Source of the DNA: Pseudolabrys sp.
GTDB lineage: Bacteria; Pseudomonadota; Alphaproteobacteria; Rhizobiales; Xanthobacteraceae
Length of the DNA: 64,000 nt
NCBI GenBank assembly: GCA_026125895.1
Contig: JAHCKG010000002.1
Location: forward strand, 280,034 to 344,033
Direction of reading: 5' to 3'
The translations under genes and the position numbers were made by a program. The notes below the pieces were generated by a model, which worked only from the letters and a program-made list of their open reading frames with translations, ran no database searches and had not been told where the DNA came from. This document shows positions 1 through 64,000 of this stretch, piece after piece (position 1 is the stretch's first letter; each line of letters opens with the position of its first letter).

Positions 1-2
1 GG

Positions 3-788
3 AAAACCGGCCGCGGTGTTGCCCTGGTTCCGACCATGGGCGCGCTCCATGCCGGCCACCTCAAGCTGGTGGCCGAGGCGAGGAAGCGCGCGCGCCGCGT
101 CGTGGTGTCGATCTTCGTTAACCCCACCCAGTTCGCGCCGACCGAAGACTTCGGCAGCTACCCGCGGACCTTCGACGCCGACATGACGGCGCTCGCCGCG
201 CTCAAGGTCGATGCGGTGTGGGCGCCGACGGCGGCCGAGATGTACCCGGAAGGCTTCGCCACCCGGGTGGCGCCGGAGGGCGCGGCCCTGGCCGGGCTCG
301 AGGACAAGTTCCGCCCGCACTTCTTCGGCGGCGTCGCCACCGTGGTGACCAAGCTGTTCACGCAGGTTCAGCCGGACTTCGCCATGTTCGGCCAGAAGGA
401 CTACCAGCAGCTTCGCGTCGTCACGCAGATGGCGAGCGATCTCGATCTGCCGCTCAAGGTCGTCGGTATTCCGACGGTGCGCGAGAAGGATGGCCTCGCC
501 CTCTCGTCGCGCAATGTCTATTTGTCGGAGGCCGAACGCGCCATCGCGCCGACGCTCTATCGCGTGCTCAAGGCGAGCGCCCAACGCATCAAGCGCGGCG
601 AGCCGATCGAGATGGTGATGGAGGAAGGCGCCGGCGAGATCCGTCACGCCGGCTTCGCGCTCGATTATCTCGAAGCGCGTCATGCCTTGAACCTCAAGCC
701 AATCGCCTCTGTGAAGGACGGTCCCATTCGTTTGCTCGTGGCGGCGAAGATCGGCAAGACGCGATTGATCGATAATCTGGGGGTGTGA
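3..788 (+). CDS. panC: Pantothenate synthetase, 5' end outside window
   Basis: Pantoate-beta-alanine ligase, the ATP-dependent last step of pantothenate (vitamin B5, CoA precursor) synthesis in the cytoplasm. The frame is open from base 3 and already reads the family's [11 protein letters not shown] segment, whose first motif residues lie upstream of the ATG at 36, so that ATG is internal and the true start is before the window. Further family motifs: FGQKDYQQL (about residue 130) and LSSRNVYL (about 170). About 20 N-terminal residues are missing. The C-terminus is complete. Confidence is high. Confidence 0.96.
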
Positions 789-806
789 GGCACGCTCTCT
801 CTCCCG

Positions 807-933
807 CCCTCCCCCTTGTGGGGAGGGTCGACCGCCGAGCGAAGCGAGTGCGGTCGGGGTGGGGGTCGATGACGACCGCGATCACCCCCACCCCGCTCGC
901 TATCGCTCGCGACCCTCCCCACAAGGGGGAGGG
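807..933. repeat. Palindromic intergenic repeat behind panC
   Basis: Two 24-bp arms, 807-830 and 910-933, are exact reverse complements (core CCCTCCCCCTTGTGGGGAG). Between them is a second, imperfect inverted pair around the words GAGCGAAGCGAG and CTCGCTATCGCTCG. The whole could fold as one long hairpin in RNA and may act as a terminator-like 3' end for panC. Repeats of this look are common between genes in Bradyrhizobium-like genomes (general knowledge). Confidence 0.8.
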
Positions 934-1403
934 TAAAGTGTGATCGCCGCTGCGTTCACATTTCTCAGGATTCAATTTTCAAACAGCCCGGTCCTAAACA
1001 GCCAACGCTCCGCTGGCCCTGTTCTTTGTGCGGCGCGGGTCACGCCGTATTCCCTTTCCCCTCCGGACATGCCGAGGGAATGGAGCGCCGCGAAGCGCCC
1101 AAAGTGTGCACCTTGCGGTGCACGGCCCCTCCTTGCGATCGGAGAAGGCCTGCGCCCCGCGGCGCTCCATCGCGGTGTCTTGACGACGCCGGGCCGCGCT
1201 TCTGGCGGCTGATCCATCTTGCGACGGGTAGCGCTCACCATCAGCAAGCTCCTTGCAGCCGGTCCTAGTGCCGGCGGGCGGAGCCCCGGCGCCGCCCGAG
1301 CGCCTGGGATGCGTAATCCCCAGGCCCGCGGGCACCGCATCCTTTCCCACTGACAAGACGCCTCATGACAGCGCCCCCGGCCGGATCGGACGGAGCAACG
1401 TTA
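934..1403. other. Long intergenic stretch, no supported gene
   Basis: About 470 bases with open frames on both strands but no convincing start or RBS. The composition is very arginine/cysteine-codon rich in every frame, as in the small conserved AMERRG-type 'hypothetical proteins' annotated from repeated sequence in Bradyrhizobium relatives; the minus-strand frame does encode the string AMERRG near 1155-1175. I read it as a dispersed repeat rather than a gene. It ends at the left flank of the transposon-like element. Confidence 0.4.
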
Positions 1404-1411
1404 TCCTATTG
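1404..1411. repeat. Candidate target site duplication, left copy
   Basis: TCCTATTG, identical to 4069-4076 at the other side of the transposon-like element. Length 8 matches IS1595-family behaviour. The distances from the 8-mers to the inverted repeats differ (13 and 28 bases), so chance identity is not excluded. Confidence 0.5.
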
Positions 1412-1416
1412 TAGGA

Positions 1417-1465
1417 ATAAGTGCGCACTTATATACTTGACAAAAGCGCGCAGATGTTTAAATTC
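1417..1465 (+). promoter_or_regulatory. Left end palindrome and probable transposase promoter
   Basis: 1417-1432 is a perfect 16-bp palindrome, ATAAGTGC-GCACTTAT. Five bases later TTGACA (1437-1442) is an exact -35 consensus, and an AT-rich TTTAAATT follows at 1457-1464 at a spacing near 16. The palindrome overlaps the inverted repeat, so transposase binding to its own end could also repress this promoter (inference). Confidence 0.55.
1425..1446. repeat. Left terminal inverted repeat
   Basis: Reads GCACTTATATACTT then GACAAAAG. Matches the reverse complement of 4019-4040 in 20 of 22 positions, differing only at positions 9 and 15. Confidence 0.8.
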
Positions 1466-1484
1466 ACGGTCATAGGAGCTTCCG

Positions 1485-2420
1485 ATGACCGCAGTGTTCC
1501 AAAACCCCATCTTTCAGGACGAAACCAAGGCACGTGAGGCTCTGGAAGCCGTGCGCTGGCCTGAAGGCCCCTATTGCCCTCACTGCGGCAACTCGGACCC
1601 CGAAAAGATCGCCAAAATCGAAGGCAAAAAGCAGTCTCACCGCCCCGGCCTGTACTACTGCAACGAGTGCAAGGGCCAGTTCACGGTTACGGTCGGGACC
1701 GTCTTTGAAAAGTCCAAGGTCCCTCTAACCAAGTGGTGGATGGCCGCTCACCTGATGAACTCAGGCAAGAACGGCGTTTCCGCCCACGAAATTCACCGGA
1801 CTATCGGCGTTACCTACAAGACCGCTTGGTTCATGATGCATCGCCTTCGCGAAGCCATGAGCGAGGTCGCCTCTGCCCCCATGGGCGGCACTGGCGGTCC
1901 TGTTCAAGCCGACGAAACCTACTATGGCGGCACGTCCAAGCGCGCCAAAGGCTACGTCAAAGGCTTTGGCGGCAAGTCTAGCGTTGTCGCGCTTGTTGAA
2001 CCTGCCACCGGCCAAGCCCGCGCCTTCGTTATGAAGGGCACCAGCGCCCACCAAGTTTCCGAAATCCTGTTTACGAACGTTGTCCGCAAGGCCACCACGC
2101 TCGTGACCGATGAAAGCCGCCTCTACACGAAAGCCGGTACTGAATTTGCGGACCATCAAACCGTGCTGCACACCGCGAAGAAATACGTCAACGAGGCAGG
2201 CTTTACGACGAACCACGTTGAAAACTTCTTTGGCGTCCTCAAGCGCGGTATGCGCGGCACCTATACGCATTGCGACGAAAAGCATTTACAGCGTTACGTT
2301 GCGGAATTCCAATTCCGTTATAACAACCGCTCCGGCCTTGGCGTTAGCGATGGGGAACGGACGGCGAAGGCTCTCAAGGGCATTGAGGGCAAGCGCCTGA
2401 CGTACCGGCCGACTAACTGA
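1485..2420 (+). CDS. IS1595-family (ISXO2-like) transposase
   Basis: DDE-type transposase, 311 residues, full length for the family. The N-terminal zinc ribbon shows CPHCG (about 32-36) and CNEC (about 59-62). The ISXO2-like catalytic domain follows with VQADETYYGG (about 139), VTDES (about 207) and NHVENFFGVLKRGMRGTY (about 243-260), the last carrying the family's Asn and Lys/Glu positions. No stop or frameshift, so it may be active. The start at 1485 has AGGAG at 1474-1478. The TTGACA promoter lies inside the element end. It stands alone on plus ahead of the passenger genes. Confidence 0.93.
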   Translation: MTAVFQNPIFQDETKAREALEAVRWPEGPYCPHCGNSDPEKIAKIEGKKQSHRPGLYYCNECKGQFTVTVGTVFEKSKVPLTKWWMAAHLMNSGKNGVSAHEIHRTIGVTYKTAWFMMHRLREAMSEVASAPMGGTGGPVQADETYYGGTSKRAKGYVKGFGGKSSVVALVEPATGQARAFVMKGTSAHQVSEILFTNVVRKATTLVTDESRLYTKAGTEFADHQTVLHTAKKYVNEAGFTTNHVENFFGVLKRGMRGTYTHCDEKHLQRYVAEFQFRYNNRSGLGVSDGERTAKALKGIEGKRLTYRPTN

Positions 2421-2473
2421 AGCCAAGACTCTTAGGCAGAAGGCCGCTAAATTCCTCCGGTGGAGGAAACGCC

Positions 2474-2748
2474 ATGCCGAAAAAACCTAGCATTCTAAAT
2501 GAACGCAGACCGCTCCCGCCGCTATCAACCGAAACGAACTACTTGGCGGCGGACTTTGAATATCTGGAGCATTTCGGTCCGCAGCTAACCGGATCAAAAG
2601 CCATTCTCCGTCTGAATTTGAAGAATGGACCACAATTGATGTGCCATGTAGCGACGATCAACTGCAGCACCTAATGATTTCTCTTTTCGAGAGTTACCCA
2701 CCCCGTGCCCTTGCTTACCTGAAAGAGCGCTGGCCGAGGGAGACTTAA
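2474..2748 (+). pseudogene. Unknown passenger ORF with a probable frameshift
   Basis: An excellent RBS (GGAGG at 2463-2467) precedes the ATG at 2474. The first frame reads MPKKPSILNERRPLPPLSTE and runs to a stop at 2672, but its last 20 residues look non-coding. In the frame starting one base earlier (open from 2560) the sequence ends convincingly, with a stretch like EEWTTIDVP followed by YPPRALAYLKERWPRET and a stop at 2746. One indel near 2605-2625 would join them into a protein of about 90 residues. I do not recognise the family. It could be a decayed passenger gene, a sequencing error or programmed shifting. Confidence 0.55.
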
Positions 2749-2751
2749 GTT

Positions 2752-2889
2752 TCATGTCTTTTTCTTTCGGGAAGCGGTGACCTTTTTCTTCTTCCCGCCA
2801 GCCTTCAATTCATCATGGGGCTTTGGCTTCATACGTACAAGAGCGCCCATTAGGCGCTTGGTAGATTCGATGTCTTTGTCTTTTCCCAT
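2752..2889 (-). CDS. 45-residue Lys-rich microprotein, passenger operon gene 4
   Basis: Starts MGKDKDIESTKRLMGALVRM and ends in a Lys/Arg-rich tail containing GGKKKK and SRKKKT. Its ATG follows directly on the TAA stop of the DUF2283-like gene (TAAATGG), so translation is probably coupled. No membrane segment or signal peptide. The basic tail suggests nucleic-acid or protein binding, but function is unknown. Last gene of a four-gene minus operon; its stop faces the stop of the frameshifted plus ORF three bases away. Confidence 0.6.
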   Translation of the reverse strand: MGKDKDIESTKRLMGALVRMKPKPHDELKAGGKKKKVTASRKKKT

Positions 2890-3162
2890 TTAGTCCCTGA
2901 CATGATCCAAGATGGTCTCTACCTGCGCCGCAGGAACCTCCAGCCTTTCGGAGATTTCAGGGACCAACGTTGACCGGCGCTGGTACCAATAATGTGCGAA
3001 GTCGATGATTGTCACACCAACTGGATGGCCTAGTCTATCGTAACGCCAAACCACACCGGGGCGATCTTCGGCGCCCCGGCCGGCGGACTCGCCGGGGGCG
3101 GAAATATAAAGAACGTCGTTATCTGCGTCGTAAACGACTTCAAACCTTTTAAGATTTGTCAT
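2890..3162 (-). CDS. DUF2283-like protein, passenger operon gene 3
   Basis: 90 residues. The core FEVVYDADNDVLYISAPGE and the later VGVTIIDFAHYW follow the DUF2283 pattern: a beta strand with 'YD...DVLYI', then 'G..v.l.i.G.ei..iei'. The start at 3162 is chosen because GTGGAG stands 8 bases before it and the domain begins just after; the frame continues 24 codons upstream, but that part reads inside the preceding gene. DUF2283 proteins often sit beside small partners such as DUF4258 and have been proposed as antitoxin-like; that role here is inference. It overlaps the upstream gene by 14 bases. Confidence 0.7.
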   Translation of the reverse strand: MTNLKRFEVVYDADNDVLYISAPGESAGRGAEDRPGVVWRYDRLGHPVGVTIIDFAHYWYQRRSTLVPEISERLEVPAAQVETILDHVRD

Positions 3163-3535
3163 CTTGATTACTCCACAGCAGGACGCCATGCGACGTAGAA
3201 TCGTTGAAATAGGAACTCCGAACCCAACCGACATTGCTGGAACTATCGAAACCGACCGCTACTCGAAGCGGGTTCCCGGAAGTACTTGTCGTGTCATGGT
3301 CAACGAACACTAAAGAGTCCAGCGGCCTCGTCGCGCTTCTATAGACGGATGTGGGGTACTGTAAGGCGCGACTGATAGAATCTGCGGTCCCGAGGAAGGG
3401 ATAGGTCGTAAATTCGGGGTGGCTGCCCTCGATATGAGAAACCGTATCGTCTGCCAGTAGAAAAGTGTCCAGCCTCGACAACGCTGTCGTCGTCAGCGCA
3501 GTTGTCCTGATGAGAGTACCAGGGCGCTGGCCCAT
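3149..3535 (-). CDS. Unknown 128-residue protein, passenger operon gene 2
   Basis: Begins MGQRPGTLIRTTALTTTALS. A very strong RBS, AAGGAGAGG, lies five bases before the ATG. The sequence is rich in Ser/Thr/Asp with no Lys until the end, no membrane segment and no Cys. The repeated pattern of short beta-like stretches (TFLLADDTVSHIEGS, PLDSLVFVDHD, GNPLRVAVGFDSS) suggests an all-beta fold. I recognise no family. It is 13 bases behind gene 1, and its end overlaps the start of the DUF2283-like gene. Confidence 0.65.
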   Translation of the reverse strand: MGQRPGTLIRTTALTTTALSRLDTFLLADDTVSHIEGSHPEFTTYPFLGTADSISRALQYPTSVYRSATRPLDSLVFVDHDTTSTSGNPLRVAVGFDSSSNVGWVRSSYFNDSTSHGVLLWSNQDDKS

Positions 3536-3548
3536 GATCCTCTCCTTG

Positions 3549-3914
3549 TTATCTCTTAAGAGATTCGTTGATTTCTTGAACGTATTTCGCCCACTCAGCG
3601 TCTGTCACCTTGAGAACAGATCGAAGCTCAGCAATCTTGCCGGCCAGCCAAGTTGAAAAATTGATCGCAGAAGAGAGATCCATGGTCACATTGACCTCCA
3701 GCTCCCTCACGATGACCTGCCCCACCGGCTCCGGCGACTCCTTTGCCGAGCCATCAGGCCCAACAGTAAGGACGGACGACAGAGGACCAGCGCCTCTCTC
3801 ATTGTAAAATGAGAATTGAAGGCGCCCTCGGGGCGTCACACCGCCGTAAGCGCCGTCGGCAGCAACAACGCGATAAAAGTTGCTCTGCTCGTATTCAACC
3901 TTAAGCTCCGCCAT
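3549..3914 (-). CDS. Unknown 121-residue protein, passenger operon gene 1
   Basis: Starts MAELKVEYEQSNFYRVVAAD, preceded by a GAGGGG RBS; a second in-frame start ten codons upstream (3944) is less likely. The pattern 'YGGVTPRGRLQFSFYNERG ... VIVRELEVNVTMD ... AINFSTWLAGKIAEL' resembles uncharacterised proteins that read as a beta sandwich followed by a helix, similar in outline to DUF3467, but I cannot assign it. First gene of the minus passenger operon; the right inverted repeat lies about 100 bases upstream and could hold its promoter. Confidence 0.65.
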   Translation of the reverse strand: MAELKVEYEQSNFYRVVAADGAYGGVTPRGRLQFSFYNERGAGPLSSVLTVGPDGSAKESPEPVGQVIVRELEVNVTMDLSSAINFSTWLAGKIAELRSVLKVTDAEWAKYVQEINESLKR

Positions 3915-4018
3915 GGCGTCCCCTCTATTTGCCCGGGACACCACTTTCAGCAGAATTCACCTTTCTCTGCAACTTTCTAACGGCGCTTCGGCAGCCCTCG
4001 TCATTAGGATTTAAAACT

Positions 4019-4040
4019 CTTTTGTTAAGTACATAAGTGC
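4019..4040. repeat. Right terminal inverted repeat
   Basis: Reverse complement of the left repeat with two mismatches. Just outside it, AATAAGTG recurs at 4042-4049, giving two direct copies of the AATAAGTG word at this end, whereas the left end has the two copies inverted. Confidence 0.78.
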
Positions 4041-4068
4041 GAATAAGTGTCAAGGACTAAATGCTAGG

Positions 4069-4076
4069 TCCTATTG
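4069..4076. repeat. Candidate target site duplication, right copy
   Basis: TCCTATTG, the second copy. It contains the stop codon (CTA on plus, TAG on minus) of the OmpA-family gene, so insertion here would leave that protein unchanged. Confidence 0.5.
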
Positions 4077-5135
4077 CTCGACCAGCTCGACGCGGCGGTT
4101 CTTGGCCCTGCCCTCGTCGGAACGGTTGGTCGCGACCGGCGACATCGGCCCCAGCCCGCGCGGCACCAGGCGCTTGGCATCGATGCCGTGGCGCGCGGCC
4201 AGCGCCTTGACCACCGCGTCGGCGCGGCGGTTCGACAGGCTGACGTTGTAGTCGAGCGTCCCCTTGTTGTCGGTATGGCCGATCACGAAGGCGCGCAGGG
4301 CCGGGTTGGCCTTGAGGAACTTGGCCATCTCGGCCAGTTGCGGCTCGGATTCCGGCTTGATGTCGGCTTTGTCGAAGTCGAACAGGATACCGTAGAACAC
4401 CGCCTTGCCCTGACTGGCGATATCGCCGGTGATCTGCTCGGCGCTGACCATCTCCATGCGCTTTTCCATGGCACGCGGCTCGATGACCTCGACCAGCACA
4501 CCGACGCGGTCGCGCAAGGCCTCCGAATAGGTGCCGAACGAACCGCCCGTGTGGGTGCCGCCATAGACGGCGACATAGGTGTCGCCCGCCGGGCCGCTCT
4601 TCTTGAACAACGTGTAGCGCGGGTCGAGCAGTTGATCGAACGAGGCATCGATCAGCAGCCGGCGCAACCGCTCGTAGTTCGGGCCGACCACCTTGGTCTC
4701 CGGCCGGTCCCAGCGATATTTCAGGACGACGAAGCTCTCGCCGCAATCATTCCCCGCGCAGCGATAGACCGGTTCGAAGCCGCGTGCGGCAACGCTGTCG
4801 GTAAAGTTCGTCGTCACCTCCAGCGACGAACGGCCGGCCGGCGCCACATAGATCATCCGCGTCACCTTGCCTTGGGCGGTCACCATGGCCGAGAACTGTT
4901 TGTCGGACGCGTAGCTCTTGCCCTGCGCCGGGCCGCTCGGCAGCTTGAGTTCGTCGAAGGCCTTTTCCGTTTTGGCGAGCAGCGCCGAGCCGGTGTAGCG
5001 GCCGACCAGCGGGTGATCGCCGGCACTGGGCAGGTCTTTCGACAAAAACGCCATCACCCGCTCATCGGGCGCGGCCTGTACAGCAAGCGGCAGAAGGGTG
5101 GCGAGGGTGACGGCCAGCGTCAGCGAGCGCAGCAT
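4071..5135 (-). CDS. OmpA-family outer membrane protein with DUF4892-like N-terminal domain
   Basis: 354 residues. Signal peptide (MLRSLTLAVTLATLLPLAVQA), then a DUF4892-like domain beginning around HPLVGRYTGSALLAKTEKAF, then a peptidoglycan-binding OmpA C-terminal domain from about residue 245: FDFDKADIKPES, GHTDNKGTLDYN and LSNRRADAVV, ending KNRRVELVEQ. Likely tethers the outer membrane to the cell wall. The start is supported by GGAG eight bases upstream. The transposon-like element ends directly at its stop codon. Confidence 0.88.
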   Translation of the reverse strand: MLRSLTLAVTLATLLPLAVQAAPDERVMAFLSKDLPSAGDHPLVGRYTGSALLAKTEKAFDELKLPSGPAQGKSYASDKQFSAMVTAQGKVTRMIYVAPAGRSSLEVTTNFTDSVAARGFEPVYRCAGNDCGESFVVLKYRWDRPETKVVGPNYERLRRLLIDASFDQLLDPRYTLFKKSGPAGDTYVAVYGGTHTGGSFGTYSEALRDRVGVLVEVIEPRAMEKRMEMVSAEQITGDIASQGKAVFYGILFDFDKADIKPESEPQLAEMAKFLKANPALRAFVIGHTDNKGTLDYNVSLSNRRADAVVKALAARHGIDAKRLVPRGLGPMSPVATNRSDEGRAKNRRVELVEQ

Positions 5136-5252
5136 CGCGGTTTCTCCGGAGCTTGGGAGGGATTCCGAAAGCCCCGGAAGAATTCCACAGCGGCTGCGCC
5201 GTGAATGTGACGTCCATCACGCGGCGGCGGCCTGCCAGCCGGTTATCGCGGC

Positions 5253-5693
5253 CTATAACAAGCCAAGCTGCATCAGTTCGCGCCGCATCTCTTCGGGCAT
5301 GTTCACGGCGCCCTTGGCCGCCTTGGTGAGGTCGCGCGGCGCTTCCTTGGCATCGAGGTAGCGCCAGCCCTGGAAGGCCGAGCGCGGGCGCGGCTCGACG
5401 GGCACGCATTTGGGATCGAGCACCAGCTTGCAGCGGTGGATGCCGTCCTTGTCGGTGAACGGCCGGATATCGAGAATCACCTCGCGGCACAGGATCTGGC
5501 CCTTGATCACCCAGTAGATCGAGCCGCCGTCCTTCAGTTCGTCGGCGCGCTTAGGCACCATGCGCGTCGTATGAATGCGCTCCGGCTTCTTCACGCCGCG
5601 CTTCTTCTGCGCCTTGATCTTGTCGTCGATCCAGCCTTGCAGGTCGGCGATGCTATCGGTGCCGACCGAGAGTTTGATCAAATGCAGCGGCAT
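5253..5693 (-). CDS. DUF1489 family protein
   Basis: 146 residues, starting MPLHLIKLSVG. The order of conserved blocks (HTTRMVPKR, GSIYWVIKG, ILCREVILDIRPF, then PRSAFQGWRYL) is that of DUF1489, an alphaproteobacterial family without known function. Soluble, no signal. It lies nine bases downstream of the stop of the membrane protein gene at 5702-6283 on the same strand, so they probably form an operon. Confidence 0.85.
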   Translation of the reverse strand: MPLHLIKLSVGTDSIADLQGWIDDKIKAQKKRGVKKPERIHTTRMVPKRADELKDGGSIYWVIKGQILCREVILDIRPFTDKDGIHRCKLVLDPKCVPVEPRPRSAFQGWRYLDAKEAPRDLTKAAKGAVNMPEEMRRELMQLGLL

Positions 5694-5701
5694 GTCAGTC
5701 G

Positions 5702-6283
5702 TCAAATCCCGGAAACGAATTTCGCCATGATGACAATGATGGCAATCTGCATGACGCCCTGCGCGGCGACGGCGTAGAAGTATCCGCTCATCAGGCGGCC
5801 GATCTTGGCGCGGTCCGGCTCGGCCTTCTGCAATTCGAAACAGACGCGCAAATTGGTCGGCAGCAGATAGCCGAGGCCCTGGATCGTCATCAATGTGACC
5901 AGGATAAGCGCGCCATAAACCCAGGCGATCTGCGGCCACTCCAGCGCGGTAAAGCCGAGCTCGACGGCCAGAAACCAGCCGGCCGTGCCGGTGATGATCG
6001 ACAAGGTCGGCATGAGGAACAAGGTGCGCGGCGTCAGCTTGAGCAGGATCTGCTTGCGCACGGAGATGTCGAGCGTGCGCATGATGGGCCCGAGCACAAA
6101 GCCCATGAACAGATCGATGCCGGTCCACAGCACGCCGGCCATCACATGCACCCAGTTGAGGAACCAGATGTTACGGCTGACGATGGCGGCAACCATGACG
6201 GCGAGCGCCACGGCGACATACCAAAGATAATGCAGCCGGATCAGTGAAGGCGGATGGTCCGGAGCGATGGCGACGGTCGTCAT
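5702..6283 (-). CDS. Integral membrane protein, possibly DUF2269/CopD-like
   Basis: 193 residues with about five predicted membrane segments, at roughly 20-42, 46-66, 88-110, 122-142 and 168-190. The second contains WVHVMAGVLWTGIDLF, a His/Trp pattern seen in DUF2269/CopD-type membrane proteins that bind haem or copper. A GGGGGAA RBS precedes the ATG. First gene of a two-gene operon with the DUF1489 gene. The family call is tentative; the membrane nature is clear. Confidence 0.75.
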   Translation of the reverse strand: MTTVAIAPDHPPSLIRLHYLWYVAVALAVMVAAIVSRNIWFLNWVHVMAGVLWTGIDLFMGFVLGPIMRTLDISVRKQILLKLTPRTLFLMPTLSIITGTAGWFLAVELGFTALEWPQIAWVYGALILVTLMTIQGLGYLLPTNLRVCFELQKAEPDRAKIGRLMSGYFYAVAAQGVMQIAIIVIMAKFVSGI

Positions 6284-6359
6284 GTGCTCATTCCCCCGCG
6301 CTGGCCGCGCCTGCTATCTCTATCACATTCATATCTTCGTCGATCCAAATCCGAACCGC

Positions 6360-6475
6360 CATCCTGAGGTGCGACCTCCGCGAAAGCGGAGGGAGCCTCG
6401 AAGGATGAACGCCCGGGGTTCACGGGCCGTCGCCCTTCGAGGCTCACGCTGCGCGTGAGCACCTCAGGGTGACGG
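6360..6475. repeat. Palindromic repeat, type A
   Basis: Outer arms TCCTGAGGTGC (6362-6372) and GCACCTCAGGG (6459-6469); inner arms GAGCCTCGAAGG and CCCTTCGAGGCTC. The same outer and inner arms, with a different middle, recur at 63832-63948. Mobile or REP-like intergenic repeat, between mccA and the membrane protein gene. Confidence 0.85.
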
Positions 6476-6481
6476 AAAAAA

Positions 6482-8434
6482 TCATCCGCCCTCACCCGGC
6501 GCGATCACCATCACCTTGGCGCCCTCGGCGATCTGGCTGCCTGCCGTGGCGGCGATCTCGGCGACCGTGCCGTCGATCGATGCGGTGAGCGTGTGCTCCA
6601 TCTTCATCGCCTCGATGATGGCAAGTCGCTGGCCGCGCGCCACCGCAGCGCCCTGCTCCACCAGCACGGCCAGCACCTTGCCGTGCATCGGCGCACGCAC
6701 CAGCCCGCCGCCGCCATTGCCGGCGCCCTCCTCGAGGCTCAGATCGCGCAAGGAGAGTTTGGTCTGACGGCCGCGGCGCAGCACAAAGACCGCCTCCGGG
6801 GTGGCGATCGCGGTGGCATCGTCGGCCGCACTTGAGCCTTCGACGCGCAACACAGCCTCGCCGTCCTCATAGGCCACCTCGGCGTTGAGGTTGTGACCCT
6901 CGGCGGTGAGCGGCACGATCAGGCGCCGCGTCCCAGAGAGCTGGAAGCCGTCATCGGCGTCCCACGGCGAGTCGAAACTGGCGGTGCGTTCGCTGAGCAG
7001 TTCGCGCTCGCGCTCGATCAGTGCCAGCGCGCCGAAGGCGACCGCCGCGTGGTCGAGCGGCTGCGGCCCGGCGCCGAGCTCGCTCAAATGCGCGTCGATG
7101 AAGCCGGTGTCGAAGTCACCGTTGCGGAAATCCGGCGCGCGGGCGAGCTGGCTGAGAAAGCCGGCATTGCTGCGCGGGCCGATGACGACGGTGGCGTCGA
7201 GCGCATCGGCGAGGATGTCGAGCGCCTCGCCGCGCGTTGGCGCATGGGCAATGAGCTTGGCGATCATCGGATCGTAGAACGGCGTCACCTCGTCGCCGGC
7301 CTCGACGCCGGTATCGACACGCAGTCCGTCCGCCTTGGGGAAGTCGAGCGCGATCAGCCGGCCGGTGGACGGCAGGAACGACTTCTCCGGATCCTCGGCA
7401 TAAAGCCGCGCCTCGACGGCGTGGCCTTCGAGCGGCACCTGATCCTGCTTCAGCGGCAGCGCCTCGCCATTGGCGATGCGGAACTGCCACTCGACGAGGT
7501 CGAGGCCGGTGATCGCCTCGGTCACCGGATGCTCGACCTGCAGGCGCGTGTTCATTTCCATGAACCAGAAGCCGCCGCTCTTGAGACCACCGGCGCCGTC
7601 GGCGATGAACTCGATGGTGCCGGCGCCGACATAGGAGGCCGCCTTCGCCGCGGCGACGGCCGCCGCGCCCATCTCGGCGCGCAAGGCGGCGCTCATGCCC
7701 GGCGCGGGGGCTTCCTCGATCACCTTCTGATGGCGGCGCTGCAAGGAGCAGTCGCGCTCGTTGAGATGGATGGCGTTGCCGTGGCTGTCGGCGAAGACCT
7801 GCATCTCGATGTGGCGCGGCGCCGTGATGTATTTCTCGATCAGCACGCGGGCGTCGCCGAAGGCGTTCTGCGCCTCGCGCATCGCGCCTTCCAGCGCGTC
7901 GTCGAAATCGGCGTGCTTGTCGACACGGCGCATGCCCTTGCCGCCGCCGCCGGCCACCGCCTTGATCAGCACCGGGTAGCCGATCTCGTAAGCCTTGCGC
8001 TTGAGGAACGGCGGGTCCTGCTTGTCGCCATGATAGCCCGGCACGACCGGCACGCCGGCCTTCTCCATCAGCGCCTTGGCGCGGTCCTTGAGTCCCATGG
8101 CCTCGATCGCAGCGGGCGGCGGACCGACGAAGACGATGCCGGCCTCAGCGCAGGCCTTGGCGAAGGCGGTGTTCTCCGACAGGAAGCCGTAGCCGGGGTG
8201 GATGCACTCGGCCTTCGCGGCCTTGGCGGCGGCGATGATGTTGTCGATGACGAGGTAGCTCTGCGCCGCCGGCGCCGGGCCGATCAGATGCGCCTCGTCG
8301 GCGAGCTTGACGTGCAGCGCCTGCGCGTCGGCCTGCGAATGGACGGCGATGGTGCGCATGCCCATCCGCTTGGCGGTGCGCATGATGCGGGCTGCGATTT
8401 CGCCGCGATTGGCGATGAGAACGGATTTGAACAT
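6482..8434 (-). CDS. mccA: 3-methylcrotonyl-CoA carboxylase, biotin-carrying alpha subunit
   Basis: 650 residues. Biotin carboxylase domain at 1 to about 450: MFKSVLIANRGEIAARI, the ATP-grasp glycine loop KAVAGGGGKGMR and EMNTRLQVEHPVTE. A linker follows, then a C-terminal biotinyl domain with the biotin lysine in EAMKMEH (about 615). It carboxylates biotin with ATP and bicarbonate for MccB in leucine breakdown. Choice over pccA rests on the second, more PccA-like paralogue at 53284 and on mccB at 16333; unusually, mccB lies 8 kb away. RBS weak. Confidence 0.85.
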   Translation of the reverse strand: MFKSVLIANRGEIAARIMRTAKRMGMRTIAVHSQADAQALHVKLADEAHLIGPAPAAQSYLVIDNIIAAAKAAKAECIHPGYGFLSENTAFAKACAEAGIVFVGPPPAAIEAMGLKDRAKALMEKAGVPVVPGYHGDKQDPPFLKRKAYEIGYPVLIKAVAGGGGKGMRRVDKHADFDDALEGAMREAQNAFGDARVLIEKYITAPRHIEMQVFADSHGNAIHLNERDCSLQRRHQKVIEEAPAPGMSAALRAEMGAAAVAAAKAASYVGAGTIEFIADGAGGLKSGGFWFMEMNTRLQVEHPVTEAITGLDLVEWQFRIANGEALPLKQDQVPLEGHAVEARLYAEDPEKSFLPSTGRLIALDFPKADGLRVDTGVEAGDEVTPFYDPMIAKLIAHAPTRGEALDILADALDATVVIGPRSNAGFLSQLARAPDFRNGDFDTGFIDAHLSELGAGPQPLDHAAVAFGALALIERERELLSERTASFDSPWDADDGFQLSGTRRLIVPLTAEGHNLNAEVAYEDGEAVLRVEGSSAADDATAIATPEAVFVLRRGRQTKLSLRDLSLEEGAGNGGGGLVRAPMHGKVLAVLVEQGAAVARGQRLAIIEAMKMEHTLTASIDGTVAEIAATAGSQIAEGAKVMVIAPGEGG

Positions 8435-8461
8435 GCGGCTGGCGGACCCGGGCTATCTCAC

Positions 8462-8551
8462 CGTCATGCCCGGCTTTATGCCGGGCATCCACGTCTTTCT
8501 TGCCAGTAACAAAGCAAGACGTGGATGGCCGGGACAAGCCCGGCCATGACG
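8462..8551. repeat. Palindromic repeat, type B
   Basis: Arms CGTCATGCCCGGC...GCATCCACGTCTT and AAGACGTGGATG...CGGCCATGACG fold on each other with a loop around 8497-8512. The same layout (gtcat...gatcca, loop, tggat...atgac) is seen at 28811-28884. Confidence 0.75.
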
Positions 8552-8552
8552 A

Positions 8553-9428
8553 TTATTGGGATTCGTTCGGCACCTGTGGACGCTTTGGCGGCACCGGGGT
8601 TTTGGACGGCTCGACCGGCACCGGCGGCGTCTTGTCGCCCGGGGCGCCCTGCGTGACGGCCGCGGCCTTGGCCTCGGCAGCCTCCTTCGACAAAGGCGGC
8701 TCGGAATTCATGATGCTGACCGGCGGGATCGAGGCGGCCGAGGGGAAATCGTATTTCGACGACACCGCACGCGCCTCCGGCTGCGCCGAGGCGGTCTGCG
8801 GCAGCACCGGCTGCACAGGAGCCTGCGACGTCTGCGGCCCGGCGGGCTGGGCCGGCGGCGGCGGAGCGTTCCAGGCGCCGGCGTGGCGCGAGACGTACTG
8901 GTCGAAGGTCTGCGCCTTCATGTTCGACTTGAGCATGTTGGCGTCGGCGACCAGGGCGAAGCCGGAGCATTGCGCCGCGGTGCAGCCGTCGCGCTGGCTC
9001 AGCACATGGGCGGCGATGCCGAAGCGGTCGAGCTCGATGGCGCGGCGGCTGGCGGCGAGCCGCGGCGCGAGCGCGGGCATCGTTTGCGCATCGGCCAGCA
9101 GGTCGAGCCGCGCGCCGATATAGGCGACGGCCGCGGCGGTCGCCTGCGGCGAGGCGAACACGGCCGCCTCGCAGGCGGTCTCGGTGGTGTCGCCGGCGGC
9201 GGCGTCGAGGCAGGCGAGCGCCGAGCCGGCGCCGAGCGCCCGCGCGGTGAGATCGTCGCTGCGCGCCATAATCGCGCGGCGGTCGGCGGCCTTGTCGCTA
9301 CGGCTGAGCGCATCGGTGACGACGAACAGGCCGGCCAGACCGACCGCCAGCAGCACGCCCGGCACGATGAGCCGATAAAGGATAGTCATGGTGGTATCGG
9401 CACTCCTCGCCCGCTTCCGGCGCATCAT
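8553..9428 (-). CDS. Membrane-anchored hypothetical protein with Pro-rich tail
   Basis: Up to 291 residues. One N-terminal membrane anchor (YRLIVPGVLLAVGLAGLFVV), a predicted periplasmic helical region of about 150 residues with two Cys pairs (ACLDAA...ETACEAA and GCTAAQC), then a Pro/Ala/Gln-rich tail from about 190 to the end. The start is uncertain: the ATG at 9428 has GGAGG 11 bases upstream, while the ATG at 9389 (MTILYRLI) puts the anchor at the very N-terminus. No recognised family. Confidence 0.65.
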   Translation of the reverse strand: MMRRKRARSADTTMTILYRLIVPGVLLAVGLAGLFVVTDALSRSDKAADRRAIMARSDDLTARALGAGSALACLDAAAGDTTETACEAAVFASPQATAAAVAYIGARLDLLADAQTMPALAPRLAASRRAIELDRFGIAAHVLSQRDGCTAAQCSGFALVADANMLKSNMKAQTFDQYVSRHAGAWNAPPPPAQPAGPQTSQAPVQPVLPQTASAQPEARAVSSKYDFPSAASIPPVSIMNSEPPLSKEAAEAKAAAVTQGAPGDKTPPVPVEPSKTPVPPKRPQVPNESQ

Positions 9429-9507
9429 AGCCGGAAGCCCCTCCTGCCCTCAAATTGCGGCCAGGAACAGGCAATTTCGCGACGCGATACCTGCAAAAGC
9501 CGGGAGG

Positions 9508-10470
9508 TCAGCGCACCGTGGCGCCGGAGACCTTCACGACTTCGGCCCATTTCTCGATATCCTTGTTGAGATAGGCCTCGAACTCGGTCGCCGACATCGG
9601 CATCGGGATGGCGCCCTGCTTCAGCCAGGCCTCCTTCACCGCCGGCAGTTCGATGGTCTTGTTCACCGTCTTGTTGAGGAAGGCGATGACGTCCGGCGGC
9701 GTGCCCTTCGGCGCCATCAGGCCGAGCCAGATGGTGGCCTCGTAGCCGGGCACGGTTTCGGCCACGGTCGGCAGGTCCGGCGTCAGCGGGTTGCGCTTGA
9801 GGCCGGTGGTGGCCAGCGCCTTGACCTTGCCGTCCTTGGCGAGCGCCGTCATCGTCGTGACGGCGTCGAACATCATCTGCACCGTGCCGGCGAGCACGCT
9901 GTTGCGCGCGTCGCCCGAGGCGCGGTGCGGCACGTGGACGATGTCGGTTTTGCTCATGGCTTTGAACAGCTCGCCGGCCATGTGATACGGCGTGCCGGGG
10001 CCCGACGAGGCATAGTTCAGCTTGCCCGGTTCCTTCTTCGCCAGCGCGATGAATTCGGCGACATTGTTCGCCGGCACCGACGGCGGCACCACCATGATGA
10101 GGTCGGAATAGTTGATGCTGGCGACCGGCACGAAGTCGCGCATCAGCTTGAACGGCTTGTTCGGGATCAGCGATTCATTGGTGGTGTGGGTGTTCGACAT
10201 CAAAAGCAGCGTGTAGCCGTCGGGCGGCGACTTGGCGACGACGTCGGTGCCGATCAGCGAGCCGGCGCCGGGGCGATCCTCGACCACGAAGGACTGGCCG
10301 GTTTCATCGGAGAGATGTTTGGCCAGCACGCGCGCATAGACGTCGGCGGGGCCGCCGGCGCCGAACGGCACGATGATCTTCACGACCCGGCTCGGATAGG
10401 TGTCGGCCGAAGCCGGAGCCGCGCTGATGGCCAGAACGGCCAGCGCGAGCAGGCGCAACATGGCGCGCAT
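9508..10470 (-). CDS. Bug/TctC-family substrate-binding protein
   Basis: 320 residues with a signal peptide (cleavage near ASA-DTYPSR) followed by the family's VKIIVPFGAGGPADVYARVL, the DRPGAGSLIGTD loop and SPPDGYTLL. Such periplasmic proteins bind carboxylates for tripartite tricarboxylate transporters. No TctA or TctB gene is near, so it is an orphan, as are many Bug proteins. RBS GGGAGGA eight bases before the ATG. Confidence 0.92.
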   Translation of the reverse strand: MRAMLRLLALAVLAISAAPASADTYPSRVVKIIVPFGAGGPADVYARVLAKHLSDETGQSFVVEDRPGAGSLIGTDVVAKSPPDGYTLLLMSNTHTTNESLIPNKPFKLMRDFVPVASINYSDLIMVVPPSVPANNVAEFIALAKKEPGKLNYASSGPGTPYHMAGELFKAMSKTDIVHVPHRASGDARNSVLAGTVQMMFDAVTTMTALAKDGKVKALATTGLKRNPLTPDLPTVAETVPGYEATIWLGLMAPKGTPPDVIAFLNKTVNKTIELPAVKEAWLKQGAIPMPMSATEFEAYLNKDIEKWAEVVKVSGATVR

Positions 10471-10566
10471 CGAAAGATCCTCCCATCGCTTGTTATGGGC
10501 GGCGTGACTCGTACGCCGCTGCCGCGAATTCTAGGTCGCGCCGGCGCCGGATGTCAGGTTTTTCTT

Positions 10567-10908
10567 TTAGACGCCGCCGGCGGATTTGAAACCGGGCGCC
10601 ACATCGGACGCGGCGGCGAACGCGCCCTTGGCCTCGATCGAGGTCATCGCCACGGTGGTCTTGAGATCGGTGACGCCGGCGCCGGAACCGGCCGCCAGCA
10701 GCGCCGCCGCCATTTGCGTGTTGTCGGGCACATCGGCGATGAGCAGGAAATCATAGTCGCCGAAGGTGACGTAATAGCCGATCAGCTTGCCGCCGACCTT
10801 GGCCAGCAGGCGCGACACCGCGTCGGCGCGATCCTCGGGCTTGATCAGCATGCCCTTGATGGCGTCGCGCGTATAACGCCCCTGCGTGATGTAGATCGGC
10901 ATCGGCAC
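10567..10908 (-). CDS. GYD domain protein
   Basis: 113 residues; PIYITQGRYTRDAIKGML near the start, and the name-giving region as GGKLIGYYVTFGDYDFLLI at about 40-58. GYD proteins are small ferredoxin-like-fold proteins, possibly stress-related, with no fixed function. The RBS GGGGAGGGG five bases before the ATG at 10908 favours this over the Met two codons later. Confidence 0.85.
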   Translation of the reverse strand: MPMPIYITQGRYTRDAIKGMLIKPEDRADAVSRLLAKVGGKLIGYYVTFGDYDFLLIADVPDNTQMAAALLAAGSGAGVTDLKTTVAMTSIEAKGAFAAASDVAPGFKSAGGV

Positions 10909-11035
10909 CCCTCCCCGCGATTCAATCGATGGGCGAGTATAGCCGAAAGCGGCGACGGCACAGCAGCGCGCACCTCGCCTTTAGCGAAGGATGTTGCTGC
11001 GGATATTTCCGGAATGCGTCGGACGGGGCTGGCCG

Positions 11036-11725
11036 TCAGATGCGCTCGAGCTGGCTCTCTTTGGCGACGCGCTCGAAGGCCTCGACGGAACTCTTGATCC
11101 GGTACTGGCGATCCTCGCCATCGGACGGCAGCACCTTGATCACCGTATAGGCGCCGCTGGCGGCGGCGCGGCCGAAGCTCGGCGACGTGAAATAGACGTT
11201 GTCGCCGACCTTGTACTTGTAGGCGGCGTTGGTGGGCGCGGCTTCCGGCGCCTGAACCGGCTGCACCGGCGGCGAGAAGGTGCGCATCATGGTCAGCGCG
11301 ACCAGGGCGCTTTCCGACAGGGCTTCCTTTTCCGCCTGACGCGCCTTGAGCGCTTCCTTGGCGGCGGCCTTGGCCGCAATATTGGCGGCGATCCGCGATA
11401 CGTGCTTGGCGACGGCCTTCGCCGCCGGCTTTTCGACGGGTTTCGACGCCGTTTTGCTCGTCGCGGTCTTGGAAACGGTTTTCGCCAAGGTCTTGTCGGT
11501 GGCTGGCTTCGCCGTCGATTTAGTGACTGCGGTCAGCTTGGCGCCGTTCTTGCGCGCCGATTTCGCCGAACCAACCGCGCCGGCGCGCGACGTCCGGGCA
11601 GTCGCCCGCGCGCGGGACGATTTGGACTTCTTTTCGGAAGTCCGCGCCATTTTAGTGACTTTCTTGACGGTGCCCCGGGAGGGCTTGGCTGGCCGCCGGG
11701 CGGCCTTCTGCGACTGTGTACCCAT
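11036..11725 (-). CDS. Histone H1-like Lys/Ala-rich protein with C-terminal domain
   Basis: 229 residues from the ATG at 11725. The first about 110 are a Lys/Ala/Ser/Thr-rich, H1-like tail (repeats such as TAKPATDK, KTASKPVEKPAAK), followed by a charged helix (ANIAAKAAAKEALKARQAEKEAL). The C-terminal 70 residues form a compact domain with YKVGDNVYFTSPSFGRAAASG and DRQYRIKSS. The tail would bind DNA or RNA; the C-terminal domain is seen in alphaproteobacterial hypotheticals. A TTG 17 codons upstream is a poorer start. The region upstream is AT-rich. Confidence 0.7.
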   Translation of the reverse strand: MGTQSQKAARRPAKPSRGTVKKVTKMARTSEKKSKSSRARATARTSRAGAVGSAKSARKNGAKLTAVTKSTAKPATDKTLAKTVSKTATSKTASKPVEKPAAKAVAKHVSRIAANIAAKAAAKEALKARQAEKEALSESALVALTMMRTFSPPVQPVQAPEAAPTNAAYKYKVGDNVYFTSPSFGRAAASGAYTVIKVLPSDGEDRQYRIKSSVEAFERVAKESQLERI

Positions 11726-11893
11726 ATTTGTAATATAGCAGTATTTCCTCGGAACGGGGGAAGTTTTTTTTAGCAAATCTCCATATATTTCAAAAGCTTA
11801 AAATCGTACCAGCGGCTATGCATGTTGTTTCTATGCAAATGCCCCGGGCTCGCGTTCCAGCCCTTTTCCCGCGCCGCCCGGGTACAATTTGAA

Positions 11894-11919
11894 GGAACTT
11901 TGCAAGCCTGCCGGACGTT
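11894..11919 (+). promoter_or_regulatory. EcfG-type general stress promoter
   Basis: GGAAC at 11894-11898, then 17 bases, then CGTT at 11916-11919: the consensus for the EcfG sigma factor of alphaproteobacterial general stress. A start about seven bases later leaves a leader of about 30 bases before the ATG at 11958 and excludes starts further upstream. Confidence 0.7.
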
Positions 11920-11957
11920 CGATTGCGACGGACGAACAACCCGCGGGAGTGGACGAA

Positions 11958-12215
11958 ATGCGACTGTTGTTGGGTATGATTCTGGGCGTGCTGCTGACGA
12001 TAGGTGGTGCCTATATCTACGACAGCGGCCACAGCAACGCCGCCGCCGATGTGACGACGGGAACCACCGTCTCCGCCCAGCGCCCGATGGTGAACTGGGA
12101 CGTGGTCAGCGTGAAATGGCACGCCTTGACCGAAGGCGCGCGCCATCAGTGGGATCGCGTGACCGCCAATGTGCAGGCCGACCGCGCGGTGCGTCCGGCA
12201 GAGCCGCGCAGCTGA
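11958..12215 (+). CDS. Small membrane-anchored protein, probably general stress regulated
   Basis: 85 residues: MRLLLGMILGVLLTIGGAYI is a single membrane anchor, followed by a short soluble part with NWDVVSVKWHALTEGARHQW. No recognised family. The start is set by GGGAG at 11945-11949 and by the EcfG-type promoter at 11894-11919. A strong terminator follows 30 bases after the stop, so it is monocistronic. Confidence 0.75.
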   Translation: MRLLLGMILGVLLTIGGAYIYDSGHSNAAADVTTGTTVSAQRPMVNWDVVSVKWHALTEGARHQWDRVTANVQADRAVRPAEPRS

Positions 12216-12244
12216 TCCAACCGGACAAACGGCTTCGACAAACT

Positions 12245-12275
12245 AAAAAGCCCCGCCGACCGGCGGGGCTTTTTG
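12245..12275 (+). terminator. Rho-independent terminator
   Basis: Stem AGCCCCGCCG / CGGCGGGGCT with loop AC, flanked by AAAA before and TTTTTG after; serves the small plus gene and, being flanked by A and T on both sides, possibly also the minus gene at 12298. Confidence 0.88.
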
Positions 12276-12297
12276 CCTTCGAGACTCGCGCGAGCCG

Positions 12298-12534
12298 TTA
12301 CGCCGAGCGCGCGTGCAGACCGGACGATCCGATCGCGGCGCCGATGGCGCGGCGATCGAGCCGCGTACCGTCGTCGCCTTCGATCGACAGCGCCACGCGA
12401 TCGCGGCGCGACAGGTGATTGGCCCACCACAGCGCCTCATCGAGCGAGACGAATTCCTTGTAGAGCATCTTCTGCTTTTCGATCGGCGAAGGATCGGGCG
12501 CGCCCTTCGGGCCGCTATAAACGCGATAAGTCAT
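12298..12534 (-). CDS. Small hypothetical protein
   Basis: 78 residues, MTYRVYSGPKGAPDPSPIEK at the N-terminus, then LYKEFVSLDEALWWANHLSR and SIEGDDGTRLDRRAIGAAI. Soluble, no motif known to me; similar small proteins occur in Bradyrhizobium relatives. RBS AAGGAG eight bases before the ATG. Stands alone, convergent with the gene at 11958. Confidence 0.72.
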   Translation of the reverse strand: MTYRVYSGPKGAPDPSPIEKQKMLYKEFVSLDEALWWANHLSRRDRVALSIEGDDGTRLDRRAIGAAIGSSGLHARSA

Positions 12535-12690
12535 GGCTAAACTCCTTGCGCTTCCTGCAATGGTTTTCGCCCCCTACTCCATGGGACAGTACCAAACCAA
12601 TGCGCGCGCACACGCGTCAGTTCCGCAAGGCAGATGCCCGCTGACGACGGGTGTTACGATCGCACCGCCGAAAATTGCGCAGTCAGAACG

Positions 12691-13428
12691 TCAGCTTTCG
12701 CGCGGCGCCACCGCCAGATCGGCGAAGCCCGCGGCATCGAACGCGCGCCGCGCCAGGCCGGATGTTTTCGCATCCTCGATCAGCCGGCTCGCGAGCGACA
12801 GAGCCTGCGGCCGCCCCGGCGGAACCGCGACCGCGATACCGGTCTGCTGGAACTGACCGGGCAGAATGCGCGCGCCCGGCAGACGCGGCAGCAGGCCGAG
12901 GAAGGAATCATGCGACAGCGCGAAGGCGTCGCCATCGCCGCGCTGCGCCATCGCCGTCATGATATCGACGCCGGCAACCTCTTCGACTGTGGCGAGCGGC
13001 GCGGTACGCCGCGCGGCCCGCGCCGTCGTGGTGTTGGCGATGGCGACGATGCGGATACCGTCGCGATTGACCTGCTCGATGGTGTGGATGTCCGATCCGG
13101 CCGGCACCAGGTAGGTGCTGCCCATCAGATAGAAAGACGGTCCGAAGGCGACGCGGACCTCGCGCGCCGCGTCGCGCGGCATGAAGCCGACGTCGCAAGC
13201 GCCCTCCGCGATGGCGTCGGTGAGCTGGCCGGAATTTGCAAACTCCGTGAGCGTCAGCGGCACGCCGAGGCTCTCGGCAAAACCGCGCAGCAGATCGACC
13301 GGCACGCCGCTTACCACGCCGTCGTCGTCCCTGGCGGCGAAGGAAACGGATTTGGCCGGCGCCACGACCACGCCACCGCGCAGGGCGCCGGAGGGGGCGA
13401 GTTCAACGAGTGCGTCGCGGTCGGTCAT
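12691..13428 (-). CDS. Solute-binding-protein-like (SBP family 3) domain protein without signal peptide
   Basis: 245 residues. Pattern of bacterial extracellular solute-binding family 3: GVPVDLLRGFAESLGVPLTL, GACDVGFMPRDAAREVRVAF, YLVPAGSDIHTIEQVN and a final PGRPQALSLASRLIED. From the likely start at 13428 there is no signal peptide, and no ABC permease or ATPase gene is adjacent. Its start lies inside the end of the cytochrome gene (26-base overlap), so the two are co-translated. It may be a cytoplasmic sensor, or the true N-terminus may have been lost. Confidence 0.75.
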   Translation of the reverse strand: MTDRDALVELAPSGALRGGVVVAPAKSVSFAARDDDGVVSGVPVDLLRGFAESLGVPLTLTEFANSGQLTDAIAEGACDVGFMPRDAAREVRVAFGPSFYLMGSTYLVPAGSDIHTIEQVNRDGIRIVAIANTTTARAARRTAPLATVEEVAGVDIMTAMAQRGDGDAFALSHDSFLGLLPRLPGARILPGQFQQTGIAVAVPPGRPQALSLASRLIEDAKTSGLARRAFDAAGFADLAVAPRES

Positions 13429-13936
13429 GCGGGCGATAGTCCTGGTTGGTGAACAGCGACCGCGTCGGCCGCTTGATGACGATGAAGCCGTTTTCGGTGC
13501 CTTGATGACAGGCGTTGCAGGCCGCGGTGAGCCGGTCGAAACCGGCGGCGAATTGCCGGGCATCCTTGGCATCGATCGCCTTCTCCAGATCGGCGATCTC
13601 CTTGACGATGACCGCGTCCATCATGTCGGCGAGCGGCAGGCTCTTGAACACCGGGACAAGCTCCTGCACGTCGCTCATGACCTCCTTGATCTCGCCGAGC
13701 TCATAGGCCGCCAGCGGCCAGTTGCCGGCGCGGCCGGCAAACCACAGCTTGTTGTGCTCGGTGAGGATGACGTTCATGAACTGCTCGAGGCCCGGGATAT
13801 AGGCGCGCGGCGGCGCGGCCTTGGTGTCGGCGGGCTTGCTGTCGGCCGGCATTGGCGGCGCCGCCGGCGTTTGCGCCAGCGCGACGAGCGGTGCGAGCGC
13901 GCCCAGGGTGACAGCGGCGATCAGCGAGCGAAGCAT
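13403..13936 (-). CDS. Secreted c-type cytochrome-like protein
   Basis: 177 residues. Signal peptide (MLRSLIAAVTLGALAPLVALA), Ala/Pro linker, a helical body from about 50, and a single haem c motif CNACH at about 140-144 near the C-terminus, a layout like cytochrome c'. Nine bases after the SDR gene and overlapping the binding-protein-like gene, so a three-gene operon. Electron-transfer partner unknown. Confidence 0.75.
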   Translation of the reverse strand: MLRSLIAAVTLGALAPLVALAQTPAAPPMPADSKPADTKAAPPRAYIPGLEQFMNVILTEHNKLWFAGRAGNWPLAAYELGEIKEVMSDVQELVPVFKSLPLADMMDAVIVKEIADLEKAIDAKDARQFAAGFDRLTAACNACHQGTENGFIVIKRPTRSLFTNQDYRPHDRPRRTR

Positions 13937-13945
13937 GGGCCGTTC

Positions 13946-14638
13946 CTAGAACTTCTCGACCCAGGGGCGCAACTCGACCTCGAAGCTCCAGGCGCTGCGC
14001 GGCTGCTTGAGCGTCTGCATGTAGGTCTCGGCGATGGCGTCCGGATCGAGCAGCGCGTCCGGCTTGGCCGCATCGGGCGGCCGGCGCGCACTGGCGATGC
14101 CGCCATCGATAACGAAATGCGCGACGTGGATGCCCTGCGGCCCGAGCTCGCGGGCAAGGCTTTGCGCCAGGCCGCGCAACGCGAACTTGCCCATGGCGAA
14201 GGGCGCCGACTGCGCATAGCCCTTCACCGAGGCCGAGGCGCCGGTGAAGAGCAAAGCGCCCTCGCCTTTCGGCAGCATGCGACGGACCGCCTGCTGCGCC
14301 ACGAGGAAGCCGCCAAAGGCGGTGATCGCCAGCGTCTTCTCGACCTCGGCGGGATCGAGATCGATGAACGGGCCGCGCACGCGGTAGCTCGGGTTGTAGA
14401 CGACGACATCGGGCGTGAGGTTGGCGGCGTCGAGATCGTCAAACAGCTTTTCGATGTCATAGGCCTGCGCCGCGTCGCATTCGAAGGTGCGCGCGCCGGT
14501 CGCGTCCGTGAACTCCTTGAGCTTTGCCGTCGAGCGCGCGGCGAGCGCGACCTGCATGCCGTCCTTGAGCATGAGTTTGGCGAGCGACGCGGACAGCCCG
14601 GAGCCGGCGCCGACGATGAGGGCTGAGTTGTGTTTCAT
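13946..14638 (-). CDS. SDR-family protein with catalytic Tyr replaced by Phe
   Basis: 230 residues with an NAD(P)-binding Rossmann start (ALIVGAGSGLSASLAKLML), acidic loop DLDAANLTPDVVVYNP and GALLFTGASAS. The usual catalytic YxxxK reads FAMGK here (about residue 156-160): Lys is kept, Tyr is Phe. Ser is still present in TGASAS. So the reductase chemistry may be altered or lost. First gene of the operon with the cytochrome and the binding-protein-like gene. Confidence 0.85.
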   Translation of the reverse strand: MKHNSALIVGAGSGLSASLAKLMLKDGMQVALAARSTAKLKEFTDATGARTFECDAAQAYDIEKLFDDLDAANLTPDVVVYNPSYRVRGPFIDLDPAEVEKTLAITAFGGFLVAQQAVRRMLPKGEGALLFTGASASVKGYAQSAPFAMGKFALRGLAQSLARELGPQGIHVAHFVIDGGIASARRPPDAAKPDALLDPDAIAETYMQTLKQPRSAWSFEVELRPWVEKF

Positions 14639-14692
14639 GACCTCATCCTATGTCAAAATGCCGGATGGCCGCTACTTGCCAGCGCTATTTTT

Positions 14693-14702
14693 TGTATATA
14701 CA
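14693..14702. promoter_or_regulatory. Candidate operator of the brnT/brnA operon
   Basis: Perfect palindrome TGTATATACA in an AT-rich stretch directly before the brnT start codon at 14707. BrnA-type antitoxins repress their own promoter (established for brnTA); placement here overlaps the likely -10 region. Confidence 0.5.
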
Positions 14703-14706
14703 TTAA

Positions 14707-15012
14707 ATGCCGTGGAAAATCACATTCGACCCGGCCAAGCGTGAGCGGACCTTACGTGAGCGCAAGCTCGATTTTCTTGACGCGCCGTTGGTGTTTGACG
14801 GCGAGACTTATGACATTCCGGACACGCGGCATGATTACGGCGAATTCCGGATCAACACTATTGGCTATCTCAACGGACGAATGCTGATCATCTGCTGGAC
14901 GCCACGAGGCGATGCGCGGCACATCATTTCGATGAGGAAGACAAATGGCCGGGAAAAAAACCGTTACGGCAAGGCGCTCGCGGCGTATCGGAAGCGAACT
15001 GAAGAAGGTTGA
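14707..15012 (+). CDS. brnT: BrnT-family type II toxin
   Basis: 101 residues, PWKITFDPAKRERTLRERKL with the family's 'FD..K...N...H.l.F.da..VFd' layout, then GYLNGRMLIICWTPRGDARHIISMRK, the RelE-like RNase core with the C-terminal R-x-I-S-x-R-K block. BrnT is a ribonuclease toxin. Partner brnA begins inside its 3' end, in the usual toxin-first order. Confidence 0.88.
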   Translation: MPWKITFDPAKRERTLRERKLDFLDAPLVFDGETYDIPDTRHDYGEFRINTIGYLNGRMLIICWTPRGDARHIISMRKTNGREKNRYGKALAAYRKRTEEG

Positions 15013-15271
15013 TGCCTATGTACTCACCAAGGCTGATTACGACGAGATTCCCGAATTGACCGAGGCGGACTTCGCGCGGGGTACCTGGCATATCGGCGGC
15101 GTGCCGGTGCCGCGCGGACGCCCGAAGTCGGCGGCGCCGAAGAGCGCTGTGAGCCTGCGGCTTGATCAAGACGTCATCGCCCATTATCGCGGCACGGGCC
15201 GCGGCTGGCAGGGCCGCATCAACGAAACGCTGCGTAAAGCAGCGAAACTGCCGGCGGTGAAGAAAGCTTGA
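14945..15271 (+). CDS. brnA: BrnA-family antitoxin
   Basis: 108 residues. ELTEADFARGTWHIGGVPVP and GRPKSAAPKSAVSLRLDQDV are the family's signature, followed by a ribbon-helix-helix-type end with GRGWQGRINETLRKAA. Neutralises BrnT and represses the operon. Overlaps the end of brnT by 68 bases; a later Met is possible but the first is in line with family length. Confidence 0.87.
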   Translation: MAGKKTVTARRSRRIGSELKKVDAYVLTKADYDEIPELTEADFARGTWHIGGVPVPRGRPKSAAPKSAVSLRLDQDVIAHYRGTGRGWQGRINETLRKAAKLPAVKKA

Positions 15272-15314
15272 GACGAACCGTCGTCCCGGGCGACCGAGCG
15301 CCAGCGAGGCCCCC

Positions 15315-15533
15315 CTAAATCTCCGCATCCGCGCGCACGACGGCGATGATCTCGAACTGGTCCTTGTCGTCGTCGGACTTGGCATAGGCGTTGAGCTCGT
15401 CGCGCGCCCTGGCGATCGCCTCCTCCGCCGTCCAGGCGCCTTCGACCTGAAGACTGTCGTCGTCGCCATCCTCGAGATAGCGGATGAAGACTTCCCAATC
15501 GTGGCCGGGTGGTTTTTTAGGGCGGGAGGGCAT
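15315..15533 (-). CDS. Small acidic hypothetical protein
   Basis: 72 residues: HDWEVFIRYLEDGDDDSLQVEG, then AWTAEEAIARARDELN and FEIIAVVRADAEI. Short beta-helix-beta pattern, no recognised family name; similar proteins are frequent in Hyphomicrobiales. No clear RBS. Confidence 0.6.
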   Translation of the reverse strand: MPSRPKKPPGHDWEVFIRYLEDGDDDSLQVEGAWTAEEAIARARDELNAYAKSDDDKDQFEIIAVVRADAEI

Positions 15534-15542
15534 GGAGCAATC

Positions 15543-15617
15543 CGTAGGGCGCGTCAGCCGCAGGCGTAACGCGCAGTAACAGCGCAGACAATGGCGGATT
15601 ACGCCTCGCTAATCAGC
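15543..15617. repeat. Palindromic repeat, type C
   Basis: CCGTAGGGC at the left and GCCCCACGGG at the right, with 'GCGTAACGC ... GGCGGATTACGCCTCGCTAATC' between, the layout of the widespread alphaproteobacterial intergenic repeat that reads 'gcgtaaccc ... ggcggattacgc'. It runs into the end of the next gene. Confidence 0.6.
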
Positions 15618-16322
15618 CCCACGGGCTAGTCGCCATTTGTCCAACTCGACAAGCGTTCGGTCACCGCTTAAGTCTTTCGCCGCTTTAAATGTCGTTAGCC
15701 TAAGGTGGGCATTCTTATGCACCGCTTCGGATCGCCCCAATCCAATACGCCGACCGATGAAAAAATCCTTGGGTGCAACCCCGCGCGAGGGCACGAGCCC
15801 AAGAGGGCCATCGATTGAAACGGCGGACGTCGCGTTAAGTTTCTTCAGAAAGTCCTTGGCGCTCTTGTTACCGAACGTTGCGTCCATCGTATCCTTGTAG
15901 GCCCAATTGCGTTTGGCACCGCCAGAATGAGGCCCGAAAAGCATCGTGTTCAAAGCGTAGCCGGGACCATCAAATTCATTCACGGCACGAACTAAAAGGC
16001 TTGCGCCTATGGTTTCATCGCCTGCGCCGACCGTGATGTCGATGCCGATTCGTGTGGGGTAACGATTGGCATCGTGATGCACATACCAACACCATGGCCT
16101 ACTCTGAACATCAGCGTGAAATTTTTTAAAGTGACATGAATTATCCTTCCAAACTTTCTCATTGTAATAATAGAGTTCTAGCGCCGATATCTGCAACCTG
16201 GGTCGATCCGGTCGATGGCGCAATTCGATTTCGTAGCGAGACATTAATTGTTCTGCGATTTCAACAAACCGCTTCTCAAGCTCATGCTGATTTGAAACAC
16301 CTCTAAAATCAACTATATCCAT
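15609..16322 (-). CDS. Unknown protein of atypical composition, faintly glycosylase-like
   Basis: 237 residues from the ATG at 16322 (RBS GAGGGGCGAGG). The gene is clearly more AT-rich than its neighbours. Visible blocks: LQISALELYYYNEKVWKD, then RPWCWYVHHDANRYPTRIGI and ITVGAGDETIGASLLVRAVN, ending LRLTTFKAAKDLSGDRTL. The order 'E.YyYn ... WyvH ... G.DiT.G.....gasLLvRai' recalls uncharacterised proteins related in outline to 3-methyladenine DNA glycosylases; this is a weak resemblance. It starts 10 bases after the mccB stop. Probably acquired by transfer. Confidence 0.65.
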   Translation of the reverse strand: MDIVDFRGVSNQHELEKRFVEIAEQLMSRYEIELRHRPDRPRLQISALELYYYNEKVWKDNSCHFKKFHADVQSRPWCWYVHHDANRYPTRIGIDITVGAGDETIGASLLVRAVNEFDGPGYALNTMLFGPHSGGAKRNWAYKDTMDATFGNKSAKDFLKKLNATSAVSIDGPLGLVPSRGVAPKDFFIGRRIGLGRSEAVHKNAHLRLTTFKAAKDLSGDRTLVELDKWRLARGAD

Positions 16323-16332
16323 CCTCGCCCCC

Positions 16333-17940
16333 TCACATCCTGAACACCCCAAACTTCGTCTCCGGCACCGGCGCGTTGAGCGCGGCGGAAAAGGCCAAGG
16401 CCAGCACGCGGCGCGTTTCGCTGGGCGCGATGATGCCGTCGTCCCACAGCCGCGCCGTCGCGTAATAAGGATTGCCCTCTTCCTCGTACTGGTCGCGGAT
16501 CGGCGCCTTGAACTCCTCTTCCTCGACCTGTGACCAGGCGCCGCCGCCGGCTTCGATGTTGTCGCGCTTGACGGTGGCGAGCACGGAGGCCGCCTGCTCG
16601 CCGCCCATCACCGAGATGCGCGCATTCGGCCAGGTAAACAAAAAGCGCGGCGAGTAAGCGCGCCCGCACATGCCGTAGTTGCCGGCGCCATAGGAGCCGC
16701 CGACGATCACCGTAATCTTCGGCACCTGCGCGCAGGCGACCGCGGTGACGAGCTTGGCGCCGTCCTTGGCGATGCCACCGGCCTCATAATCGCGGCCAAC
16801 CATGAAGCCGACGATGTTCTGCAGGAACAGCAGCGGAATGCGGCGCTGACAGCACAGCTCGATGAAGTGCGCGCCCTTGAGCGCGCTTTCCGAGAACAGG
16901 ATGCCGTTGTTGCCGATGACGCCGACCGGCATGCCGTGGATGCGGGCAAAGCCGCACACCAAAGTGGTGCCGTAGAGCGCCTTGAACTCGTCGAACTCCG
17001 AGCCGTCCACCAGCCGCGCGATGACGTCGCGGATGTCGTACTGCTTCTTGAGATCGACCGGCACCAGGCCGTCGAGCTCGGCCGCGTCGTAGAGCGGATC
17101 GCGCGGGCTCGTCAGCGCGATATCGACGTCCTTGCGCGTGTTGAGATTGGCGACGATGCGCCGCGCGAGGCTGAGCGCATGATGATCGTCCTGCGCCAGA
17201 TGATCGGCGACGCCGGACTTGCGCGCGTGCAGGTCGCCGCCGCCGAGATCTTCGGCGCTCACCACCTCGCCGGTCGCCGCCTTCACCAGCGGCGGGCCGC
17301 CGAGGAAGATGGTGCCCTGATTCTTGACGATGATGGTCTCGTCCGACATCGCCGGCACATAGGCGCCGCCCGCGGTGCAGGAGCCCATCACCACCGCGAT
17401 CTGCGGAATGCGTAAACTGGAGAGCGTCGCCTGATTGTAGAAAATGCGGCCGAAATGCTCGCGGTCGGGAAACACCTCGGTCTGGTGCGGCAGGTTGGCG
17501 CCGCCTGAATCGACGAGGTAGATGCACGGCAGCCGGTTCTCGCGCGCGATCTCCTGGGCGCGCAGATGCTTCTTCACCGTCATCGGGTAATAGGTGCCGC
17601 CCTTGATGGTGCTATCGTTGCACACCACCATCACCTCGCGGCCCTCGACGCGGCCGATGCCGACGATCATGCCGGCGCCGTGGATGGCGTCGTCATACAT
17701 GCCGTAGGCGGCGAGCGCGCCGATCTCGAGGAACGGCGAGCCGGGGTCGATCAGGTTCATGACGCGGTCGCGCGGCAGGAGTTTACCGCGCGACACATGG
17801 CGCGCCCTCGCCTTCTCGTTGCCGCCCATGGCGACCTGTGCGCGGCGCTGCCGCAGTTCCTCGATCAGCCCGCGCATGCGCTGGGCGTTGCTGGCAAATT
17901 CCGCCGATGACGCGTCGATCGACGACGACAGGATAGTCAA
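16333..17940 (-). CDS. mccB: 3-methylcrotonyl-CoA carboxylase, carboxyltransferase beta subunit
   Basis: 535 residues. Transfers the carboxyl group from biotin on MccA to 3-methylcrotonyl-CoA in leucine degradation. Crotonase-like halves: [17 protein letters not shown] and [20 protein letters not shown] (N half), then [10 protein letters not shown] and [20 protein letters not shown] (C half). The end GVFRM* is typical. The start is a TTG at 17940 (reads [11 protein letters not shown]), chosen because GGGAGG lies seven bases before it; no ATG fits. Far from mccA (6482). Confidence 0.93.
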
Positions 17941-18038
17941 GATGAAGCCTCCCGGACGGCGGAATCGCCGCCGCATTCGATGAGCGGCCAAGGTGCCCCG
18001 GCGGAACCGGCATTTCAATGGCGGCCGCCCCTCTTTGC

Positions 18039-18063
18039 GGAACGGGTCCGGCCACCGGGCGTT
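18039..18063 (+). promoter_or_regulatory. EcfG-type general stress promoter
   Basis: GGAAC (18039-18043), 16 bases, CGTT (18060-18063), about 50 bases before the ATG at 18113 of the DUF1236 gene. Confidence 0.7.
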
Positions 18064-18112
18064 CCTAGGGCGTCGCTCGAGACGTCGGGGGGTGACCAGA
18101 GAGGAACGCCAG

Positions 18113-18853
18113 ATGACGAAGTCCCGACTGTTATGCAGCGCCGCCGCCATTCTTGCTCTCGGTATCGGCGCCGCCTCCGCCCAGGCTCCCGCGGCGCAGC
18201 CCGCCCCCTCCGCACAGCAGAATGCGCCGGCCGAGAAGACCGCGCCGCCGATGAAGGCCGGCCAGCACAACGCCGGCAAACCGGAGACCACCGGCCAGGC
18301 GCCGTCCAGCCTCGCGCCCGACCACGGCGCCAGCGCCAAACCGGACAGCGCGACGACCGGTCAGGCTCCGGCGGCCGGCGGCGGCACCAAGGGTATGGAG
18401 AAAGGCACCAACCAGACCGATACGCAGTCCGGCAACCCGCACGCCAACAATGCGCGCGCCAAGGATTCCAAGGCGCATGAGGGCAACGCCACCGACGCGA
18501 ACGGCAACGGCAACCGCTCCGGGCCAACCAATGCCGCCAACGAGCCGGACAAGAATTCGCGGCCGGCAACCACCACCGGCCAGGGCGCGGCCGGCGCGCG
18601 CGCCAACCTGACCACGGAACAGCGCAGCAAGATCACCACGGTGATCAAGAAGCAGAAGGTCGAACCGGTGAAGCTGGACATCGAGGTGCGGGTCGGCACG
18701 CGCATCCCGCAACATGTGCGCTACTATCCGCTGCCTGCGGAAGTGGTGACGATTTATCCGCAGTGGCGCGGCTTCGATTACATCGTGGTTGGCGACACCA
18801 TCATCGTTATCGATCCCGGCACGCGCGAGATCGTCGCGGTGCTCGACGCCTGA
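18113..18853 (+). CDS. Secreted DUF1236 protein
   Basis: 246 residues. Signal peptide ([20 protein letters not shown]), a long disordered Ala/Pro/Asn/Lys-rich region to about 160, then DUF1236 at the C-terminus: [39 protein letters not shown] and [16 protein letters not shown]. Periplasmic or surface protein of unknown function, common in Bradyrhizobium. The start at 18113 follows GAGGAA. EcfG-type promoter upstream and its own terminator downstream. Confidence 0.85.
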
Positions 18854-18876
18854 CGATCGATTAAGTCAAATGACAT

Positions 18877-18918
18877 GTCGCAGCGCGGAATTTCGAATTT
18901 CGCGCTGCGACGTTTTTG
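18877..18918 (+). terminator. Rho-independent terminator after DUF1236 gene
   Basis: Perfect 11-bp stem GTCGCAGCGCG (18877-18887) and CGCGCTGCGAC (18901-18911), with further A/T pairing in the loop (GAATTTCGAATTT), followed by GTTTTTG. Confidence 0.88.
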
Positions 18919-18951
18919 TCGTCCGCGCTTTCGGAAATTAGCAAGGTTCCC

Positions 18952-18977
18952 GGAACATCGCGGTTCCGTCGGTCGTT
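18952..18977 (+). promoter_or_regulatory. EcfG-type general stress promoter
   Basis: GGAAC (18952-18956), 17 bases, CGTT (18974-18977), 50 bases before the ATG at 19028. Confidence 0.72.
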
Positions 18978-19027
18978 GTCTACACGTGTCCGTTTGGCAC
19001 CTTATAAATCTAAACAGGAGGATGAAT

Positions 19028-19453
19028 ATGAAAACGCTGACCACACTGACCGCGGCCGCCGCGCTGATCGCCGGCATGTCGATTGCGAACGCGCAGACCG
19101 CCCCGCAAGGCACCACCACCAATTCCGGCAGCGTCAATGCCGCGCCGACTGGTGAAGGCAACACCGGCAAGAGCGGCATGCAGACCAAGGGCTCGGCCGA
19201 CATGAAGGGCGCGGCCACCGTGAAGCCGGGTCAGCAGGCGCAGTCGGAGAACAACGCCGACATCAACAAGAAGCCGACCGACAGCGGCATGGCGCCGAAG
19301 AGCGGCATGCAGTCGAACTCGACCAAGACGATGGGTTCGGGCTCGGCCAAGACGCCGTCGGCCACGACCGGCAGCGGCGCGTCGAGCACCGTGAACCCCA
19401 ACGACAAGTCGACGGATAACGGCAAGGTCAAGGCCAAGGATCTCGCCAAGTAA
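19028..19453 (+). CDS. Small secreted low-complexity protein
   Basis: 141 residues. Signal peptide MKTLTTLTAAAALIAGMSIANA, then a hydrophilic low-complexity body rich in Ser, Gly, Thr, Lys and Asn with two similar units, GNTGKSGMQTKGSADMKG and SGMAPKSGMQSNSTKTMG. Function unknown; the composition suggests an extended or hydrophilin-like stress protein (inference). AGGAGG at 19016-19021 lies six bases before the ATG at 19028 and directly abuts the earlier ATG at 19022, so 19028 is the start. Confidence 0.78.
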   Translation: MKTLTTLTAAAALIAGMSIANAQTAPQGTTTNSGSVNAAPTGEGNTGKSGMQTKGSADMKGAATVKPGQQAQSENNADINKKPTDSGMAPKSGMQSNSTKTMGSGSAKTPSATTGSGASSTVNPNDKSTDNGKVKAKDLAK

Positions 19454-19526
19454 GCGCGCGCGTTCAACGGCCCGCGGCGGTTCCCCGCCGCGGGTATCGC
19501 TCGGTGAATGCGCATAGCTGATCCCC

Positions 19527-19552
19527 GGAACGCCGCGCGGTTCTCGCGCGTT
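19527..19552 (+). promoter_or_regulatory. EcfG-type general stress promoter
   Basis: GGAAC (19527-19531), 17 bases, CGTT (19549-19552), 36 bases before the CsbD start at 19589. Confidence 0.75.
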
Positions 19553-19588
19553 GTCCCGTCGAATTCACACCAACCTGCGAGGTGAGAG

Positions 19589-19771
19589 ATGAACAAGGAC
19601 CGTGTTGAAGGCAGCTTCAAGCAGGCCAAGGGCAAGGTGAAGGAAGTTGCCGGCGAAGTGACCGGCGACGCCAAGCTCCAGGGCGAAGGCAAGGCCGATC
19701 AGGTTGAAGGCAAGGTGCAGAACGCCGTCGGCGGCGCCAAGGACAAGATCAAGGAAGCCCTCGACCGCTAA
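19589..19771 (+). CDS. CsbD family stress protein
   Basis: 60 residues, MNKDRVEGSFKQAKGKVKEV followed by repeats of 'g.a.q.eGkadq..Gk.q...G..kd': the CsbD pattern. CsbD is a sigma-B general stress protein in Bacillus; in alphaproteobacteria, members are often under EcfG control, matching the promoter here. Soluble, highly charged. GAGGTGAG precedes the ATG. Confidence 0.93.
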   Translation: MNKDRVEGSFKQAKGKVKEVAGEVTGDAKLQGEGKADQVEGKVQNAVGGAKDKIKEALDR

Positions 19772-19800
19772 AGATTTTCTGAAGACCTCCTAAGACTGAC

Positions 19801-19837
19801 AAAGGTCCGGCGCCTCCCCCGCCGGGCCTTTGTTTTT
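19801..19837 (+). terminator. Rho-independent terminator after csbD
   Basis: Stem AAAGGTCCGGCG / CGCCGGGCCTTT with loop CCTCCCC, followed by GTTTTTG. Confidence 0.85.
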
Positions 19838-19844
19838 GCCTGCC

Positions 19845-20555
19845 TCAAACACCGGGCCGCAGATCGGCGATCACCGGCAGATGATCGGACAGCGCCCGCG
19901 CGCTGCGATCGACGAAGCTGCGGATCAGTGCCACGCGCGGCCGGCAATAAATGCGGTCGAGGCGCAGCAGCGGAAACATCGCGGGAAAGGTGCGGAAGCG
20001 CGTGCGGCCGGCGAGGATGCGCGACAGCACCGAGCGCACCGACCCCGGCCAGAACCAGTCGTTGAAATCGCCGACCACGACCGCCGGCGCATCGCCGGCG
20101 GCAAGCTCGATCAGCACCGCGGCCTGCTGTCGGCGCTCGCTGATGCTCAAGCCCAGATGCGTCGCCACCACCGTCAGCGGCCCGAGCGGCGTCGCGATCT
20201 CGGCGCGGATGGCGCGGCGCGGCTCGTGCTCGCCGAACGAGATGTCGCGCACCTCATGCTGGCTGACCGGAAAGCGCGAGATCAACATCTGACCGTAATC
20301 GCCGTCGGCGCCGGTCATCGAGATGGCGCCGATGCCGTAAACGCCGACCGCGCCGGGCAGATACTCGAACGGATTGGCGGCATCGGCCAGCGCGCGCCGG
20401 GAGTCGACTTCCTGAAGCGCGACGATGTCGGGGTCCCAGCGGCGGATCAGGTCGGCGACGCGCACGAGATCGAAGCGCGGATTGCTGCCGAAGGTGCCGT
20501 GGATATTCCACGTCATCACCCGTACGCAATCGGGAAGCTTCTCCGCCCCCCTCAC
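19845..20555 (-). CDS. Endonuclease/exonuclease/phosphatase family protein
   Basis: 236 residues. Metal-dependent EEP fold: VMTWNIHGTFGSN (Asn), DIVALQEVDSRR (Glu), VVATHLGLS (His), VVVGDFNDW (Asp/Asn) and SDHLPVIADL (Asp/His). Substrate may be nucleic acid or phospholipid head groups. Likely start GTG at 20555, overlapping the stop of the phospholipase gene in a GTGA junction; the first ATG is at 20516, close to the first motif. Confidence 0.88.
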   Translation of the reverse strand: MRGAEKLPDCVRVMTWNIHGTFGSNPRFDLVRVADLIRRWDPDIVALQEVDSRRALADAANPFEYLPGAVGVYGIGAISMTGADGDYGQMLISRFPVSQHEVRDISFGEHEPRRAIRAEIATPLGPLTVVATHLGLSISERRQQAAVLIELAAGDAPAVVVGDFNDWFWPGSVRSVLSRILAGRTRFRTFPAMFPLLRLDRIYCRPRVALIRSFVDRSARALSDHLPVIADLRPGV

Positions 20556-22657
20556 CGCCCGCCGCTCCAGAACCGCGACACCGCCGCCTGCACGCCGATC
20601 GACAGGCCGACCCAGGCCATCACCGCGACCGCCAGAATGGCGATGTCGCTCGCCGACGGAGACGTCAGGATACGGGCGAACTGGTTGCCGACCGCCGAGA
20701 TCATGATCATGCCCGGCAGCATGCCGAGCACCGTGCCGGCCATGTAGTCGAACACCGGGATGGCGCTGGCGCCCGCCGCCAGATTGACTACGGCGAACGG
20801 CGCGACCGGCACCAGGCGAATGGTGGCGACTGCCAGTACGCCGCGGCGCGCGATCTTCTCGCGCACGCGGTTGAGCCGCGGCCCGAGCAGATCCTGCACG
20901 GTCTTCTTGCCGATGGCGGCGCCGACGCCGTAGGTGACGAGCGCGCTCGCGAGCGCGCCGACCACGGCATAGGCAAAGCCGAGCCACGGGCCGAAGGCGG
21001 CCGCCGTCGCCGCGATCAGCACCGTGACGGGGAACATCAACGAGCCGGCGATGACGAAGGCGCCGATCACCGCGACCGGCGCCCACCGGCTGTCGGAGAG
21101 CTCGGAGAACGTCGCCTTGACCTCCTGCGGGTCGGCGAGCGGCACGAAGTGCCAGACCAGCGCCAGCGCGACGATGACGAGACCGGCGGCAATGGCCTTG
21201 ACCACGGTCGAGAAATTGCGGGGCGGCACATAACCTCCGAACATGTTGCTGACGAACTCCTCGGCGCCGATCGGCTGTTCCGGATCGGCGACGTTCTGGA
21301 TCAAGGTAAAGGCCTCGTGCGGCAGCGTCGGATCGTCGGTGATCGGCGCCAGGCGGTGGCCGTTGCGCGACAGGTCGCGGGCGACAGCGACCAGCGAGCC
21401 CTTGTCAGCCTCGAGCGCCGCCGCCACCTCCGCGGCATCGGCGCCGCAGTGATCGCCGAGCAGCGTGTCGCGCAGCCGCCGCACCGCTTCGCGCTCATCT
21501 TCGCTGTCGGCGACGACCACCAGATCGCACTCGGTGTCGGTGCCCATCGAGCGGTTGTTCAGGTTGGCGGAGCCGACGCGCAGAATGCGGTCGTCCACGA
21601 TCATCACCTTGGCATGCACCATGGTGTTGCAGGATTGGCCGCCGGCCTCGACTTCCGGATGCAGCAGCGCGACGCGCTCGCCCACGAACTCGTCGAGCAC
21701 CGCGGCAAAGCGTGCGCGGCCGACGCGCATGCTCTGCGCCTCGAGCCACGACACATGCGTCTGCGGCGACACGATCAGCACCTCGAGCTCGGGCTTCTCG
21801 CGAAGGCGCTTGGCCAGGCGCTCGGCCACCGGCAGCGTCGTGAGAAACTGGTTCTCGATGTAGATCGTGCGCTCCGCCGCATCGATCATGTCGAAGAACA
21901 GCCGCTCGACCTCGCGCGCCTCCTCGCGGCCGTCGAAGCGCGGTTCGGTTCGGGCAATGCCGATGTCGGTGTTCCGGAAATCCGGCTCGACGCCGTCCGG
22001 CCACGGATCGCCCTCGCCTTTGACCACCGGCACTTTCTCCAGCGCCGCGCAGGCCCAGCGGCCGCGCAGCAGGTCGCCCAGCGCCTCGGCCGCGGCGCCA
22101 TCGACCACCATCTGCACGTCGTGGAAGGCGCCATAGGCCTTGCCGGCCGGATCGACGCGGTTGGGATCGTTGACGGCGTGGGCATTGGTGTCCCAGCGCC
22201 GCACCGTAAGATCGAGGCCGCCGGAAAACGCGATCCGGTCGTCGATCGTCACCAGCTTCTGATGCTGCGAGGAGCCGACCGGCACGCAATCGTCGAGGCA
22301 GAAATGGATGTTGTGCGGCGTCGCCCATTGCAGCGTCGCGGTGGGGAACGGGTCGCGCTCGGTGGCGTAGAGAACCGAGAAGTCCCACAGCAGGAGCCGC
22401 ACCTCGAGTTGCGGGTTCTTCGTCACAAGAGCGACGAGGAACTCGGCAAAGGTTTCGGGGTAGCCGTCATCGGCACGGCCGGAGGGACCAACCAGCCGCG
22501 TCCGGCTATGGATGTCCCAGCCGGCGACCAGGATCGACTTCTCGGCCTTGATCATGGCGCTGCGCACGGCGGCAAAATAGTTCGCGCCGTCGATCAGCAT
22601 CGCGGCGCGATCGGCGCGCGCGATGCGCCAGACGTTGTGCTCCGGTTTCAGCAGCAT
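20552..22657 (-). CDS. Phospholipase D-like protein fused to a VTT (DedA/TVP38) membrane domain
   Basis: 701 residues. Two PLD catalytic HKD units: HQKLVTIDDRIAFSGG (about 155) and HAKVMIVDDRILRVGSANLN (about 350). From about 500, a VTT/SNARE-associated membrane domain with several segments (LVIVALALVWHFVPLA; VTVLIAATAAAFGPWLGFAY). The fusion suggests a membrane-bound phosphatidyl transferase or hydrolase. The start at 22657 reads MLLKPEHNVWRIARADR; nine residues of open frame upstream have no support. Translationally coupled to the EEP gene. Confidence 0.9.
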   Translation of the reverse strand: MLLKPEHNVWRIARADRAAMLIDGANYFAAVRSAMIKAEKSILVAGWDIHSRTRLVGPSGRADDGYPETFAEFLVALVTKNPQLEVRLLLWDFSVLYATERDPFPTATLQWATPHNIHFCLDDCVPVGSSQHQKLVTIDDRIAFSGGLDLTVRRWDTNAHAVNDPNRVDPAGKAYGAFHDVQMVVDGAAAEALGDLLRGRWACAALEKVPVVKGEGDPWPDGVEPDFRNTDIGIARTEPRFDGREEAREVERLFFDMIDAAERTIYIENQFLTTLPVAERLAKRLREKPELEVLIVSPQTHVSWLEAQSMRVGRARFAAVLDEFVGERVALLHPEVEAGGQSCNTMVHAKVMIVDDRILRVGSANLNNRSMGTDTECDLVVVADSEDEREAVRRLRDTLLGDHCGADAAEVAAALEADKGSLVAVARDLSRNGHRLAPITDDPTLPHEAFTLIQNVADPEQPIGAEEFVSNMFGGYVPPRNFSTVVKAIAAGLVIVALALVWHFVPLADPQEVKATFSELSDSRWAPVAVIGAFVIAGSLMFPVTVLIAATAAAFGPWLGFAYAVVGALASALVTYGVGAAIGKKTVQDLLGPRLNRVREKIARRGVLAVATIRLVPVAPFAVVNLAAGASAIPVFDYMAGTVLGMLPGMIMISAVGNQFARILTSPSASDIAILAVAVMAWVGLSIGVQAAVSRFWSGGR

Positions 22658-22753
22658 GCATCCGATCCGCCCAAAGACGGACAACCGGCGCAACGCCGAT
22701 TCCCGCCCCTATGGCAGATCAACGCATGAATGGAACTTTGGTTGCGGTGCGGT

Positions 22754-23440
22754 TCACTCGACCTTGACGCCGCGCACCAAAGGCCAATCCGGCTCGTTGT
22801 GCTTGAGCACCCAGGATTCCTTCATGGCGGCGCCAGCCCATTCCTTCCACGCCGGGCTCGCCATCACGGCGTCCATATACGCCTTGGTTCCGGCCGAGAC
22901 CGGCAGGCCGTAATTGTGGAAGCGCGCCACCACCGGCGCGTACATGGCGTCGGCATTGCCGAAGCGCTCGCCGAACAGGAACGGCCCGCTTTTGCCGTAG
23001 CGCCCTCGGCAGTCGCTCCAGATGGTCTCGATGCGCTTCATGTTGTCATAGACTTCCTGCGGCATCGGTCGCGGCTTGGGCGGCAGCCACAGGTTCATGG
23101 TGCAGTGCTGGCGCAGAGGCTGGAAGCCGGAATGCATTTCGGCCGACACCGAACGGGCGAGCGCGCGGGCGGCGGGGTCCTTCGGCCACAGACCGGCATC
23201 GGGGTATTTCTCGGCGAGGTATTCGAGGATCGACAGCGAGTCCCAGATATGAAGATCGTCGTCGTGCAGGATCGGCACCTTGCCGGCCGGCGAGTATTTC
23301 AGGATCGCCTCGGCGCTGCCTTCGGCATAGAGCGGGATGAGCACTTCCTTGAAGGGAATGGCGGCGGCCTTCATGGCGATCCACGGCCGCAGCGACCATG
23401 ATGAGTAATTTTTGTTGCCGATGACCAGAGTGAGAGACAT
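22754..23440 (-). CDS. Glutathione S-transferase family protein
   Basis: 228 residues. Thioredoxin-fold N-domain begins LVIGNKNYSSWSLRPWIAMK; GKVPILHDDDLHIWDSLSIL is the glutathione-binding block with cis-Pro and Asp-Ser; an all-helical C-domain follows from about 85. Paralogue of the next gene in tandem; shared unusual segments (NKNYSSWSLRPWIAM; SVSAEMHSGFQPLRQH against VVANEMHAGFQPLRNH) show a duplication. Confidence 0.92.
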   Translation of the reverse strand: MSLTLVIGNKNYSSWSLRPWIAMKAAAIPFKEVLIPLYAEGSAEAILKYSPAGKVPILHDDDLHIWDSLSILEYLAEKYPDAGLWPKDPAARALARSVSAEMHSGFQPLRQHCTMNLWLPPKPRPMPQEVYDNMKRIETIWSDCRGRYGKSGPFLFGERFGNADAMYAPVVARFHNYGLPVSAGTKAYMDAVMASPAWKEWAGAAMKESWVLKHNEPDWPLVRGVKVE

Positions 23441-23471
23441 GGCGTTCCTTCGCTTGTCTTAGCGTGTTGAA

Positions 23472-24161
23472 TCACTTGCCGTCGGCGCGATGCACCACCG
23501 GCCAATCGACTTCGTCTTCCGCAAACAGCCAGGGCTCGGCGATACCGGCCGCTTCCCAGGCCTTGAAAGCCGGCAGCGCCATCACCGCGTCCATGTAGGC
23601 GCGCGTCTCGGGCGTCACCTCGACATCATACGTATGAAAGCGCGACACCACCGGCACATACATGGCGTCGGCGTTGCCGAATGCGCCGAAGAGAAACGGC
23701 CCGGCGCGCTCCGCCGTAGCGCCGAAGCGCGCGCGGCAATCGGCCCACAACGCCTCGATGCGGTGGACATTGCCCTGAACCGGTGGCGGAAGATCGCGCT
23801 TGATGATCTTGCGGGCGAAGTTGACCGGCAGATGGTTGCGCAGCGGCTGGAAGCCGGCATGCATCTCGTTGGCGACGACGCGGGCGTGCGCGCGCGCCGC
23901 AGCGTCCTTTGGCCACAGCCCGGCGGCGGGAAATTTGTCGGCGAGGTATTCGAGGATCGCCAGCGACTCCCAGACTCGGATGTCGCCATCGATGAGGACC
24001 GGCACCTTGCCAGTGCCGGAAACGTCGGCGACCGTCTTCTTGAATTCATCGGTCTCGAACGGGATCAGCACTTCCTCGAACGGAATGCCGGCAACGGTCA
24101 TGGCGATCCACGGCCGCAGCGACCAACTCGAATAGTTCTTGTTGCCGATGATCAGCTTCAA
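23472..24161 (-). CDS. Glutathione S-transferase family protein, tandem paralogue
   Basis: 229 residues from a TTG start at 24161 (reads MKLIIGNKNYSSWSLRPWIA), chosen because GGGAG lies eight bases before it and the alignment with the neighbouring paralogue begins there. GKVPVLIDGDIRVWESLAIL is the glutathione site. Upstream open frame has no support. 31 bases separate it from the first GST gene, likely one transcript. Confidence 0.88.
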   Translation of the reverse strand: MKLIIGNKNYSSWSLRPWIAMTVAGIPFEEVLIPFETDEFKKTVADVSGTGKVPVLIDGDIRVWESLAILEYLADKFPAAGLWPKDAAARAHARVVANEMHAGFQPLRNHLPVNFARKIIKRDLPPPVQGNVHRIEALWADCRARFGATAERAGPFLFGAFGNADAMYVPVVSRFHTYDVEVTPETRAYMDAVMALPAFKAWEAAGIAEPWLFAEDEVDWPVVHRADGK

Positions 24162-24274
24162 AAGCAGGGCTCCCTTTGTCCGAGTCGCGGCATGGTGCGG
24201 AAGCCGGCCGGTATGGACAAATGAATTTTGCAAATGCACGCCAGCAGCGGCGCTGATCATTCCGGCGCGCCGCG

Positions 24275-24685
24275 CTACCCTGCTTTGGGCTCCGGCACCT
24301 CGACGGGGCCGCCCGCTTTCTTCCAGGCGCCGAAGCCGCCGCGGATATGGGCGACCGGTTTGAGGCCCATGCGGTGCGCGGTCTGCGCCGCCAGCGCCGA
24401 GCGCATGCCGCCGGCGCAGAAGAACACGAACTTCTTGTCCTGCGCGAAAACCGGTTTGTGATAGGAGCCCGTCGGGTCGATCCAGAACTCCAGCATGCCG
24501 CGCGGGCAATGAAAGGCGCCGGGAATCTTGCCGTCGCGCTGCAGCTCGCGGATGTCGCGGATATCGACCAGCACCACGTCGTCGCGGCCGGCGAGCTTGA
24601 TGGCGTCGCCGGTCTCCAGGGTCTCGATCTCGCGCTCGGCCGCCGCGCACAATTCCTTGTAGGTGACGGTGATATTCTGCGGCAT
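24275..24685 (-). CDS. Single-domain rhodanese-like sulfurtransferase
   Basis: 136 residues. Rhodanese features: VVLVDIRDIRELQRDGKIPG (CH2A-type), GAFHCPRGMLEFW, and the active-site loop FFCAGGMRSALAAQ with the catalytic Cys at about residue 90. Ends HIRGGFGAWKKAGGPV. Transfers sulfur from a donor to cyanide or protein thiols; partner unknown. Cytoplasmic. Confidence 0.92.
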   Translation of the reverse strand: MPQNITVTYKELCAAAEREIETLETGDAIKLAGRDDVVLVDIRDIRELQRDGKIPGAFHCPRGMLEFWIDPTGSYHKPVFAQDKKFVFFCAGGMRSALAAQTAHRMGLKPVAHIRGGFGAWKKAGGPVEVPEPKAG

Positions 24686-24791
24686 CGGCTGACTTTCCTC
24701 GCGCCTTGTTCCGGGTGAAGCTCTAGACTAGCCGGTGTGGCAGACCGGCGGCAACGTGACAACCGCCGCAAAGTTCAAGGACCTTCGCGCC

Positions 24792-25490
24792 ATGCTCTCG
24801 TTCAGCCTGCCGGATGCCCTAGCCCTCGCGCTGTTTCTGCTCGCCTGGCTCGGCTACTCGATCGCCATCGAAAAGACCGCGCGCGGCAAGAAGAGCCTGA
24901 ACGCGCTGATGCACACCTACCGCGAGCAGTGGATCGACCAGATGATCGGCCGCGAAGTGCGCATCGTCGATTCCCAGGTCACCGCCGCCCTGCAGAACGG
25001 CACCGCCTTCTTCGCCTCGACCAGCCTCATCGCCATTGGCGGCGCGCTGTCGATGCTGCGCGCCGGCGACCAGATCCTGCAGGTGATGGGGCTGTTGCCG
25101 TTCAGCGTGGCCAACACGCCGGAGATGTGGGAGGCCAAGATCATCGGCCTCGCCGTGATCATGGTCTATGCCTTCTTCAAGTTCGCCTGGTCGTACCGGC
25201 TTTTCAACTATCTTGCCATCATGATCGGCGCGGCGCCGCCGCCGGCCGACCGCCACACCGCGGCGGCGCGCAGCTTCATCTACCGCGCCGCGCGGCTGTG
25301 CGAGGAAGCCGGCCTGCATTTCAATCGCGGCCAGCGCGCCTTCTTTTTCGCGCTCGGCTATCTCGGCTGGTTCCTCGGCCCGCTCGTCTTCGCGTTCACG
25401 ACGATCGCGGTGCTCATCGTGATGTGGCGGCGGCAGTTCGCCTCGGCCTCGCGCCGCGCCTTCGACACCGAGATCGTCGACGCCTCCTGA
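24792..25490 (+). CDS. DUF599 membrane protein
   Basis: 232 residues with about four membrane segments (FSLPDALALALFLLAWLGYS; FFASTSLIAIGGALSMLRAG; KIIGLAVIMVYAFFKFAWSY; FFFALGYLGWFLGPLVFAFT). The stretch LMHTYREQWIDQMIGRE and SYRLFNYLAIMIGAAP are typical of DUF599 (YqhA-unrelated, function unknown). The start at 24792 has AAGGA upstream; a GTG 19 codons earlier is possible. Confidence 0.85.
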   Translation: MLSFSLPDALALALFLLAWLGYSIAIEKTARGKKSLNALMHTYREQWIDQMIGREVRIVDSQVTAALQNGTAFFASTSLIAIGGALSMLRAGDQILQVMGLLPFSVANTPEMWEAKIIGLAVIMVYAFFKFAWSYRLFNYLAIMIGAAPPPADRHTAAARSFIYRAARLCEEAGLHFNRGQRAFFFALGYLGWFLGPLVFAFTTIAVLIVMWRRQFASASRRAFDTEIVDAS

Positions 25491-25499
25491 AATGCTGTC

Positions 25500-25670
25500 T
25501 CAGGACATGCCCATCAGCAGCGCAACGGCGCCGACGATGGTGAGCGCCAGCACCGCGGCGACCGTGGTGATGACGCGCTCGCCCCAGTGCTCGCTCAAGC
25601 CGAAATCGGCGTTGAAATCCGCGGCATCGGCATCGGACGGCCGGCGCGCGGGGACGTTGTTGGAAGCCAT
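25500..25670 (-). CDS. 56-residue single-span membrane protein
   Basis: Reads MASNNVPARRPSDADAADFN, then FGLSEHWGERVITT and a C-terminal hydrophobic span VAAVLALTIVGAVALLMGMS. Small proteins of this build (aligned PARRPSDAD...HWGERVITT) recur in Bradyrhizobium relatives, which supports it as a gene in spite of its size. Convergent with the DUF599 gene, nine bases apart. Confidence 0.7.
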   Translation of the reverse strand: MASNNVPARRPSDADAADFNADFGLSEHWGERVITTVAAVLALTIVGAVALLMGMS

Positions 25671-25834
25671 GGCTCCAATCCCCTTTTTCTAAGAAAAGGC
25701 ATCACGCGTGGAAGCAACGACGCGGATGGTGCGCGAGAACGCTGACGCGGACTCGGGCGCACGAATCGCCCTGACGGAAAAATGCTACCGCTGGTTTACC
25801 GCCTCGACAATCTTTAGTGCCGGGCGAGCGACGC

Positions 25835-26638
25835 TCACGGCGCGGGAAACAGCGCCGGTATCTTGCCGGTCAGGCGGTAGACGATGAGACCCAGCCATTC
25901 CCGCGACGCGCTGTCGAGGCGCTCGAGGCTGCGGCCGATGGCGAGGCTCGGCACGGTCGGCGGTTCGGGATCGGCGCGCCAGGCCGCCGGGTACGCCTCG
26001 ACTGGAAATCCCACGGCGCGGAAACAGCCGACCGCGCGCGGCATATGCTGCGCCGACGTCACCAGCAGCCAGCGCTCGCCCGGTTTGGGATTGGCGATGG
26101 CCTTGGCGAAGGCGGCGTTCTCCGCGGTGTTGCGCGAGCGCGTCTCGAGATCGACGCGCGAACGCGGGATGCCGAAGTCGTCGAGCAGCGGCCCGAGATA
26201 GTCGGTCTCCGGCGGCCGGTTGCCGGAGAGCGAGGCGTCGCCGCCGGCATAGACGATGCGGGCATTCGGATAGCGCCGCGCCAGGTGCGCCAGCGCGACA
26301 ATGCGGCCGCCATCGGCGCTGACCATCGACGTGCCGATCTGGCGCGACAGGCCAGAGGAGATGCCTCCCCCGAGCACGACGATGCCGGCCGGCGCGCCGC
26401 GCGCCGGACCGTCGGTCTTCTCCCAGGGCGGGAAGCGGCTCTCGAGGCTTTGCGTCAGCAGCGTGCCGAGCGGCGACACGCCGCCGATCGCCAGCAGGAC
26501 GATACTCACCATCATCAGGCGGATTCCGGCGCGGCGCCACCGCGTCATCGCCAGGACGATGCCGGCGATACCGGCGAGCAGCATCAGGCTCGTCGGCAGC
26601 AGCAGAACGGTGACGGTCTTGGACAGGATAAAGAACAT
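25835..26638 (-). CDS. YdcF/ElyC-type (DUF218) membrane protein
   Basis: 267 residues. Two N-terminal spans (VTVLLLPTSLMLLAGIAGIV and GIRLMMVSIVLLAIGGVSPL), then the DUF218 domain: GIVVLGGGISS, YAGGDASLSGNRPPETDYLG, DLETRSRNTAENAAF and LLVTSAQHMPRAVGCF. E. coli ElyC/SanA relatives act in envelope and peptidoglycan integrity. Substrate unknown. Confidence 0.9.
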   Translation of the reverse strand: MFFILSKTVTVLLLPTSLMLLAGIAGIVLAMTRWRRAGIRLMMVSIVLLAIGGVSPLGTLLTQSLESRFPPWEKTDGPARGAPAGIVVLGGGISSGLSRQIGTSMVSADGGRIVALAHLARRYPNARIVYAGGDASLSGNRPPETDYLGPLLDDFGIPRSRVDLETRSRNTAENAAFAKAIANPKPGERWLLVTSAQHMPRAVGCFRAVGFPVEAYPAAWRADPEPPTVPSLAIGRSLERLDSASREWLGLIVYRLTGKIPALFPAP

Positions 26639-26692
26639 GAGGCCCCGGGCGGAGGTCGCGCGCCGGAGCCTATCACATCGGTGGCGGCGCGA

Positions 26693-27442
26693 TCAGCGCG
26701 ACTTCTTCCAGGCTTCGTAGCGCGCCTTGTTCGCCTCGTTGGGCGGATAGAGGCCCGGCAGCTTCTCGCCCTTCTCCACTTCCTGCACCAGCCAGCTTTC
26801 CATCAGCTCGTGCTCGGCGCCCTCATGGGTGACGAACTCGACGAGGTCGTGCGGGATCACCACGGCGCCGTCGTCATCGGCGACGATGATGTCGCCGGGG
26901 AAGATGGCCGCGCCGCCGCAGCCGATCGGCTCGTTCCAGCCGACGAAGGTGAGCTGGTTGACGGAGGCCGGCGCGGCGACGCCCTGACACCAGACCGGCA
27001 GGCCAGTGCCGAGCACGCCGTGCTTGTCGCGCATGACGCCGTCGGTGATCAGCGCCGCAACCTTGCGCTTGACCATGCGCATGCAGAGGATATCGCCGAA
27101 GATGCCGGCGCCGGTGACGCCCATGGCGTCGGCGACGCAGATGCAGCCTTCCGGCATGGCCTCGATGGCGGAGCGCGTCGAGATGGGGTTGAGCCAGCTC
27201 GCCGGCGTCGCCAGATCCTCGCGCACCGGCACGAAGCGCAAGGTGAAGGCCGGGCCGACGATGCGCTTGCCGGTATGGCCGAACGGCATGGCGCCCTTCA
27301 TCCAGGCGTGACGAATGCCCTCCTTCAGCAGCATCGTCGTGACGGTGCCGGTGGTGACGGTGCGCAGCACGTCGAGCGTCGCAGGGTTCGCCGCGACGGG
27401 CGACGCGGTCATGGTCATCGGCGTGATCGAGGTCGTGGTCAT
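26693..27442 (-). CDS. RraA-family protein (HMG/CHA aldolase-like)
   Basis: 249 residues. Core: LRTVTTGTVTTMLLKEGIRH, GPAFTLRFVPVRED, CICVADAMGVTGAGIFGDIL, ALITDGVMRDKHGV and the C-terminal DIIVADDDGAVVIPHDLVE. These are the RraA/4-hydroxy-4-methyl-2-oxoglutarate aldolase family residues (G..GD, RD, DGVVVIP). Metal-dependent aldolase or decarboxylase; true RNase E inhibition is unlikely. 18 bases behind the VUT gene, same strand. Confidence 0.88.
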   Translation of the reverse strand: MTTTSITPMTMTASPVAANPATLDVLRTVTTGTVTTMLLKEGIRHAWMKGAMPFGHTGKRIVGPAFTLRFVPVREDLATPASWLNPISTRSAIEAMPEGCICVADAMGVTGAGIFGDILCMRMVKRKVAALITDGVMRDKHGVLGTGLPVWCQGVAAPASVNQLTFVGWNEPIGCGGAAIFPGDIIVADDDGAVVIPHDLVEFVTHEGAEHELMESWLVQEVEKGEKLPGLYPPNEANKARYEAWKKSR

Positions 27443-27460
27443 GGGTGTGTCCGTGTCAGA

Positions 27461-28024
27461 TTAAGCCGGAGCCAGGCCGAGGCGCGCGTCGCGGCGGCGC
27501 ATGTACGCCACCAGCGGGATGGAGAGTAGCACCATCCAGGCCTTGCCGACGACCTGCCCGGCGAGGAAGTCGAGCGAGCCGAAGGCGAGATAGAGGAAAA
27601 CGATGGAGTCGATCACCAGGCCAACGACGCCGGAGGCGACAACCGCCAGCACCAGGCGGCGGCGCGCCAGCGGCGTGTAGACGGCGAAGTCGGCCGCTTC
27701 CGACAGCAGGAAGGCGAAGGCCGACGCCGTGACCAGCGCCGGCGGCGCGATCGCGGCCGAGAGCAGCGCGCCGGCGACGATGGCGCCGACGCCGAACTCA
27801 ACGCCGAGGCGGCGCTGCACCAGATCGCGCAGCACCAGCGCCGCGCCGATCATCAGCACGCCGGACGGCGCCATCAGCCCGGGCGCCACCGGCACCAGGC
27901 ACGGGCCGTTGGCTGGGCACACCGTGCCGGCATTGCCGATCATCCAGTTGGCGGCGGGAACGGTGAGACAGAACAGCGCGAGGAAGATCGCGCCTTCGAT
28001 ATTCTTTCGCTTTTCAATCGACAT
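27461..28024 (-). CDS. VUT-family queuosine-precursor transporter-like protein
   Basis: 187 residues, about six membrane segments. Conserved pieces include LMAPSGVLMIGAALVLRDLV, LGVEFGVGAIVAGALLSAAI and FLLSEAADFAVYTPLARRR, as in the VUT (YhhQ/QueT-like) family that imports queuosine precursors. Directly behind queC on the same strand, which fits a role in 7-deazaguanine metabolism. Confidence 0.85.
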   Translation of the reverse strand: MSIEKRKNIEGAIFLALFCLTVPAANWMIGNAGTVCPANGPCLVPVAPGLMAPSGVLMIGAALVLRDLVQRRLGVEFGVGAIVAGALLSAAIAPPALVTASAFAFLLSEAADFAVYTPLARRRLVLAVVASGVVGLVIDSIVFLYLAFGSLDFLAGQVVGKAWMVLLSIPLVAYMRRRDARLGLAPA

Positions 28025-28066
28025 GGCAGCTCGGCGGCATTCGAATCGATAACCGGCGCGGACCGG

Positions 28067-28792
28067 TCAGGCGGGGCTGTCGGCGAGGAATTTGGCGTAG
28101 CCTTGGGCGCGCAATTCGCAGGCCGGACAGGCGCCGCAGCCGTACCCCCAAGGGTGCCGGTGCGCGCGGTCGCCGACGTAGCAGGTATGAGTTTCCTCGA
28201 CAATGAGGTCGAGGAATGCCTGCCCCGCGATCTCCTTGGCCAAATCTCGCGCCATGGCGAAGGTTCCCGCCTTGTCGACCCACATCAGCGGCGTATGGAT
28301 CGTGACGCGGCGGTCGAGGCCGAGGCTGAGCGCGACCTGCATCGCCTTGACGGTGTCGTCGCGGCAGTCCGGGTAGCCGGAATAATCGGTCTCGCACATG
28401 CCGGCGACGATGTGGCGGGCGCCGCGCCGGTAGGCGAGCGCGCCGGCGAAGGTGAAGAAGATCAGGTTGCGCGCCGGCACGAAGGTATTCGGCAGGCCGC
28501 TGTCGGCATAGGCAATCGCCGTCTCGCGAGTCAGCGCCGTCTCGGACATCGTCGCGAGCGCATCGAGCGCGATCATGTGGTCCTCGCCCAGCCGCTCGCG
28601 CCAGGCCGGCTTGAGCGCGCCGATCGCCTCGCGCAGCCGCGGCCGCACCTCGAGCTCGACGGCATGACGCTGGCCGTAGTGAAAGCCGACGGTCTCGACG
28701 CGCGCGAAACGCTCGAGCGCCCAGCCGAGACAGGTCGTCGAGTCCTGCCCGCCCGAGAACAGGACGAGCGCGACGTCGTTGGCGGTGGTCAT
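28067..28792 (-). CDS. queC: 7-cyano-7-deazaguanine synthase
   Basis: 241 residues. ATP-dependent conversion of 7-carboxy-7-deazaguanine to preQ0 for queuosine tRNA modification. PP-loop [12 protein letters not shown] at 10-20; [15 protein letters not shown] in the middle; zinc-binding [15 protein letters not shown] near the end. The start ATG at 28792 has GAGG ten bases upstream; a TTG three codons earlier would overlap the RBS. Other queuosine genes (queD, queE, tgt) are not in the window. Confidence 0.95.
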
Positions 28793-28810
28793 GAGCCGCA
28801 ATCCTCAGAT

Positions 28811-28884
28811 GTCATCGTCCGCGAAAGCGGGCGATCCAGCGTTTGTTGCCAAGGGCTGGATGGTCCGCATGCGCGGACCATGAC
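28811..28884. repeat. Palindromic repeat, type B, second copy
   Basis: GTCATCGTCCGCG...GCGATCCAGC and GCTGGATGGTCCGC...GGACCATGAC fold on each other around the loop GTTTGTTGCCAAGG. Same architecture as 8462-8551 with different arm sequence. Between queC and the aldo/keto reductase gene. Confidence 0.7.
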
Positions 28885-28927
28885 GGCGGCATGTATATCT
28901 GCGCCGTCTGCCACACACACGGCCGCT

Positions 28928-29743
28928 TCAATCCCACGCCGGCGACCACGCCAGATTGACGATGCGCTTGGCCGCGCCCGACAGGCCGGCGATCTCCGCC
29001 ATCTCGGCATCCGACAGTTTGAAATCGAAGATGGCGAGGTTCTCCTCAAGCCGCTCGAGCTTGCTGGTGCGCGGAATGACGACGACATTTTGTTGGACAA
29101 GCCAGCGCAATGACACCTGCGCGCCGCTCTTGCCGTGCGCCTTGCCGATGCGCTCGAGCACCTCGTTGCCTTTGGCCGAGCCACGGGCGATCGGGCTGTA
29201 GGCGACGACCGCGATACCATGACGCTTGCAGGCGGCAATCACCTTCGACTGGTCGAGAAACGGATGATACTCGATCTGATTGCAGACCAGCGGCTCATCA
29301 CAAACCTGCGTCGCCTCGTCGAGCAGCTTGACAGTGAAGTTCGACACGCCGAGTTGCTTGACGTAGCCAGCCTGCTTCAATTTCGCCATCGCGCCGAGGG
29401 TCTCGGCGAGCGGAATGCGCTCGTTCGGCCAGTGGATGAGCAACAGATCGATCTCGTCGATGCGCAGCTTGCCGAGGCTCTCCTTGACCGAACGCTCGAC
29501 GTCCTGCGGCGCCATCATGGTATGCGCGACCTTGGTCGTCACCATCACTTCGGCGCGCTTGCCCGAGGCGCGCACGCCCTCGCCCACCTCGGTTTCGTTG
29601 GCATACATCTGCGCCGTATCGATGTGGCGATAGCCGAGCCGGATCGCCTGTTCGACGAGCCGCGCGCAATCGCGTCCGCGCAATTCCCATGTACCGAGCC
29701 CGACGATCGGGATCTTGAAACCTTTGGCTTCGACGGTCTGCAT
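28928..29743 (-). CDS. Aldo/keto reductase
   Basis: 271 residues. NADPH-dependent carbonyl reductase, TIM barrel. Catalytic tetrad visible: Asp and Tyr in YRHIDTAQMYANE (about 40-52), Lys in VMVTTKV (about 73), His in LLLIHWPNE (about 105). The C-terminal VVVIPRTSKLERLEEN binds NADPH. GGAG six bases before the ATG. Paralogue of the broken copy upstream. Confidence 0.93.
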   Translation of the reverse strand: MQTVEAKGFKIPIVGLGTWELRGRDCARLVEQAIRLGYRHIDTAQMYANETEVGEGVRASGKRAEVMVTTKVAHTMMAPQDVERSVKESLGKLRIDEIDLLLIHWPNERIPLAETLGAMAKLKQAGYVKQLGVSNFTVKLLDEATQVCDEPLVCNQIEYHPFLDQSKVIAACKRHGIAVVAYSPIARGSAKGNEVLERIGKAHGKSGAQVSLRWLVQQNVVVIPRTSKLERLEENLAIFDFKLSDAEMAEIAGLSGAAKRIVNLAWSPAWD

Positions 29744-29925
29744 GGTCCACTCCGGCTATTGGCCGCCTTCCGCGTCCTGCAGGAATTCCAGCAGCAACAG
29801 CGGCACCGGGCCGTCTCCCTCTTAGCACAGGACGCCGACATCGGCCTCGCCATGCTGCCCCAGGAATTGGTCCCAGCAGGTCGCACCGCGCGAGGCGATT
29901 CCGGCGCGCTGCACGGCTGTCATCG

Positions 29926-30764
29926 TCACGGCGTATCCCATTGCGGCGCGATCGGCGGGCTGACCACGCGCATGTTGGTGTCGTTGAGCTTGGTCAGCTC
30001 CGCCATCTCGGCGGCCGTGAGCCTGAAATCGAACACATCGAGATTAGCCTTGAGATGCTCGGGATTGGACGAGCGCGGAATGGCGATCATGCCGCGCTCG
30101 ACAAGGTATCGCAGCGACACCTGCGCCGCGCTCTTGCCATGCGCCTTGCCGATGCGCTCCAGCGCCTCGGCGCCAATTCCTTAGAACCTTGCACCTTGCC
30201 GCGCGCGATCGGCACATAGGCGACCACCGCCATGCCGTGCCGCTTGCAGGCGGCAACCACCTTGTCCTGGTTGATGAAGGGATGAACCTCGATCTGGTTG
30301 CAAACCAAGGGCTCGCTGGTCGCCGCCCACGCCTCGTCGAGCAGCGCGACGGTGAAGTTGGAGACGCCGATGTGCCGGGCCTTGCCCTCCTTCTTCGCCT
30401 TGCACAACGCACCGATGGTGTCGGCGATCGGCACCTCCTTGCTCGGCCAGTGAATCAACAACAGATCGACATAAGGCAGTTGCAGGTTGGCGAGGCACTC
30501 ATCGACCTTGCGGGCGAAGGCGTCGGGCCGGGCCTCGCTCTCGCGCACCTTGGTGGTGATGAAGACATCGCCGCGCCTGACCCCTGAGGCCCGCAGCGCG
30601 TCGCCGTTCTCCTTCTCGTTGCCGTAAAAGGCTGCCGTATCGAGGTGCCGGTAGCCGAGGTCGAGCGCAGTCCTGATCGCTTTGGTGCCGGCCTCGCCGG
30701 TCAGTTGCATGGTCCCGAGGCCTATCTGAGGGATATGGGCGCCATGGGCATCGACGTATTGCAT
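29926..30764 (-). pseudogene. Aldo/keto reductase with a single-base frameshift
   Basis: The N-terminal 200 residues (MQYVDAHGAHIPQIGLGTMQ, YRHLDTAAFYGNE, FITTKV, LLLIHWPSKE) are intact to KVQGSKEL. There the frame shifts: the correct continuation, AEALERIGKAHGKSAAQ and VERGMIAIPRSSNPEHL, is in another frame and ends at 29926. One missing G at about 30170-30178 explains it. All catalytic residues lie before the break; the NADPH-binding C-terminus is lost. Natural mutation or sequencing error. Confidence 0.8.
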
Positions 30765-30935
30765 GAGCGGTACTCCGGGGGCGGCGGAGCGCCAGATTAC
30801 CGCCTGCCGGCCCCCTGCCAACCGCAGTTAGCGCAGGGCGGCCCGGCGCCGGCCTTTCGAAGATGCAGGATTTTTAATGTTTCGCCGGCCGGCGGACATT
30901 GTTCGGCCGGCCAAGCAATTGCGCCCGCTTCTCAC

Positions 30936-30952
30936 ATTGGAATAATTCAAGA
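30936..30952. promoter_or_regulatory. ICE-like candidate iron-regulatory motif
   Basis: ATTGGAATAATTCAAGA has the GAA-N3-TTC core and partial flanks of the iron control element bound by Irr in Hyphomicrobiales (consensus TTTAGAA-N3-TTCTAAA); four of the eight flanking positions match. It lies 73 bases before the cupredoxin start. Confidence 0.35.
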
Positions 30953-31024
30953 GTGAAAATAAGGACTTGCATCGGGAGGCTTTAATGGTTTTGTGAGCCG
31001 GACAGAGCAAAATCCGGGAAAACC

Positions 31025-31357
31025 ATGCGCACCTTGATCACCGCTATCACCTTTGCCGCCGCCGTGGCGCTCGCGCCTGCCCTCGCCCAGGCGGCCGACG
31101 ACTACACGCTGACCATCAAGGACCACAAGTTCACTCCGGCCGAGCTCAAGGTACCGGCCAACAAACGCGTCGCCATCACCGTGGTCAACAGCGACTCGAC
31201 GCCGGAAGAGTTCGAGAGCCATTCGCTCAAGGTCGAGAAGATCATTCCCGGCGGCGCCAAGGCCACGGTGCGTATCGGCCCCCTCAAGCCCGGCCGTTAC
31301 GATTTCTTCGGCGAATTCCACGAGGATACCGCCAAGGGCGTCGTCATCGCCGAATAA
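31025..31357 (+). CDS. Periplasmic cupredoxin-domain protein of iron uptake
   Basis: 110 residues. Signal peptide ending ALAQA-ADDY, then one cupredoxin domain: DHKFTPAELKVPANKRVAI, SDSTPEEFESHSLKVEKI and GPLKPGRYDFFGEFHEDTAKG. The domain matches the N-terminal cupredoxin domain of EfeO. It probably oxidises or delivers iron to the FTR1 permease 26 bases downstream. Confidence 0.88.
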   Translation: MRTLITAITFAAAVALAPALAQAADDYTLTIKDHKFTPAELKVPANKRVAITVVNSDSTPEEFESHSLKVEKIIPGGAKATVRIGPLKPGRYDFFGEFHEDTAKGVVIAE

Positions 31358-31383
31358 GATGTAACTTACGCAGTTGAACCCCC

Positions 31384-32208
31384 ATGCTCGGCGCCCTGAT
31401 CATCGTCTTTCGTGAAGTCCTCGAGGCCGGCCTCATCATCGGCATCGTGATGGCGGCGACGCGCGGCGTTGTTGGCCGCGGTCGCTGGGTGACAATCGGC
31501 GTCGGTGCTGGCGTTCTCGGCGCAGCGGTGGTGGCCATCTTTGCCGGTGCGATCTCGGAGGCCTTCGAAGGCGCCGGCCAGGAACTGTTCAACGCCTGCA
31601 TTCTCGGCGTCGCCGTCGTCATGCTGATGTGGCACAACGCCTGGATGGCGCGGCACGGCCGCGAGATCGCCGCCGAAATGCGCCAGATCGGCAACGACGT
31701 CAGTGAAGGCGCCAAGCCGCTGACCGCGCTCGCGGTGGTGGTCGGCCTCGCCGTGCTGCGCGAAGGCTCGGAAGTGGTGCTGTTCCTCTACGGCATCTTC
31801 GCGCAAGGCACCTCCGGCCTGTCGCTGCTGACCGGCGGCGTGCTCGGGATCGTCGCCGGCGCTGCCTTCACCGGCCTGACCTATGCCGGCCTGCTGACCA
31901 TTCCGCAGCGCTACATCTTCTCGGTGACGAGCTGGCTGATCGCGCTGCTCGCCGCCGGCATGGCCGCGCAGTCGGCGCAATTCCTCTACAACGCCGGCAT
32001 CATCAACCGCATGGGCGACACGGTGTGGGATACGTCGTGGCTGCTCAGCGAGAGCAGCCTGTTTGGCCAGCTCATGCACACGCTGATCGGCTACGTGTCG
32101 CAGCCGACGGCGCTCCAGCTCGTCGCCTATATCGGCACGCTGCTGGCGATGTATGTGCTGATGCGCATTGCCCGCTACCGGCCGCAAGCGCGGCCGGTCA
32201 GCGTCTGA
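31384..32208 (+). CDS. FTR1-family iron permease
   Basis: 274 residues, seven membrane segments. The two iron-binding RExxE motifs are REVLE at residues 10-14 and REGSE at 126-130. A further acidic segment, SEAFEGAGQELFNA, lies at 59-72. Related to EfeU; with the cupredoxin it forms a minimal two-gene high-affinity iron importer. No peroxidase (EfeB) gene is adjacent. Oxidation of ferrous iron is inferred from relatives. Confidence 0.93.
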   Translation: MLGALIIVFREVLEAGLIIGIVMAATRGVVGRGRWVTIGVGAGVLGAAVVAIFAGAISEAFEGAGQELFNACILGVAVVMLMWHNAWMARHGREIAAEMRQIGNDVSEGAKPLTALAVVVGLAVLREGSEVVLFLYGIFAQGTSGLSLLTGGVLGIVAGAAFTGLTYAGLLTIPQRYIFSVTSWLIALLAAGMAAQSAQFLYNAGIINRMGDTVWDTSWLLSESSLFGQLMHTLIGYVSQPTALQLVAYIGTLLAMYVLMRIARYRPQARPVSV

Positions 32209-32218
32209 CGTCTGCCGC

Positions 32219-32503
32219 CTAGCGCCGGCCGCCGAGCGCGGCGAAGGCCGTCTCCGGCGCCTTGTCGATCAACTTGAGGAGCGCCCGCGCGGGCCCGCGC
32301 GGATTGCGCTTGCCCTGCTCCCAGTTCCGCACCGTCTCGATCGGAACCTCGATCTTTTCGGCGAAAGCCGCCTGGGTCAGCCCGCAGCGCGCCCGCACCT
32401 GACGGACAAAGGCGGCCGGGTCCTTGTGCTCGAGCGTGACCTCGCTGCCGTCCGCGGCAATTTCCACGATCCTGCCGTCGGCTTTCAATCGCACGCGCAT
32501 CAT
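32219..32503 (-). CDS. XRE-type helix-turn-helix protein
   Basis: 94 residues. A beta-rich N-terminus (MRVRLKADGRIVEIAADGSE) and a C-terminal HTH: RCGLTQAAFAEKIEVPIETVRNWEQGKRNP. The architecture is that of HTH regulators associated with toxin-antitoxin systems (HigA/MqsA-like C-terminus), but no toxin gene is adjacent. The start at 32503 is preferred: GGAGG lies five bases before ATGATG; the ATG four codons earlier is part of that RBS. Confidence 0.83.
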   Translation of the reverse strand: MMRVRLKADGRIVEIAADGSEVTLEHKDPAAFVRQVRARCGLTQAAFAEKIEVPIETVRNWEQGKRNPRGPARALLKLIDKAPETAFAALGGRR

Positions 32504-32644
32504 GCGGGCCTCCATCGGCTGAGTTTGTCGGCCAATGGATGAGCGATTCGCGGAAGCGAAAGGTTAATGCCGCAGCTCGGCCGGCGGCCTTGCGCTTTCG
32601 GATCGTCTGGCTAAAGGTCCGCCGCGACGCGGAGATTTGACCCT

Positions 32645-33757
32645 ATGCAACGCCGGAAACTCAGAGTGGCCATTCTTTTCGGCGGACGGTCGGCCGAGCA
32701 TGACGTCTCGCGCGCGTCGGCGGCCAATGTGCTGCGCTCACTCGACCCCGAGCGCTACGAACCCGTTCTGGTCGGCATTACGCGCGCTGGCCGCTGGCTG
32801 CCGGCCGATGCCGGCAACGGCGCCGGAACCGGGGCCACGGAACTCACGGTTCCCGAGGACGGGCCGCAGCTTGCCCTCCTCCCCGGCGGCCACGGCCGCG
32901 CGGTGCTGGCCAACGCGGCCGCGGGCGAGACGCGCGAGGTGCCGGCGTTCGACGCGGTGTTCCCGGTGCTGCACGGCCCGCATGGCGAGGACGGCACGGT
33001 CCAGGGCGCGCTCGAACTCGCCGATGTGCCTTACGTCGGCTCCGGCGTCATCGGCTCGGCGGCGGCGATGGACAAGGACGTCGCCAAGCGGCTGATCCGC
33101 GATGCCGGCCTGCCGACCTCCCGCTTCGCCACCGTGATCCAGGGCGCGCCGCTGTCCTATGAGGACGCTGTCCGCGCGGTCGGTACGGCGGAGGTCTTCG
33201 TCAAGCCGGCGAACATGGGCTCGTCGGTCGGCGTCTCCAAGGCGCGCAACGCCGAGGAATACCAGGCCGCCTGCGAGCAGGCCTTCCGCTTCGATCGCAA
33301 GATCCTCATCGAGGAGAGCGTGCCGGACGTGCGCGAGATCGAGTGCTCGGTACTCGAAGACGGCCAGGGCGATATCCGCGCCTCCGAGCTCGGCGAGATC
33401 GTGCCCGACAGCAAGCACGGCTTCTACTCGTACACCGCCAAATACACCGACGCCGCCGGCGCTTCGCTGGTGGTGCCGGCGCGGCTCACGCCGCAGATGA
33501 GCGAGACCTTCAAGGCGCTGGCGATCAAGACCTTCAAGACCTTGTGCTGCGCGGGCATGGCGCGCATCGACTTCTTCCTCAGCGGCGACCGCATCTTCGT
33601 CAACGAGGCCAACACCCTGCCCGGCTTCACCAATATCAGCATGTATCCCAAGCTTTGGGAGGCGAGCGGCCTGCCGCAGGGCAAGCTGATGGACGTCCTG
33701 ATCGAGCACGCGCTGGCGCGGCACAAGCGCGCGCAGGCCGTGTCGGTGCATCGTTAG
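32645..33757 (+). CDS. ddl: D-alanine-D-alanine ligase
   Basis: 370 residues, ATP-grasp enzyme making D-Ala-D-Ala for peptidoglycan. N-domain with LFGGRSAEHDVSRASA and HGPHGEDGTVQG; ATP-grasp with VFVKPANMGSSVGVSKA; catalytic end with RIDFFLSGDRIFVNEANTLPG. The length and the insert around 60-95 are typical of the DdlA subtype. Not near the division-cell-wall cluster, so probably a second copy. Confidence 0.95.
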   Translation: MQRRKLRVAILFGGRSAEHDVSRASAANVLRSLDPERYEPVLVGITRAGRWLPADAGNGAGTGATELTVPEDGPQLALLPGGHGRAVLANAAAGETREVPAFDAVFPVLHGPHGEDGTVQGALELADVPYVGSGVIGSAAAMDKDVAKRLIRDAGLPTSRFATVIQGAPLSYEDAVRAVGTAEVFVKPANMGSSVGVSKARNAEEYQAACEQAFRFDRKILIEESVPDVREIECSVLEDGQGDIRASELGEIVPDSKHGFYSYTAKYTDAAGASLVVPARLTPQMSETFKALAIKTFKTLCCAGMARIDFFLSGDRIFVNEANTLPGFTNISMYPKLWEASGLPQGKLMDVLIEHALARHKRAQAVSVHR

Positions 33758-33770
33758 AGGCAGAGCGGCC

Positions 33771-34166
33771 TTACGGCCAGTTGAGCTGCCAGGACACGCC
33801 GTAGCGGTCGTTCAGCCAGGTGAAGAGCTTGCTGAAGCCGTAATTGGCGAGCGGCATCATGACGCCGCCGCCCTCGCCCAGCACGGTGGCGAGGCGACGC
33901 AACTCGGCCTCCGAGGTGACATCGACGAAGAACGAGAACGCCGGCGTGAAGGTGAAGGCATGCTTCACCGGGCTGTCGATGCACATGACGCTTTGCCCGG
34001 CGAGCGTAAACCGCGCGACCTTGACGGTGCCTTCCTTGCCCTGCTCGCCCGGGCCGTAACGGCTGATGTCGGTGATCCAGCCCTCGGGAAAGATCGAGAC
34101 GTAGAAATTCATCGCCTCTTCGGCCCTTCCCTCGAACATCAGGAACGGCTGCACTTTCATCTGCAT
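33771..34166 (-). CDS. VOC-superfamily PhnB-like protein
   Basis: 131 residues from the ATG at 34166 (GGAGG five bases upstream). The sequence FLMFEGRAEEAMNFYVSIFP and the end FSKLFTWLNDRYGVSWQLNW are typical of PhnB/3-demethylubiquinone-methyltransferase-like VOC proteins. Dimeric metalloenzyme fold, activity unassigned. Confidence 0.88.
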   Translation of the reverse strand: MQMKVQPFLMFEGRAEEAMNFYVSIFPEGWITDISRYGPGEQGKEGTVKVARFTLAGQSVMCIDSPVKHAFTFTPAFSFFVDVTSEAELRRLATVLGEGGGVMMPLANYGFSKLFTWLNDRYGVSWQLNWP

Positions 34167-34199
34167 GGCGACCTCCGACAACCGTCAACTCAATAGGTG

Positions 34200-34577
34200 T
34201 TAGCGAATGAGCTGGATATCGATTTCGAGATCGAGCCCCGACCATTGCCGATCGGCGGTCAGCACCACGGCGCGCTCGCGCTCGGCGAGTGCCAGACAGG
34301 CGCGATCTGCCAATGAAAGACCAAAACGTTTCGTGCTCATCCGCAGCTCACCCGTTCGCAGCGCCAATTCTTCGTCATAAGGGAAGATTGCGACTCCCAT
34401 TGCCTCGATCGACATTCTGGCTTCGTCGGCCGTAAAGCCCCAGTCGATCATCCGTGTCACGACTTCGGCATAGTTGACAGTCGAGATCGACGCGACTTCG
34501 AGCGCAGCAATAACGCGGTCCGCTCCCCTCTCGTTGTTGACAGCGGCGAGAACTGCGGAAGCATCGAGGACGATCAT
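34200..34577 (-). CDS. vapC: PIN-domain VapC-type toxin
   Basis: 125 residues. Metal-binding acids of PIN RNases: Asp in MIVLDASAVLA (residue 5), Glu in VNYAEVVTR (about 37), Asp in GLSLADRACLALA (about 92) and Asp in VLTADRQW (about 112). Its ATG overlaps the stop of the antitoxin gene (ATGA). Cleaves RNA when free. Confidence 0.9.
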   Translation of the reverse strand: MIVLDASAVLAAVNNERGADRVIAALEVASISTVNYAEVVTRMIDWGFTADEARMSIEAMGVAIFPYDEELALRTGELRMSTKRFGLSLADRACLALAERERAVVLTADRQWSGLDLEIDIQLIR

Positions 34578-35041
34578 TTGTCACTCTCGAGCACTGCCTC
34601 CCGACGGCGATCTTCCAGCAACTCGTCGACCAAACTGATACCTTCAGGAACATGCTGTCGAATGAGCGCTTGAGCCTTCCGCACCGCCGTTGGAATGGTC
34701 ATCAGTCGGATTTCACCATCGTCAACCGTTACGGTGAGAACCTCGCCGGTCTTCAAACCTAGTTTGGCGATTGCTCTTTCCGGAAGTTTGATACGGCCGT
34801 CTGCTTCAAGCTTGATCCTGTTCGGACTGTCGGGTGCCGACGCGAGCGCGACCTCGCCAACAGCAGGCTTCGCCTGCTTTTCCTCCTCCCGCACCAAGAC
34901 ATTGCGAACGAATTGATATCTAACGTCGAGATATTTCGCGATTTCCGACCGAGGATAACCGGCCTTCGCCAGAGCCCGCATCTTGTCGGACTTGCTGTCC
35001 AAGCCCTTGGTCAGCCTGTCCATTTCCCGGCTATCAAGCAT
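34574..35041 (-). CDS. vapB: AbrB/SpoVT-domain antitoxin with extra HTH-like N-terminus
   Basis: 155 residues, about twice the usual VapB length. Residues 20-52 read like a small HTH (KMRALAKAGYPRSEIAKYLD, then VRYQFVRNVL). The AbrB/MazE swapped-hairpin domain lies at 72-115 (KLEADGRIKLPERAIAKLGL, TGEVLTVTVDDGEIRL), and a helical tail for toxin binding follows. It overlaps vapC. An inverted repeat upstream (35067-35092) is its likely operator. Confidence 0.85.
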   Translation of the reverse strand: MLDSREMDRLTKGLDSKSDKMRALAKAGYPRSEIAKYLDVRYQFVRNVLVREEEKQAKPAVGEVALASAPDSPNRIKLEADGRIKLPERAIAKLGLKTGEVLTVTVDDGEIRLMTIPTAVRKAQALIRQHVPEGISLVDELLEDRRREAVLESDK

Positions 35042-35066
35042 GAGTAATTACTCCCTAGAACTCTAT

Positions 35067-35092
35067 CTAGGTACTAATTTGATAGTAACTAG
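35067..35092. promoter_or_regulatory. Inverted-repeat operator before the vapBC-like operon
   Basis: CTAGGTACTA - ATTTGA - TAGTAACTAG: two 10-bp half sites, symmetric except at one position. It lies 25-50 bases upstream of the antitoxin start in an AT-rich stretch, where autorepression is expected for AbrB-type antitoxins. Confidence 0.6.
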
Positions 35093-35107
35093 GTCATCCT
35101 GTCAAGC

Positions 35108-36280
35108 CTAGCGCGTCTTCTCGAAAATCTCTCTCCCGATCAGCATGCGGCGGATTTCCGACGTCCCGGCGCCGATCTCGTACAGCTTGGCGTCGCGCAG
35201 CAAGCGGCCGGTCGGGAAATCGTTGATGTAGCCGTTGCCGCCCAGGCACTGGATCGCTTCCAGCGCCATCCACGTGGCGCGCTCGGCGGCATAGAGGATG
35301 GCGCCGGCGGCGTCCTCGCGCGTGGTACGGCCGTCGTCGCAGGCCTTCGCCACGGCATAGACGTACGCCTTGGCGGCATTCATCGTCACATACATGTCGG
35401 CGAGCTTGCCCTGGATCAACTGGAAGCGGCCGATGGACTGGCCGAACTGCTGACGGTCGTGCACGTAAGGGATCACGACATCCATACAGGCCTGCATGAT
35501 GCCGAGCGGGCCCGCCGCCAGCACGACGCGCTCATAATCGAGGCCGGACATCAGCACGTTGACGCCGTTGCCGACGGCGCCGAGCACGTTCTCCTCCGGC
35601 ACCTCGCAATCGGTGAACACCAGTTCCGACGTATCGGAGCCGCGCATGCCGAGCTTGTCGAGTTTCTGCGCCGGGGCGAAACCCTTGAAGCCCTTCTCGA
35701 CGATGAAGGCGGTAATGCCGCGCGCGCCGGCGGTGCGGTCGGTCTTGGCGTAGATCACAAGCGTATCGGCCACCGGGCCGTTGGTGATCCACATCTTCGA
35801 GCCATTGAGCACGTAGCGGTCGCCGACCTTGTCGGCGCGTGTCTTCATCGACACGACGTCCGAGCCGGCGCCCGGCTCCGACATGGCCAGCGCGCCGACC
35901 TGTTCGCCGGATATCAGCTTGGGCAGATACTTCCGCTTCTGCGCGTCGCTGCCGTTGCGGTTGATCTGGTTGACGCAGAGATTGGAATGCGCGCCGTAGG
36001 ACAGCCCGACGGCGGCCGATGCGCGCGACACCTCCTCCATCGCCACGCAATGCGCCAGATAACCGAGGGCCGAGCCGCCATATTCCTCGGCAACCGTAAT
36101 GCCGTGCAGCCCGAGCGCCCCCATCTCCGGCCACAGGTCGCGCGGAAAGGTGTTGGTGCGGTCGATCTCGTCGGCGCGCGGCGCGATCCGGTCGTGCGCG
36201 AAGGAGGCGACCGACTCGCGCAGCATGTCGGCATCTTCGCCGAGGCCGAAATCGAAGCCCGACCAGGCATTGGAAATCAT
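35108..36280 (-). CDS. ivd: Isovaleryl-CoA dehydrogenase
   Basis: 390 residues, FAD-dependent acyl-CoA dehydrogenase, leucine degradation step 3. Signatures: [20 protein letters not shown] (subfamily-specific), [20 protein letters not shown] (flavin), [34 protein letters not shown] with the IVD-position Glu in DYERVV, and [29 protein letters not shown]. It feeds MccA/MccB (6482, 16333), though not in one operon with them. Confidence 0.93.
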
Positions 36281-36427
36281 GGGGTTGCCTCCGCGGTGTT
36301 TGTGGCGGCAACTCTAGCCACATTCACCGCCGCGGCGAAACGAAGAATGGAGCACGATTTTTTCCGTCCCGGCGCCGCGGTAAAGCCGGCGTCTCGTTGC
36401 GCCTGGGCTCACCGCCGCGACAGAAAA

Positions 36428-38248
36428 TCACCCTGCCAGCGCGGGAGCGTTGACCGTGTCCGGTATGAGCTTGCCGCCGGACTGCTTCTGCTGGGCGAGC
36501 AAGCGGTCGACCGCGGCGGCCGGCGCCGGCTTGGCGAACAGATAGCCCTGCATCTCGTCGCAGCCGGCCAGCCGCAGCAGCACGCGCTGCTGCTCGGTCT
36601 CGACGCCTTCCACCAGGATCGACAAGCCCAGCGCGCGGCCGAGCGCGACGATGGCCTGGATGATGACGCCGCCATTGGCGGTGGCGCCGAGCGCGGTGAC
36701 GAAGCTGCGGTCGATCTTCAACTTGTCGAGCGGGAAGCGTTGCAGATAGCCGAGGTTGGAATAACCCGAGCCGAAATCGTCGAGCGCGACGCGCACGCCG
36801 AGCGCATGCAGATCCTCGATGCGGCGCACCATCTCGTCCGGATTGTCGACCAGCACGCCTTCGGTGATCTCCAGCATCAGCCGCGAAGGCGGCACGCCGC
36901 TGTCGACGAGCGCGGCGCGCACCACCTCGACGATCGAACCGTCGCGCACCTGGAGCGGCGACAGATTGACGGCGACATAGAGATCGGGCCAGCGCTTGGC
37001 TTCCCGCAAGGCGCGGCGCAACACGAAGGCGCCGATCGTATCCATCAGACCCATCTGCTCGGCGATCGGAATGAACACCGCCGGGCCGATAGGGCCGCGC
37101 TGCGCGTGGGTCCAGCGCAGCAGCGCCTCGACGCCGACGATGCGGCCGCCATGGGCGGAGATGATCGGCTGATAGTGCAGTTCGAGTTCGTTGGCGCTGA
37201 CGGCGCGCGGCAATTCGCGCTGGATGAATTTCTGATCGGTGGAGACCTTGTCGAGCGGCGCATCGAATGCGACGCGGCTGCCCGGCCCCTTCCCGGCCGC
37301 GGCGCGCAGCGCCAGTTCGGCGCGGCGCGTGAGTTCGCCGCGCGTTGCCGCATGATGCGGCGCCTGGGCGAAGCCGGCATGGGCACTGACGCGGACCACG
37401 GTGTCGAACCAATGCGGCCGGCCGATGCTTTCGATTATCGCCGCGACCATGGCGTCGATGTCGGCGCCGTCCGCCGTGGTCAGCAGCATGGCGAACTCGT
37501 CGCTGCCGATGCGTCCGCAAATCGCCTCCGGCGGCGCGGCCTCTCGGATGCGGTCGGCGACGGCGACGATGAGCTCGTCGCTGCCGAGCACGCCGAAATT
37601 GGCGGTGACGTCCGCCATGCCGTCGAGTTCGAACACCGCGAAGGTCGTGGTCTCGCCGGGCGCGCGCTCGGCCAAGGCAAGATCGAGCAGTTCGACCATC
37701 TTGGCGTGGTTGGGCATACCGGTCAGCTTGTCCTGATCGGCGGCGCGGCGCGCCATCGCCTCGGTTTCGCTCAAGTCGCGGGCGGCGCGCTTGAGATGCC
37801 ACAGCGAATAGCCGGCGAAGGCCATGAGAACAATGAGCAGAACCGCGATATAGGGCGCCAATGCGCGCATCGCCGCCGTGGTCGGCGCGATCTTTTCCCA
37901 GGTGAAGAAGCCGGCGATCCGGCCTTCGCCATCGAGCACCGGCTGTATCTCGCGATCGCCTTCGCCCGGCGCGATTTCGAATTTCAGATCCTTGAGCCGG
38001 GCGCTGTGTTCGATCATCCGCACGAAACGAGGATCGATGTCGCGGCCATGCGCGAACATCGTGCGGATTTCGCTGGTGGCATTACGCAACGCCAGACGTT
38101 GCTCGTTCCAGAGCTTCTCGTCGCTGTGGCGAGCGATCTCGTAGCCGACGACGGAGCTGACCAGGGCGACCCCGAGGGTCAGCAGCGCCAGGACGACGAC
38201 GCCGCGGGGCGCCGACAGCCAGCGGCGCACCGCCCCGGCGGCGTGCAC
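36428..38248 (-). CDS. Membrane-bound GGDEF/EAL protein, probable c-di-GMP phosphodiesterase
   Basis: About 606 residues from a GTG at 38248; the frame stays open to 38398, and the start is uncertain. Two membrane spans (about 16-36 and 131-150) frame a periplasmic sensor region of about 95 residues. The GGDEF domain is degenerate (GRIGSDEF, about 245-252), so probably no cyclase activity. The EAL domain keeps EALLRW, NLSPLQV, LMLEITE, VALDDFGSGYSNL, LKIDRSF and EGVETEQQ, so c-di-GMP hydrolysis is likely. Confidence 0.88.
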   Translation of the reverse strand: MHAAGAVRRWLSAPRGVVVLALLTLGVALVSSVVGYEIARHSDEKLWNEQRLALRNATSEIRTMFAHGRDIDPRFVRMIEHSARLKDLKFEIAPGEGDREIQPVLDGEGRIAGFFTWEKIAPTTAAMRALAPYIAVLLIVLMAFAGYSLWHLKRAARDLSETEAMARRAADQDKLTGMPNHAKMVELLDLALAERAPGETTTFAVFELDGMADVTANFGVLGSDELIVAVADRIREAAPPEAICGRIGSDEFAMLLTTADGADIDAMVAAIIESIGRPHWFDTVVRVSAHAGFAQAPHHAATRGELTRRAELALRAAAGKGPGSRVAFDAPLDKVSTDQKFIQRELPRAVSANELELHYQPIISAHGGRIVGVEALLRWTHAQRGPIGPAVFIPIAEQMGLMDTIGAFVLRRALREAKRWPDLYVAVNLSPLQVRDGSIVEVVRAALVDSGVPPSRLMLEITEGVLVDNPDEMVRRIEDLHALGVRVALDDFGSGYSNLGYLQRFPLDKLKIDRSFVTALGATANGGVIIQAIVALGRALGLSILVEGVETEQQRVLLRLAGCDEMQGYLFAKPAPAAAVDRLLAQQKQSGGKLIPDTVNAPALAG

Positions 38249-38527
38249 GCGTTGTCCGGCCCGCGGCGCGCGAGCTGTGAACCAGCCAGATTGACGGCCA
38301 GCCGGGCTCGAACCCGGCGCGCCCACGTCGACGTCGCCCAAAACGCAATACTCCCCGCGCGACTTCGCGGCATCCCCGCACCACCAATAAACTGGCAACG
38401 TTAATGGCGGGTCAGCGAACAGGGTGAACGAATGGTTGACGCGGCGGGCCGCCCCGCCCTACAGGCGTGCGACCCATGCCGCGGCAAGGCTGCCGCGCCG
38501 CATCGGTCGTTGTATGGTCTCAACGTC

Positions 38528-39310
38528 ATGCGCGCGATCGTCGGCTTTCTTCTGGCGGCAGTCTCTCTCGGGTCGGGCGGTCTCGTTGCCGCCACGGCGG
38601 CAGACTGTCCCGGCCGGCCGGACGCGCTCCGCACAGAACGCACATTGGTGGTCAGCGCCGCCACCACGCCGCGGGTCGGCCGCAAGCATTTTCCCGACAC
38701 CTTGCCGCTCGCCGACAAGGAGCTGGTGCTGACCTTCGACGACGGACCGTGGCCGACGACGACGCCGAAGGTGCTCGACGCGCTCAAGGCCGAATGCGTG
38801 CGCGCCACGTTCTTCCTGCTCGGCCGCAACGCCGACGCCCACCCGCAGCTGGTCCGCCGCGAACAGGCCGAAGGTCACTCGATCGGTCATCACACCTATT
38901 CGCATCCGCTGCTGGCGCACATGCCGCTCGCCAAGGCCGAGGCCGCGATCGATCGCGGCATCGCCCGCGACGAACTGGCGCTTGGCGGCGTTGCGCGCCG
39001 CGAACCGTCGACGCCGTTCTTCCGCTTTCCGGGTTTTGCCTCGAACCAGCCGCTGCTCGACCGCCTCCAGGATCGCGGCATCGTCGTGTTCGGCGCCGAT
39101 GTCTGGGCCAGCGACTGGAATCCGATGACCCCGGAGGCGCAGCTCCAGCTTCTGCTCAAGCGCATCGACCATGTCGGCCGCGGTATCGTCCTACTGCACG
39201 ACACCAAGGCGCAGACCGCCCATATGCTGCCGAAGCTGCTGCGCGAGCTGAAAGTCCGCGGCTATCGGATCGTCCACATCGTGCCGCCCGCCACGGCCGT
39301 CACAAATTGA
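38528..39310 (+). CDS. Secreted polysaccharide deacetylase
   Basis: 260 residues. Signal peptide (MRAIVGFLLAAVSLGSGGLV). NodB fold: LVLTFDDGPWP (motif 1, Asp-Asp), GHHTYSHPLL (motif 2, His ligands), FFRFPGFASN (motif 3) and IVLLHDTKAQT (motif 5, catalytic His). A zinc-dependent N- or O-deacetylase of cell-wall or secreted glycans. The start at 38528 opens the signal peptide; the frame extends 32 codons upstream without support. Tandem paralogue follows. Confidence 0.9.
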   Translation: MRAIVGFLLAAVSLGSGGLVAATAADCPGRPDALRTERTLVVSAATTPRVGRKHFPDTLPLADKELVLTFDDGPWPTTTPKVLDALKAECVRATFFLLGRNADAHPQLVRREQAEGHSIGHHTYSHPLLAHMPLAKAEAAIDRGIARDELALGGVARREPSTPFFRFPGFASNQPLLDRLQDRGIVVFGADVWASDWNPMTPEAQLQLLLKRIDHVGRGIVLLHDTKAQTAHMLPKLLRELKVRGYRIVHIVPPATAVTN

Positions 39311-39496
39311 GACAACCGCCCTGCCGGTGTTTCCTTTTTGCCGCATCGCCAAAAATTCCTCGGCAAAACAAGCCTGTGGACATTCTCAAGGGTTAATTTT
39401 CGGTTCATACGCCGCCCGCTAGCGTAGCTACGTATCGCCCGCAGCCAACGCGCCATCAGAGCGCGAGGATGCGGACAAGGGTTAAAGGCGGGGTTC

Positions 39497-40627
39497 ATGT
39501 TCAGATCTGTTGTCGCGTTGACGCTGGCCGTCGGGCTGGCGGGCGCATCGTCGTCGGTACGCGCCGAAGAGCCGGCGAGCGAACACATGCAGGCGATGCC
39601 GCCTGCGAAGCCCGCCGCCGTCCAGGCTTTGCTGTTCCGACCGCAGGACAAGACACCGGCGCCGCAAGCGGCTCCCGAACAGCCGAAGAAGGCCGAGCCT
39701 GCGACAAGCACCCTCCCCTGCGCCCATCCCGGCGCGCTCGGCACCAGCCGCACTATTACGGTCGCCGCCGATGCCTTCCCGCGCATCGGCACCATGCAGT
39801 ATCGCAACAGCCTGCCGCTCAACGACCACGAGGTCGTCATCACCTTCGACGACGGCCCGCTGCCGCCCTACACCGACCGCGTGCTCGCCGCGCTCGATGC
39901 CGAATGCGTCAAGGTCACCTACTTCATCGTCGGGCAGATGGCGCGCGCCTATCCGGACACGCTGCGCCGCATCTACAATGCGGGCCATGTCATCGGCACG
40001 CACAGCATGCATCATCCATTCTCGATGGACCGCATGGATGCCGCGCAGCTCACGAGCGAGATCGACGGCGGCATTGCCGCGGTGAAAGCCGCCATCGGCG
40101 ACGACCGCGCGGTTGCGCCGTTCTTCCGCGTGCCGGGCCTGGCGCGATCGCGCACGCTCGAGAACTTCGCCGCCGCGCAAACGCTGGCCGTTTGGAGCGC
40201 CGACGAAGTGGCCGACGACTGGCACCACGGCATCAAGCCGGCGCAGATCGTCGAGCGCGCCATGCGGCGCATCGAGGCCAAGGGCCATCGCGGCGTCCTG
40301 CTGCTGCACGACATCCACCCGGCCACCGCGATGGCCGTGCCGATGCTGCTCAAGGAGCTCAAGGCCAAGGGCTACAAGATCGTGCAGGCGGTGCCGGCCG
40401 GCGAGCGCCCCGCCTCGGTGCCGGAACGCACCCCGGACGAGATCGCGGCGGCGCGTGCCCAGGGCTGGCCGCGCGTCATCAAGGCGAGCTTGAAGGGTCA
40501 TCACAGCCGCGACCATAAGGACGCCGCGGCCGACGAGGCTGGCGACTCTTTCCTCGGCAAACTGGCCGGCAAGAAGAGGCACACGCTGGCCGCCGCCCAC
40601 AAGGCGGATGGGCTGTTCGACCGCTGA
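39497..40627 (+). CDS. Secreted polysaccharide deacetylase, tandem paralogue
   Basis: 376 residues. Signal peptide (MFRSVVALTLAVGLAGASSS), Pro/Ala-rich linker to about 75, NodB domain with VVITFDDGPLPP, GTHSMHHPFSMD, FFRVPGLARS and GVLLLHDIHPAT, and a basic C-terminal extension with RTPDEIAAARAQGW and a Lys/His-rich end. The shared pre-domain block (RTITVAADAFPRIGTMQYRN against RTLVVSAATTPRVGRKHFPD) shows duplication. About 190 bases separate the two genes. Confidence 0.9.
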   Translation: MFRSVVALTLAVGLAGASSSVRAEEPASEHMQAMPPAKPAAVQALLFRPQDKTPAPQAAPEQPKKAEPATSTLPCAHPGALGTSRTITVAADAFPRIGTMQYRNSLPLNDHEVVITFDDGPLPPYTDRVLAALDAECVKVTYFIVGQMARAYPDTLRRIYNAGHVIGTHSMHHPFSMDRMDAAQLTSEIDGGIAAVKAAIGDDRAVAPFFRVPGLARSRTLENFAAAQTLAVWSADEVADDWHHGIKPAQIVERAMRRIEAKGHRGVLLLHDIHPATAMAVPMLLKELKAKGYKIVQAVPAGERPASVPERTPDEIAAARAQGWPRVIKASLKGHHSRDHKDAAADEAGDSFLGKLAGKKRHTLAAAHKADGLFDR

Positions 40628-40728
40628 CCCCGCCACGCTTGCGATTGTCAGACGCCGCGGGCCGGTGCAGGATTCCGGCCGCGCGCCGGGCGTCGTCATT
40701 TCACGCTTCAGGAAATCAGGAGTTTCGA

Positions 40729-41142
40729 ATGGACAAGCTTCGCATCACCGCCGGTTCCTATGTGTTCGACGCCAAGTTCGAGACCGAACTGGCGCCGAAG
40801 ACGGTGGCGGTGTTCAAGAAGCTCCTGCCCTACGAGCAGAAGGTCATCCACGTGCGCTGGAGCGGCGAAGGCGTCTGGGTGCCGCTCGGCGAGACCGACC
40901 TCGGCCTCACTTACGAGAACCACACCAGCTATCCACATCCGGGGCAGATGATCGTTTATCCGGGCGGCATCAGCGAGACCGAGATCCTGCTCGCCTACGG
41001 CGCGGTGCACTTCGCCTCGAAGCTCGGCCAGCTCGCCGGCAACCACTTCATCACGCTGACGTCCGGCATGGACAAGCTCTACGAGTTCGGCCGCGCCGTG
41101 CTCTACGAAGGCGCCAAGCCGATCCGCATCGAAGCGGTCTGA
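40729..41142 (+). CDS. DUF3830 family protein
   Basis: 137 residues, DKLRITAGSYVFDAKFETEL with AVFKKLLPYEQKVIHVRWSG and ENHTSYPHPGQMIVYPGGIS: DUF3830, a cyclophilin-like barrel family often beside amino acid or amide catabolic genes. AGGAG seven bases upstream. It ends 10 bases from the convergent livF stop. Confidence 0.88.
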   Translation: MDKLRITAGSYVFDAKFETELAPKTVAVFKKLLPYEQKVIHVRWSGEGVWVPLGETDLGLTYENHTSYPHPGQMIVYPGGISETEILLAYGAVHFASKLGQLAGNHFITLTSGMDKLYEFGRAVLYEGAKPIRIEAV

Positions 41143-41152
41143 GAACGCAGCG

Positions 41153-41875
41153 TCAGCCGGCGACCGCTTCCGCCTTCGCCACGCCGAGGTATGCCTCAAG
41201 CGTCGCGGGATCGTTGCGCAGCGCTTCGCTGGTGCCGGCGTGGACGATCTGGCCGCGCTCGAGGATGACGGCGTGATCGACGATGCCGAGAATCTTCTTG
41301 GCGTTCTGCTCGACCAGAATGGCCGAAATCTTCTCCTCGCGGATGATCCGCTGCAAAGCACGAAGAAGCTCCTCGACCAGGATCGGCGCCAGACCTTCCA
41401 TCGGTTCGTCGAGCAGGATGATGCGCGGGTTGAGGATGAGCGCGCGGCCGATCGCCAGCATCTGCTGCTCGCCGCCGGAGAGCTGGCCGCCCATATTGGC
41501 ACGGCGTTCTTTCAACCGCGGGAACATCGCGTAGATGCTCTCCAGCGTCCACGGCCCCTGCTTGGCGATGGCAGTGAGGTTTTCCTCGACGGTGAGCGAC
41601 TTGAAGATGTTGCGCTCCTGCGGCACCCAGCCGACGCCGGCGAGCGCGCGCTGATCGGGCCGCAGCCGCGTGACGTCGCGGCCATCGAGCGCGATGCTGC
41701 CGCCGCGATAGCGCGTGACGCCGACAATCGAATTGATCAGCGTCGTCTTGCCGGCACCGTTGCGCCCGAGCAGCGCCATCGACTGGCCCTCGGGAATGCT
41801 GAACGAGATGCCGCGCAGCACCAGCGCCTGGTCGTAGCCGGCGGACAGGTTGTCGACCTTGAGGACGTCAGGCAT
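41153..41875 (-). CDS. livF: Branched-chain amino acid-type ABC ATPase LivF
   Basis: 240 residues. Walker A GRNGAGKTT, Q-loop VPQERNIF, signature LSGGEQQML and Walker B IILLDEPMEGLAP, with the LivF-typical EENL and EQNAKKIL. Energises import with LivG. Overlaps the end of livG by eight bases. Last gene of the importer operon. Confidence 0.95.
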   Translation of the reverse strand: MPDVLKVDNLSAGYDQALVLRGISFSIPEGQSMALLGRNGAGKTTLINSIVGVTRYRGGSIALDGRDVTRLRPDQRALAGVGWVPQERNIFKSLTVEENLTAIAKQGPWTLESIYAMFPRLKERRANMGGQLSGGEQQMLAIGRALILNPRIILLDEPMEGLAPILVEELLRALQRIIREEKISAILVEQNAKKILGIVDHAVILERGQIVHAGTSEALRNDPATLEAYLGVAKAEAVAG

Positions 41876-42620
41876 CGAGGCTCTCCCCGAGATAGACGGC
41901 CTTGACGCGGGGATCGCGCGCCACCTCGGCGGCAGGCCCTTCGGTGAACAGCCCGCCATTGACCAGCACCGAAATCGTTTCCGAGAACGAGAAGACGATG
42001 TCCATGTCGTGCTCGATCAGCACGACGGTGACGTCCTTCGGCAGCGCGGCGATGCTGCTGAGAATTTCGTGACGCTCCTCGTCCGGCACGCCGGCGGCCG
42101 GCTCGTCGAGCAGCAGCACCTTCGGCCGGCAGGCGATGGCGACGGCGATTTCCAGCAGCCGCTGCTTGCCGTAAGGCAGGATCGAGGTGCGCGTGTTCAT
42201 CACGTCGGCAAGCCGGAAGCGGTCGAGGATGTCGGCGATTTCCTGGTTGAGGCCGGGCTTGGTGCCGGCAACACGCCAGAAATCGGCGCCGTCACCGCGC
42301 CGCTCGGAGATGGCGAGACCGACAGTCTCGAGCGGCGTCAGATCGGGAAACAACTGGTTGATCTGGAACGTGCGCACCATGCCGAGCCGCACGCGCTTCT
42401 GCGGCGACAGGCTGGTGATGTCTTCGCCGTTGAGCACGATGCGCCCGGAGGTCGGCTTGAGCATGCCGGTCAGCAGATTGATCAGCGTCGTCTTGCCGGC
42501 GCCGTTCGGGCCGATCAGCGCATGCCGCGCGCCGGCCTCGAACTTGATCGAGACGTTGTCGGTCGCGGTCAAGCCGCCGAACTGCTTGACGAGATTGGTG
42601 GTCTCGAGGGCAATCGTCAT
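41868..42620 (-). CDS. livG: Branched-chain amino acid-type ABC ATPase LivG
   Basis: 250 residues. Walker A GPNGAGKTTLINLLTGML, the LivG-type MVRTFQINQLFPDLT, and LDEPAAGV in Walker B; the ABC signature is altered to LPYGKQRLLEIAVAI, normal for LivG (YGxQ). Ends VKAVYLGE. Its start overlaps the livM stop by four bases (ATGA). Confidence 0.95.
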   Translation of the reverse strand: MTIALETTNLVKQFGGLTATDNVSIKFEAGARHALIGPNGAGKTTLINLLTGMLKPTSGRIVLNGEDITSLSPQKRVRLGMVRTFQINQLFPDLTPLETVGLAISERRGDGADFWRVAGTKPGLNQEIADILDRFRLADVMNTRTSILPYGKQRLLEIAVAIACRPKVLLLDEPAAGVPDEERHEILSSIAALPKDVTVVLIEHDMDIVFSFSETISVLVNGGLFTEGPAAEVARDPRVKAVYLGESLDA

Positions 42621-43639
42621 GACGCCTGCCCTTTCGCCCGCCAGTCGAGCCGGTTGGCGAGCGCCCGCACCGGCTCGGTCCAGCGCAGCATGCGGTCGCG
42701 GCCGACCATCACCAGCACGACCAGCACCAGGCCGATCCAGAACGGCCAGTACTGCGGCGTCAGCAGCGCCAGATAGTCCTGCATGACCTTGAACACAACG
42801 GCGCCGATCAGGCCGCCGTAGAGATAGCCGGTGCCGCCGATGATCAGCACCAGCAGCAGGTCGGCCGAGCGGTCGAACGAGAACACGTCGAGCGAGGAGA
42901 ACGCCGTGGTCTGCGCCAGCAGGCCGCCGGCGACGCCGGCATAGAACGCGCCGATCGTATAGATCGCCACCAGCCGCGCATCGACGCTGATGCCGATGGC
43001 GCGCGAGCGCAGCGGATTGTCCTTGACCGCCTGGAGCGACAGGCCGAAGGGCGACGCCATCAGGCGCCGCGCGATGAGGAACAGCACGAACAGCACGACG
43101 AGGCTGTAGACGAAGCCGTTATGGCCGAACATGTCGAAGCGGAAGCGGCCGAGGATCGGCTCCATGGTCACGCCCTGCAGGCCGTCGGCGCCGCCGGTCA
43201 GTTCGCTGAACTTGTTGGCGAGTTCGCGCAGCACCAGAGCGACGCCGAGCGAAACCATGAGCCGCGTCAGATCGGCGCCGCGCAGCATCAGGAAGCTGGT
43301 GGCGAAGCCGACCACGGCGGCGATCAGGCCGGCCGCCACCAGCGCCAGCACCGGTTCGGTGATGATGCCGTGCTTGGCGAGCAGCGCCGCCGCGTAGGAG
43401 CCGACGCCGAAGAACGCGGCATGCCCCAGCGAGAGAATGCCGGCGTAGCCAAGGATGAGATCGAGTGACAGCGCGAACAGCGCCAGCCAGGCGATCTCGG
43501 TCAGAATGAGATGCTTGTTCGGCAGCAGCCAGATCATGCCGAAGGCGATCGCCCAGAAAACGAATTCGAGCGGGTGCCATCGCGCGCGGGCGAGAATGCC
43601 CTGCGCGGCGCGCTTGGCGGTGGGCGTCTGTTCGCTCAT
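42617..43639 (-). CDS. livM: ABC permease LivM
   Basis: 340 residues, about ten membrane segments; LSLDLILGYAGILSLGHAAFFGVG and the coupling-helix region LQAVKDNPLRSRAIGIS are typical LivM sequence. The N-terminus has a 20-residue basic cytoplasmic extension. Starts within the livH stop (four-base overlap). Confidence 0.94.
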   Translation of the reverse strand: MSEQTPTAKRAAQGILARARWHPLEFVFWAIAFGMIWLLPNKHLILTEIAWLALFALSLDLILGYAGILSLGHAAFFGVGSYAAALLAKHGIITEPVLALVAAGLIAAVVGFATSFLMLRGADLTRLMVSLGVALVLRELANKFSELTGGADGLQGVTMEPILGRFRFDMFGHNGFVYSLVVLFVLFLIARRLMASPFGLSLQAVKDNPLRSRAIGISVDARLVAIYTIGAFYAGVAGGLLAQTTAFSSLDVFSFDRSADLLLVLIIGGTGYLYGGLIGAVVFKVMQDYLALLTPQYWPFWIGLVLVVLVMVGRDRMLRWTEPVRALANRLDWRAKGQAS

Positions 43640-44496
43640 TTGCTGCCCGCCCGCGCGAAGAGGCCCTGCGGCCGCCAGATCAGAACGACGATCATGATGG
43701 TGTAGATGACGAAGGCCCCGAGCTTCGGCACGTAGTATTTGCCGGCGACATCGGCGATGCCGAGCAGGAGCGAGGCGAGGAACGGCCCGGTAATGCTCGA
43801 GGTGCCGCCGACGGTGACGACGATGAGGAAGTAGATCATGTATTTCAGCGGAAAGGTCGGATCGAGACCGAGGATTTCGGTGCCGAGCGCGCCGCCGAGC
43901 CCGGCCAGCCCCGAGCCGAAGGCGAAGGTCAGCGCGAAGATGTTGCCGACATTGATGCCGAGACCGCGCGCGACGCGCTGGTCATCGACCGCGGCGCGCA
44001 GGCGGCTGCCGAAGCGGGTGTAGACGAGGACATATTGCAAAGCGAGCGCCAGCGCGCCGCAGATGACGATGATCATCAGCCGGTAGCGGCCCATGCCGAT
44101 GCCGAAGACGTGGATTTGGCCCTGCAGGGCGTCGGGGATCCGGGCGAAGACCTGCGACGAGCCCATCGCATAGTCGGCGGCCGCGACCGCCATGAAGACG
44201 AGACCGATGGTGAACAGTACCTGGTCGAGATGCGGCTTGCGGTAGATGTGGACGTAGAACGCCTTCTCCATCACGAAGCCGATGATCGCGCTGACGAAGA
44301 ACGCGCAGATGACCGACACCCAGAACGGCACGCCGAGATTGTTGACCAGGATGACGAGCGCGTAACCGCCGGCCATGGCAAAGGCGCCGTGGGCGAGGTT
44401 CACGAGGTTCATCAGGCCGAGGGTGACGGACAGCCCGCATGCCAGCACGAACAGCAGCATGCCGTAGGCAATTCCGTCGAACAGGATCGTCAGCAT
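43636..44496 (-). CDS. livH: ABC permease LivH
   Basis: 286 residues, about eight membrane segments. GLSVTLGLMNLVNLAHGAFA near the N-terminus, and FGSRLRAAVDDQRVARGLGI as the coupling segment, both typical of LivH. Overlaps livM by four bases. 98 bases with a hairpin separate it from the binding-protein gene. Confidence 0.94.
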   Translation of the reverse strand: MLTILFDGIAYGMLLFVLACGLSVTLGLMNLVNLAHGAFAMAGGYALVILVNNLGVPFWVSVICAFFVSAIIGFVMEKAFYVHIYRKPHLDQVLFTIGLVFMAVAAADYAMGSSQVFARIPDALQGQIHVFGIGMGRYRLMIIVICGALALALQYVLVYTRFGSRLRAAVDDQRVARGLGINVGNIFALTFAFGSGLAGLGGALGTEILGLDPTFPLKYMIYFLIVVTVGGTSSITGPFLASLLLGIADVAGKYYVPKLGAFVIYTIMIVVLIWRPQGLFARAGSK

Positions 44497-44542
44497 GAAA
44501 TGAGAGCGCTTTCGCGGGGGAGCGGGTCAGGAAATCGTTTCT

Positions 44543-44583
44543 GGAAAATGGGCGCACGAAGCCCTATTCGTGCGCCCTTTTCC
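44543..44583 (-). terminator. Intercistronic hairpin between binding protein and livH
   Basis: Stem GGGCGCACGAA (44550-44560) / TTCGTGCGCCC (44567-44577), extended by GGAAAA / TTTTCC with one mismatch. On minus, the stem is followed by ATTTTCC. Such a partial terminator would keep the binding-protein transcript far more abundant than livHMGF, the usual need of ABC importers. Confidence 0.7.
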
Positions 44584-44594
44584 GGTAACGGCGT

Positions 44595-45761
44595 CTACTT
44601 CTTGATCTTCGCCGGATCCTTGACGTCCTTGAACGTCTCGAATTCGACATTGTAGAGCTGACCGTTCTTCTTCTCGACCTTGCGCATATAGATGTTCTGC
44701 ACGATGTCGCGGGTTTCCGGATCGATCGAGATCGGGCCGCGCGGGCTTTCCCACTTCATGCCCTTCATCGCCGCGATCAGCGAGTCGCCGTCGGCCTTGC
44801 CGCCGGTCTTCTTGAGCGCTTCGTAGATGAGGTGCATGCCGTCATAGCCGCCGACCGACATGAAGTTCGGACGGAAGCCCGCGGCCTTGGTGAAGTCCGC
44901 GACGTACTTCTTGTTCATCGCGGAGTCGTGGTCGGCCGAATACATGTGCGCGGTGACGGCGCCGATTACGGCATCGCCCATCTGCGGCAGCAGGTCGTCG
45001 TCGGTGACGTCGCCCGGTCCGATGACCTTGATGCCGGCCTTGTCGAGGCCGCGCTCGGTGTACTGCTTCATGAAGGTCGCGCCCTGCCCCGACGGCACGA
45101 ACACGAAGATCGCGTCCGGCTTGGCGTCGGCCGCGCGCTGCAGGAACGGCGCGAAGTCCGGGTTGGCGAGCGGCGCCTTGATGGTCTCGACGACCTGACC
45201 GCCGTCCTTCTTGAAGGTGTCGATGAACCACTTCTCCGCGTCGGCGCCCGGCGCGTAGTCGGAGACGATGGTCACGACCTTCTTGATGTTGTTCTTGGCG
45301 GCCCAGTCGGCGACGATCACCGACGACTGCGGCAGCGTGAAGCTGGTGCGCACGATGTACGGCGACTTCTCGGTGATGATCGAGGTGCCGGCCGCCATGA
45401 CGAGTTCGACCACCTTGGCCTCGGCCGACAGCGGCGCCACGGCGAGCGCCGCGGGCGTCACTTCGAAGCCGGCCACCACGCTGACCTTGTCGTTGACGAT
45501 CAGTTCCTGCGACAGGCGCTTGGCGTTATCCGGAACGCTGCCGGTGTCGCGCAGGATGACCTGGATCTTCTTGCCGGCGACGGTGTCGCCGTGCTCCTTC
45601 ATGTACAGGTCCACGGCGGCCTTGATCTGCTTGCCGGTGGAAGCCTGCGAACCGGTCATCGAGATCACGAGACCGACCTTGACGGTATCCTGCGCGTAAG
45701 CGCCGCCGGCCATCAGGCCCGCGATCGCCGTACCGACTGCGAATTTTACGAACGTCCTCAT
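44595..45761 (-). CDS. Leu/Ile/Val-type ABC substrate-binding protein
   Basis: 388 residues. Signal peptide ending GGAYA-QDTVK; periplasmic type I fold: VGLVISMTGSQASTGKQIKA, VAGFEVTPAALAVAPLS, IITEKSPYIVRTSFTL, DAIFVFVPSGQGATFMKQYT and MSVGGYDGMHLIYEAL. The ligand may be a branched-chain amino acid or an aromatic acid; sequence does not decide. RBS AGGAGG six bases before ATG. First gene of the importer operon. Confidence 0.93.
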   Translation of the reverse strand: MRTFVKFAVGTAIAGLMAGGAYAQDTVKVGLVISMTGSQASTGKQIKAAVDLYMKEHGDTVAGKKIQVILRDTGSVPDNAKRLSQELIVNDKVSVVAGFEVTPAALAVAPLSAEAKVVELVMAAGTSIITEKSPYIVRTSFTLPQSSVIVADWAAKNNIKKVVTIVSDYAPGADAEKWFIDTFKKDGGQVVETIKAPLANPDFAPFLQRAADAKPDAIFVFVPSGQGATFMKQYTERGLDKAGIKVIGPGDVTDDDLLPQMGDAVIGAVTAHMYSADHDSAMNKKYVADFTKAAGFRPNFMSVGGYDGMHLIYEALKKTGGKADGDSLIAAMKGMKWESPRGPISIDPETRDIVQNIYMRKVEKKNGQLYNVEFETFKDVKDPAKIKK

Positions 45762-46017
45762 ACGTTTCCTCCTCTTACCCCTTGGTGTCTTTTGCGGTGC
45801 TTTCGCCTACGCGGCACAGCCTGCGTATTCAAGCCCCGTCAGATCTTGCGTCTTGCCACACTACATCTTTGCCTCGGCGGCCGCGATTCCGCCTTTGGGC
45901 GAAGGACACACCGACGACTGCGGCAAGCGACCGCGGATACGGGTGCGCTGCCGCAGGACCTTCACTAAGCCGAGGACTAGCCATTTTCCTAATCGATAGT
46001 GTAAATAGAACGCATAA

Positions 46018-46028
46018 ATTCAATGAAT
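46018..46028. promoter_or_regulatory. Candidate LysR binding half-site palindrome
   Basis: ATTCA-A-TGAAT in the 290-base divergent region between the binding-protein gene and the LysR gene. It has the T-N9/11-A form of LysR boxes. It is close to the LysR start, fitting autoregulation. Confidence 0.4.
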
Positions 46029-46051
46029 ACCTTAAGCGCCACGGGCCGGCA

Positions 46052-46984
46052 ATGTCCCTGCAATCCTTCGACCTCAACCTGCTGCGCGTTCTGGAAGTGC
46101 TGATCGACGAGCGCAGCGTCACCCGCGCTGCCAAGCGATTGGGCCGCACGCAGCCGGCCGTGAGCAATTCGCTGTCGCGGCTGCGCAAGCTGCTCGGCGA
46201 CGACCTGCTGGTGCCGACCGGCAAGGGCATGATGCCGACGCCGCGCGCCGAGATGCTGCGCGCCTCGGTGCAGGAGGTGCTGGCGCTGACGGCGAAGTCG
46301 CTGTTCCACCAGGACGGCTTCGATCCGATGGTGGACCGGGGCATGTTCCGCATCAGCATGCCGGACCGCCTCAACCTGGCGATCCTGCCGCCGCTGCTCG
46401 AGCGCATCCGCAAGTCGGCGCCGGCGATGGACGTGCAGATCATCACCGCCGCGCGATCGGAGGCCATCCGCCTCCTCGATACCGAAGACGTCGATGTCGG
46501 ACTCGGCTGGTTCGACGATATCCCCCGGCACTGCCGCCACGAGGTGCTGCGCGAGGAACAGCTGTTCTGCGTGTTTCGCCACGATCATCCGGTGCGGCAG
46601 TCGAAATTCACCATCGACAACGTGCTCGCTTATCCGCACCTCGTCGTCACCGGCCGCGGCCGTACCTCGGCGATCTTCGACGACCTGTTGCAGCGCCACG
46701 GCAAGAAACGCCGCGCCCAGACCATCGTCTCGAGTTTTTCGGCGGTGCCGCAGCTCCTGGCGTCGAGCGACATGATCGGCGTCTTCACCCAGCTCGCGGC
46801 GGATGCCTTCACCTCGTCCTACAAGCTGATGAAGCGGCCGGTGCCGCTCGATGTCGGGACGATCTCGACCTACATGGTCTGGCACGCGCGCAACGACCGC
46901 GACGCGCGGCAGAACTGGCTGCGGCAGCAGATCAGAGCCGGCTACGAGCGGCTCAAGCCGAGCCGGCCGGCGGCACGAAGCTGA
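46052..46984 (+). CDS. LysR-family regulator, divergent to the importer
   Basis: 310 residues. Winged HTH: FDLNLLRVLEVLIDERSVTR, AAKRLGRTQPAVSNSLSRLR; effector domain of the NodD/NahR-like subgroup (FRISMPDRLNLAILPPLLER; GLGWFDDIPRHCRHEVL). Probably controls the divergent liv-type operon in response to its substrate; this subgroup often senses aromatics. No clear RBS; the start opens the HTH. Confidence 0.9.
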   Translation: MSLQSFDLNLLRVLEVLIDERSVTRAAKRLGRTQPAVSNSLSRLRKLLGDDLLVPTGKGMMPTPRAEMLRASVQEVLALTAKSLFHQDGFDPMVDRGMFRISMPDRLNLAILPPLLERIRKSAPAMDVQIITAARSEAIRLLDTEDVDVGLGWFDDIPRHCRHEVLREEQLFCVFRHDHPVRQSKFTIDNVLAYPHLVVTGRGRTSAIFDDLLQRHGKKRRAQTIVSSFSAVPQLLASSDMIGVFTQLAADAFTSSYKLMKRPVPLDVGTISTYMVWHARNDRDARQNWLRQQIRAGYERLKPSRPAARS

Positions 46985-47019
46985 GCCGGCTGCTGCAGGA
47001 TCGGGATTTCAGGCATGTC

Positions 47020-47040
47020 ACCGGTTTGAGAAAAACCGGT
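47020..47040. terminator. Small hairpin between LysR gene and tRNA
   Basis: ACCGGTTT - GAGAA - AAACCGGT. Placed between the convergent LysR gene and the tRNA 3' end; no clean T-run follows on either strand, so a weak terminator at best. Confidence 0.35.
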
Positions 47041-47046
47041 CAAATT

Positions 47047-47131
47047 TGGTGCGGCCGAGAAGACTCGAACTTCCACGGTTTTACCCGCTGCCACCTCAAG
47101 GCAGTGCGTCTACCAATTCCGCCACGGCCGC
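47047..47131 (-). tRNA. tRNA-Leu (anticodon GAG), CCA encoded
   Basis: On minus: acceptor GCGGCCG pairs with CGGCCGC + A; D-arm GCGGAATTGGTAGACGC; anticodon arm CTGCC-TTGAGGT-GGCAG gives GAG; a long variable arm as expected for Leu; T-loop TTCGAGT in stem GAAG/CTTC. CCA at 47049-47047 is encoded. Confidence 0.96.
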
Positions 47132-47276
47132 ATCCGTAAAAGAGCGCCAACCGGCTGCTCTCGGCGCGGACCGTCTATCAAATAGGAATTGGCCATACAA
47201 GGGCCGTGGCGCCTTTCCGGCCCCGGTGGGGCGGATTTTCCTCAGGCCGTCAAGCCGTTAGGCAGACAGCCGGAAA

Positions 47277-47516
47277 TCAGCGCATGTCCGGCGAGCGCGG
47301 CAGCAATTCGCCGACTTCGACGGCGATGCGGTTGCCATTGACGACCACGGTCCCCTGCGCCACGGGCATGTTGTTGGCCAGCACCTTGACGGCGTCGTCC
47401 TCGGTGGCGTCGAGTTCGATGATGGCGCCGCGGCCGAGCCGGAGCACCTGATGGACCGGCATGGTGGTCGTGCCGAGCACGACCGTTATGTCGACCGAAA
47501 CCTTGTCGAATGTGGC
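47277..47516 (-). CDS. fliN: Orphan FliN-type flagellar motor switch protein
   Basis: 79 residues, essentially one SpoA/FliN domain: VSVDITVVLGTTTMPVHQVL, RLGRGAIIELDATEDDAVKV, GTVVVNGNRIAVEVGELLP. Forms the C-ring base with FliM and FliG. The start is probably TTG at 47516 (ATFDKVSV), with GAGG 11 bases upstream; no ATG is available. No flagellar gene is adjacent; short FliN-like orphans occur in Bradyrhizobiaceae. Confidence 0.85.
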   Translation of the reverse strand, partial: ATFDKVSVDITVVLGTTTMPVHQVLRLGRGAIIELDATEDDAVKVLANNMPVAQGTVVVNGNRIAVEVGELLPRSPDMR

Positions 47517-47591
47517 CAAGTTCCCAAATTCCTCAGAATGCCCGCCCCCCAATGGCCGGGCCCCCTCAAGTCACCATGCTATGGTTAACCG

Positions 47592-48332
47592 GTGATTAAC
47601 GTGCGCGACGAGCTCAAAACCGGAATGCCGGCGCCAGCCGGCGCACCTCCCGTGGAATGGCGCATTTCGGAGGGTTTGACGCCCTATCCCGAGGCCGTGG
47701 CCTTCATGGAGGCCCGCGCAGCGGCGATTGCCCGCGGCGAGGCCCCGGAACTCGTCTGGCTGGTGGAACACCCGCCACTTTATACCGCCGGCACCTCGGC
47801 CGACCGCGCCGATGTGCTGGAGGCTCGCTTTCCGGTGTTCGATTCGGGCCGCGGCGGCCAGATGACCTATCACGGCCCCGGCCAGCGGGTCGGCTACGTC
47901 ATGCTCGACCTGCGCCGGCGCGGGCCGGACGTGCGCCGCTTCGTCGCCACGCTCGAGGAATGGATCATCCGCACGCTCGCCGCCTTCAACGTGCGCGGCG
48001 AGCGGCGCGAGGATCGCATCGGTGTCTGGGTGAAGCGGCCCGATAAAGGCGACGGCTTCGAGGACAAGATCGCCGCCCTCGGCATCCGGGTGTCGCGCTG
48101 GGTGACGCTGCACGGCGTCGCCGTCAATGTCGAACCCGATCTCTCCCACTTCGGCGGCATCGTGCCCTGCGGCGTGTCCGTGCAGCGCTACGGCGTCACC
48201 AGCCTCGCCGATCTCGGCCAGATGGTGAGCCTGCCGGAATTCGACGTCAGCTTCCGGCAGGCGTTCGAGGAGCTGTTCGGCGCGACCGCCGGCGCTCAGG
48301 CGGCGCGCGAAGAGGCCGGCACCGCGAGCTGA
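47592..48332 (+). CDS. lipB: Octanoyltransferase LipB
   Basis: 246 residues. Transfers octanoyl from ACP to lipoyl domains. Key parts: [60 protein letters not shown] (catalytic Lys in the usual place) and [18 protein letters not shown] (catalytic Cys). Start GTG at 47592 from length; an ATG ten codons on is possible. The last 37 bases overlap the convergent tautomerase gene. Confidence 0.94.
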
Positions 48333-48724
48333 CGCGCGATATAGCGCCTCCCTTGCGTCAACCCGCCGAAGCCGTAGGCGTCGTCGTGGACGTCGTGGAC
48401 GTGCACGTAGCTCTCCTCATGCAGCGGCCCGAGCAGCCGGCCGAACGCCGCATAGGTCTCGGCGATGAACGCCGCCTTCTCGTCCTTGGTGTTGGTGCCG
48501 TCGGTGATGTGGATGTCGAGCCAGACGCTGGCGAGCTTCTGCTCGGCGAGCGAGCGGCCGCCGCAGAACCAGTCCTCCGGCGGCACCGTGGTGACGATGA
48601 TGGCGGTCACCTTCGGATCCTTGCCGAGGATGGTCGATGACAGACGGCTGACCTCGGCGGCCACCGCCGCCTTGTCGGGCATTTCGGCGTGCGGGCTCGA
48701 CAAGGTCACGGTGATCAGCGGCAT
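48296..48724 (-). CDS. Tautomerase-family protein
   Basis: 142 residues. MPLITVTL gives the catalytic Pro1 after Met removal; later [19 protein letters not shown] and [20 protein letters not shown] follow the long 4-oxalocrotonate tautomerase/MIF type. Faces a LysR gene divergently over 87 bases that hold a palindrome, so probably regulated by it. GGGAG upstream. Confidence 0.88.
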
Positions 48725-48772
48725 GGGCGTTCTCCCTTGAATGCGATGGACGCAAGCTAGCGCGGCCGCTAT

Positions 48773-48784
48773 GATTTATAAATC
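48773..48784. promoter_or_regulatory. Palindrome in tautomerase/LysR divergent promoter
   Basis: GATTTATAAATC, a perfect 12-bp palindrome between the two divergent genes. Likely site of the LysR protein at 48812, and overlapping an AT-rich -10 for either gene. Confidence 0.5.
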
Positions 48785-48811
48785 TCATCGCCCATGATAA
48801 CAGTGATAACG

Positions 48812-49687
48812 ATGTCAAATCATGCCCCGGCCCTCGATATCGACGCCGTGCGCGCCTTCGCGCTGGTCGCGGAACTATCGAGCTTCACGCGCGCCGCGCA
48901 GACGGTCGGCATGACGCAGTCGGCGATCAGCCTGAAGCTCAAGCGCCTGGAAGACCGCCTCGGCCTCAAGCTGGTCGAGCGTACGCCGCGCTCGGTGCGG
49001 CTGACCGAGCACGGCGCTTCGTTTCTGACGCGGGCGCGCGACCTCCTCGCCGCGCACGACCGGGCGCTCGGGCCGGACGAGGCGCCGGCGCGGCGACTCG
49101 TCATCGGCTTCAGCGATCACGTCGCCGGTCCCGACCTGACGCCGCTGATGGCGCGCATGGCCGGCTTCGATCCCGGCCTGCGACTCGACGTCCGCATCGG
49201 CTTGTCCGGCGATCTCGTCGATGCCTTCGAGGCCGGCAAGCTCGACGCCGTGGTGGTGCGGCGCGAGCGGCACCGGCGCGGCGGCGAGACGCTCGCCGAC
49301 GACGCCTTCGGCTGGTTCGCCGCGCCCGGCTACCGCCAGCCGCCCGGCGAACCGCTGCGGCTCGCCATGCTCGCGGCGCCCTGCGGCGTGCGCAATCACG
49401 CCATCCGCACGCTCGACAAGGCCAAGGTCGCATGGGCCGAGGCCTTTACCGGCGGCGGCGTCACCGCGATCGCCGCTGCGGCGGAGGCCGGCCTTGCCAT
49501 CACACCACTGGCGCGGCGTATCGCGCCGCCGGGGCTGATCGACATCGGCCCCGCTTTCAAGCTGCCAGCGCTCGGCAAATCGCCTGTCGTGCTTTACGCC
49601 CGCGCCGCCGATGCACGGACCGGCGCATCGCTGCGCGCGCTTGCCGCGGCGTTTCGCGGCCTCAGCGGACGCGGGGTATCCCGCTGA
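48812..49687 (+). CDS. LysR-family regulator, divergent to the tautomerase
   Basis: 291 residues. HTH: ALDIDAVRAFALVAELSSFT, RAAQTVGMTQSAISLKLKRL; effector domain with VIGFSDHVAGPDLTPLMARM and RRERHRRGGETLADDAFGWF. The effector is unknown. The start at 48812 (MSNHAPAL) is preferred to an ATG 18 bases earlier. It probably controls the tautomerase gene. Confidence 0.9.
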   Translation: MSNHAPALDIDAVRAFALVAELSSFTRAAQTVGMTQSAISLKLKRLEDRLGLKLVERTPRSVRLTEHGASFLTRARDLLAAHDRALGPDEAPARRLVIGFSDHVAGPDLTPLMARMAGFDPGLRLDVRIGLSGDLVDAFEAGKLDAVVVRRERHRRGGETLADDAFGWFAAPGYRQPPGEPLRLAMLAAPCGVRNHAIRTLDKAKVAWAEAFTGGGVTAIAAAAEAGLAITPLARRIAPPGLIDIGPAFKLPALGKSPVVLYARAADARTGASLRALAAAFRGLSGRGVSR

Positions 49688-49786
49688 TTTGGCGCATGGC
49701 ATCCATGCCGCCGGCTCGATGACCAAAGGAAACGGCGGCGCCGGCCGTTGCTTATCCGGAGACTCGAATTTCCGGAGCCCGCCGAC

Positions 49787-50713
49787 ATGCTCAGACAATG
49801 GTTGTTGCGCCTGCACCGCTGGATCGCGCTGGTGCTCTCGATACCGTTCGCCGTCGTCATCGTGACCGGGCTGATCCTGTCCTTCGAGCCGATGGTGCTA
49901 GGCGTCAAGCATCCGGCGGTCACGGCCGAGGCGATCACAGCCGCGCTCGCCAGGCACGATCCGGACGCCAAGGCGCGCTCCATCTCCATCCGCTCTTATG
50001 ACGGCACGCTGTCGATCGGCGGCGCACAGCGCGGACAGCAGACCGCCATCGACCTCGCCAACAATGAACCTGCTGCCGCGGCCGGCGTCCTGGCTTCGAC
50101 CTTCGGCACAGCGCGGCGCCTCCACGAGCATTTCATCTACGACCTGCGCTGGGTCGTCACCGTCTCGACCATCGGCATGCTGGTCATGATCGTACTCGGC
50201 GTGCTGATGGGCTGGCCGCGCATCCGCAACAGCGTATCCGGCTGGCACAAGGGCGCCGGCTGGTTCGTGCTGCCGCTGCTGATCCTGTCGCCGCTGACCG
50301 GTCTCGCGCTCGCATTCGGCGTCACCTTTGCAGCGCCCGCGGTGCGTCCCTCGGGCCCGCCGGTCGCGTTGACTGACGCGCTGCGCATCGTCGGCGCGCA
50401 ATACGATCTCGCCCGCGTGACCTGGGTCCGGCCGCTGGGCGGCACGCTCGCCGCGCGGGTCAACGATAATGGCGAGATGCGCGTCTTTGCCGTGACGCGC
50501 GACGGCCTCAAGCCGTTCGAGCGCAACTGGCCGCGGCTCATCCACGAGGGCAACTGGAGCGGCATCGTCGCGCCGCTGCTCAACGTCATCGTCTCGGCCG
50601 CGCTGATGATCCTGTTGACCACGGGCTTGTGGCTGTGGGGCCGCCGGCAATTGCGCCGCCGCCAGCCGCGCCCCGCGCGCGTTCAGATCGTCGGCAGCAC
50701 CGAGAACGCCTGA
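49787..50713 (+). CDS. PepSY-associated membrane protein
   Basis: 308 residues, four membrane segments (LHRWIALVLSIPFAVVIVTG; VVTVSTIGMLVMIVLGVLMG; GWFVLPLLILSPLTGLALAF; NVIVSAALMILLTTGLWLWG). LHRWIAL..., LHEHFIYD and SGWHKGAGW carry the conserved His of PepSY_TM proteins, which relate to flavin/haem-linked ferric reductases of iron uptake. Start at 49787 with GGAG 11 bases before. The end overlaps the convergent acylphosphatase gene by 31 bases. Confidence 0.88.
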   Translation: MLRQWLLRLHRWIALVLSIPFAVVIVTGLILSFEPMVLGVKHPAVTAEAITAALARHDPDAKARSISIRSYDGTLSIGGAQRGQQTAIDLANNEPAAAAGVLASTFGTARRLHEHFIYDLRWVVTVSTIGMLVMIVLGVLMGWPRIRNSVSGWHKGAGWFVLPLLILSPLTGLALAFGVTFAAPAVRPSGPPVALTDALRIVGAQYDLARVTWVRPLGGTLAARVNDNGEMRVFAVTRDGLKPFERNWPRLIHEGNWSGIVAPLLNVIVSAALMILLTTGLWLWGRRQLRRRQPRPARVQIVGSTENA

Positions 50714-50991
50714 CCGGGCCGGCGCTCCTTCAGGCCGGAGGCATGGCCCGGATTGCGGTCGATGGCATCGACGCGCGCGCCGAACGGGCCGCGCCGGCAG
50801 ATGGCGATCATGTCTTCGATCGTCGCAGCATCGCCGGAAAGCAGAGCTTCCACCGTGCCGTCGCCACAATTGCGCACCCAGCCGCGCAGGTCGCGCTTCT
50901 TGGCCTCGTGCTCGACGAAGGCGCGGTAGCCGACGCCCTGGACGCGGCCATGCACGATGAGATGAACCACCGCCTCCGCCGTCATGCTCAT
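50683..50991 (-). CDS. acyP: Acylphosphatase
   Basis: 102 residues. HLIVHGRVQGVGYRAFVEHE has the phosphate-binding loop and catalytic Arg; GWVRNCGDGTVEALLSGD carries the catalytic Asn. Hydrolyses acyl phosphates. Start ATG at 50991 overlaps the preceding stop (ATGA) and has GGGAG four bases upstream. Confidence 0.93.
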   Translation of the reverse strand: MSMTAEAVVHLIVHGRVQGVGYRAFVEHEAKKRDLRGWVRNCGDGTVEALLSGDAATIEDMIAICRRGPFGARVDAIDRNPGHASGLKERRPGQAFSVLPTI

Positions 50992-51449
50992 GCGTCTCCC
51001 TGCGCCATCACCCGGCTGCCGGTCCAGCGCGACACAGACCAACGGCCGATGTCACGGGCATGACGCTCCGGCAAACCCCAATGACGCGCGGCGCTGGCAC
51101 ACATCTCGGCATAACCCGGCTTCGGCTGTCCCGGGGCGGCGCGGCGCAACAGATAGACCATCGCCCGCGCCGTGCGGCTGCGCGCGCGCACCGGCAACAT
51201 GCGCACGGTATAGATGCCCTTGTGCAGCAGCTCGTAAGCGTGAAGCGCCGCCATGTCGCGCGGCGTCAGCCGCCATAACACGCCGTGCACCACCTGCCCC
51301 GGCGCCGGCCGCACCGAGCCCCAGCCATCGACGCCGATGAAGAATTCATAACCGTCGAGCCGCGCCGGACCGATGGCGCGCGCGGCCGGGCACCGCGCCT
51401 GCATGGCGGCGCGGTGCATGTTCGAGCCATAGGCGAAATAGAGCGTCAC
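50988..51449 (-). CDS. Gamma-glutamylcyclotransferase-fold protein
   Basis: 153 residues. TLYFAYGSNMHRAAMQARCP near the N-terminus is the fold's substrate loop; MAALHAYELLHKGIYTVRML places the catalytic Glu (YELLHKG). Start is probably GTG at 51449, just before TLYFAYGSN; no ATG is available. Coupled to the acylphosphatase gene by a four-base overlap. Confidence 0.88.
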   Translation of the reverse strand: MTLYFAYGSNMHRAAMQARCPAARAIGPARLDGYEFFIGVDGWGSVRPAPGQVVHGVLWRLTPRDMAALHAYELLHKGIYTVRMLPVRARSRTARAMVYLLRRAAPGQPKPGYAEMCASAARHWGLPERHARDIGRWSVSRWTGSRVMAQGDA

Positions 51450-51495
51450 ATGGTCAGTATAGCAGACCCGGACCGCCCTCGCCGAACGGCAGCGT

Positions 51496-51786
51496 TTACC
51501 GGATTCCTTTATCGACGGCGCCGTTGAGGCTGTCGATCTCGCGCTCGTAATCCTCGGGCATGAGGTCCTCTTCGTCCTCGTCATGGACCGGATGCTGCGG
51601 ATTGCCGCCGTCCTCGGTCGGCGAAAAGCCGCCGCCGGCGGGAATCTCCTCGCCGCGCGCCGCGCGCTCGTCGAGCTCCTGCGGGCGCGTCTCCGGCAGA
51701 TCGCGGCGGCGGTCTTCATCGAGCAGGTCGGGCGCCGTGTTGGTTTCGAGATCGGGCGCAGGACGGGGCTGGCGTTTCGGGGGCAT
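51496..51786 (-). CDS. Acidic Pro/Asp-rich hypothetical protein
   Basis: 96 residues, largely disordered: ETNTAPDLLDEDRRRDLPET, GEEIPAGGGFSPTEDGGNPQ and HDEDEEDLMPEDYERE. No domain recognised. GGAGAAG five bases before the ATG supports translation. Confidence 0.65.
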   Translation of the reverse strand: MPPKRQPRPAPDLETNTAPDLLDEDRRRDLPETRPQELDERAARGEEIPAGGGFSPTEDGGNPQHPVHDEDEEDLMPEDYEREIDSLNGAVDKGIR

Positions 51787-51980
51787 GGACTTCTCCGTTG
51801 CGGACGCGGCTTTGTGATCAATGCGGAGACGGCAAACGCGGTTCCGGGGCGCGTGGCGGCAATCGGCTATTGCAACGCTGCGGTGGGTGACCTAGAGCAT
51901 TTTTTGTTGCGCAGGGCCTCGTGCCGCCCGTTTTGCCGCGTTGCGCGGCCCATTCTGCCGCCTGAACAAGATTTCACACG

Positions 51981-53283
51981 ATGCAGCTCATCCGCTCCAA
52001 CCGCCACCTTCGCCGCATGAAGGTCATGTCGGGGCACTGGCAGCGTCGCTTCATGTTTCTGGCCGGCGGCATCATGGTCGGCGCCGCGGCGGTGCTGCTC
52101 GCCTATCTCGCCGACCAGGTGCAGCATTATTTCGCGCTGCTGATCGCCCACTGGCGCTATGCATCGCTGGCGGTGACGCCGCTCGGCTTCGTGCTCGCGG
52201 TGTTCCTGACAAACCGCTATTTCCCCAACTCACAAGGCAGCGGCATTCCGCAGGCCATCGCCGCGCGTCAGCTCAGTGACCATGCCGCGCGCAAGCGGCT
52301 GGTGTCGCTGCGGGTGGCAGCCGGCAAGATCCTGCTCACGTTGCTCGGCCTGCTCTGCGGCGCGTCGTCCGGTCGCGAAGGCCCGACCGTACAGGTCGGC
52401 GCCTCGATCATGTTCGCCGTCGGCGGTATGTCGCCGCGGCGACAGCGCGGCCTCGTGCTTGCCGGCGCCGCCGCCGGCGTTGCCGCCGCCTTCAACACGC
52501 CGCTCGCCGGCATCGTCTTCGCCATCGAGGAAATGAGCCGCTCGTTCGAAACGCGGGCCAGCGGGCTGATCATCGCCGCGGTGATCGCCGGCGGTCTGAC
52601 CACCCTCGCCCTCGTCGGCGACTACACTTATTTCGGCCGCACGCAGACGATGCTTCAACACGGCACCGACTGGCTGGCGGTGCCGATCTGCGGCGTGGTC
52701 GGCGGGCTGGCCGGCGGACTGTTCAGCCGCTTCGTCATCCTTATGGCGCGCGGCCTGCCCGGCGTCGTCGGCAGCGCCTTCAAGAAGCAGCCGCTGCTGC
52801 TCGCCGGCCTGTGCGGGCTCGGCGTCGCACTGTGCGGGATCGTGTCGGGCGATCTGGTGTACGGCACCGGCTATGCGCAGGTGAAAGCGGCTCTGGAAAG
52901 CGGCACCGCGCTGCCGCACAGCTTCGGCGTTCTCAAATTTCTCGCCACCGCGCTGACCGCGGTGAGCGGCATTCCCGGCGGCATCTTCGCGCCGTCGCTC
53001 GCGGTCGGCGCCGGCATCGGCAGCGACGTCGCGCAGTTCTTCCACGGCGCGCCGATCGCGCCGATCATGATCCTCGGCATGGTGGCGTATTTCGCCGGCG
53101 TCGTGCAGGCGCCGATCACCGCCTTCGTCATCGTGACCGAGATGACCGACAACCACGCCATGGTGGTGCCGGTGATGACGGCGTCGATCATCGCCTATGC
53201 CTGCTCGCGGCTCGTCTGCCCCGAGGGCATCTACCACGCGCTGGCCCGCGGCTTCATCCGCGCGGAGATGGCGAAGACGCCCG

Positions 53284-53303
<20 letters not shown>
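51981..53303 (+). CDS. ClC-family chloride channel/antiporter
   Basis: 440 residues, about 11-12 membrane helices. Ion-path motifs: GSGIPQ (about 84), the gating-Glu GREGPTVQVGA (about 130-140), and GIPGGIFAPSLAVGAG (about 320). Gating Glu present. No C-terminal CBS domains. May start a little later (Met at 52017). Convergent overlap of 20 bases with pccA. Confidence 0.93.
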
Positions 53304-55281
<1,978 letters not shown>

Positions 55282-55341
55282 GTAACCGAATTTCCCCCGG
55301 CCGAGCAGAACCGAAGCACTCTGCGGCACTGCAATAAAATG

Positions 55342-56643
55342 TCAATGCGGGACCGAAAAACCCCACGCCACGGCCGCCCAGAGGCCGGCTGCACCCGCGA
55401 TCCAGCACAGCCCCGTCATGACCGCCACTTCCGTGGCAAACCGCCCTCGCCCCAGGGAAATTGCCAGCGCCAGTTTGCTCACAGTGTTGCTGACCACGGC
55501 GATGAGGATCGCGCCGCTGGCGCTGAGCGTATCGAGCGGCGCCGGCACCAGCCGGCTCATCGCCACCGTGACGGTATCGACGTCGGCCAGGCCGATCGCC
55601 GCCGCGCCGACCAGCGCGCCGCCGGTGCCGAAGGTTTCGGCGACGGCGCGACCGAGCACCATGACCGCACCGAGCAGCACGGCAAAGCCGACCACCGGCC
55701 AGAAGCTGAACGGGTTGCTGAAACCGTCGCTCCGCGCCTGCGCGCGATCCGCGCCGCCACGCCAATAAAGGGTGACAACGGCGTAGCCGGCCGCCACCAG
55801 CGCCGCGAGCGCCAAAGCGGGAACGATGAGCGGCAGCAGCAACGGCTGCAGCGCCGCGGCGATGGCGATGACACGGAGAAACGATACCGCCGTCGCCAAC
55901 GCGACCCCTGCGGCCAGTAGCGCGGGCGTCGCTTCGCCGGCGACAGCGCGCCGCGCGCTGGTGACCGTCACCGCGGTCGATGACACGAGGCCGCCGGCGA
56001 TGGCGCCGAACAGGATGCCGCGCTCGGAGCCGAGCGCCTTGACCGCGACGTAACCGGCGAATGACACGCCGGCGAGCACGATGGCGATGAGCCACACCTC
56101 GCGGGGATTGACGCCGTCCGCGCCGCCGATGGTCGTATCCGGAACGATCGGCAGGATGATGCAAGTCATCGCCAGCAGCACCAGAGCCGAGCGCAATTCC
56201 GGCCAGGTGATGCGCTTGATCCAGCCGTGGATCTCGGCGCGGATCGCCAGCACGCCGGTCGCGGCCACCGCCACCGCGGCGGCAATCCGCACGTCGCCGA
56301 CGACCGCGTAGGCGCCGAGGATGAAGGTCACCAGTCCCGCGATTATGGTGGTTGCCGAATAGCTGCCCGCGGCGCGATCGGCATCGCGCTCCATCACGGC
56401 GAAGATCGCGGCATAGACAGCAAAGCCGAAGCCGAGCACGAGTCCGGCCGCGACCGGCGAAGCCATCGCCTGCGCCAGCGCCGCGACGATACCGCCGAGC
56501 AGACCGCACAGCGTGAAGGTGCGCACGCCGGCGGCGCGCGTGCCGGGCACCATATCCCGCGTCTTCCAGCCGCGCTCGAGACCGACCAGCAGGCCGATAC
56601 CGAACGCCAGCGCCAGCCGATAGAGAAGATGATCGACATTCAT
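55342..56643 (-). CDS. MgtC/SapB-DUF4010 membrane protein
   Basis: 433 residues, about 12 membrane segments. N-terminal MgtC-like domain: YRLALAFGIGLLVGLERGWK and GVRTFTLCGLLGGIVAAL; the rest is DUF4010, with GSERGILFGAIAGGLVSSTA and GLADVDTVTVAMSRL. Probably an ion- or envelope-related transporter of unknown substrate. GGAAGG upstream of the ATG. Confidence 0.88.
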   Translation of the reverse strand: MNVDHLLYRLALAFGIGLLVGLERGWKTRDMVPGTRAAGVRTFTLCGLLGGIVAALAQAMASPVAAGLVLGFGFAVYAAIFAVMERDADRAAGSYSATTIIAGLVTFILGAYAVVGDVRIAAAVAVAATGVLAIRAEIHGWIKRITWPELRSALVLLAMTCIILPIVPDTTIGGADGVNPREVWLIAIVLAGVSFAGYVAVKALGSERGILFGAIAGGLVSSTAVTVTSARRAVAGEATPALLAAGVALATAVSFLRVIAIAAALQPLLLPLIVPALALAALVAAGYAVVTLYWRGGADRAQARSDGFSNPFSFWPVVGFAVLLGAVMVLGRAVAETFGTGGALVGAAAIGLADVDTVTVAMSRLVPAPLDTLSASGAILIAVVSNTVSKLALAISLGRGRFATEVAVMTGLCWIAGAAGLWAAVAWGFSVPH

Positions 56644-56942
56644 GGTGGCGCGCGCCTTCCCGGAACTGCGCCAATCTAGGCGCTGAACACCGATGCGGCA
56701 AACCGCGCAGCGCCTCGCCGCACTTCGGCATGCCGTACCGCCGGCGGATGGAATGGCGAGGATTACCCCCCTCGCCAACTGAAAATAACATTGCCGGTGA
56801 AGCAAAGCCGGCCACCGCTTTATGCTCCAGGCGCGCACCGCGGGAGCGGCGCTGTGCTATTTGCGGAACCGCCCCTTCCCCGCCCGCCGAGCGCCCTATA
56901 TTAGAAGCAGGAACACCGACCCCGCTTATTTGGAGGCTCACC

Positions 56943-57602
56943 ATGACATTGGCGATTGGCGACATCGCGCCCGATTTCGAAGCAGAAACCACCGAAGGCA
57001 AGATCCGCTTTCACGAATGGCTTGGCGACTCCTGGGCGGTCCTGTTCTCGCACCCGAAGGACTTCACGCCGGTCTGCACCACCGAACTCGGCACCATGGC
57101 GCGCCTGAAGCCGGAGTTCGACAAGCGCAACACCAAGATCATCGGCCTGTCGGTCGATCCGGTCGAAAACCACAAGACCTGGTCGGAGGACATCAAGGAG
57201 ATCGTCGGCTTTGCCCCGAACTATCCGATGATCGGCGACACCGATCTCAAGGTCGCCAAGGCCTACGGCATGCTGCCGGCCTCGACCTCGGGCTCGTCGG
57301 AAGGCCGCACGCCGGCCGACAACCAGACCGTCCGCAACGTCTTCGTCATCGGCCCGGACAAGAAGATCAAGCTCATCCTCGTCTACCCGATGACCACGGG
57401 CCGCAACTTCAACGAAATCCTGCGCGTCATCGACAGTCTCCAGCTTAACGCCAAGCATCGCGTGGCAACGCCGGCGGACTGGAAACAGGGCGACGACATC
57501 ATCATCACCGGCGCGGTGAGCGATGAAGAGGCCAAGAAGATCTGGCCCGGCGGCTACAAGCAGCCGCGGCCCTACATCCGCATCGCGCCGCAGCCGAAAT
57601 AG
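56943..57602 (+). CDS. 1-Cys peroxiredoxin (Prx6 type)
   Basis: 219 residues. Peroxidatic Cys45 in HPKDFTPVCTTELGT; conserved Arg in TTGRNFNEILRVIDSLQL; a long C-terminal domain (ATPADWKQGDDIIITGAVSD) defines Prx6. No resolving Cys in the sequence. Reduces peroxides in the cytoplasm. GGAGG six bases before the ATG. A terminator follows. Confidence 0.95.
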   Translation: MTLAIGDIAPDFEAETTEGKIRFHEWLGDSWAVLFSHPKDFTPVCTTELGTMARLKPEFDKRNTKIIGLSVDPVENHKTWSEDIKEIVGFAPNYPMIGDTDLKVAKAYGMLPASTSGSSEGRTPADNQTVRNVFVIGPDKKIKLILVYPMTTGRNFNEILRVIDSLQLNAKHRVATPADWKQGDDIIITGAVSDEEAKKIWPGGYKQPRPYIRIAPQPK

Positions 57603-57635
57603 GCCGCGACAGGACGATTTGAGTCTGAGTATAGA

Positions 57636-57671
57636 GGGGCGCGGCTTCATCGGGAGCCGCGCCCTTTTCTT
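57636..57671 (+). terminator. Rho-independent terminator after the peroxiredoxin gene
   Basis: GGGCGCGGCT (57637-57646) / AGCCGCGCCC (57655-57664) followed by TTTTCTT. Confidence 0.88.
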
Positions 57672-57716
57672 GTGCGCCCGGCCTTCAAGCCGGCGATCCG
57701 GCCCGGAGCAAACGCC

Positions 57717-58121
57717 ATGTCCGACATCAATGAAGCCGCCCTCACCCAGCCGGCCTTCGCCAAATTTCTCGGCGTCAAGATCACGCACATCTCGCCGGAG
57801 AAAGTGACCGCCGAACTGCCGGTGCGCGAGGATCTCAACAACCGCTTCAACATCATGCATGGCGGAGCGATCATGGCGCTAGCCGACAATCTCGGCGGCA
57901 CCGCCACCGCGGCCAATCTCAAGCCCGGCCAGTCCACCACGACGATCGAGAGCAAGACCAACTTCTTCGCCGCCGTGCCGATCGGCGACGTCGCTTACGC
58001 CGAATGCACGCCGCTGCACCGGGGCCGCACCACGATGGTCTGGCAGACACGCATCACGCGCGGCGACGGCCGGCTCTGCGCGCTGGTGACGCAGACACAG
58101 ATGGTGCTGGAGCGGAAGTAG
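57717..58121 (+). CDS. PaaI-type hotdog thioesterase
   Basis: 134 residues. FNIMHGGAIMALADNLGGTA is the catalytic segment (HGG with Asp), followed by TIESKTNFFAAVPIGDVAYA and GRTTMVWQTRI. Hydrolyses acyl-CoAs; substrate not predictable. Start at 57717 with CGGAG upstream. Converges on the DMT exporter gene, five bases apart. Confidence 0.9.
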   Translation: MSDINEAALTQPAFAKFLGVKITHISPEKVTAELPVREDLNNRFNIMHGGAIMALADNLGGTATAANLKPGQSTTTIESKTNFFAAVPIGDVAYAECTPLHRGRTTMVWQTRITRGDGRLCALVTQTQMVLERK

Positions 58122-58125
58122 CCGT

Positions 58126-59034
58126 TCAATCGTTGACCGGAGACGTTTTGGCGGCGGCGGGCTTTGCGCCGCCGCGATTGACGATCAGCACGCCGGCGGC
58201 GCAGACCAGCATGCCGATGACCGAGACGACATCGAGTTTCTCGCCGAACAAGGCGTATGCGAACAGCGCCGTGGTCGCCGGCACCAGATAGAACAGGCTG
58301 GCGAAGCCGGTCGCCGGCGAACGGCGGATCAGCCAGTACATCAGCGCCACGGTCGCCACCGAGAGCACCAGCACGAGCCAGGACATGGCGAACACGAGTT
58401 CGCCGGTCCAGTGGATGACGCGCGTCTCGAAGCCGAAGCTGAGGATCCAGAAGAACACGGCGACGGCGAGATATTGCAGCACGTTGCCGGTGCGCCAGTC
58501 GATATTGCCGCTGTGCCGCTTCTGGTACAGCGTGCCGAGCGTGATGCCGATGAGCGACACCACGCTCGCCGCCCAGCCGAGCGCGCTCGCTTCGGCGATC
58601 ATCTGCCGGTCGTGCAGCACCAGCGCCACGCCGCCAAGACCGAGCAGCAGGCCGAGCCATTGCAGCCGCGTCACCTTCTCGCCCATGAAACGGTTGGCGA
58701 TGGTCGAGGTGAGGATCGGCTGCAGGCCCGGAATCAGCGCCGAGATGCCCGCCGGCACGCCTTGCGAAATCGCGATGAAGACGCCGCCAAGATAGATGCC
58801 ATGCACCAGAATGCCGATGGCGAGGCTATGACCGGCCTGCGTCGCATCCGGCCAGCGCGCGCCGCTGATGAGCGCGATCGGCAGCATGGCGAGCACGACG
58901 AAACTCATGCGCACGGCGAGGAATGTCATTGGCTCGATGTAAGGCAAGCCGTAGCGCGCGCCGATGAAACCGGTGCTCCATAACAAAACGAACAGGATCG
59001 GCGCGGCCGCGATCGCCACATTGGTCAGGCGCAT
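58126..59034 (-). CDS. EamA/DMT-family exporter
   Basis: 302 residues, ten membrane segments in two EamA halves: LLWSTGFIGARYGLPYIEPM starts the first and SLIGITLGTLYQKRHSGNID the second. PGLQPILTSTIA and LVPATTALFAYALFGEKL are typical half-ends. Substrate unknown (amino acids or metabolites in relatives). Confidence 0.92.
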   Translation of the reverse strand: MRLTNVAIAAAPILFVLLWSTGFIGARYGLPYIEPMTFLAVRMSFVVLAMLPIALISGARWPDATQAGHSLAIGILVHGIYLGGVFIAISQGVPAGISALIPGLQPILTSTIANRFMGEKVTRLQWLGLLLGLGGVALVLHDRQMIAEASALGWAASVVSLIGITLGTLYQKRHSGNIDWRTGNVLQYLAVAVFFWILSFGFETRVIHWTGELVFAMSWLVLVLSVATVALMYWLIRRSPATGFASLFYLVPATTALFAYALFGEKLDVVSVIGMLVCAAGVLIVNRGGAKPAAAKTSPVND

Positions 59035-59215
59035 GTGTGTCTTGATGATTGAGAGAATCGACTGGGAGGGAACCGAAATGGCGACGGCGCTGTAGCACCT
59101 TCAGCCATGCATAGCACCTGCGAGTTCCCGCAACCATTCGTTTGAAACCTTCGCCGGGCGCAAACGTTTTCTACGTGGGCGACTTCTTTCGCCGCAGGAA
59201 ACCAAGGAGATAGCC

Positions 59216-59533
59216 ATGAGCGATCCGCGCCTTGACGATCCGCGTTTCGAAACGCGGCTGAATGATCCGGTGTTGCAACGCAACCGCGCCGCCGCGTCCG
59301 CAGGCACCACCTGGGCCTGGATCGGCGGCATTGCGGCCGTGATTCTGATTGCCATTCTCGTGCTGGGTAACTGGCACACCGGAACCGACACCGGTACGCC
59401 GCCGACCGCGAGCAATCCGGCCGTGACCGCGCCGGGCGCGGCGCCGAGCACCACGGGCGCCGGCGGCACCTCGCCCGCTCCGGCTCCTGCGCGCCCCGCG
59501 ACGCCGGCTCCTGCCGCGCCGAACGCGCAGTAA
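59216..59533 (+). CDS. Small single-span protein with Pro/Ala/Thr-rich tail
   Basis: 105 residues: soluble Arg/Asp-rich start (SDPRLDDPRFETRLNDPVLQ), one membrane span WAWIGGIAAVILIAILVLGN, then a low-complexity Pro/Ala/Thr/Gly tail. No recognised family. AAGGAG six bases before the ATG. A GC hairpin at 59556-59583 follows. Confidence 0.75.
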   Translation: MSDPRLDDPRFETRLNDPVLQRNRAAASAGTTWAWIGGIAAVILIAILVLGNWHTGTDTGTPPTASNPAVTAPGAAPSTTGAGGTSPAPAPARPATPAPAAPNAQ

Positions 59534-59555
59534 CGTCGGGTCCAACGAATGAGCA

Positions 59556-59583
59556 GAAGCCCCGGCCCGTCGGCCGGGGCTTC
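59556..59583. terminator. GC-rich hairpin between convergent genes
   Basis: GAAGCCCCGGCC - CGTC - GGCCGGGGCTTC, a perfect 12-bp stem; no T-run on plus (TTCACG), TTCTG on minus. Probably a shared terminator of the two small convergent genes. Confidence 0.6.
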
Positions 59584-59596
59584 ACGCGTTCCAACA

Positions 59597-59776
59597 TCAG
59601 CCGAAGAAGCCGGATATACCGAAGCCGAGGCTCGCGCTGACCAGCGCCTCGAGGGTCTCGAACTGCACGCCGCTGAGTGCATCGCTGATATGCGGATAGA
59701 CCCAGCGCCCGACGGGCATCATGACGGCCGCGACCAGAAGAACGCAGATCACTTTGCTGATCATCGAACGATCCAT
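59597..59776 (-). CDS. 59-residue membrane protein
   Basis: MDRSMISKVICVLLVAAVMM starts a hydrophobic span; the rest, YPHISDALSGVQFETLEALV then SASLGFGISGFFG, is amphipathic to hydrophobic. GGGGG nine bases before the ATG at 59776. No family recognised; similar small proteins occur in related genomes. Confidence 0.62.
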   Translation of the reverse strand: MDRSMISKVICVLLVAAVMMPVGRWVYPHISDALSGVQFETLEALVSASLGFGISGFFG

Positions 59777-59897
59777 TACCGAACCCCCTGCCCCCTGACG
59801 GAAGTCTAGCACGGGCCCTTTGTCCGCGCAGGCTTGTTACCGCTCGCCGCATTGCCGAGAATGGCCGCCCGCAACCCGAGCCGTGGAGCGCCATGCC

Positions 59898-60671
59898 ATG
59901 CCCAAAACGCCCGAGTACTTCAAGGGCAAGACCATCGTCATCACAGGCGCGGGCAGCGGCATCGGCCGGGCGACCGCGCTGATCTTCGCCCGCGAAGGCG
60001 CCAACGTCGTCTGCGCCGACATCGACGAGGCGGCGGTCGCGCAGACCGTCGAGATGATCGATGCCGCCTACAAGGGCAACTCGCTGGCGCTGGCCATTGA
60101 CGTCACCGAGCGCGCCGCGGTCAAGAACATGGTCGAACTGGCGATCGACGATTTCGGCAGCGTGCAATTCCTGTTCAATTCCGCCGGCTCCGCCGTGCGC
60201 CGCGCCAAATTCCTCGACATCGACGATGAGTTGCTCGACGCCACCTTCGACCTCAACGTCAAGGGCACGTTCTACACGATGCAGGCGGTGCTGCCGCATA
60301 TGCTCGCCAACCGCTTCGGCGTCATTGTCAATGTCGGCAGCATGGCGCATCGGCGCGGCGGCGGCGACTCCAGCGTACATTACGCCTCCGCCAAAGGCGC
60401 GGTGGTGACCATGACCATGGGCGTCGCCCGCGAATTCGCCACCCAGGGCATCCGCGCGCTGTCGATCTCGCCCGGGCCGCTCGACACCAACTTCCAGATG
60501 ACGTCGCAAACCTCGGCCGAACTCAAGGCGCAGATGCTCGCCGACGTGCCGATGAAGCGCTTTGGCCTACCCGAAGAGATCGGCGAACTCGTCCTCTTCA
60601 TGTGCTCCGATGCCTGCGAATACATGACGGCGGACACGGTCTACGTGAACGGCGGCGGCGGCTTCCGCTGA
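59898..60671 (+). CDS. Short-chain dehydrogenase/reductase
   Basis: 257 residues. Cofactor loop VITGAGSGIGRATA, NNAG-position variant FNSAGSAVRR, and active site VGSMAHRRGG...YASAKGAV with Ser, Tyr and Lys in place. C-terminal SPGPLDTNF and the final YVNGGGGFR. Complete, in contrast with the SDR at 13946. GGAG precedes the two close ATGs; 59898 has the better family start (PKTPEYFKGK). Confidence 0.92.
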   Translation: MPKTPEYFKGKTIVITGAGSGIGRATALIFAREGANVVCADIDEAAVAQTVEMIDAAYKGNSLALAIDVTERAAVKNMVELAIDDFGSVQFLFNSAGSAVRRAKFLDIDDELLDATFDLNVKGTFYTMQAVLPHMLANRFGVIVNVGSMAHRRGGGDSSVHYASAKGAVVTMTMGVAREFATQGIRALSISPGPLDTNFQMTSQTSAELKAQMLADVPMKRFGLPEEIGELVLFMCSDACEYMTADTVYVNGGGGFR

Positions 60672-60683
60672 ACCGGCCTTCCC

Positions 60684-61880
60684 TCACGGGCTGAAGATCA
60701 GCACCACGAAGGTCACGAACAGAACGAGGTGCACGCCGCCAAGCAGAATATTGGTCGGCGCGCCGGAAAACGTCATCTGCGCGATCACCAGCGTGAGGCC
60801 GAGCAGGATGGCGTCGGCCGGCGCCAGGCCGAGCTGCAGCGGCGTGCCGGTGAACAGGCTGATGACCAGCATGGCCGGGATGGTGAGGCCGATCGTCGAC
60901 AGCGCCGAGCCGAGCGACAGATTGACCGAGCGTTGCAGCCGGTTCTGCGCGGCCGCCCTGAACGACGACAGGCCTTCCGGCGCCAGCACCAGGATGGCGA
61001 TGACGATGCCGCCGATCGTCGCCGGCGCATGCATCTTGTCGAGCGCGAAATCGACGATCAGCGCCAGCGATTCCGCGAGCAGCACCACCGGCAGCAGCGT
61101 CAGCAGCAGCAGCAGCGCGTGCACCCAGGCGGGATAGACCGGAGCGCTGCCCTCGTGCGCGTCATCTGTGCCGCCATCGGCCTCTGTGAAGAAGGCGCGG
61201 TGCCGCATGGTCTGAATCAGGAGGAAGCCACCGTAGAGCAATGCCGTCAGGATGGCGAAGGATACCGCCTGGAACGGCGTGACCGAACTGTCCGGCGTCG
61301 AGCGGGTGAAGGTCGGAATGATCAGCGAAATGACCGCGAGCGTCGTGATGACGGCGAGGAAGGCGACGGCGCCCTGCAGCGAATACTGCTGCTGGCGGTG
61401 ACGCAGCGCGCCGACGATGATCGAGAGGCCGATCATGACGTTGAGCACGATCATCAGGACCGCGTAGACGGTGTCGCGCGGCAGGGTCGGATTGGGATCG
61501 CCCCTCAGCATCACGGTCGCCATGATGGTCACCTCGATCGCGACCGCCGACAACGTGAGGATCAAGGTGCCGTACGGCTCGCCGCAGTAATGCGCCAGCA
61601 TCTCGGCATGGCGGACGACGCCGAAGGCGCACCAGATCATCACCGCAAACAGCACGGCGAAGACCGCGGAGGTGACGACGAGATTGGAAAAATCGTGCGT
61701 CAGGTTGTGCCCGCCGACGTGAATCCCGACGGTGACGATGAGACCGCAGATCATCGGCAGCTCGGCGCGGAGCACGGCGCCAAGCCCGCGGCCGGTGGGC
61801 ATGCGCATGGGCTGCCGGCGCGAACCGGAGGAACTCCTGTCGCGTTGGGCAGCGCGGGACTTCGACAAGGTTCTGGGCAT
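60684..61880 (-). CDS. Ca2+/H+ antiporter (ChaA-like)
   Basis: 398 residues, about 11 membrane segments in two halves around the acidic loop TEADGGTDDAHEGS (about 225). Alpha repeats of the CaCA family: AHYCGEPYGTLILTLSAVAI and EVTIMATVML in the first, LAPEGLSSFRAAAQNRLQRS in the second. Exchanges Ca2+ or Na+/K+ for protons. A basic N-terminal extension may indicate a later start. Confidence 0.9.
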   Translation of the reverse strand: MPRTLSKSRAAQRDRSSSGSRRQPMRMPTGRGLGAVLRAELPMICGLIVTVGIHVGGHNLTHDFSNLVVTSAVFAVLFAVMIWCAFGVVRHAEMLAHYCGEPYGTLILTLSAVAIEVTIMATVMLRGDPNPTLPRDTVYAVLMIVLNVMIGLSIIVGALRHRQQQYSLQGAVAFLAVITTLAVISLIIPTFTRSTPDSSVTPFQAVSFAILTALLYGGFLLIQTMRHRAFFTEADGGTDDAHEGSAPVYPAWVHALLLLLTLLPVVLLAESLALIVDFALDKMHAPATIGGIVIAILVLAPEGLSSFRAAAQNRLQRSVNLSLGSALSTIGLTIPAMLVISLFTGTPLQLGLAPADAILLGLTLVIAQMTFSGAPTNILLGGVHLVLFVTFVVLIFSP

Positions 61881-62021
61881 GGTTCACAACATGACGGCGG
61901 AAAAGACTCGGGTGGGCAGTGTAGCGCGAAGCGCAGGGCCATTCCCAGTAACCCGCCGGTCGGCTAACCTGCTTTCATAAAGACAAAAGCGGCCAACGTG
62001 CCGCATCAGGGAGATGTCGCC

Positions 62022-63113
62022 ATGACTGCGTCTACGCGCCTGTCGTCGCTCTGTTCGTGCGGATTGCCGCACGGCCGCTCCATCAGCCGCCGCACGCTGC
62101 TCGCCGGCGGCGCCGCGGCCTTCGCCTGCACCGCGGCAGCGCCGCTCGCCGGCTTCCTGCCGAAGGCCTACGCCCAGGCCAAAGGCAACATCATCGACGT
62201 GCATCACCACATCTCGCCGCCGACCTGGGTCGCGGGTCTCAAGAGCGTCAAGCAGGACTCGCCGCCAGTGAACAACTGGTCGGTGGAGAAGACGCTCGAG
62301 GACATGGACAAAGGCGGCGTCGGCGTCGCCATCACCTCGCCGACCACGCCGCAGGCCTCGCCCTTCGACGCGCCGACCGCTTCGCGCATCGCCCGCGAGA
62401 GCAACGAATTCGCCAAGAAGCTGGAGAGCCAGCATCCCGGCCGCTTCGGCACCTGGGCGATGCTGCCGCTGCCGCATGTCGATGAGAGCCTCAAGGAAAT
62501 CGAATACGCCTTCGATACGCTCAAGGTGGACGGCGTTGGCGTGATGACGAGCTATGGCGACAAGTGGCTCGGCTATGCCGAATTCGAGCCGGTATGGGCC
62601 GAGCTCAACCGCCGCAAGGCCACCGTCTACACCCACCCGACCGCAGCCAATTGCTGCGTCAACCTGGTGCGCGACATCGACCCGGCGCTGATCGAATTCG
62701 GCACCGACACGACGCGCTCGATCTTCACCGTGATCTTCTCCGGCTTCGGCGAGAAATATCCCGACATCAACTGGATCTGGTCGCATGGCGGCGGCTCGAT
62801 CACCGCGTTCTACGAGCGCTTCACCGTACAGTCGATCGCGCGGCCGCCTTACGCCGGCAAGGTGACGCGCGCCCAGATCGACAAGCAGATCGGCCGCTTC
62901 TATTACGACACCGCGGCGATCCCCAACGACGTGACAATGGCCGCGCTCGCCAAAATGGTGCCGGCCTCGCAGATCGTGTTCGGCACGGATTATCCCTATC
63001 GCCGCGCCGCCGAATACATCAAGCCGATCGAGGGCTTCTTCAAGCCGGACGAAGTCAAGATGATCGAGCGCGACAACGCGCTGAAGCTGGTGCCCAGGTT
63101 GAAGACGGCGTGA
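62022..63113 (+). CDS. Tat-exported ACMSD-like amidohydrolase/decarboxylase
   Basis: 363 residues. Tat signal with SRRTLLAGGAAAFACTAAA ending near AYA-QAKGN. Metal site: NIIDVHHHISPPTW, YTHPTAANCC, WSHGGGSITAFYERF and FGTDYPYRRAAEYI, as in aminocarboxymuconate-semialdehyde decarboxylase-type enzymes. Periplasmic location is unusual for that family. AGGGAG eight bases before the ATG at 62022. Confidence 0.9.
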   Translation: MTASTRLSSLCSCGLPHGRSISRRTLLAGGAAAFACTAAAPLAGFLPKAYAQAKGNIIDVHHHISPPTWVAGLKSVKQDSPPVNNWSVEKTLEDMDKGGVGVAITSPTTPQASPFDAPTASRIARESNEFAKKLESQHPGRFGTWAMLPLPHVDESLKEIEYAFDTLKVDGVGVMTSYGDKWLGYAEFEPVWAELNRRKATVYTHPTAANCCVNLVRDIDPALIEFGTDTTRSIFTVIFSGFGEKYPDINWIWSHGGGSITAFYERFTVQSIARPPYAGKVTRAQIDKQIGRFYYDTAAIPNDVTMAALAKMVPASQIVFGTDYPYRRAAEYIKPIEGFFKPDEVKMIERDNALKLVPRLKTA

Positions 63114-63129
63114 GGCCATTCGTGAACCC

Positions 63130-63199
63130 GTAGCCCGGGTGAAGCGCAAGCGTAACCCTGGACCATTCCCCGGATTTCGCTTCGCTCCATCCGGGCTAC
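63130..63199. repeat. Palindromic repeat, type D
   Basis: GTAGCCCGGGTGAAGCGCAAG at the left and TCGCTCCATCCGGGCTAC at the right form an imperfect hairpin, a layout widespread between genes in alphaproteobacteria. Between the convergent amidohydrolase and the next gene, so it may terminate both. Confidence 0.72.
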
Positions 63200-63202
63200 A
63201 GC

Positions 63203-63748
63203 TCATTTTATACCGGCGGGACAAGCTCTGTCCGGCAGGCGCGTATCGCAGACGCCGACCTTCTTGAGATATTGCGTCCAGATCGCGGTCTGCTCCTTCG
63301 ACGGCGTCTGCTTGAATGCCTTCTGCACGACGTAAAAGCTGTCCTTGCCGGCGATCGCCTTCATGAAGGTGAACTCCGGCTTGCCGGTCTCCTTGTTATG
63401 CGGGCACGACGACAGCCACATCGTCACCGCGTATCCATTCTCGGCCGCGCTCATGATCGGCGCGCTTTCCGCTTCCGGGCACGACTTGCGCCACAGCCCG
63501 ATGATGCGATCGCGAAACTCTTCGGGCTTCGCTTTGAGCTGGTGAAACACCTGCACCGTGACCATCTCGGTCCAGGCATTCACGCTCTCGGCCTTCGGCA
63601 CCATCTCGGTGATCTGCGTGTTGCCCTGTCGCTTCTGGAAATCGACCTTGTAACCGTCCGGCATCGACACCAGCAGGTTCTCGCCTTGGAAGGCGGCGGC
63701 CGGCGCGGCCAGCGTCAGCAGCAGCGCGGAAGCGTAAAGACGAAACAT
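63203..63748 (-). CDS. Secreted hypothetical protein
   Basis: 181 residues. Signal peptide MFRLYASALLLTLAAPAAAF, then ENLLVSMPDGYKVDFQKRQG, WRKSCPEAESAPIMSAAENG, WLSSCPHNKETGKPEFTFMK and VGVCDTRLPDRACPAG. Four Cys outside the signal suggest two disulfides in the periplasm. No family name known to me. The start at 63748 follows GAGG. Confidence 0.75.
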   Translation of the reverse strand: MFRLYASALLLTLAAPAAAFQGENLLVSMPDGYKVDFQKRQGNTQITEMVPKAESVNAWTEMVTVQVFHQLKAKPEEFRDRIIGLWRKSCPEAESAPIMSAAENGYAVTMWLSSCPHNKETGKPEFTFMKAIAGKDSFYVVQKAFKQTPSKEQTAIWTQYLKKVGVCDTRLPDRACPAGIK

Positions 63749-63831
63749 GGCGGCGACCTCGCGTTGCGTGAATCGGGCGGCGCATTCTAGCCCGCGCATT
63801 CGGGCGGGCATGCGGCGGCGCCCGCGCCGCA

Positions 63832-63948
63832 CCCGTCACCCTGAGGTGCGAGCCTGTAGGCCGAGCCTCGAAGGGCGACAGCCCGATGCACGCGCCCTGC
63901 CCGTTCATCCTTCGAGGCGCGTAAGAGCGCGCACCTCAGGATGACGGG
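63832..63948. repeat. Palindromic repeat, type A, second copy
   Basis: CCCGTCACCCTGAGGTGCG at the left, CGCACCTCAGGATGACGGG at the right, with GAGCCTCGAAGGGCGA and ATCCTTCGAGGC inside. Matches the outer and inner arms of 6360-6475; the loops differ. Confidence 0.87.
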
Positions 63949-64000
63949 TTGGGGTTGGCGCGCATCGCAGCTACCCCCCCCCCGGCGCGCGAATCGCCCC

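What the first reader, a model, noticed from the sequence alone, without database searches (positions are those of the whole stretch)
1404..4076. IS1595-family element with passenger operon, intact transposase and possible 8-bp target duplication
Seen: ISXO2-like transposase; inverted ends 1425-1446 and 4019-4040 matching in 20 of 22 positions; identical TCCTATTG just outside both; more AT-rich interior; five non-transposase ORFs inside. Known: the IS1595 family makes 8-bp duplications and includes members with passenger genes. Inference: this is a mobile carrier of a small gene system, inserted harmlessly behind an OmpA gene stop.
Basis: partly seen in the sequence, partly recalled or inferred. 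Interest (0 to 1): 0.75.

Follow-up and report, generated by a model that had tools for sequence, protein, structure and literature searches.

The report
Small transposon carrying swappable toxin-like genes
A compact jumping gene in a soil bacterium carries a small gene cassette, its relatives carry different cassettes that often look like toxins or anti-phage genes, and almost all share one unexplained tiny gene.

Summary
The element is real: an IS1595-family transposon at 1424-4041 with 23-bp inverted repeats (21/23), an open 311-aa transposase and five other ORFs. Empty copies of the target, a ~378-bp dispersed repeat, occur in the same genome. Twenty-one complete elements, this one included, were delimited. 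Eleven were picked by their ends alone, and 10 of those have perfect 8-bp duplications; the other ten were listed because they have one. Transposases 91% identical carry different cargo. Cargo includes AbiL-like pairs, proteins with an HEPN-type RNxxxH motif and, in the wider clade, PIN, ParE and Panacea genes. A small basic protein, 'KPH' (2752-2889), is clear in 17 of 21 and variant in 3. In relatives its start codon usually overlaps the chosen cargo start head to head (CATG; 13 of 17). Two of the window's cargo genes, P128 and DUF2283, recur as a neighbouring pair without a transposase. I read the cargo as a toxin-antitoxin-like module; toxicity and KPH's role are inferred. IS1595 elements with passengers are known; this architecture is a new variant.

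The parts
1424..4041 (.). whole IS1595-family cargo transposon (2618 bp)
   Evidence: paired 23-bp inverted repeats with an abutting 8-bp duplication; paralogous empty sites in the same genome
1424..1446 (+). left inverted repeat CGCACTTATATACTTGACAAAAG; its TTGACA is the -35 of a promoter-like site for the transposase
   Evidence: promoter-like site 1437-1464 (10/12), where 2 sites were found against a shuffle mean of 1.2
4019..4041 (-). right inverted repeat (21/23 to the left one)
1416..1423 (+). target-site duplication AATAAGTG, left copy
4042..4049 (+). target-site duplication AATAAGTG, right copy
1485..2420 (+). IS1595 transposase, 311 aa, no internal stop
   Evidence: PF12762, PF12760; NF033547 over cut-off
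2474..2674 (+). 66-aa ORF of unknown origin; no family match
2752..2889 (-). KPH: 45-aa basic protein (TKRLMGALVRMKPKPHDELK), convergent to the transposase; signature gene of the lineage
   Evidence: DNA 76-87% identical in three relatives; HMM hits; codon-position test
2890..3162 (-). 90-aa DUF2283 protein, putative antitoxin; its stop codon directly precedes the KPH start (start at 3162 chosen by me; one search lists the frame open to 3234)
   Evidence: PF10049 3.3e-8; DUF2283 follows DUF4258-like genes in 4 of 14 parsed loci
3149..3535 (-). P128, 128 aa, putative toxin; overlaps the DUF2283 start by 14 bp
   Evidence: homologue beside DUF2283 in L114; no family match over cut-off; structure not resolved
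3549..3914 (-). P121, 121 aa, first gene of the cargo operon (start at 3914 chosen by me; one search lists 3944)
   Evidence: homologues in other small operons
1056..1423 (+). left part of the ~378-bp dispersed repeat used as target
4050..4059 (+). last 10 bp of the target repeat (TCAAGGACTA)
   Evidence: alignment across the joined junction in L138-L142
1404..1411 (+). TCCTATTG, left; part of the target repeat, not a duplication
4069..4076 (+). TCCTATTG, right; overlaps the end of the OmpA-like gene, not a duplication
4071..5135 (-). host OmpA-like gene, uninterrupted; stop codon 21 bp beyond the right duplication
   Evidence: PF00691 7.6e-22

Best explanation
Window 1424-4041 is a cargo-bearing IS1595-family transposon (a 'transporter IS'). 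Shown: paired 23-bp ends, 8-bp AATAAGTG duplication, open transposase, insertion 10 bp from the end of a dispersed intergenic repeat, one copy in this assembly, and relatives with the same kind of ends, transposase group and KPH gene but different cargo. Inferred: the transposase binds both ends, moves the element and makes the 8-bp staggered cut; the left end supplies the -35 of the transposase promoter; cargo is exchanged between the KPH start and the right end. The window's cargo P121-P128-DUF2283 most likely works as a toxin-antitoxin-like module, with P128 the toxin (probably an RNase), DUF2283 the neutralising partner and P121 an accessory; it could stabilise the element or protect the host. 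KPH, translated next to whatever cargo is present, most likely restrains or co-regulates it.
For: Ends and duplication: 10 of 11 elements picked by their ends alone have a perfect 8-bp duplication. A transposase-anchored search that required an 8-bp repeat found ends of >=16/20 in 20 of 34 cases against 2 of 340 mismatched pairings. Empty target. Cargo exchange: transposases 91% identical (L072/L084), 85% (L034/L081) and 87% over 197 aa (L063/L085) with different cargo. Cargo classes: AbiLi with DUF3226 in L034 (PADLOC 3.5e-46; Pfam 6e-14) and L050 (1.7e-47; DUF3226); RNx3H in 10 of 18 chosen cargo proteins against a shuffle mean of 0.3, maximum 3; SocA/Panacea in L117 and ParE in L134; PIN in L111 and L112. 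KPH: clear in 17 of 21, variant in 3; 8 of 8 hits in the genus lie beside the transposase. P128-DUF2283 as a separable pair: L114. DUF2283 next to DUF4258; DUF4258 is listed as a BECR-fold toxin family, function unknown, in PMC11980606 (passages).
Against: P128 has no family match over a cut-off, hhalign to four DUF4258 sequences gave 0.2% probability, and its structure model is unusable (pLDDT 35.6). The first gene of the L114 operon is not detectably related to P121, so the three-gene set is not shown to be conserved. The HEPN reading of other cargo got only sub-threshold Pfam hits and no HEPN match by Foldseek (best E 0.27). KPH matched no family and has no measured function. The L071 cargo protein scanned had no family; cargo of L036, L119 and others was not scanned. 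Most relatives are metagenome bins, so copy number and completeness are uncertain.
Confidence: 0.64

Rival explanations
1. A cargo-bearing IS1595 transposon whose passengers are a random, fast-changing sample of small host genes with no common function; toxin-like labels reflect what is common in mobile DNA.
For: Most cargo proteins scanned have no Pfam family at threshold; a ClpP-like protein (L042), DUF3800 (L131) and an unclassified protein (L071) are also carried; IS1595 elements with unrelated passengers are known (PMC3129680 and PMC8496243, passages). I made no census of cargo against matched genomic controls.
Against: RNx3H enrichment, AbiL twice, PIN, ParE and Panacea in a modest sample, and the constant company of KPH.
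Confidence: 0.2
2. KPH belongs to the transposition module (a regulator or accessory of the transposase) and has nothing to do with the cargo; it stays while cargo changes because transposition needs it. This can be true together with the main reading of the cargo.
For: KPH follows the transposase, not any one cargo class: 8 of 8 genus hits and 7 of 9 order hits have a transposase in the locus.
Against: Its start codon directly joins or overlaps the cargo gene in most elements, and a related IS1595 transposase (28% identity) sits in a short 1072-bp element without it (L133).
Confidence: 0.35
3. One reading: the same transposon with TCCTATTG as the target duplication.
For: TCCTATTG occurs at 1404 and 4069.
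Against: It lies 12 and 27 bp from the inverted repeats, is present in kindred form in empty paralogues, and elements picked by their ends duplicate the bases that abut the ends (10 of 11).
Confidence: 0.01
4. A decayed genomic patch that only looks like an element: unrelated genes between chance inverted repeats.
For: Only one copy in the assembly; an ORF after the transposase (2474-2748) looks interrupted.
Against: Nineteen further elements with these ends and perfect duplications (ten of them listed because of the duplication), open transposase, empty target copies.
Confidence: 0.02

Closest known systems
IS1595 family 'transporter ISs' (Siguier, Gagnevin and Chandler 2009; paper not held; seen only as cited in passages of PMC3129680, PMC8496243, PMC5704250)
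   Same: IS1595 transposase, inverted repeats, 8-bp duplication (family trait as stated in the finding and recalled), passenger genes inside the ends.
   Different: A conserved KPH gene, repeated cargo exchange next to its start codon, toxin-like or abortive-infection cargo, and a preference for one dispersed repeat. I saw none of these in the listings and passages; the 2009 paper itself could not be read.
Tn3-family transposons with toxin-antitoxin pairs (PMC7157771; outline, abstract and section 14 read)
   Same: Varied toxin-antitoxin pairs beside the transposition genes; section headings there include ParE, PIN, HEPN and exchange of modules.
   Different: Different transposase family, with resolvase and res site; there most pairs sit beside the resolvase, here the cargo sits between KPH and the far end.
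Tn7-like transposons with defence cargo (PMC8649781; passages)
   Same: Cargo enriched in toxin-antitoxin and defence genes, including PIN, ParE and HEPN.
   Different: Larger elements with several transposition proteins (recalled); here one transposase and one small module in about 2-4 kb.
IS1595-type elements tISCpe8 and MTnSag1 (passages in PMC5704250)
   Same: IS1595-family transposase with a passenger.
   Different: Described there as integrative and mobilizable elements from Clostridium and Streptococcus; the family hits of the window's ORFs show no mobilisation gene.

Membership tests
IS1595 insertion-sequence family | IS1595-type transposase with zinc ribbon and DDE domain | tested here: met
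   PF12762, PF12760 over cut-off; NF033547 189.5 bits, cut-off 75
IS1595 insertion-sequence family | terminal inverted repeats | tested here: met
   21 of 23
IS1595 insertion-sequence family | 8-bp target duplication | tested here: met
   AATAAGTG; 10 of 11 elements picked by their ends alone; empty paralogues
IS1595 insertion-sequence family | subgroup by ISfinder | not testable with these tools
   ISfinder not on hand
Transporter IS | passenger genes unrelated to transposition inside the ends | tested here: met
   P121, P128, DUF2283 inside the ends; P128-DUF2283 pair without transposase in its 3.3-kb locus L114
Type II toxin-antitoxin module (window cargo) | small adjacent or overlapping gene pair | tested here: met
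   P128 and DUF2283 overlap by 14 bp if DUF2283 starts at 3162; pair kept in L114
Type II toxin-antitoxin module (window cargo) | toxin of a known fold (BECR/DUF4258) | tested here: inconclusive
   no match, hhalign 0.2% with only 2 and 4 sequences, model pLDDT 35.6
Type II toxin-antitoxin module (window cargo) | toxicity and neutralisation | not testable with these tools
   needs expression tests
HEPN superfamily (cargo of relatives) | Rx4-6H motif, mostly N, D or H after R (PMC3710099, passages) | tested here: met
   RNx3H in 10 of 18 chosen proteins, shuffle mean 0.3; looser Rx4H 16 of 18, shuffle mean 6.9, maximum 13
HEPN superfamily (cargo of relatives) | HEPN profile or fold match | tested here: inconclusive
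   PF05168 21.9 bits against a cut-off of 22 for L072; helical model of L078, pLDDT 65.9; Foldseek no HEPN, best E 0.27
AbiL abortive-infection system (L034, L050) | AbiLi ATPase plus DUF3226 partner, adjacent | tested here: met
   L034; L050

The most novel reading that the evidence does not exclude
A whole lineage of IS1595 transposons is a dedicated vehicle for exchangeable RNase-toxin and abortive-infection modules, with KPH as its universal control protein. In most relatives KPH and cargo are head-to-head genes whose start codons share the four bases CATG, so each gene's leader must lie inside the other gene; expression of restrainer and effector would then be coupled by antisense overlap, a switch that any incoming cargo can plug into at the start codon.
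Probability: 0.3. Interest if true: 0.78.

Novelty: new variant of a known kind. Interest (0 to 1): 0.6.

Why it matters
It suggests a very small vehicle (about 2-4 kb, one transposase) that moves and swaps toxin-like and anti-phage modules between bacteria, beside the larger Tn3 and Tn7 cases. It also gives a handle for finding new modules: the genes between KPH and the right end. The KPH family and the CATG head-to-head arrangement are directly testable.

Tried and rejected
TCCTATTG as the duplication: rejected. KPH as a mere by-product of the opposite reading frame: rejected; changes fall on the third codon position of the KPH frame (first, second, third 222, 132, 578 in 11 T-type sequences; 57, 50, 148 in 6 F-type). 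The three-gene cargo as a conserved operon: an earlier count said that L114 holds all three; one search shows that its first gene is not detectably related to P121, so only P128 and DUF2283 are claimed, and the confidence was lowered from 0.66 to 0.64 for this. Rfam on 600-4300: three matches, all far under the gathering scores. tRNA in window 1-8000: none. Plasmid searches for KPH (L078 copy), P128, its L114 homologue and DUF2283, and a phage search for P128: no match; low-complexity filtering may hide KPH. Viral contigs for P128: 7 pattern matches, none confirmed. Structure of P128 alone: unusable. Foldseek of the HEPN-like model: general helical bundles, none under E 0.27. P128 against DUF4258 by hhalign: no support. 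Orthologous empty site: OmpA-like gene in none of the other 42 genus genomes at E <= 1e-60. A promoter in the right end: TTGAC or TTAAC kept in 24 of 37 right ends and 37 of 37 left ends, with mean -10 scores of 3.1 right, 3.8 left and 2.2 control, so it is well supported only on the left.
Full report
OBSERVATION. The window lies in G000, contig C12, in a draft assembly of 50 contigs with 82% completeness. Its genus group probably includes Pseudolabrys: two public contigs titled Pseudolabrys have the same lengths as contigs of genus members G032 and G022; other members bear other names. The inverted repeats are 1424-1446 and 4019-4041, 21 of 23 matching. The transposase at 1485-2420 is uninterrupted and passes the curated IS1595 cut-offs. 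The whole element has one copy in the assembly. Element GC is 54.0% against 66.3% and 64.0% on the two sides.

THE DUPLICATION. Comparison of relatives fixed the ends. One search examined 47 sources and gave 20 distinct complete elements, the window included, after leaving out second records of the same contig (L065, L069, L077, L082). In 19 of 20 the 8 bases directly outside the ends are identical; L070 has an offset, imperfect repeat. The rule of that script favours duplications: ten pairs with more mismatches in their ends (L033, L038, L039, L042, L046, L066, L071, L072, L078, L084) were listed only because 7 or more flanking bases agreed. Of the ten listed for their ends alone, 9 have 8 of 8. 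One more element, found by exact ends, spans the loci L083 and L075 with TATATATT on both sides, so the fair count is 10 of 11. In the window these bases are AATAAGTG. The region 1056-1423 plus 4050-4059 is a dispersed repeat: the 183-bp probe 1241-1423 finds 10 places in the own genome, the window's included, and five long copies (L138-L142) align past the joined junction to its last base, 10 bp beyond. The left TCCTATTG is part of that repeat, so it is not a duplication.

TARGET. Of 41 delimited elements (the 21 plus 20; L131 among them has ends of only 15/20), 13 including the window have this repeat within 500 bp, with its 3' end towards the element. Leaving out the window it is 12 of 12 in that orientation, 10 of them within 100 bp; several matches are short (25 to 50 bp). 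As a control, with the window left out and pieces under 300 bp dropped, 10 of 73 abutting 500-bp pieces hold the repeat against 2 of 227 pieces lying 1-3 kb away. The window, L031 and L048 (another end subtype) are inserted at the same place in the repeat. This is an insertion preference, not an obligate site: 28 of 41 elements show no repeat.

ARCHITECTURE OF THE LINEAGE. Each of the 21 elements has the transposase near one end; in L046, L073 and L085 its frame looks interrupted. Next comes KPH on the opposite strand: 16 of 20 by an HMM built from 10 of them (circular for those 10), one more by eye in L083/75, three divergent variants in L033 and L073 (HMM E 0.03 and 0.13) and L071 (by eye), and none recognised in L038. 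Codon-position counts show that KPH is a translated gene. In 43 genus genomes KPH occurs in 8, 8 of 8 beside the transposase; in 397 order genomes there are 9 hits in 8 genomes, 7 of 9 with a transposase in the roughly 3-kb locus. L095 and L097 had none.

THE START-CODON JUNCTION. In one search the cargo start was located for 20 elements, the partial element L036 included and the window and L034 left out: 3 on the minus strand and 17 on the plus strand. In 13 of the 17 the two start codons overlap as CATG; 11 were printed, and L066 and L067 follow together. L083/75 has ATG overlapping TTG, L031 is ambiguous, L073 is 55 bp apart, and L038 has no KPH. The cargo starts were chosen by me with this junction in view; the mechanical frames often begin further upstream, antisense to KPH. 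In support, related cargo pairs align from their first residues with these starts (L046/L085 and L078/L084). In the minus-strand cases KPH is the last gene of the cargo operon, as in the window, where the DUF2283 stop is followed at once by the KPH start. The junction therefore looks like the cargo exchange point; that is inference.

CARGO OF RELATIVES. Transposases 91% identical (L072, L084) carry different cargo; so do L034/L081 (85%) and L063/L085 (87% over 197 aa). Conversely L067/L081, 95% identical in transposase, share a cargo class at only about 27% identity over 108 aa. Recognised cargo: AbiLi with DUF3226 (L034, L050), ClpP-like (L042 by Pfam; L084 by eye), Panacea antitoxin domain (L117) and ParE (L134, with an N6 methylase), PIN (plasmid elements L111, L112), DUF3800 (L131). 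Only part of the cargo listed was scanned. For the motif count one protein was taken from each of 18 elements; the window, L034 and second cargo genes were left out. Ten of 18 have RNx3H against 0.3 expected by shuffling, the HEPN RNase motif as described in PMC3710099 (passages). Some of the 18 are related, so these are not independent events, and the fold was not confirmed. The short element L133, 28% identical in transposase, has no cargo.

THE WINDOW'S CARGO. The operon reads P121, P128, DUF2283, KPH on the minus strand. In L114 (genome G141) a P128 homologue (36-39%) overlaps a DUF2283 homologue (39%) with no IS1595 transposase in the 3.3-kb locus. A gene of similar size precedes them there, but it is not detectably related to P121. 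P121 relatives occur elsewhere: in L106 and L107 they head three-gene operons ending in a DUF7689 protein (L106 by Pfam; the L107 one is 37% identical to it). DUF2283 occurs in 21 of 297 order genomes. Of 21 loci, 14 could be parsed, the window and G141 among them, and 4 of the 14 have a DUF4258-like gene overlapping its start; 3 of those were scanned and hit PF14076 (1e-11, 3.4e-10, 5e-4, the last under the cut-off), two also BrnT under its cut-off. DUF4258 is listed among BECR-fold toxin families, function unknown (PMC11980606, passages). So DUF2283 plausibly neutralises toxins, and P128 plausibly takes the toxin's place; direct evidence for P128 is missing.

HOW IT PROBABLY WORKS. Shown by sequence: ends, duplication, transposase, a promoter-like site across the left end (TTGAC or TTAAC in 37 of 37 left ends but 24 of 37 right ends), cargo exchange, KPH conservation. 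Inferred: transposition, a toxin-antitoxin or abortive-infection role of the cargo, and KPH as restrainer or regulator. The insertion breaks no recognised gene: it lies between a gene that looks like panC (recalled from its sequence, not searched) and the OmpA-like gene, whose frame is intact.

NOVELTY. IS1595 elements with passenger genes are known (passages in PMC3129680, PMC8496243, PMC5704250); Tn3 and Tn7 elements with toxin-antitoxin cargo are known (PMC7157771 outline, abstract and one section; PMC8649781 passages). In the ten literature searches, of which I saw listings and a few passages, I saw no description of an IS1595 lineage with this small gene, its start-codon overlap or toxin-like cargo; that covers only the open-licence library. 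I rate it a new variant of a known kind.

Noticed in passing
window 1056-1423 and 4050-4059; L138-L146: A ~378-bp dispersed intergenic repeat, 10 places in the own genome by the 183-bp probe; it attracts IS1595 insertions on its 3' side in several genomes. Its nature is unknown.
   Followed up: partly
window 2474-2748, + strand: The 66-aa ORF and a following 35-aa ORF in another frame read like one interrupted small gene after the transposase; described only.
   Followed up: no
L067 and L081: Transposases 95% identical but cargo proteins only about 27% identical (108 aa): cargo either evolves very fast or is replaced by distant homologues.
   Followed up: no
L040, L063, L083/75: A ~100-aa protein with a TFRI motif accompanies HEPN-like cargo in three elements; no Pfam match for the L040 one.
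   Followed up: no
L118 (G353): Two IS1595 elements with different cargo side by side in opposite orientation, sharing the 8-bp repeat AATAAAGT/ACTTTATT, possibly a nested or composite unit.
   Followed up: no
L106, L107: Three-gene operons of a P121-like protein, an unknown protein and a DUF7689 protein; possible uncharacterised toxin-like system.
   Followed up: partly
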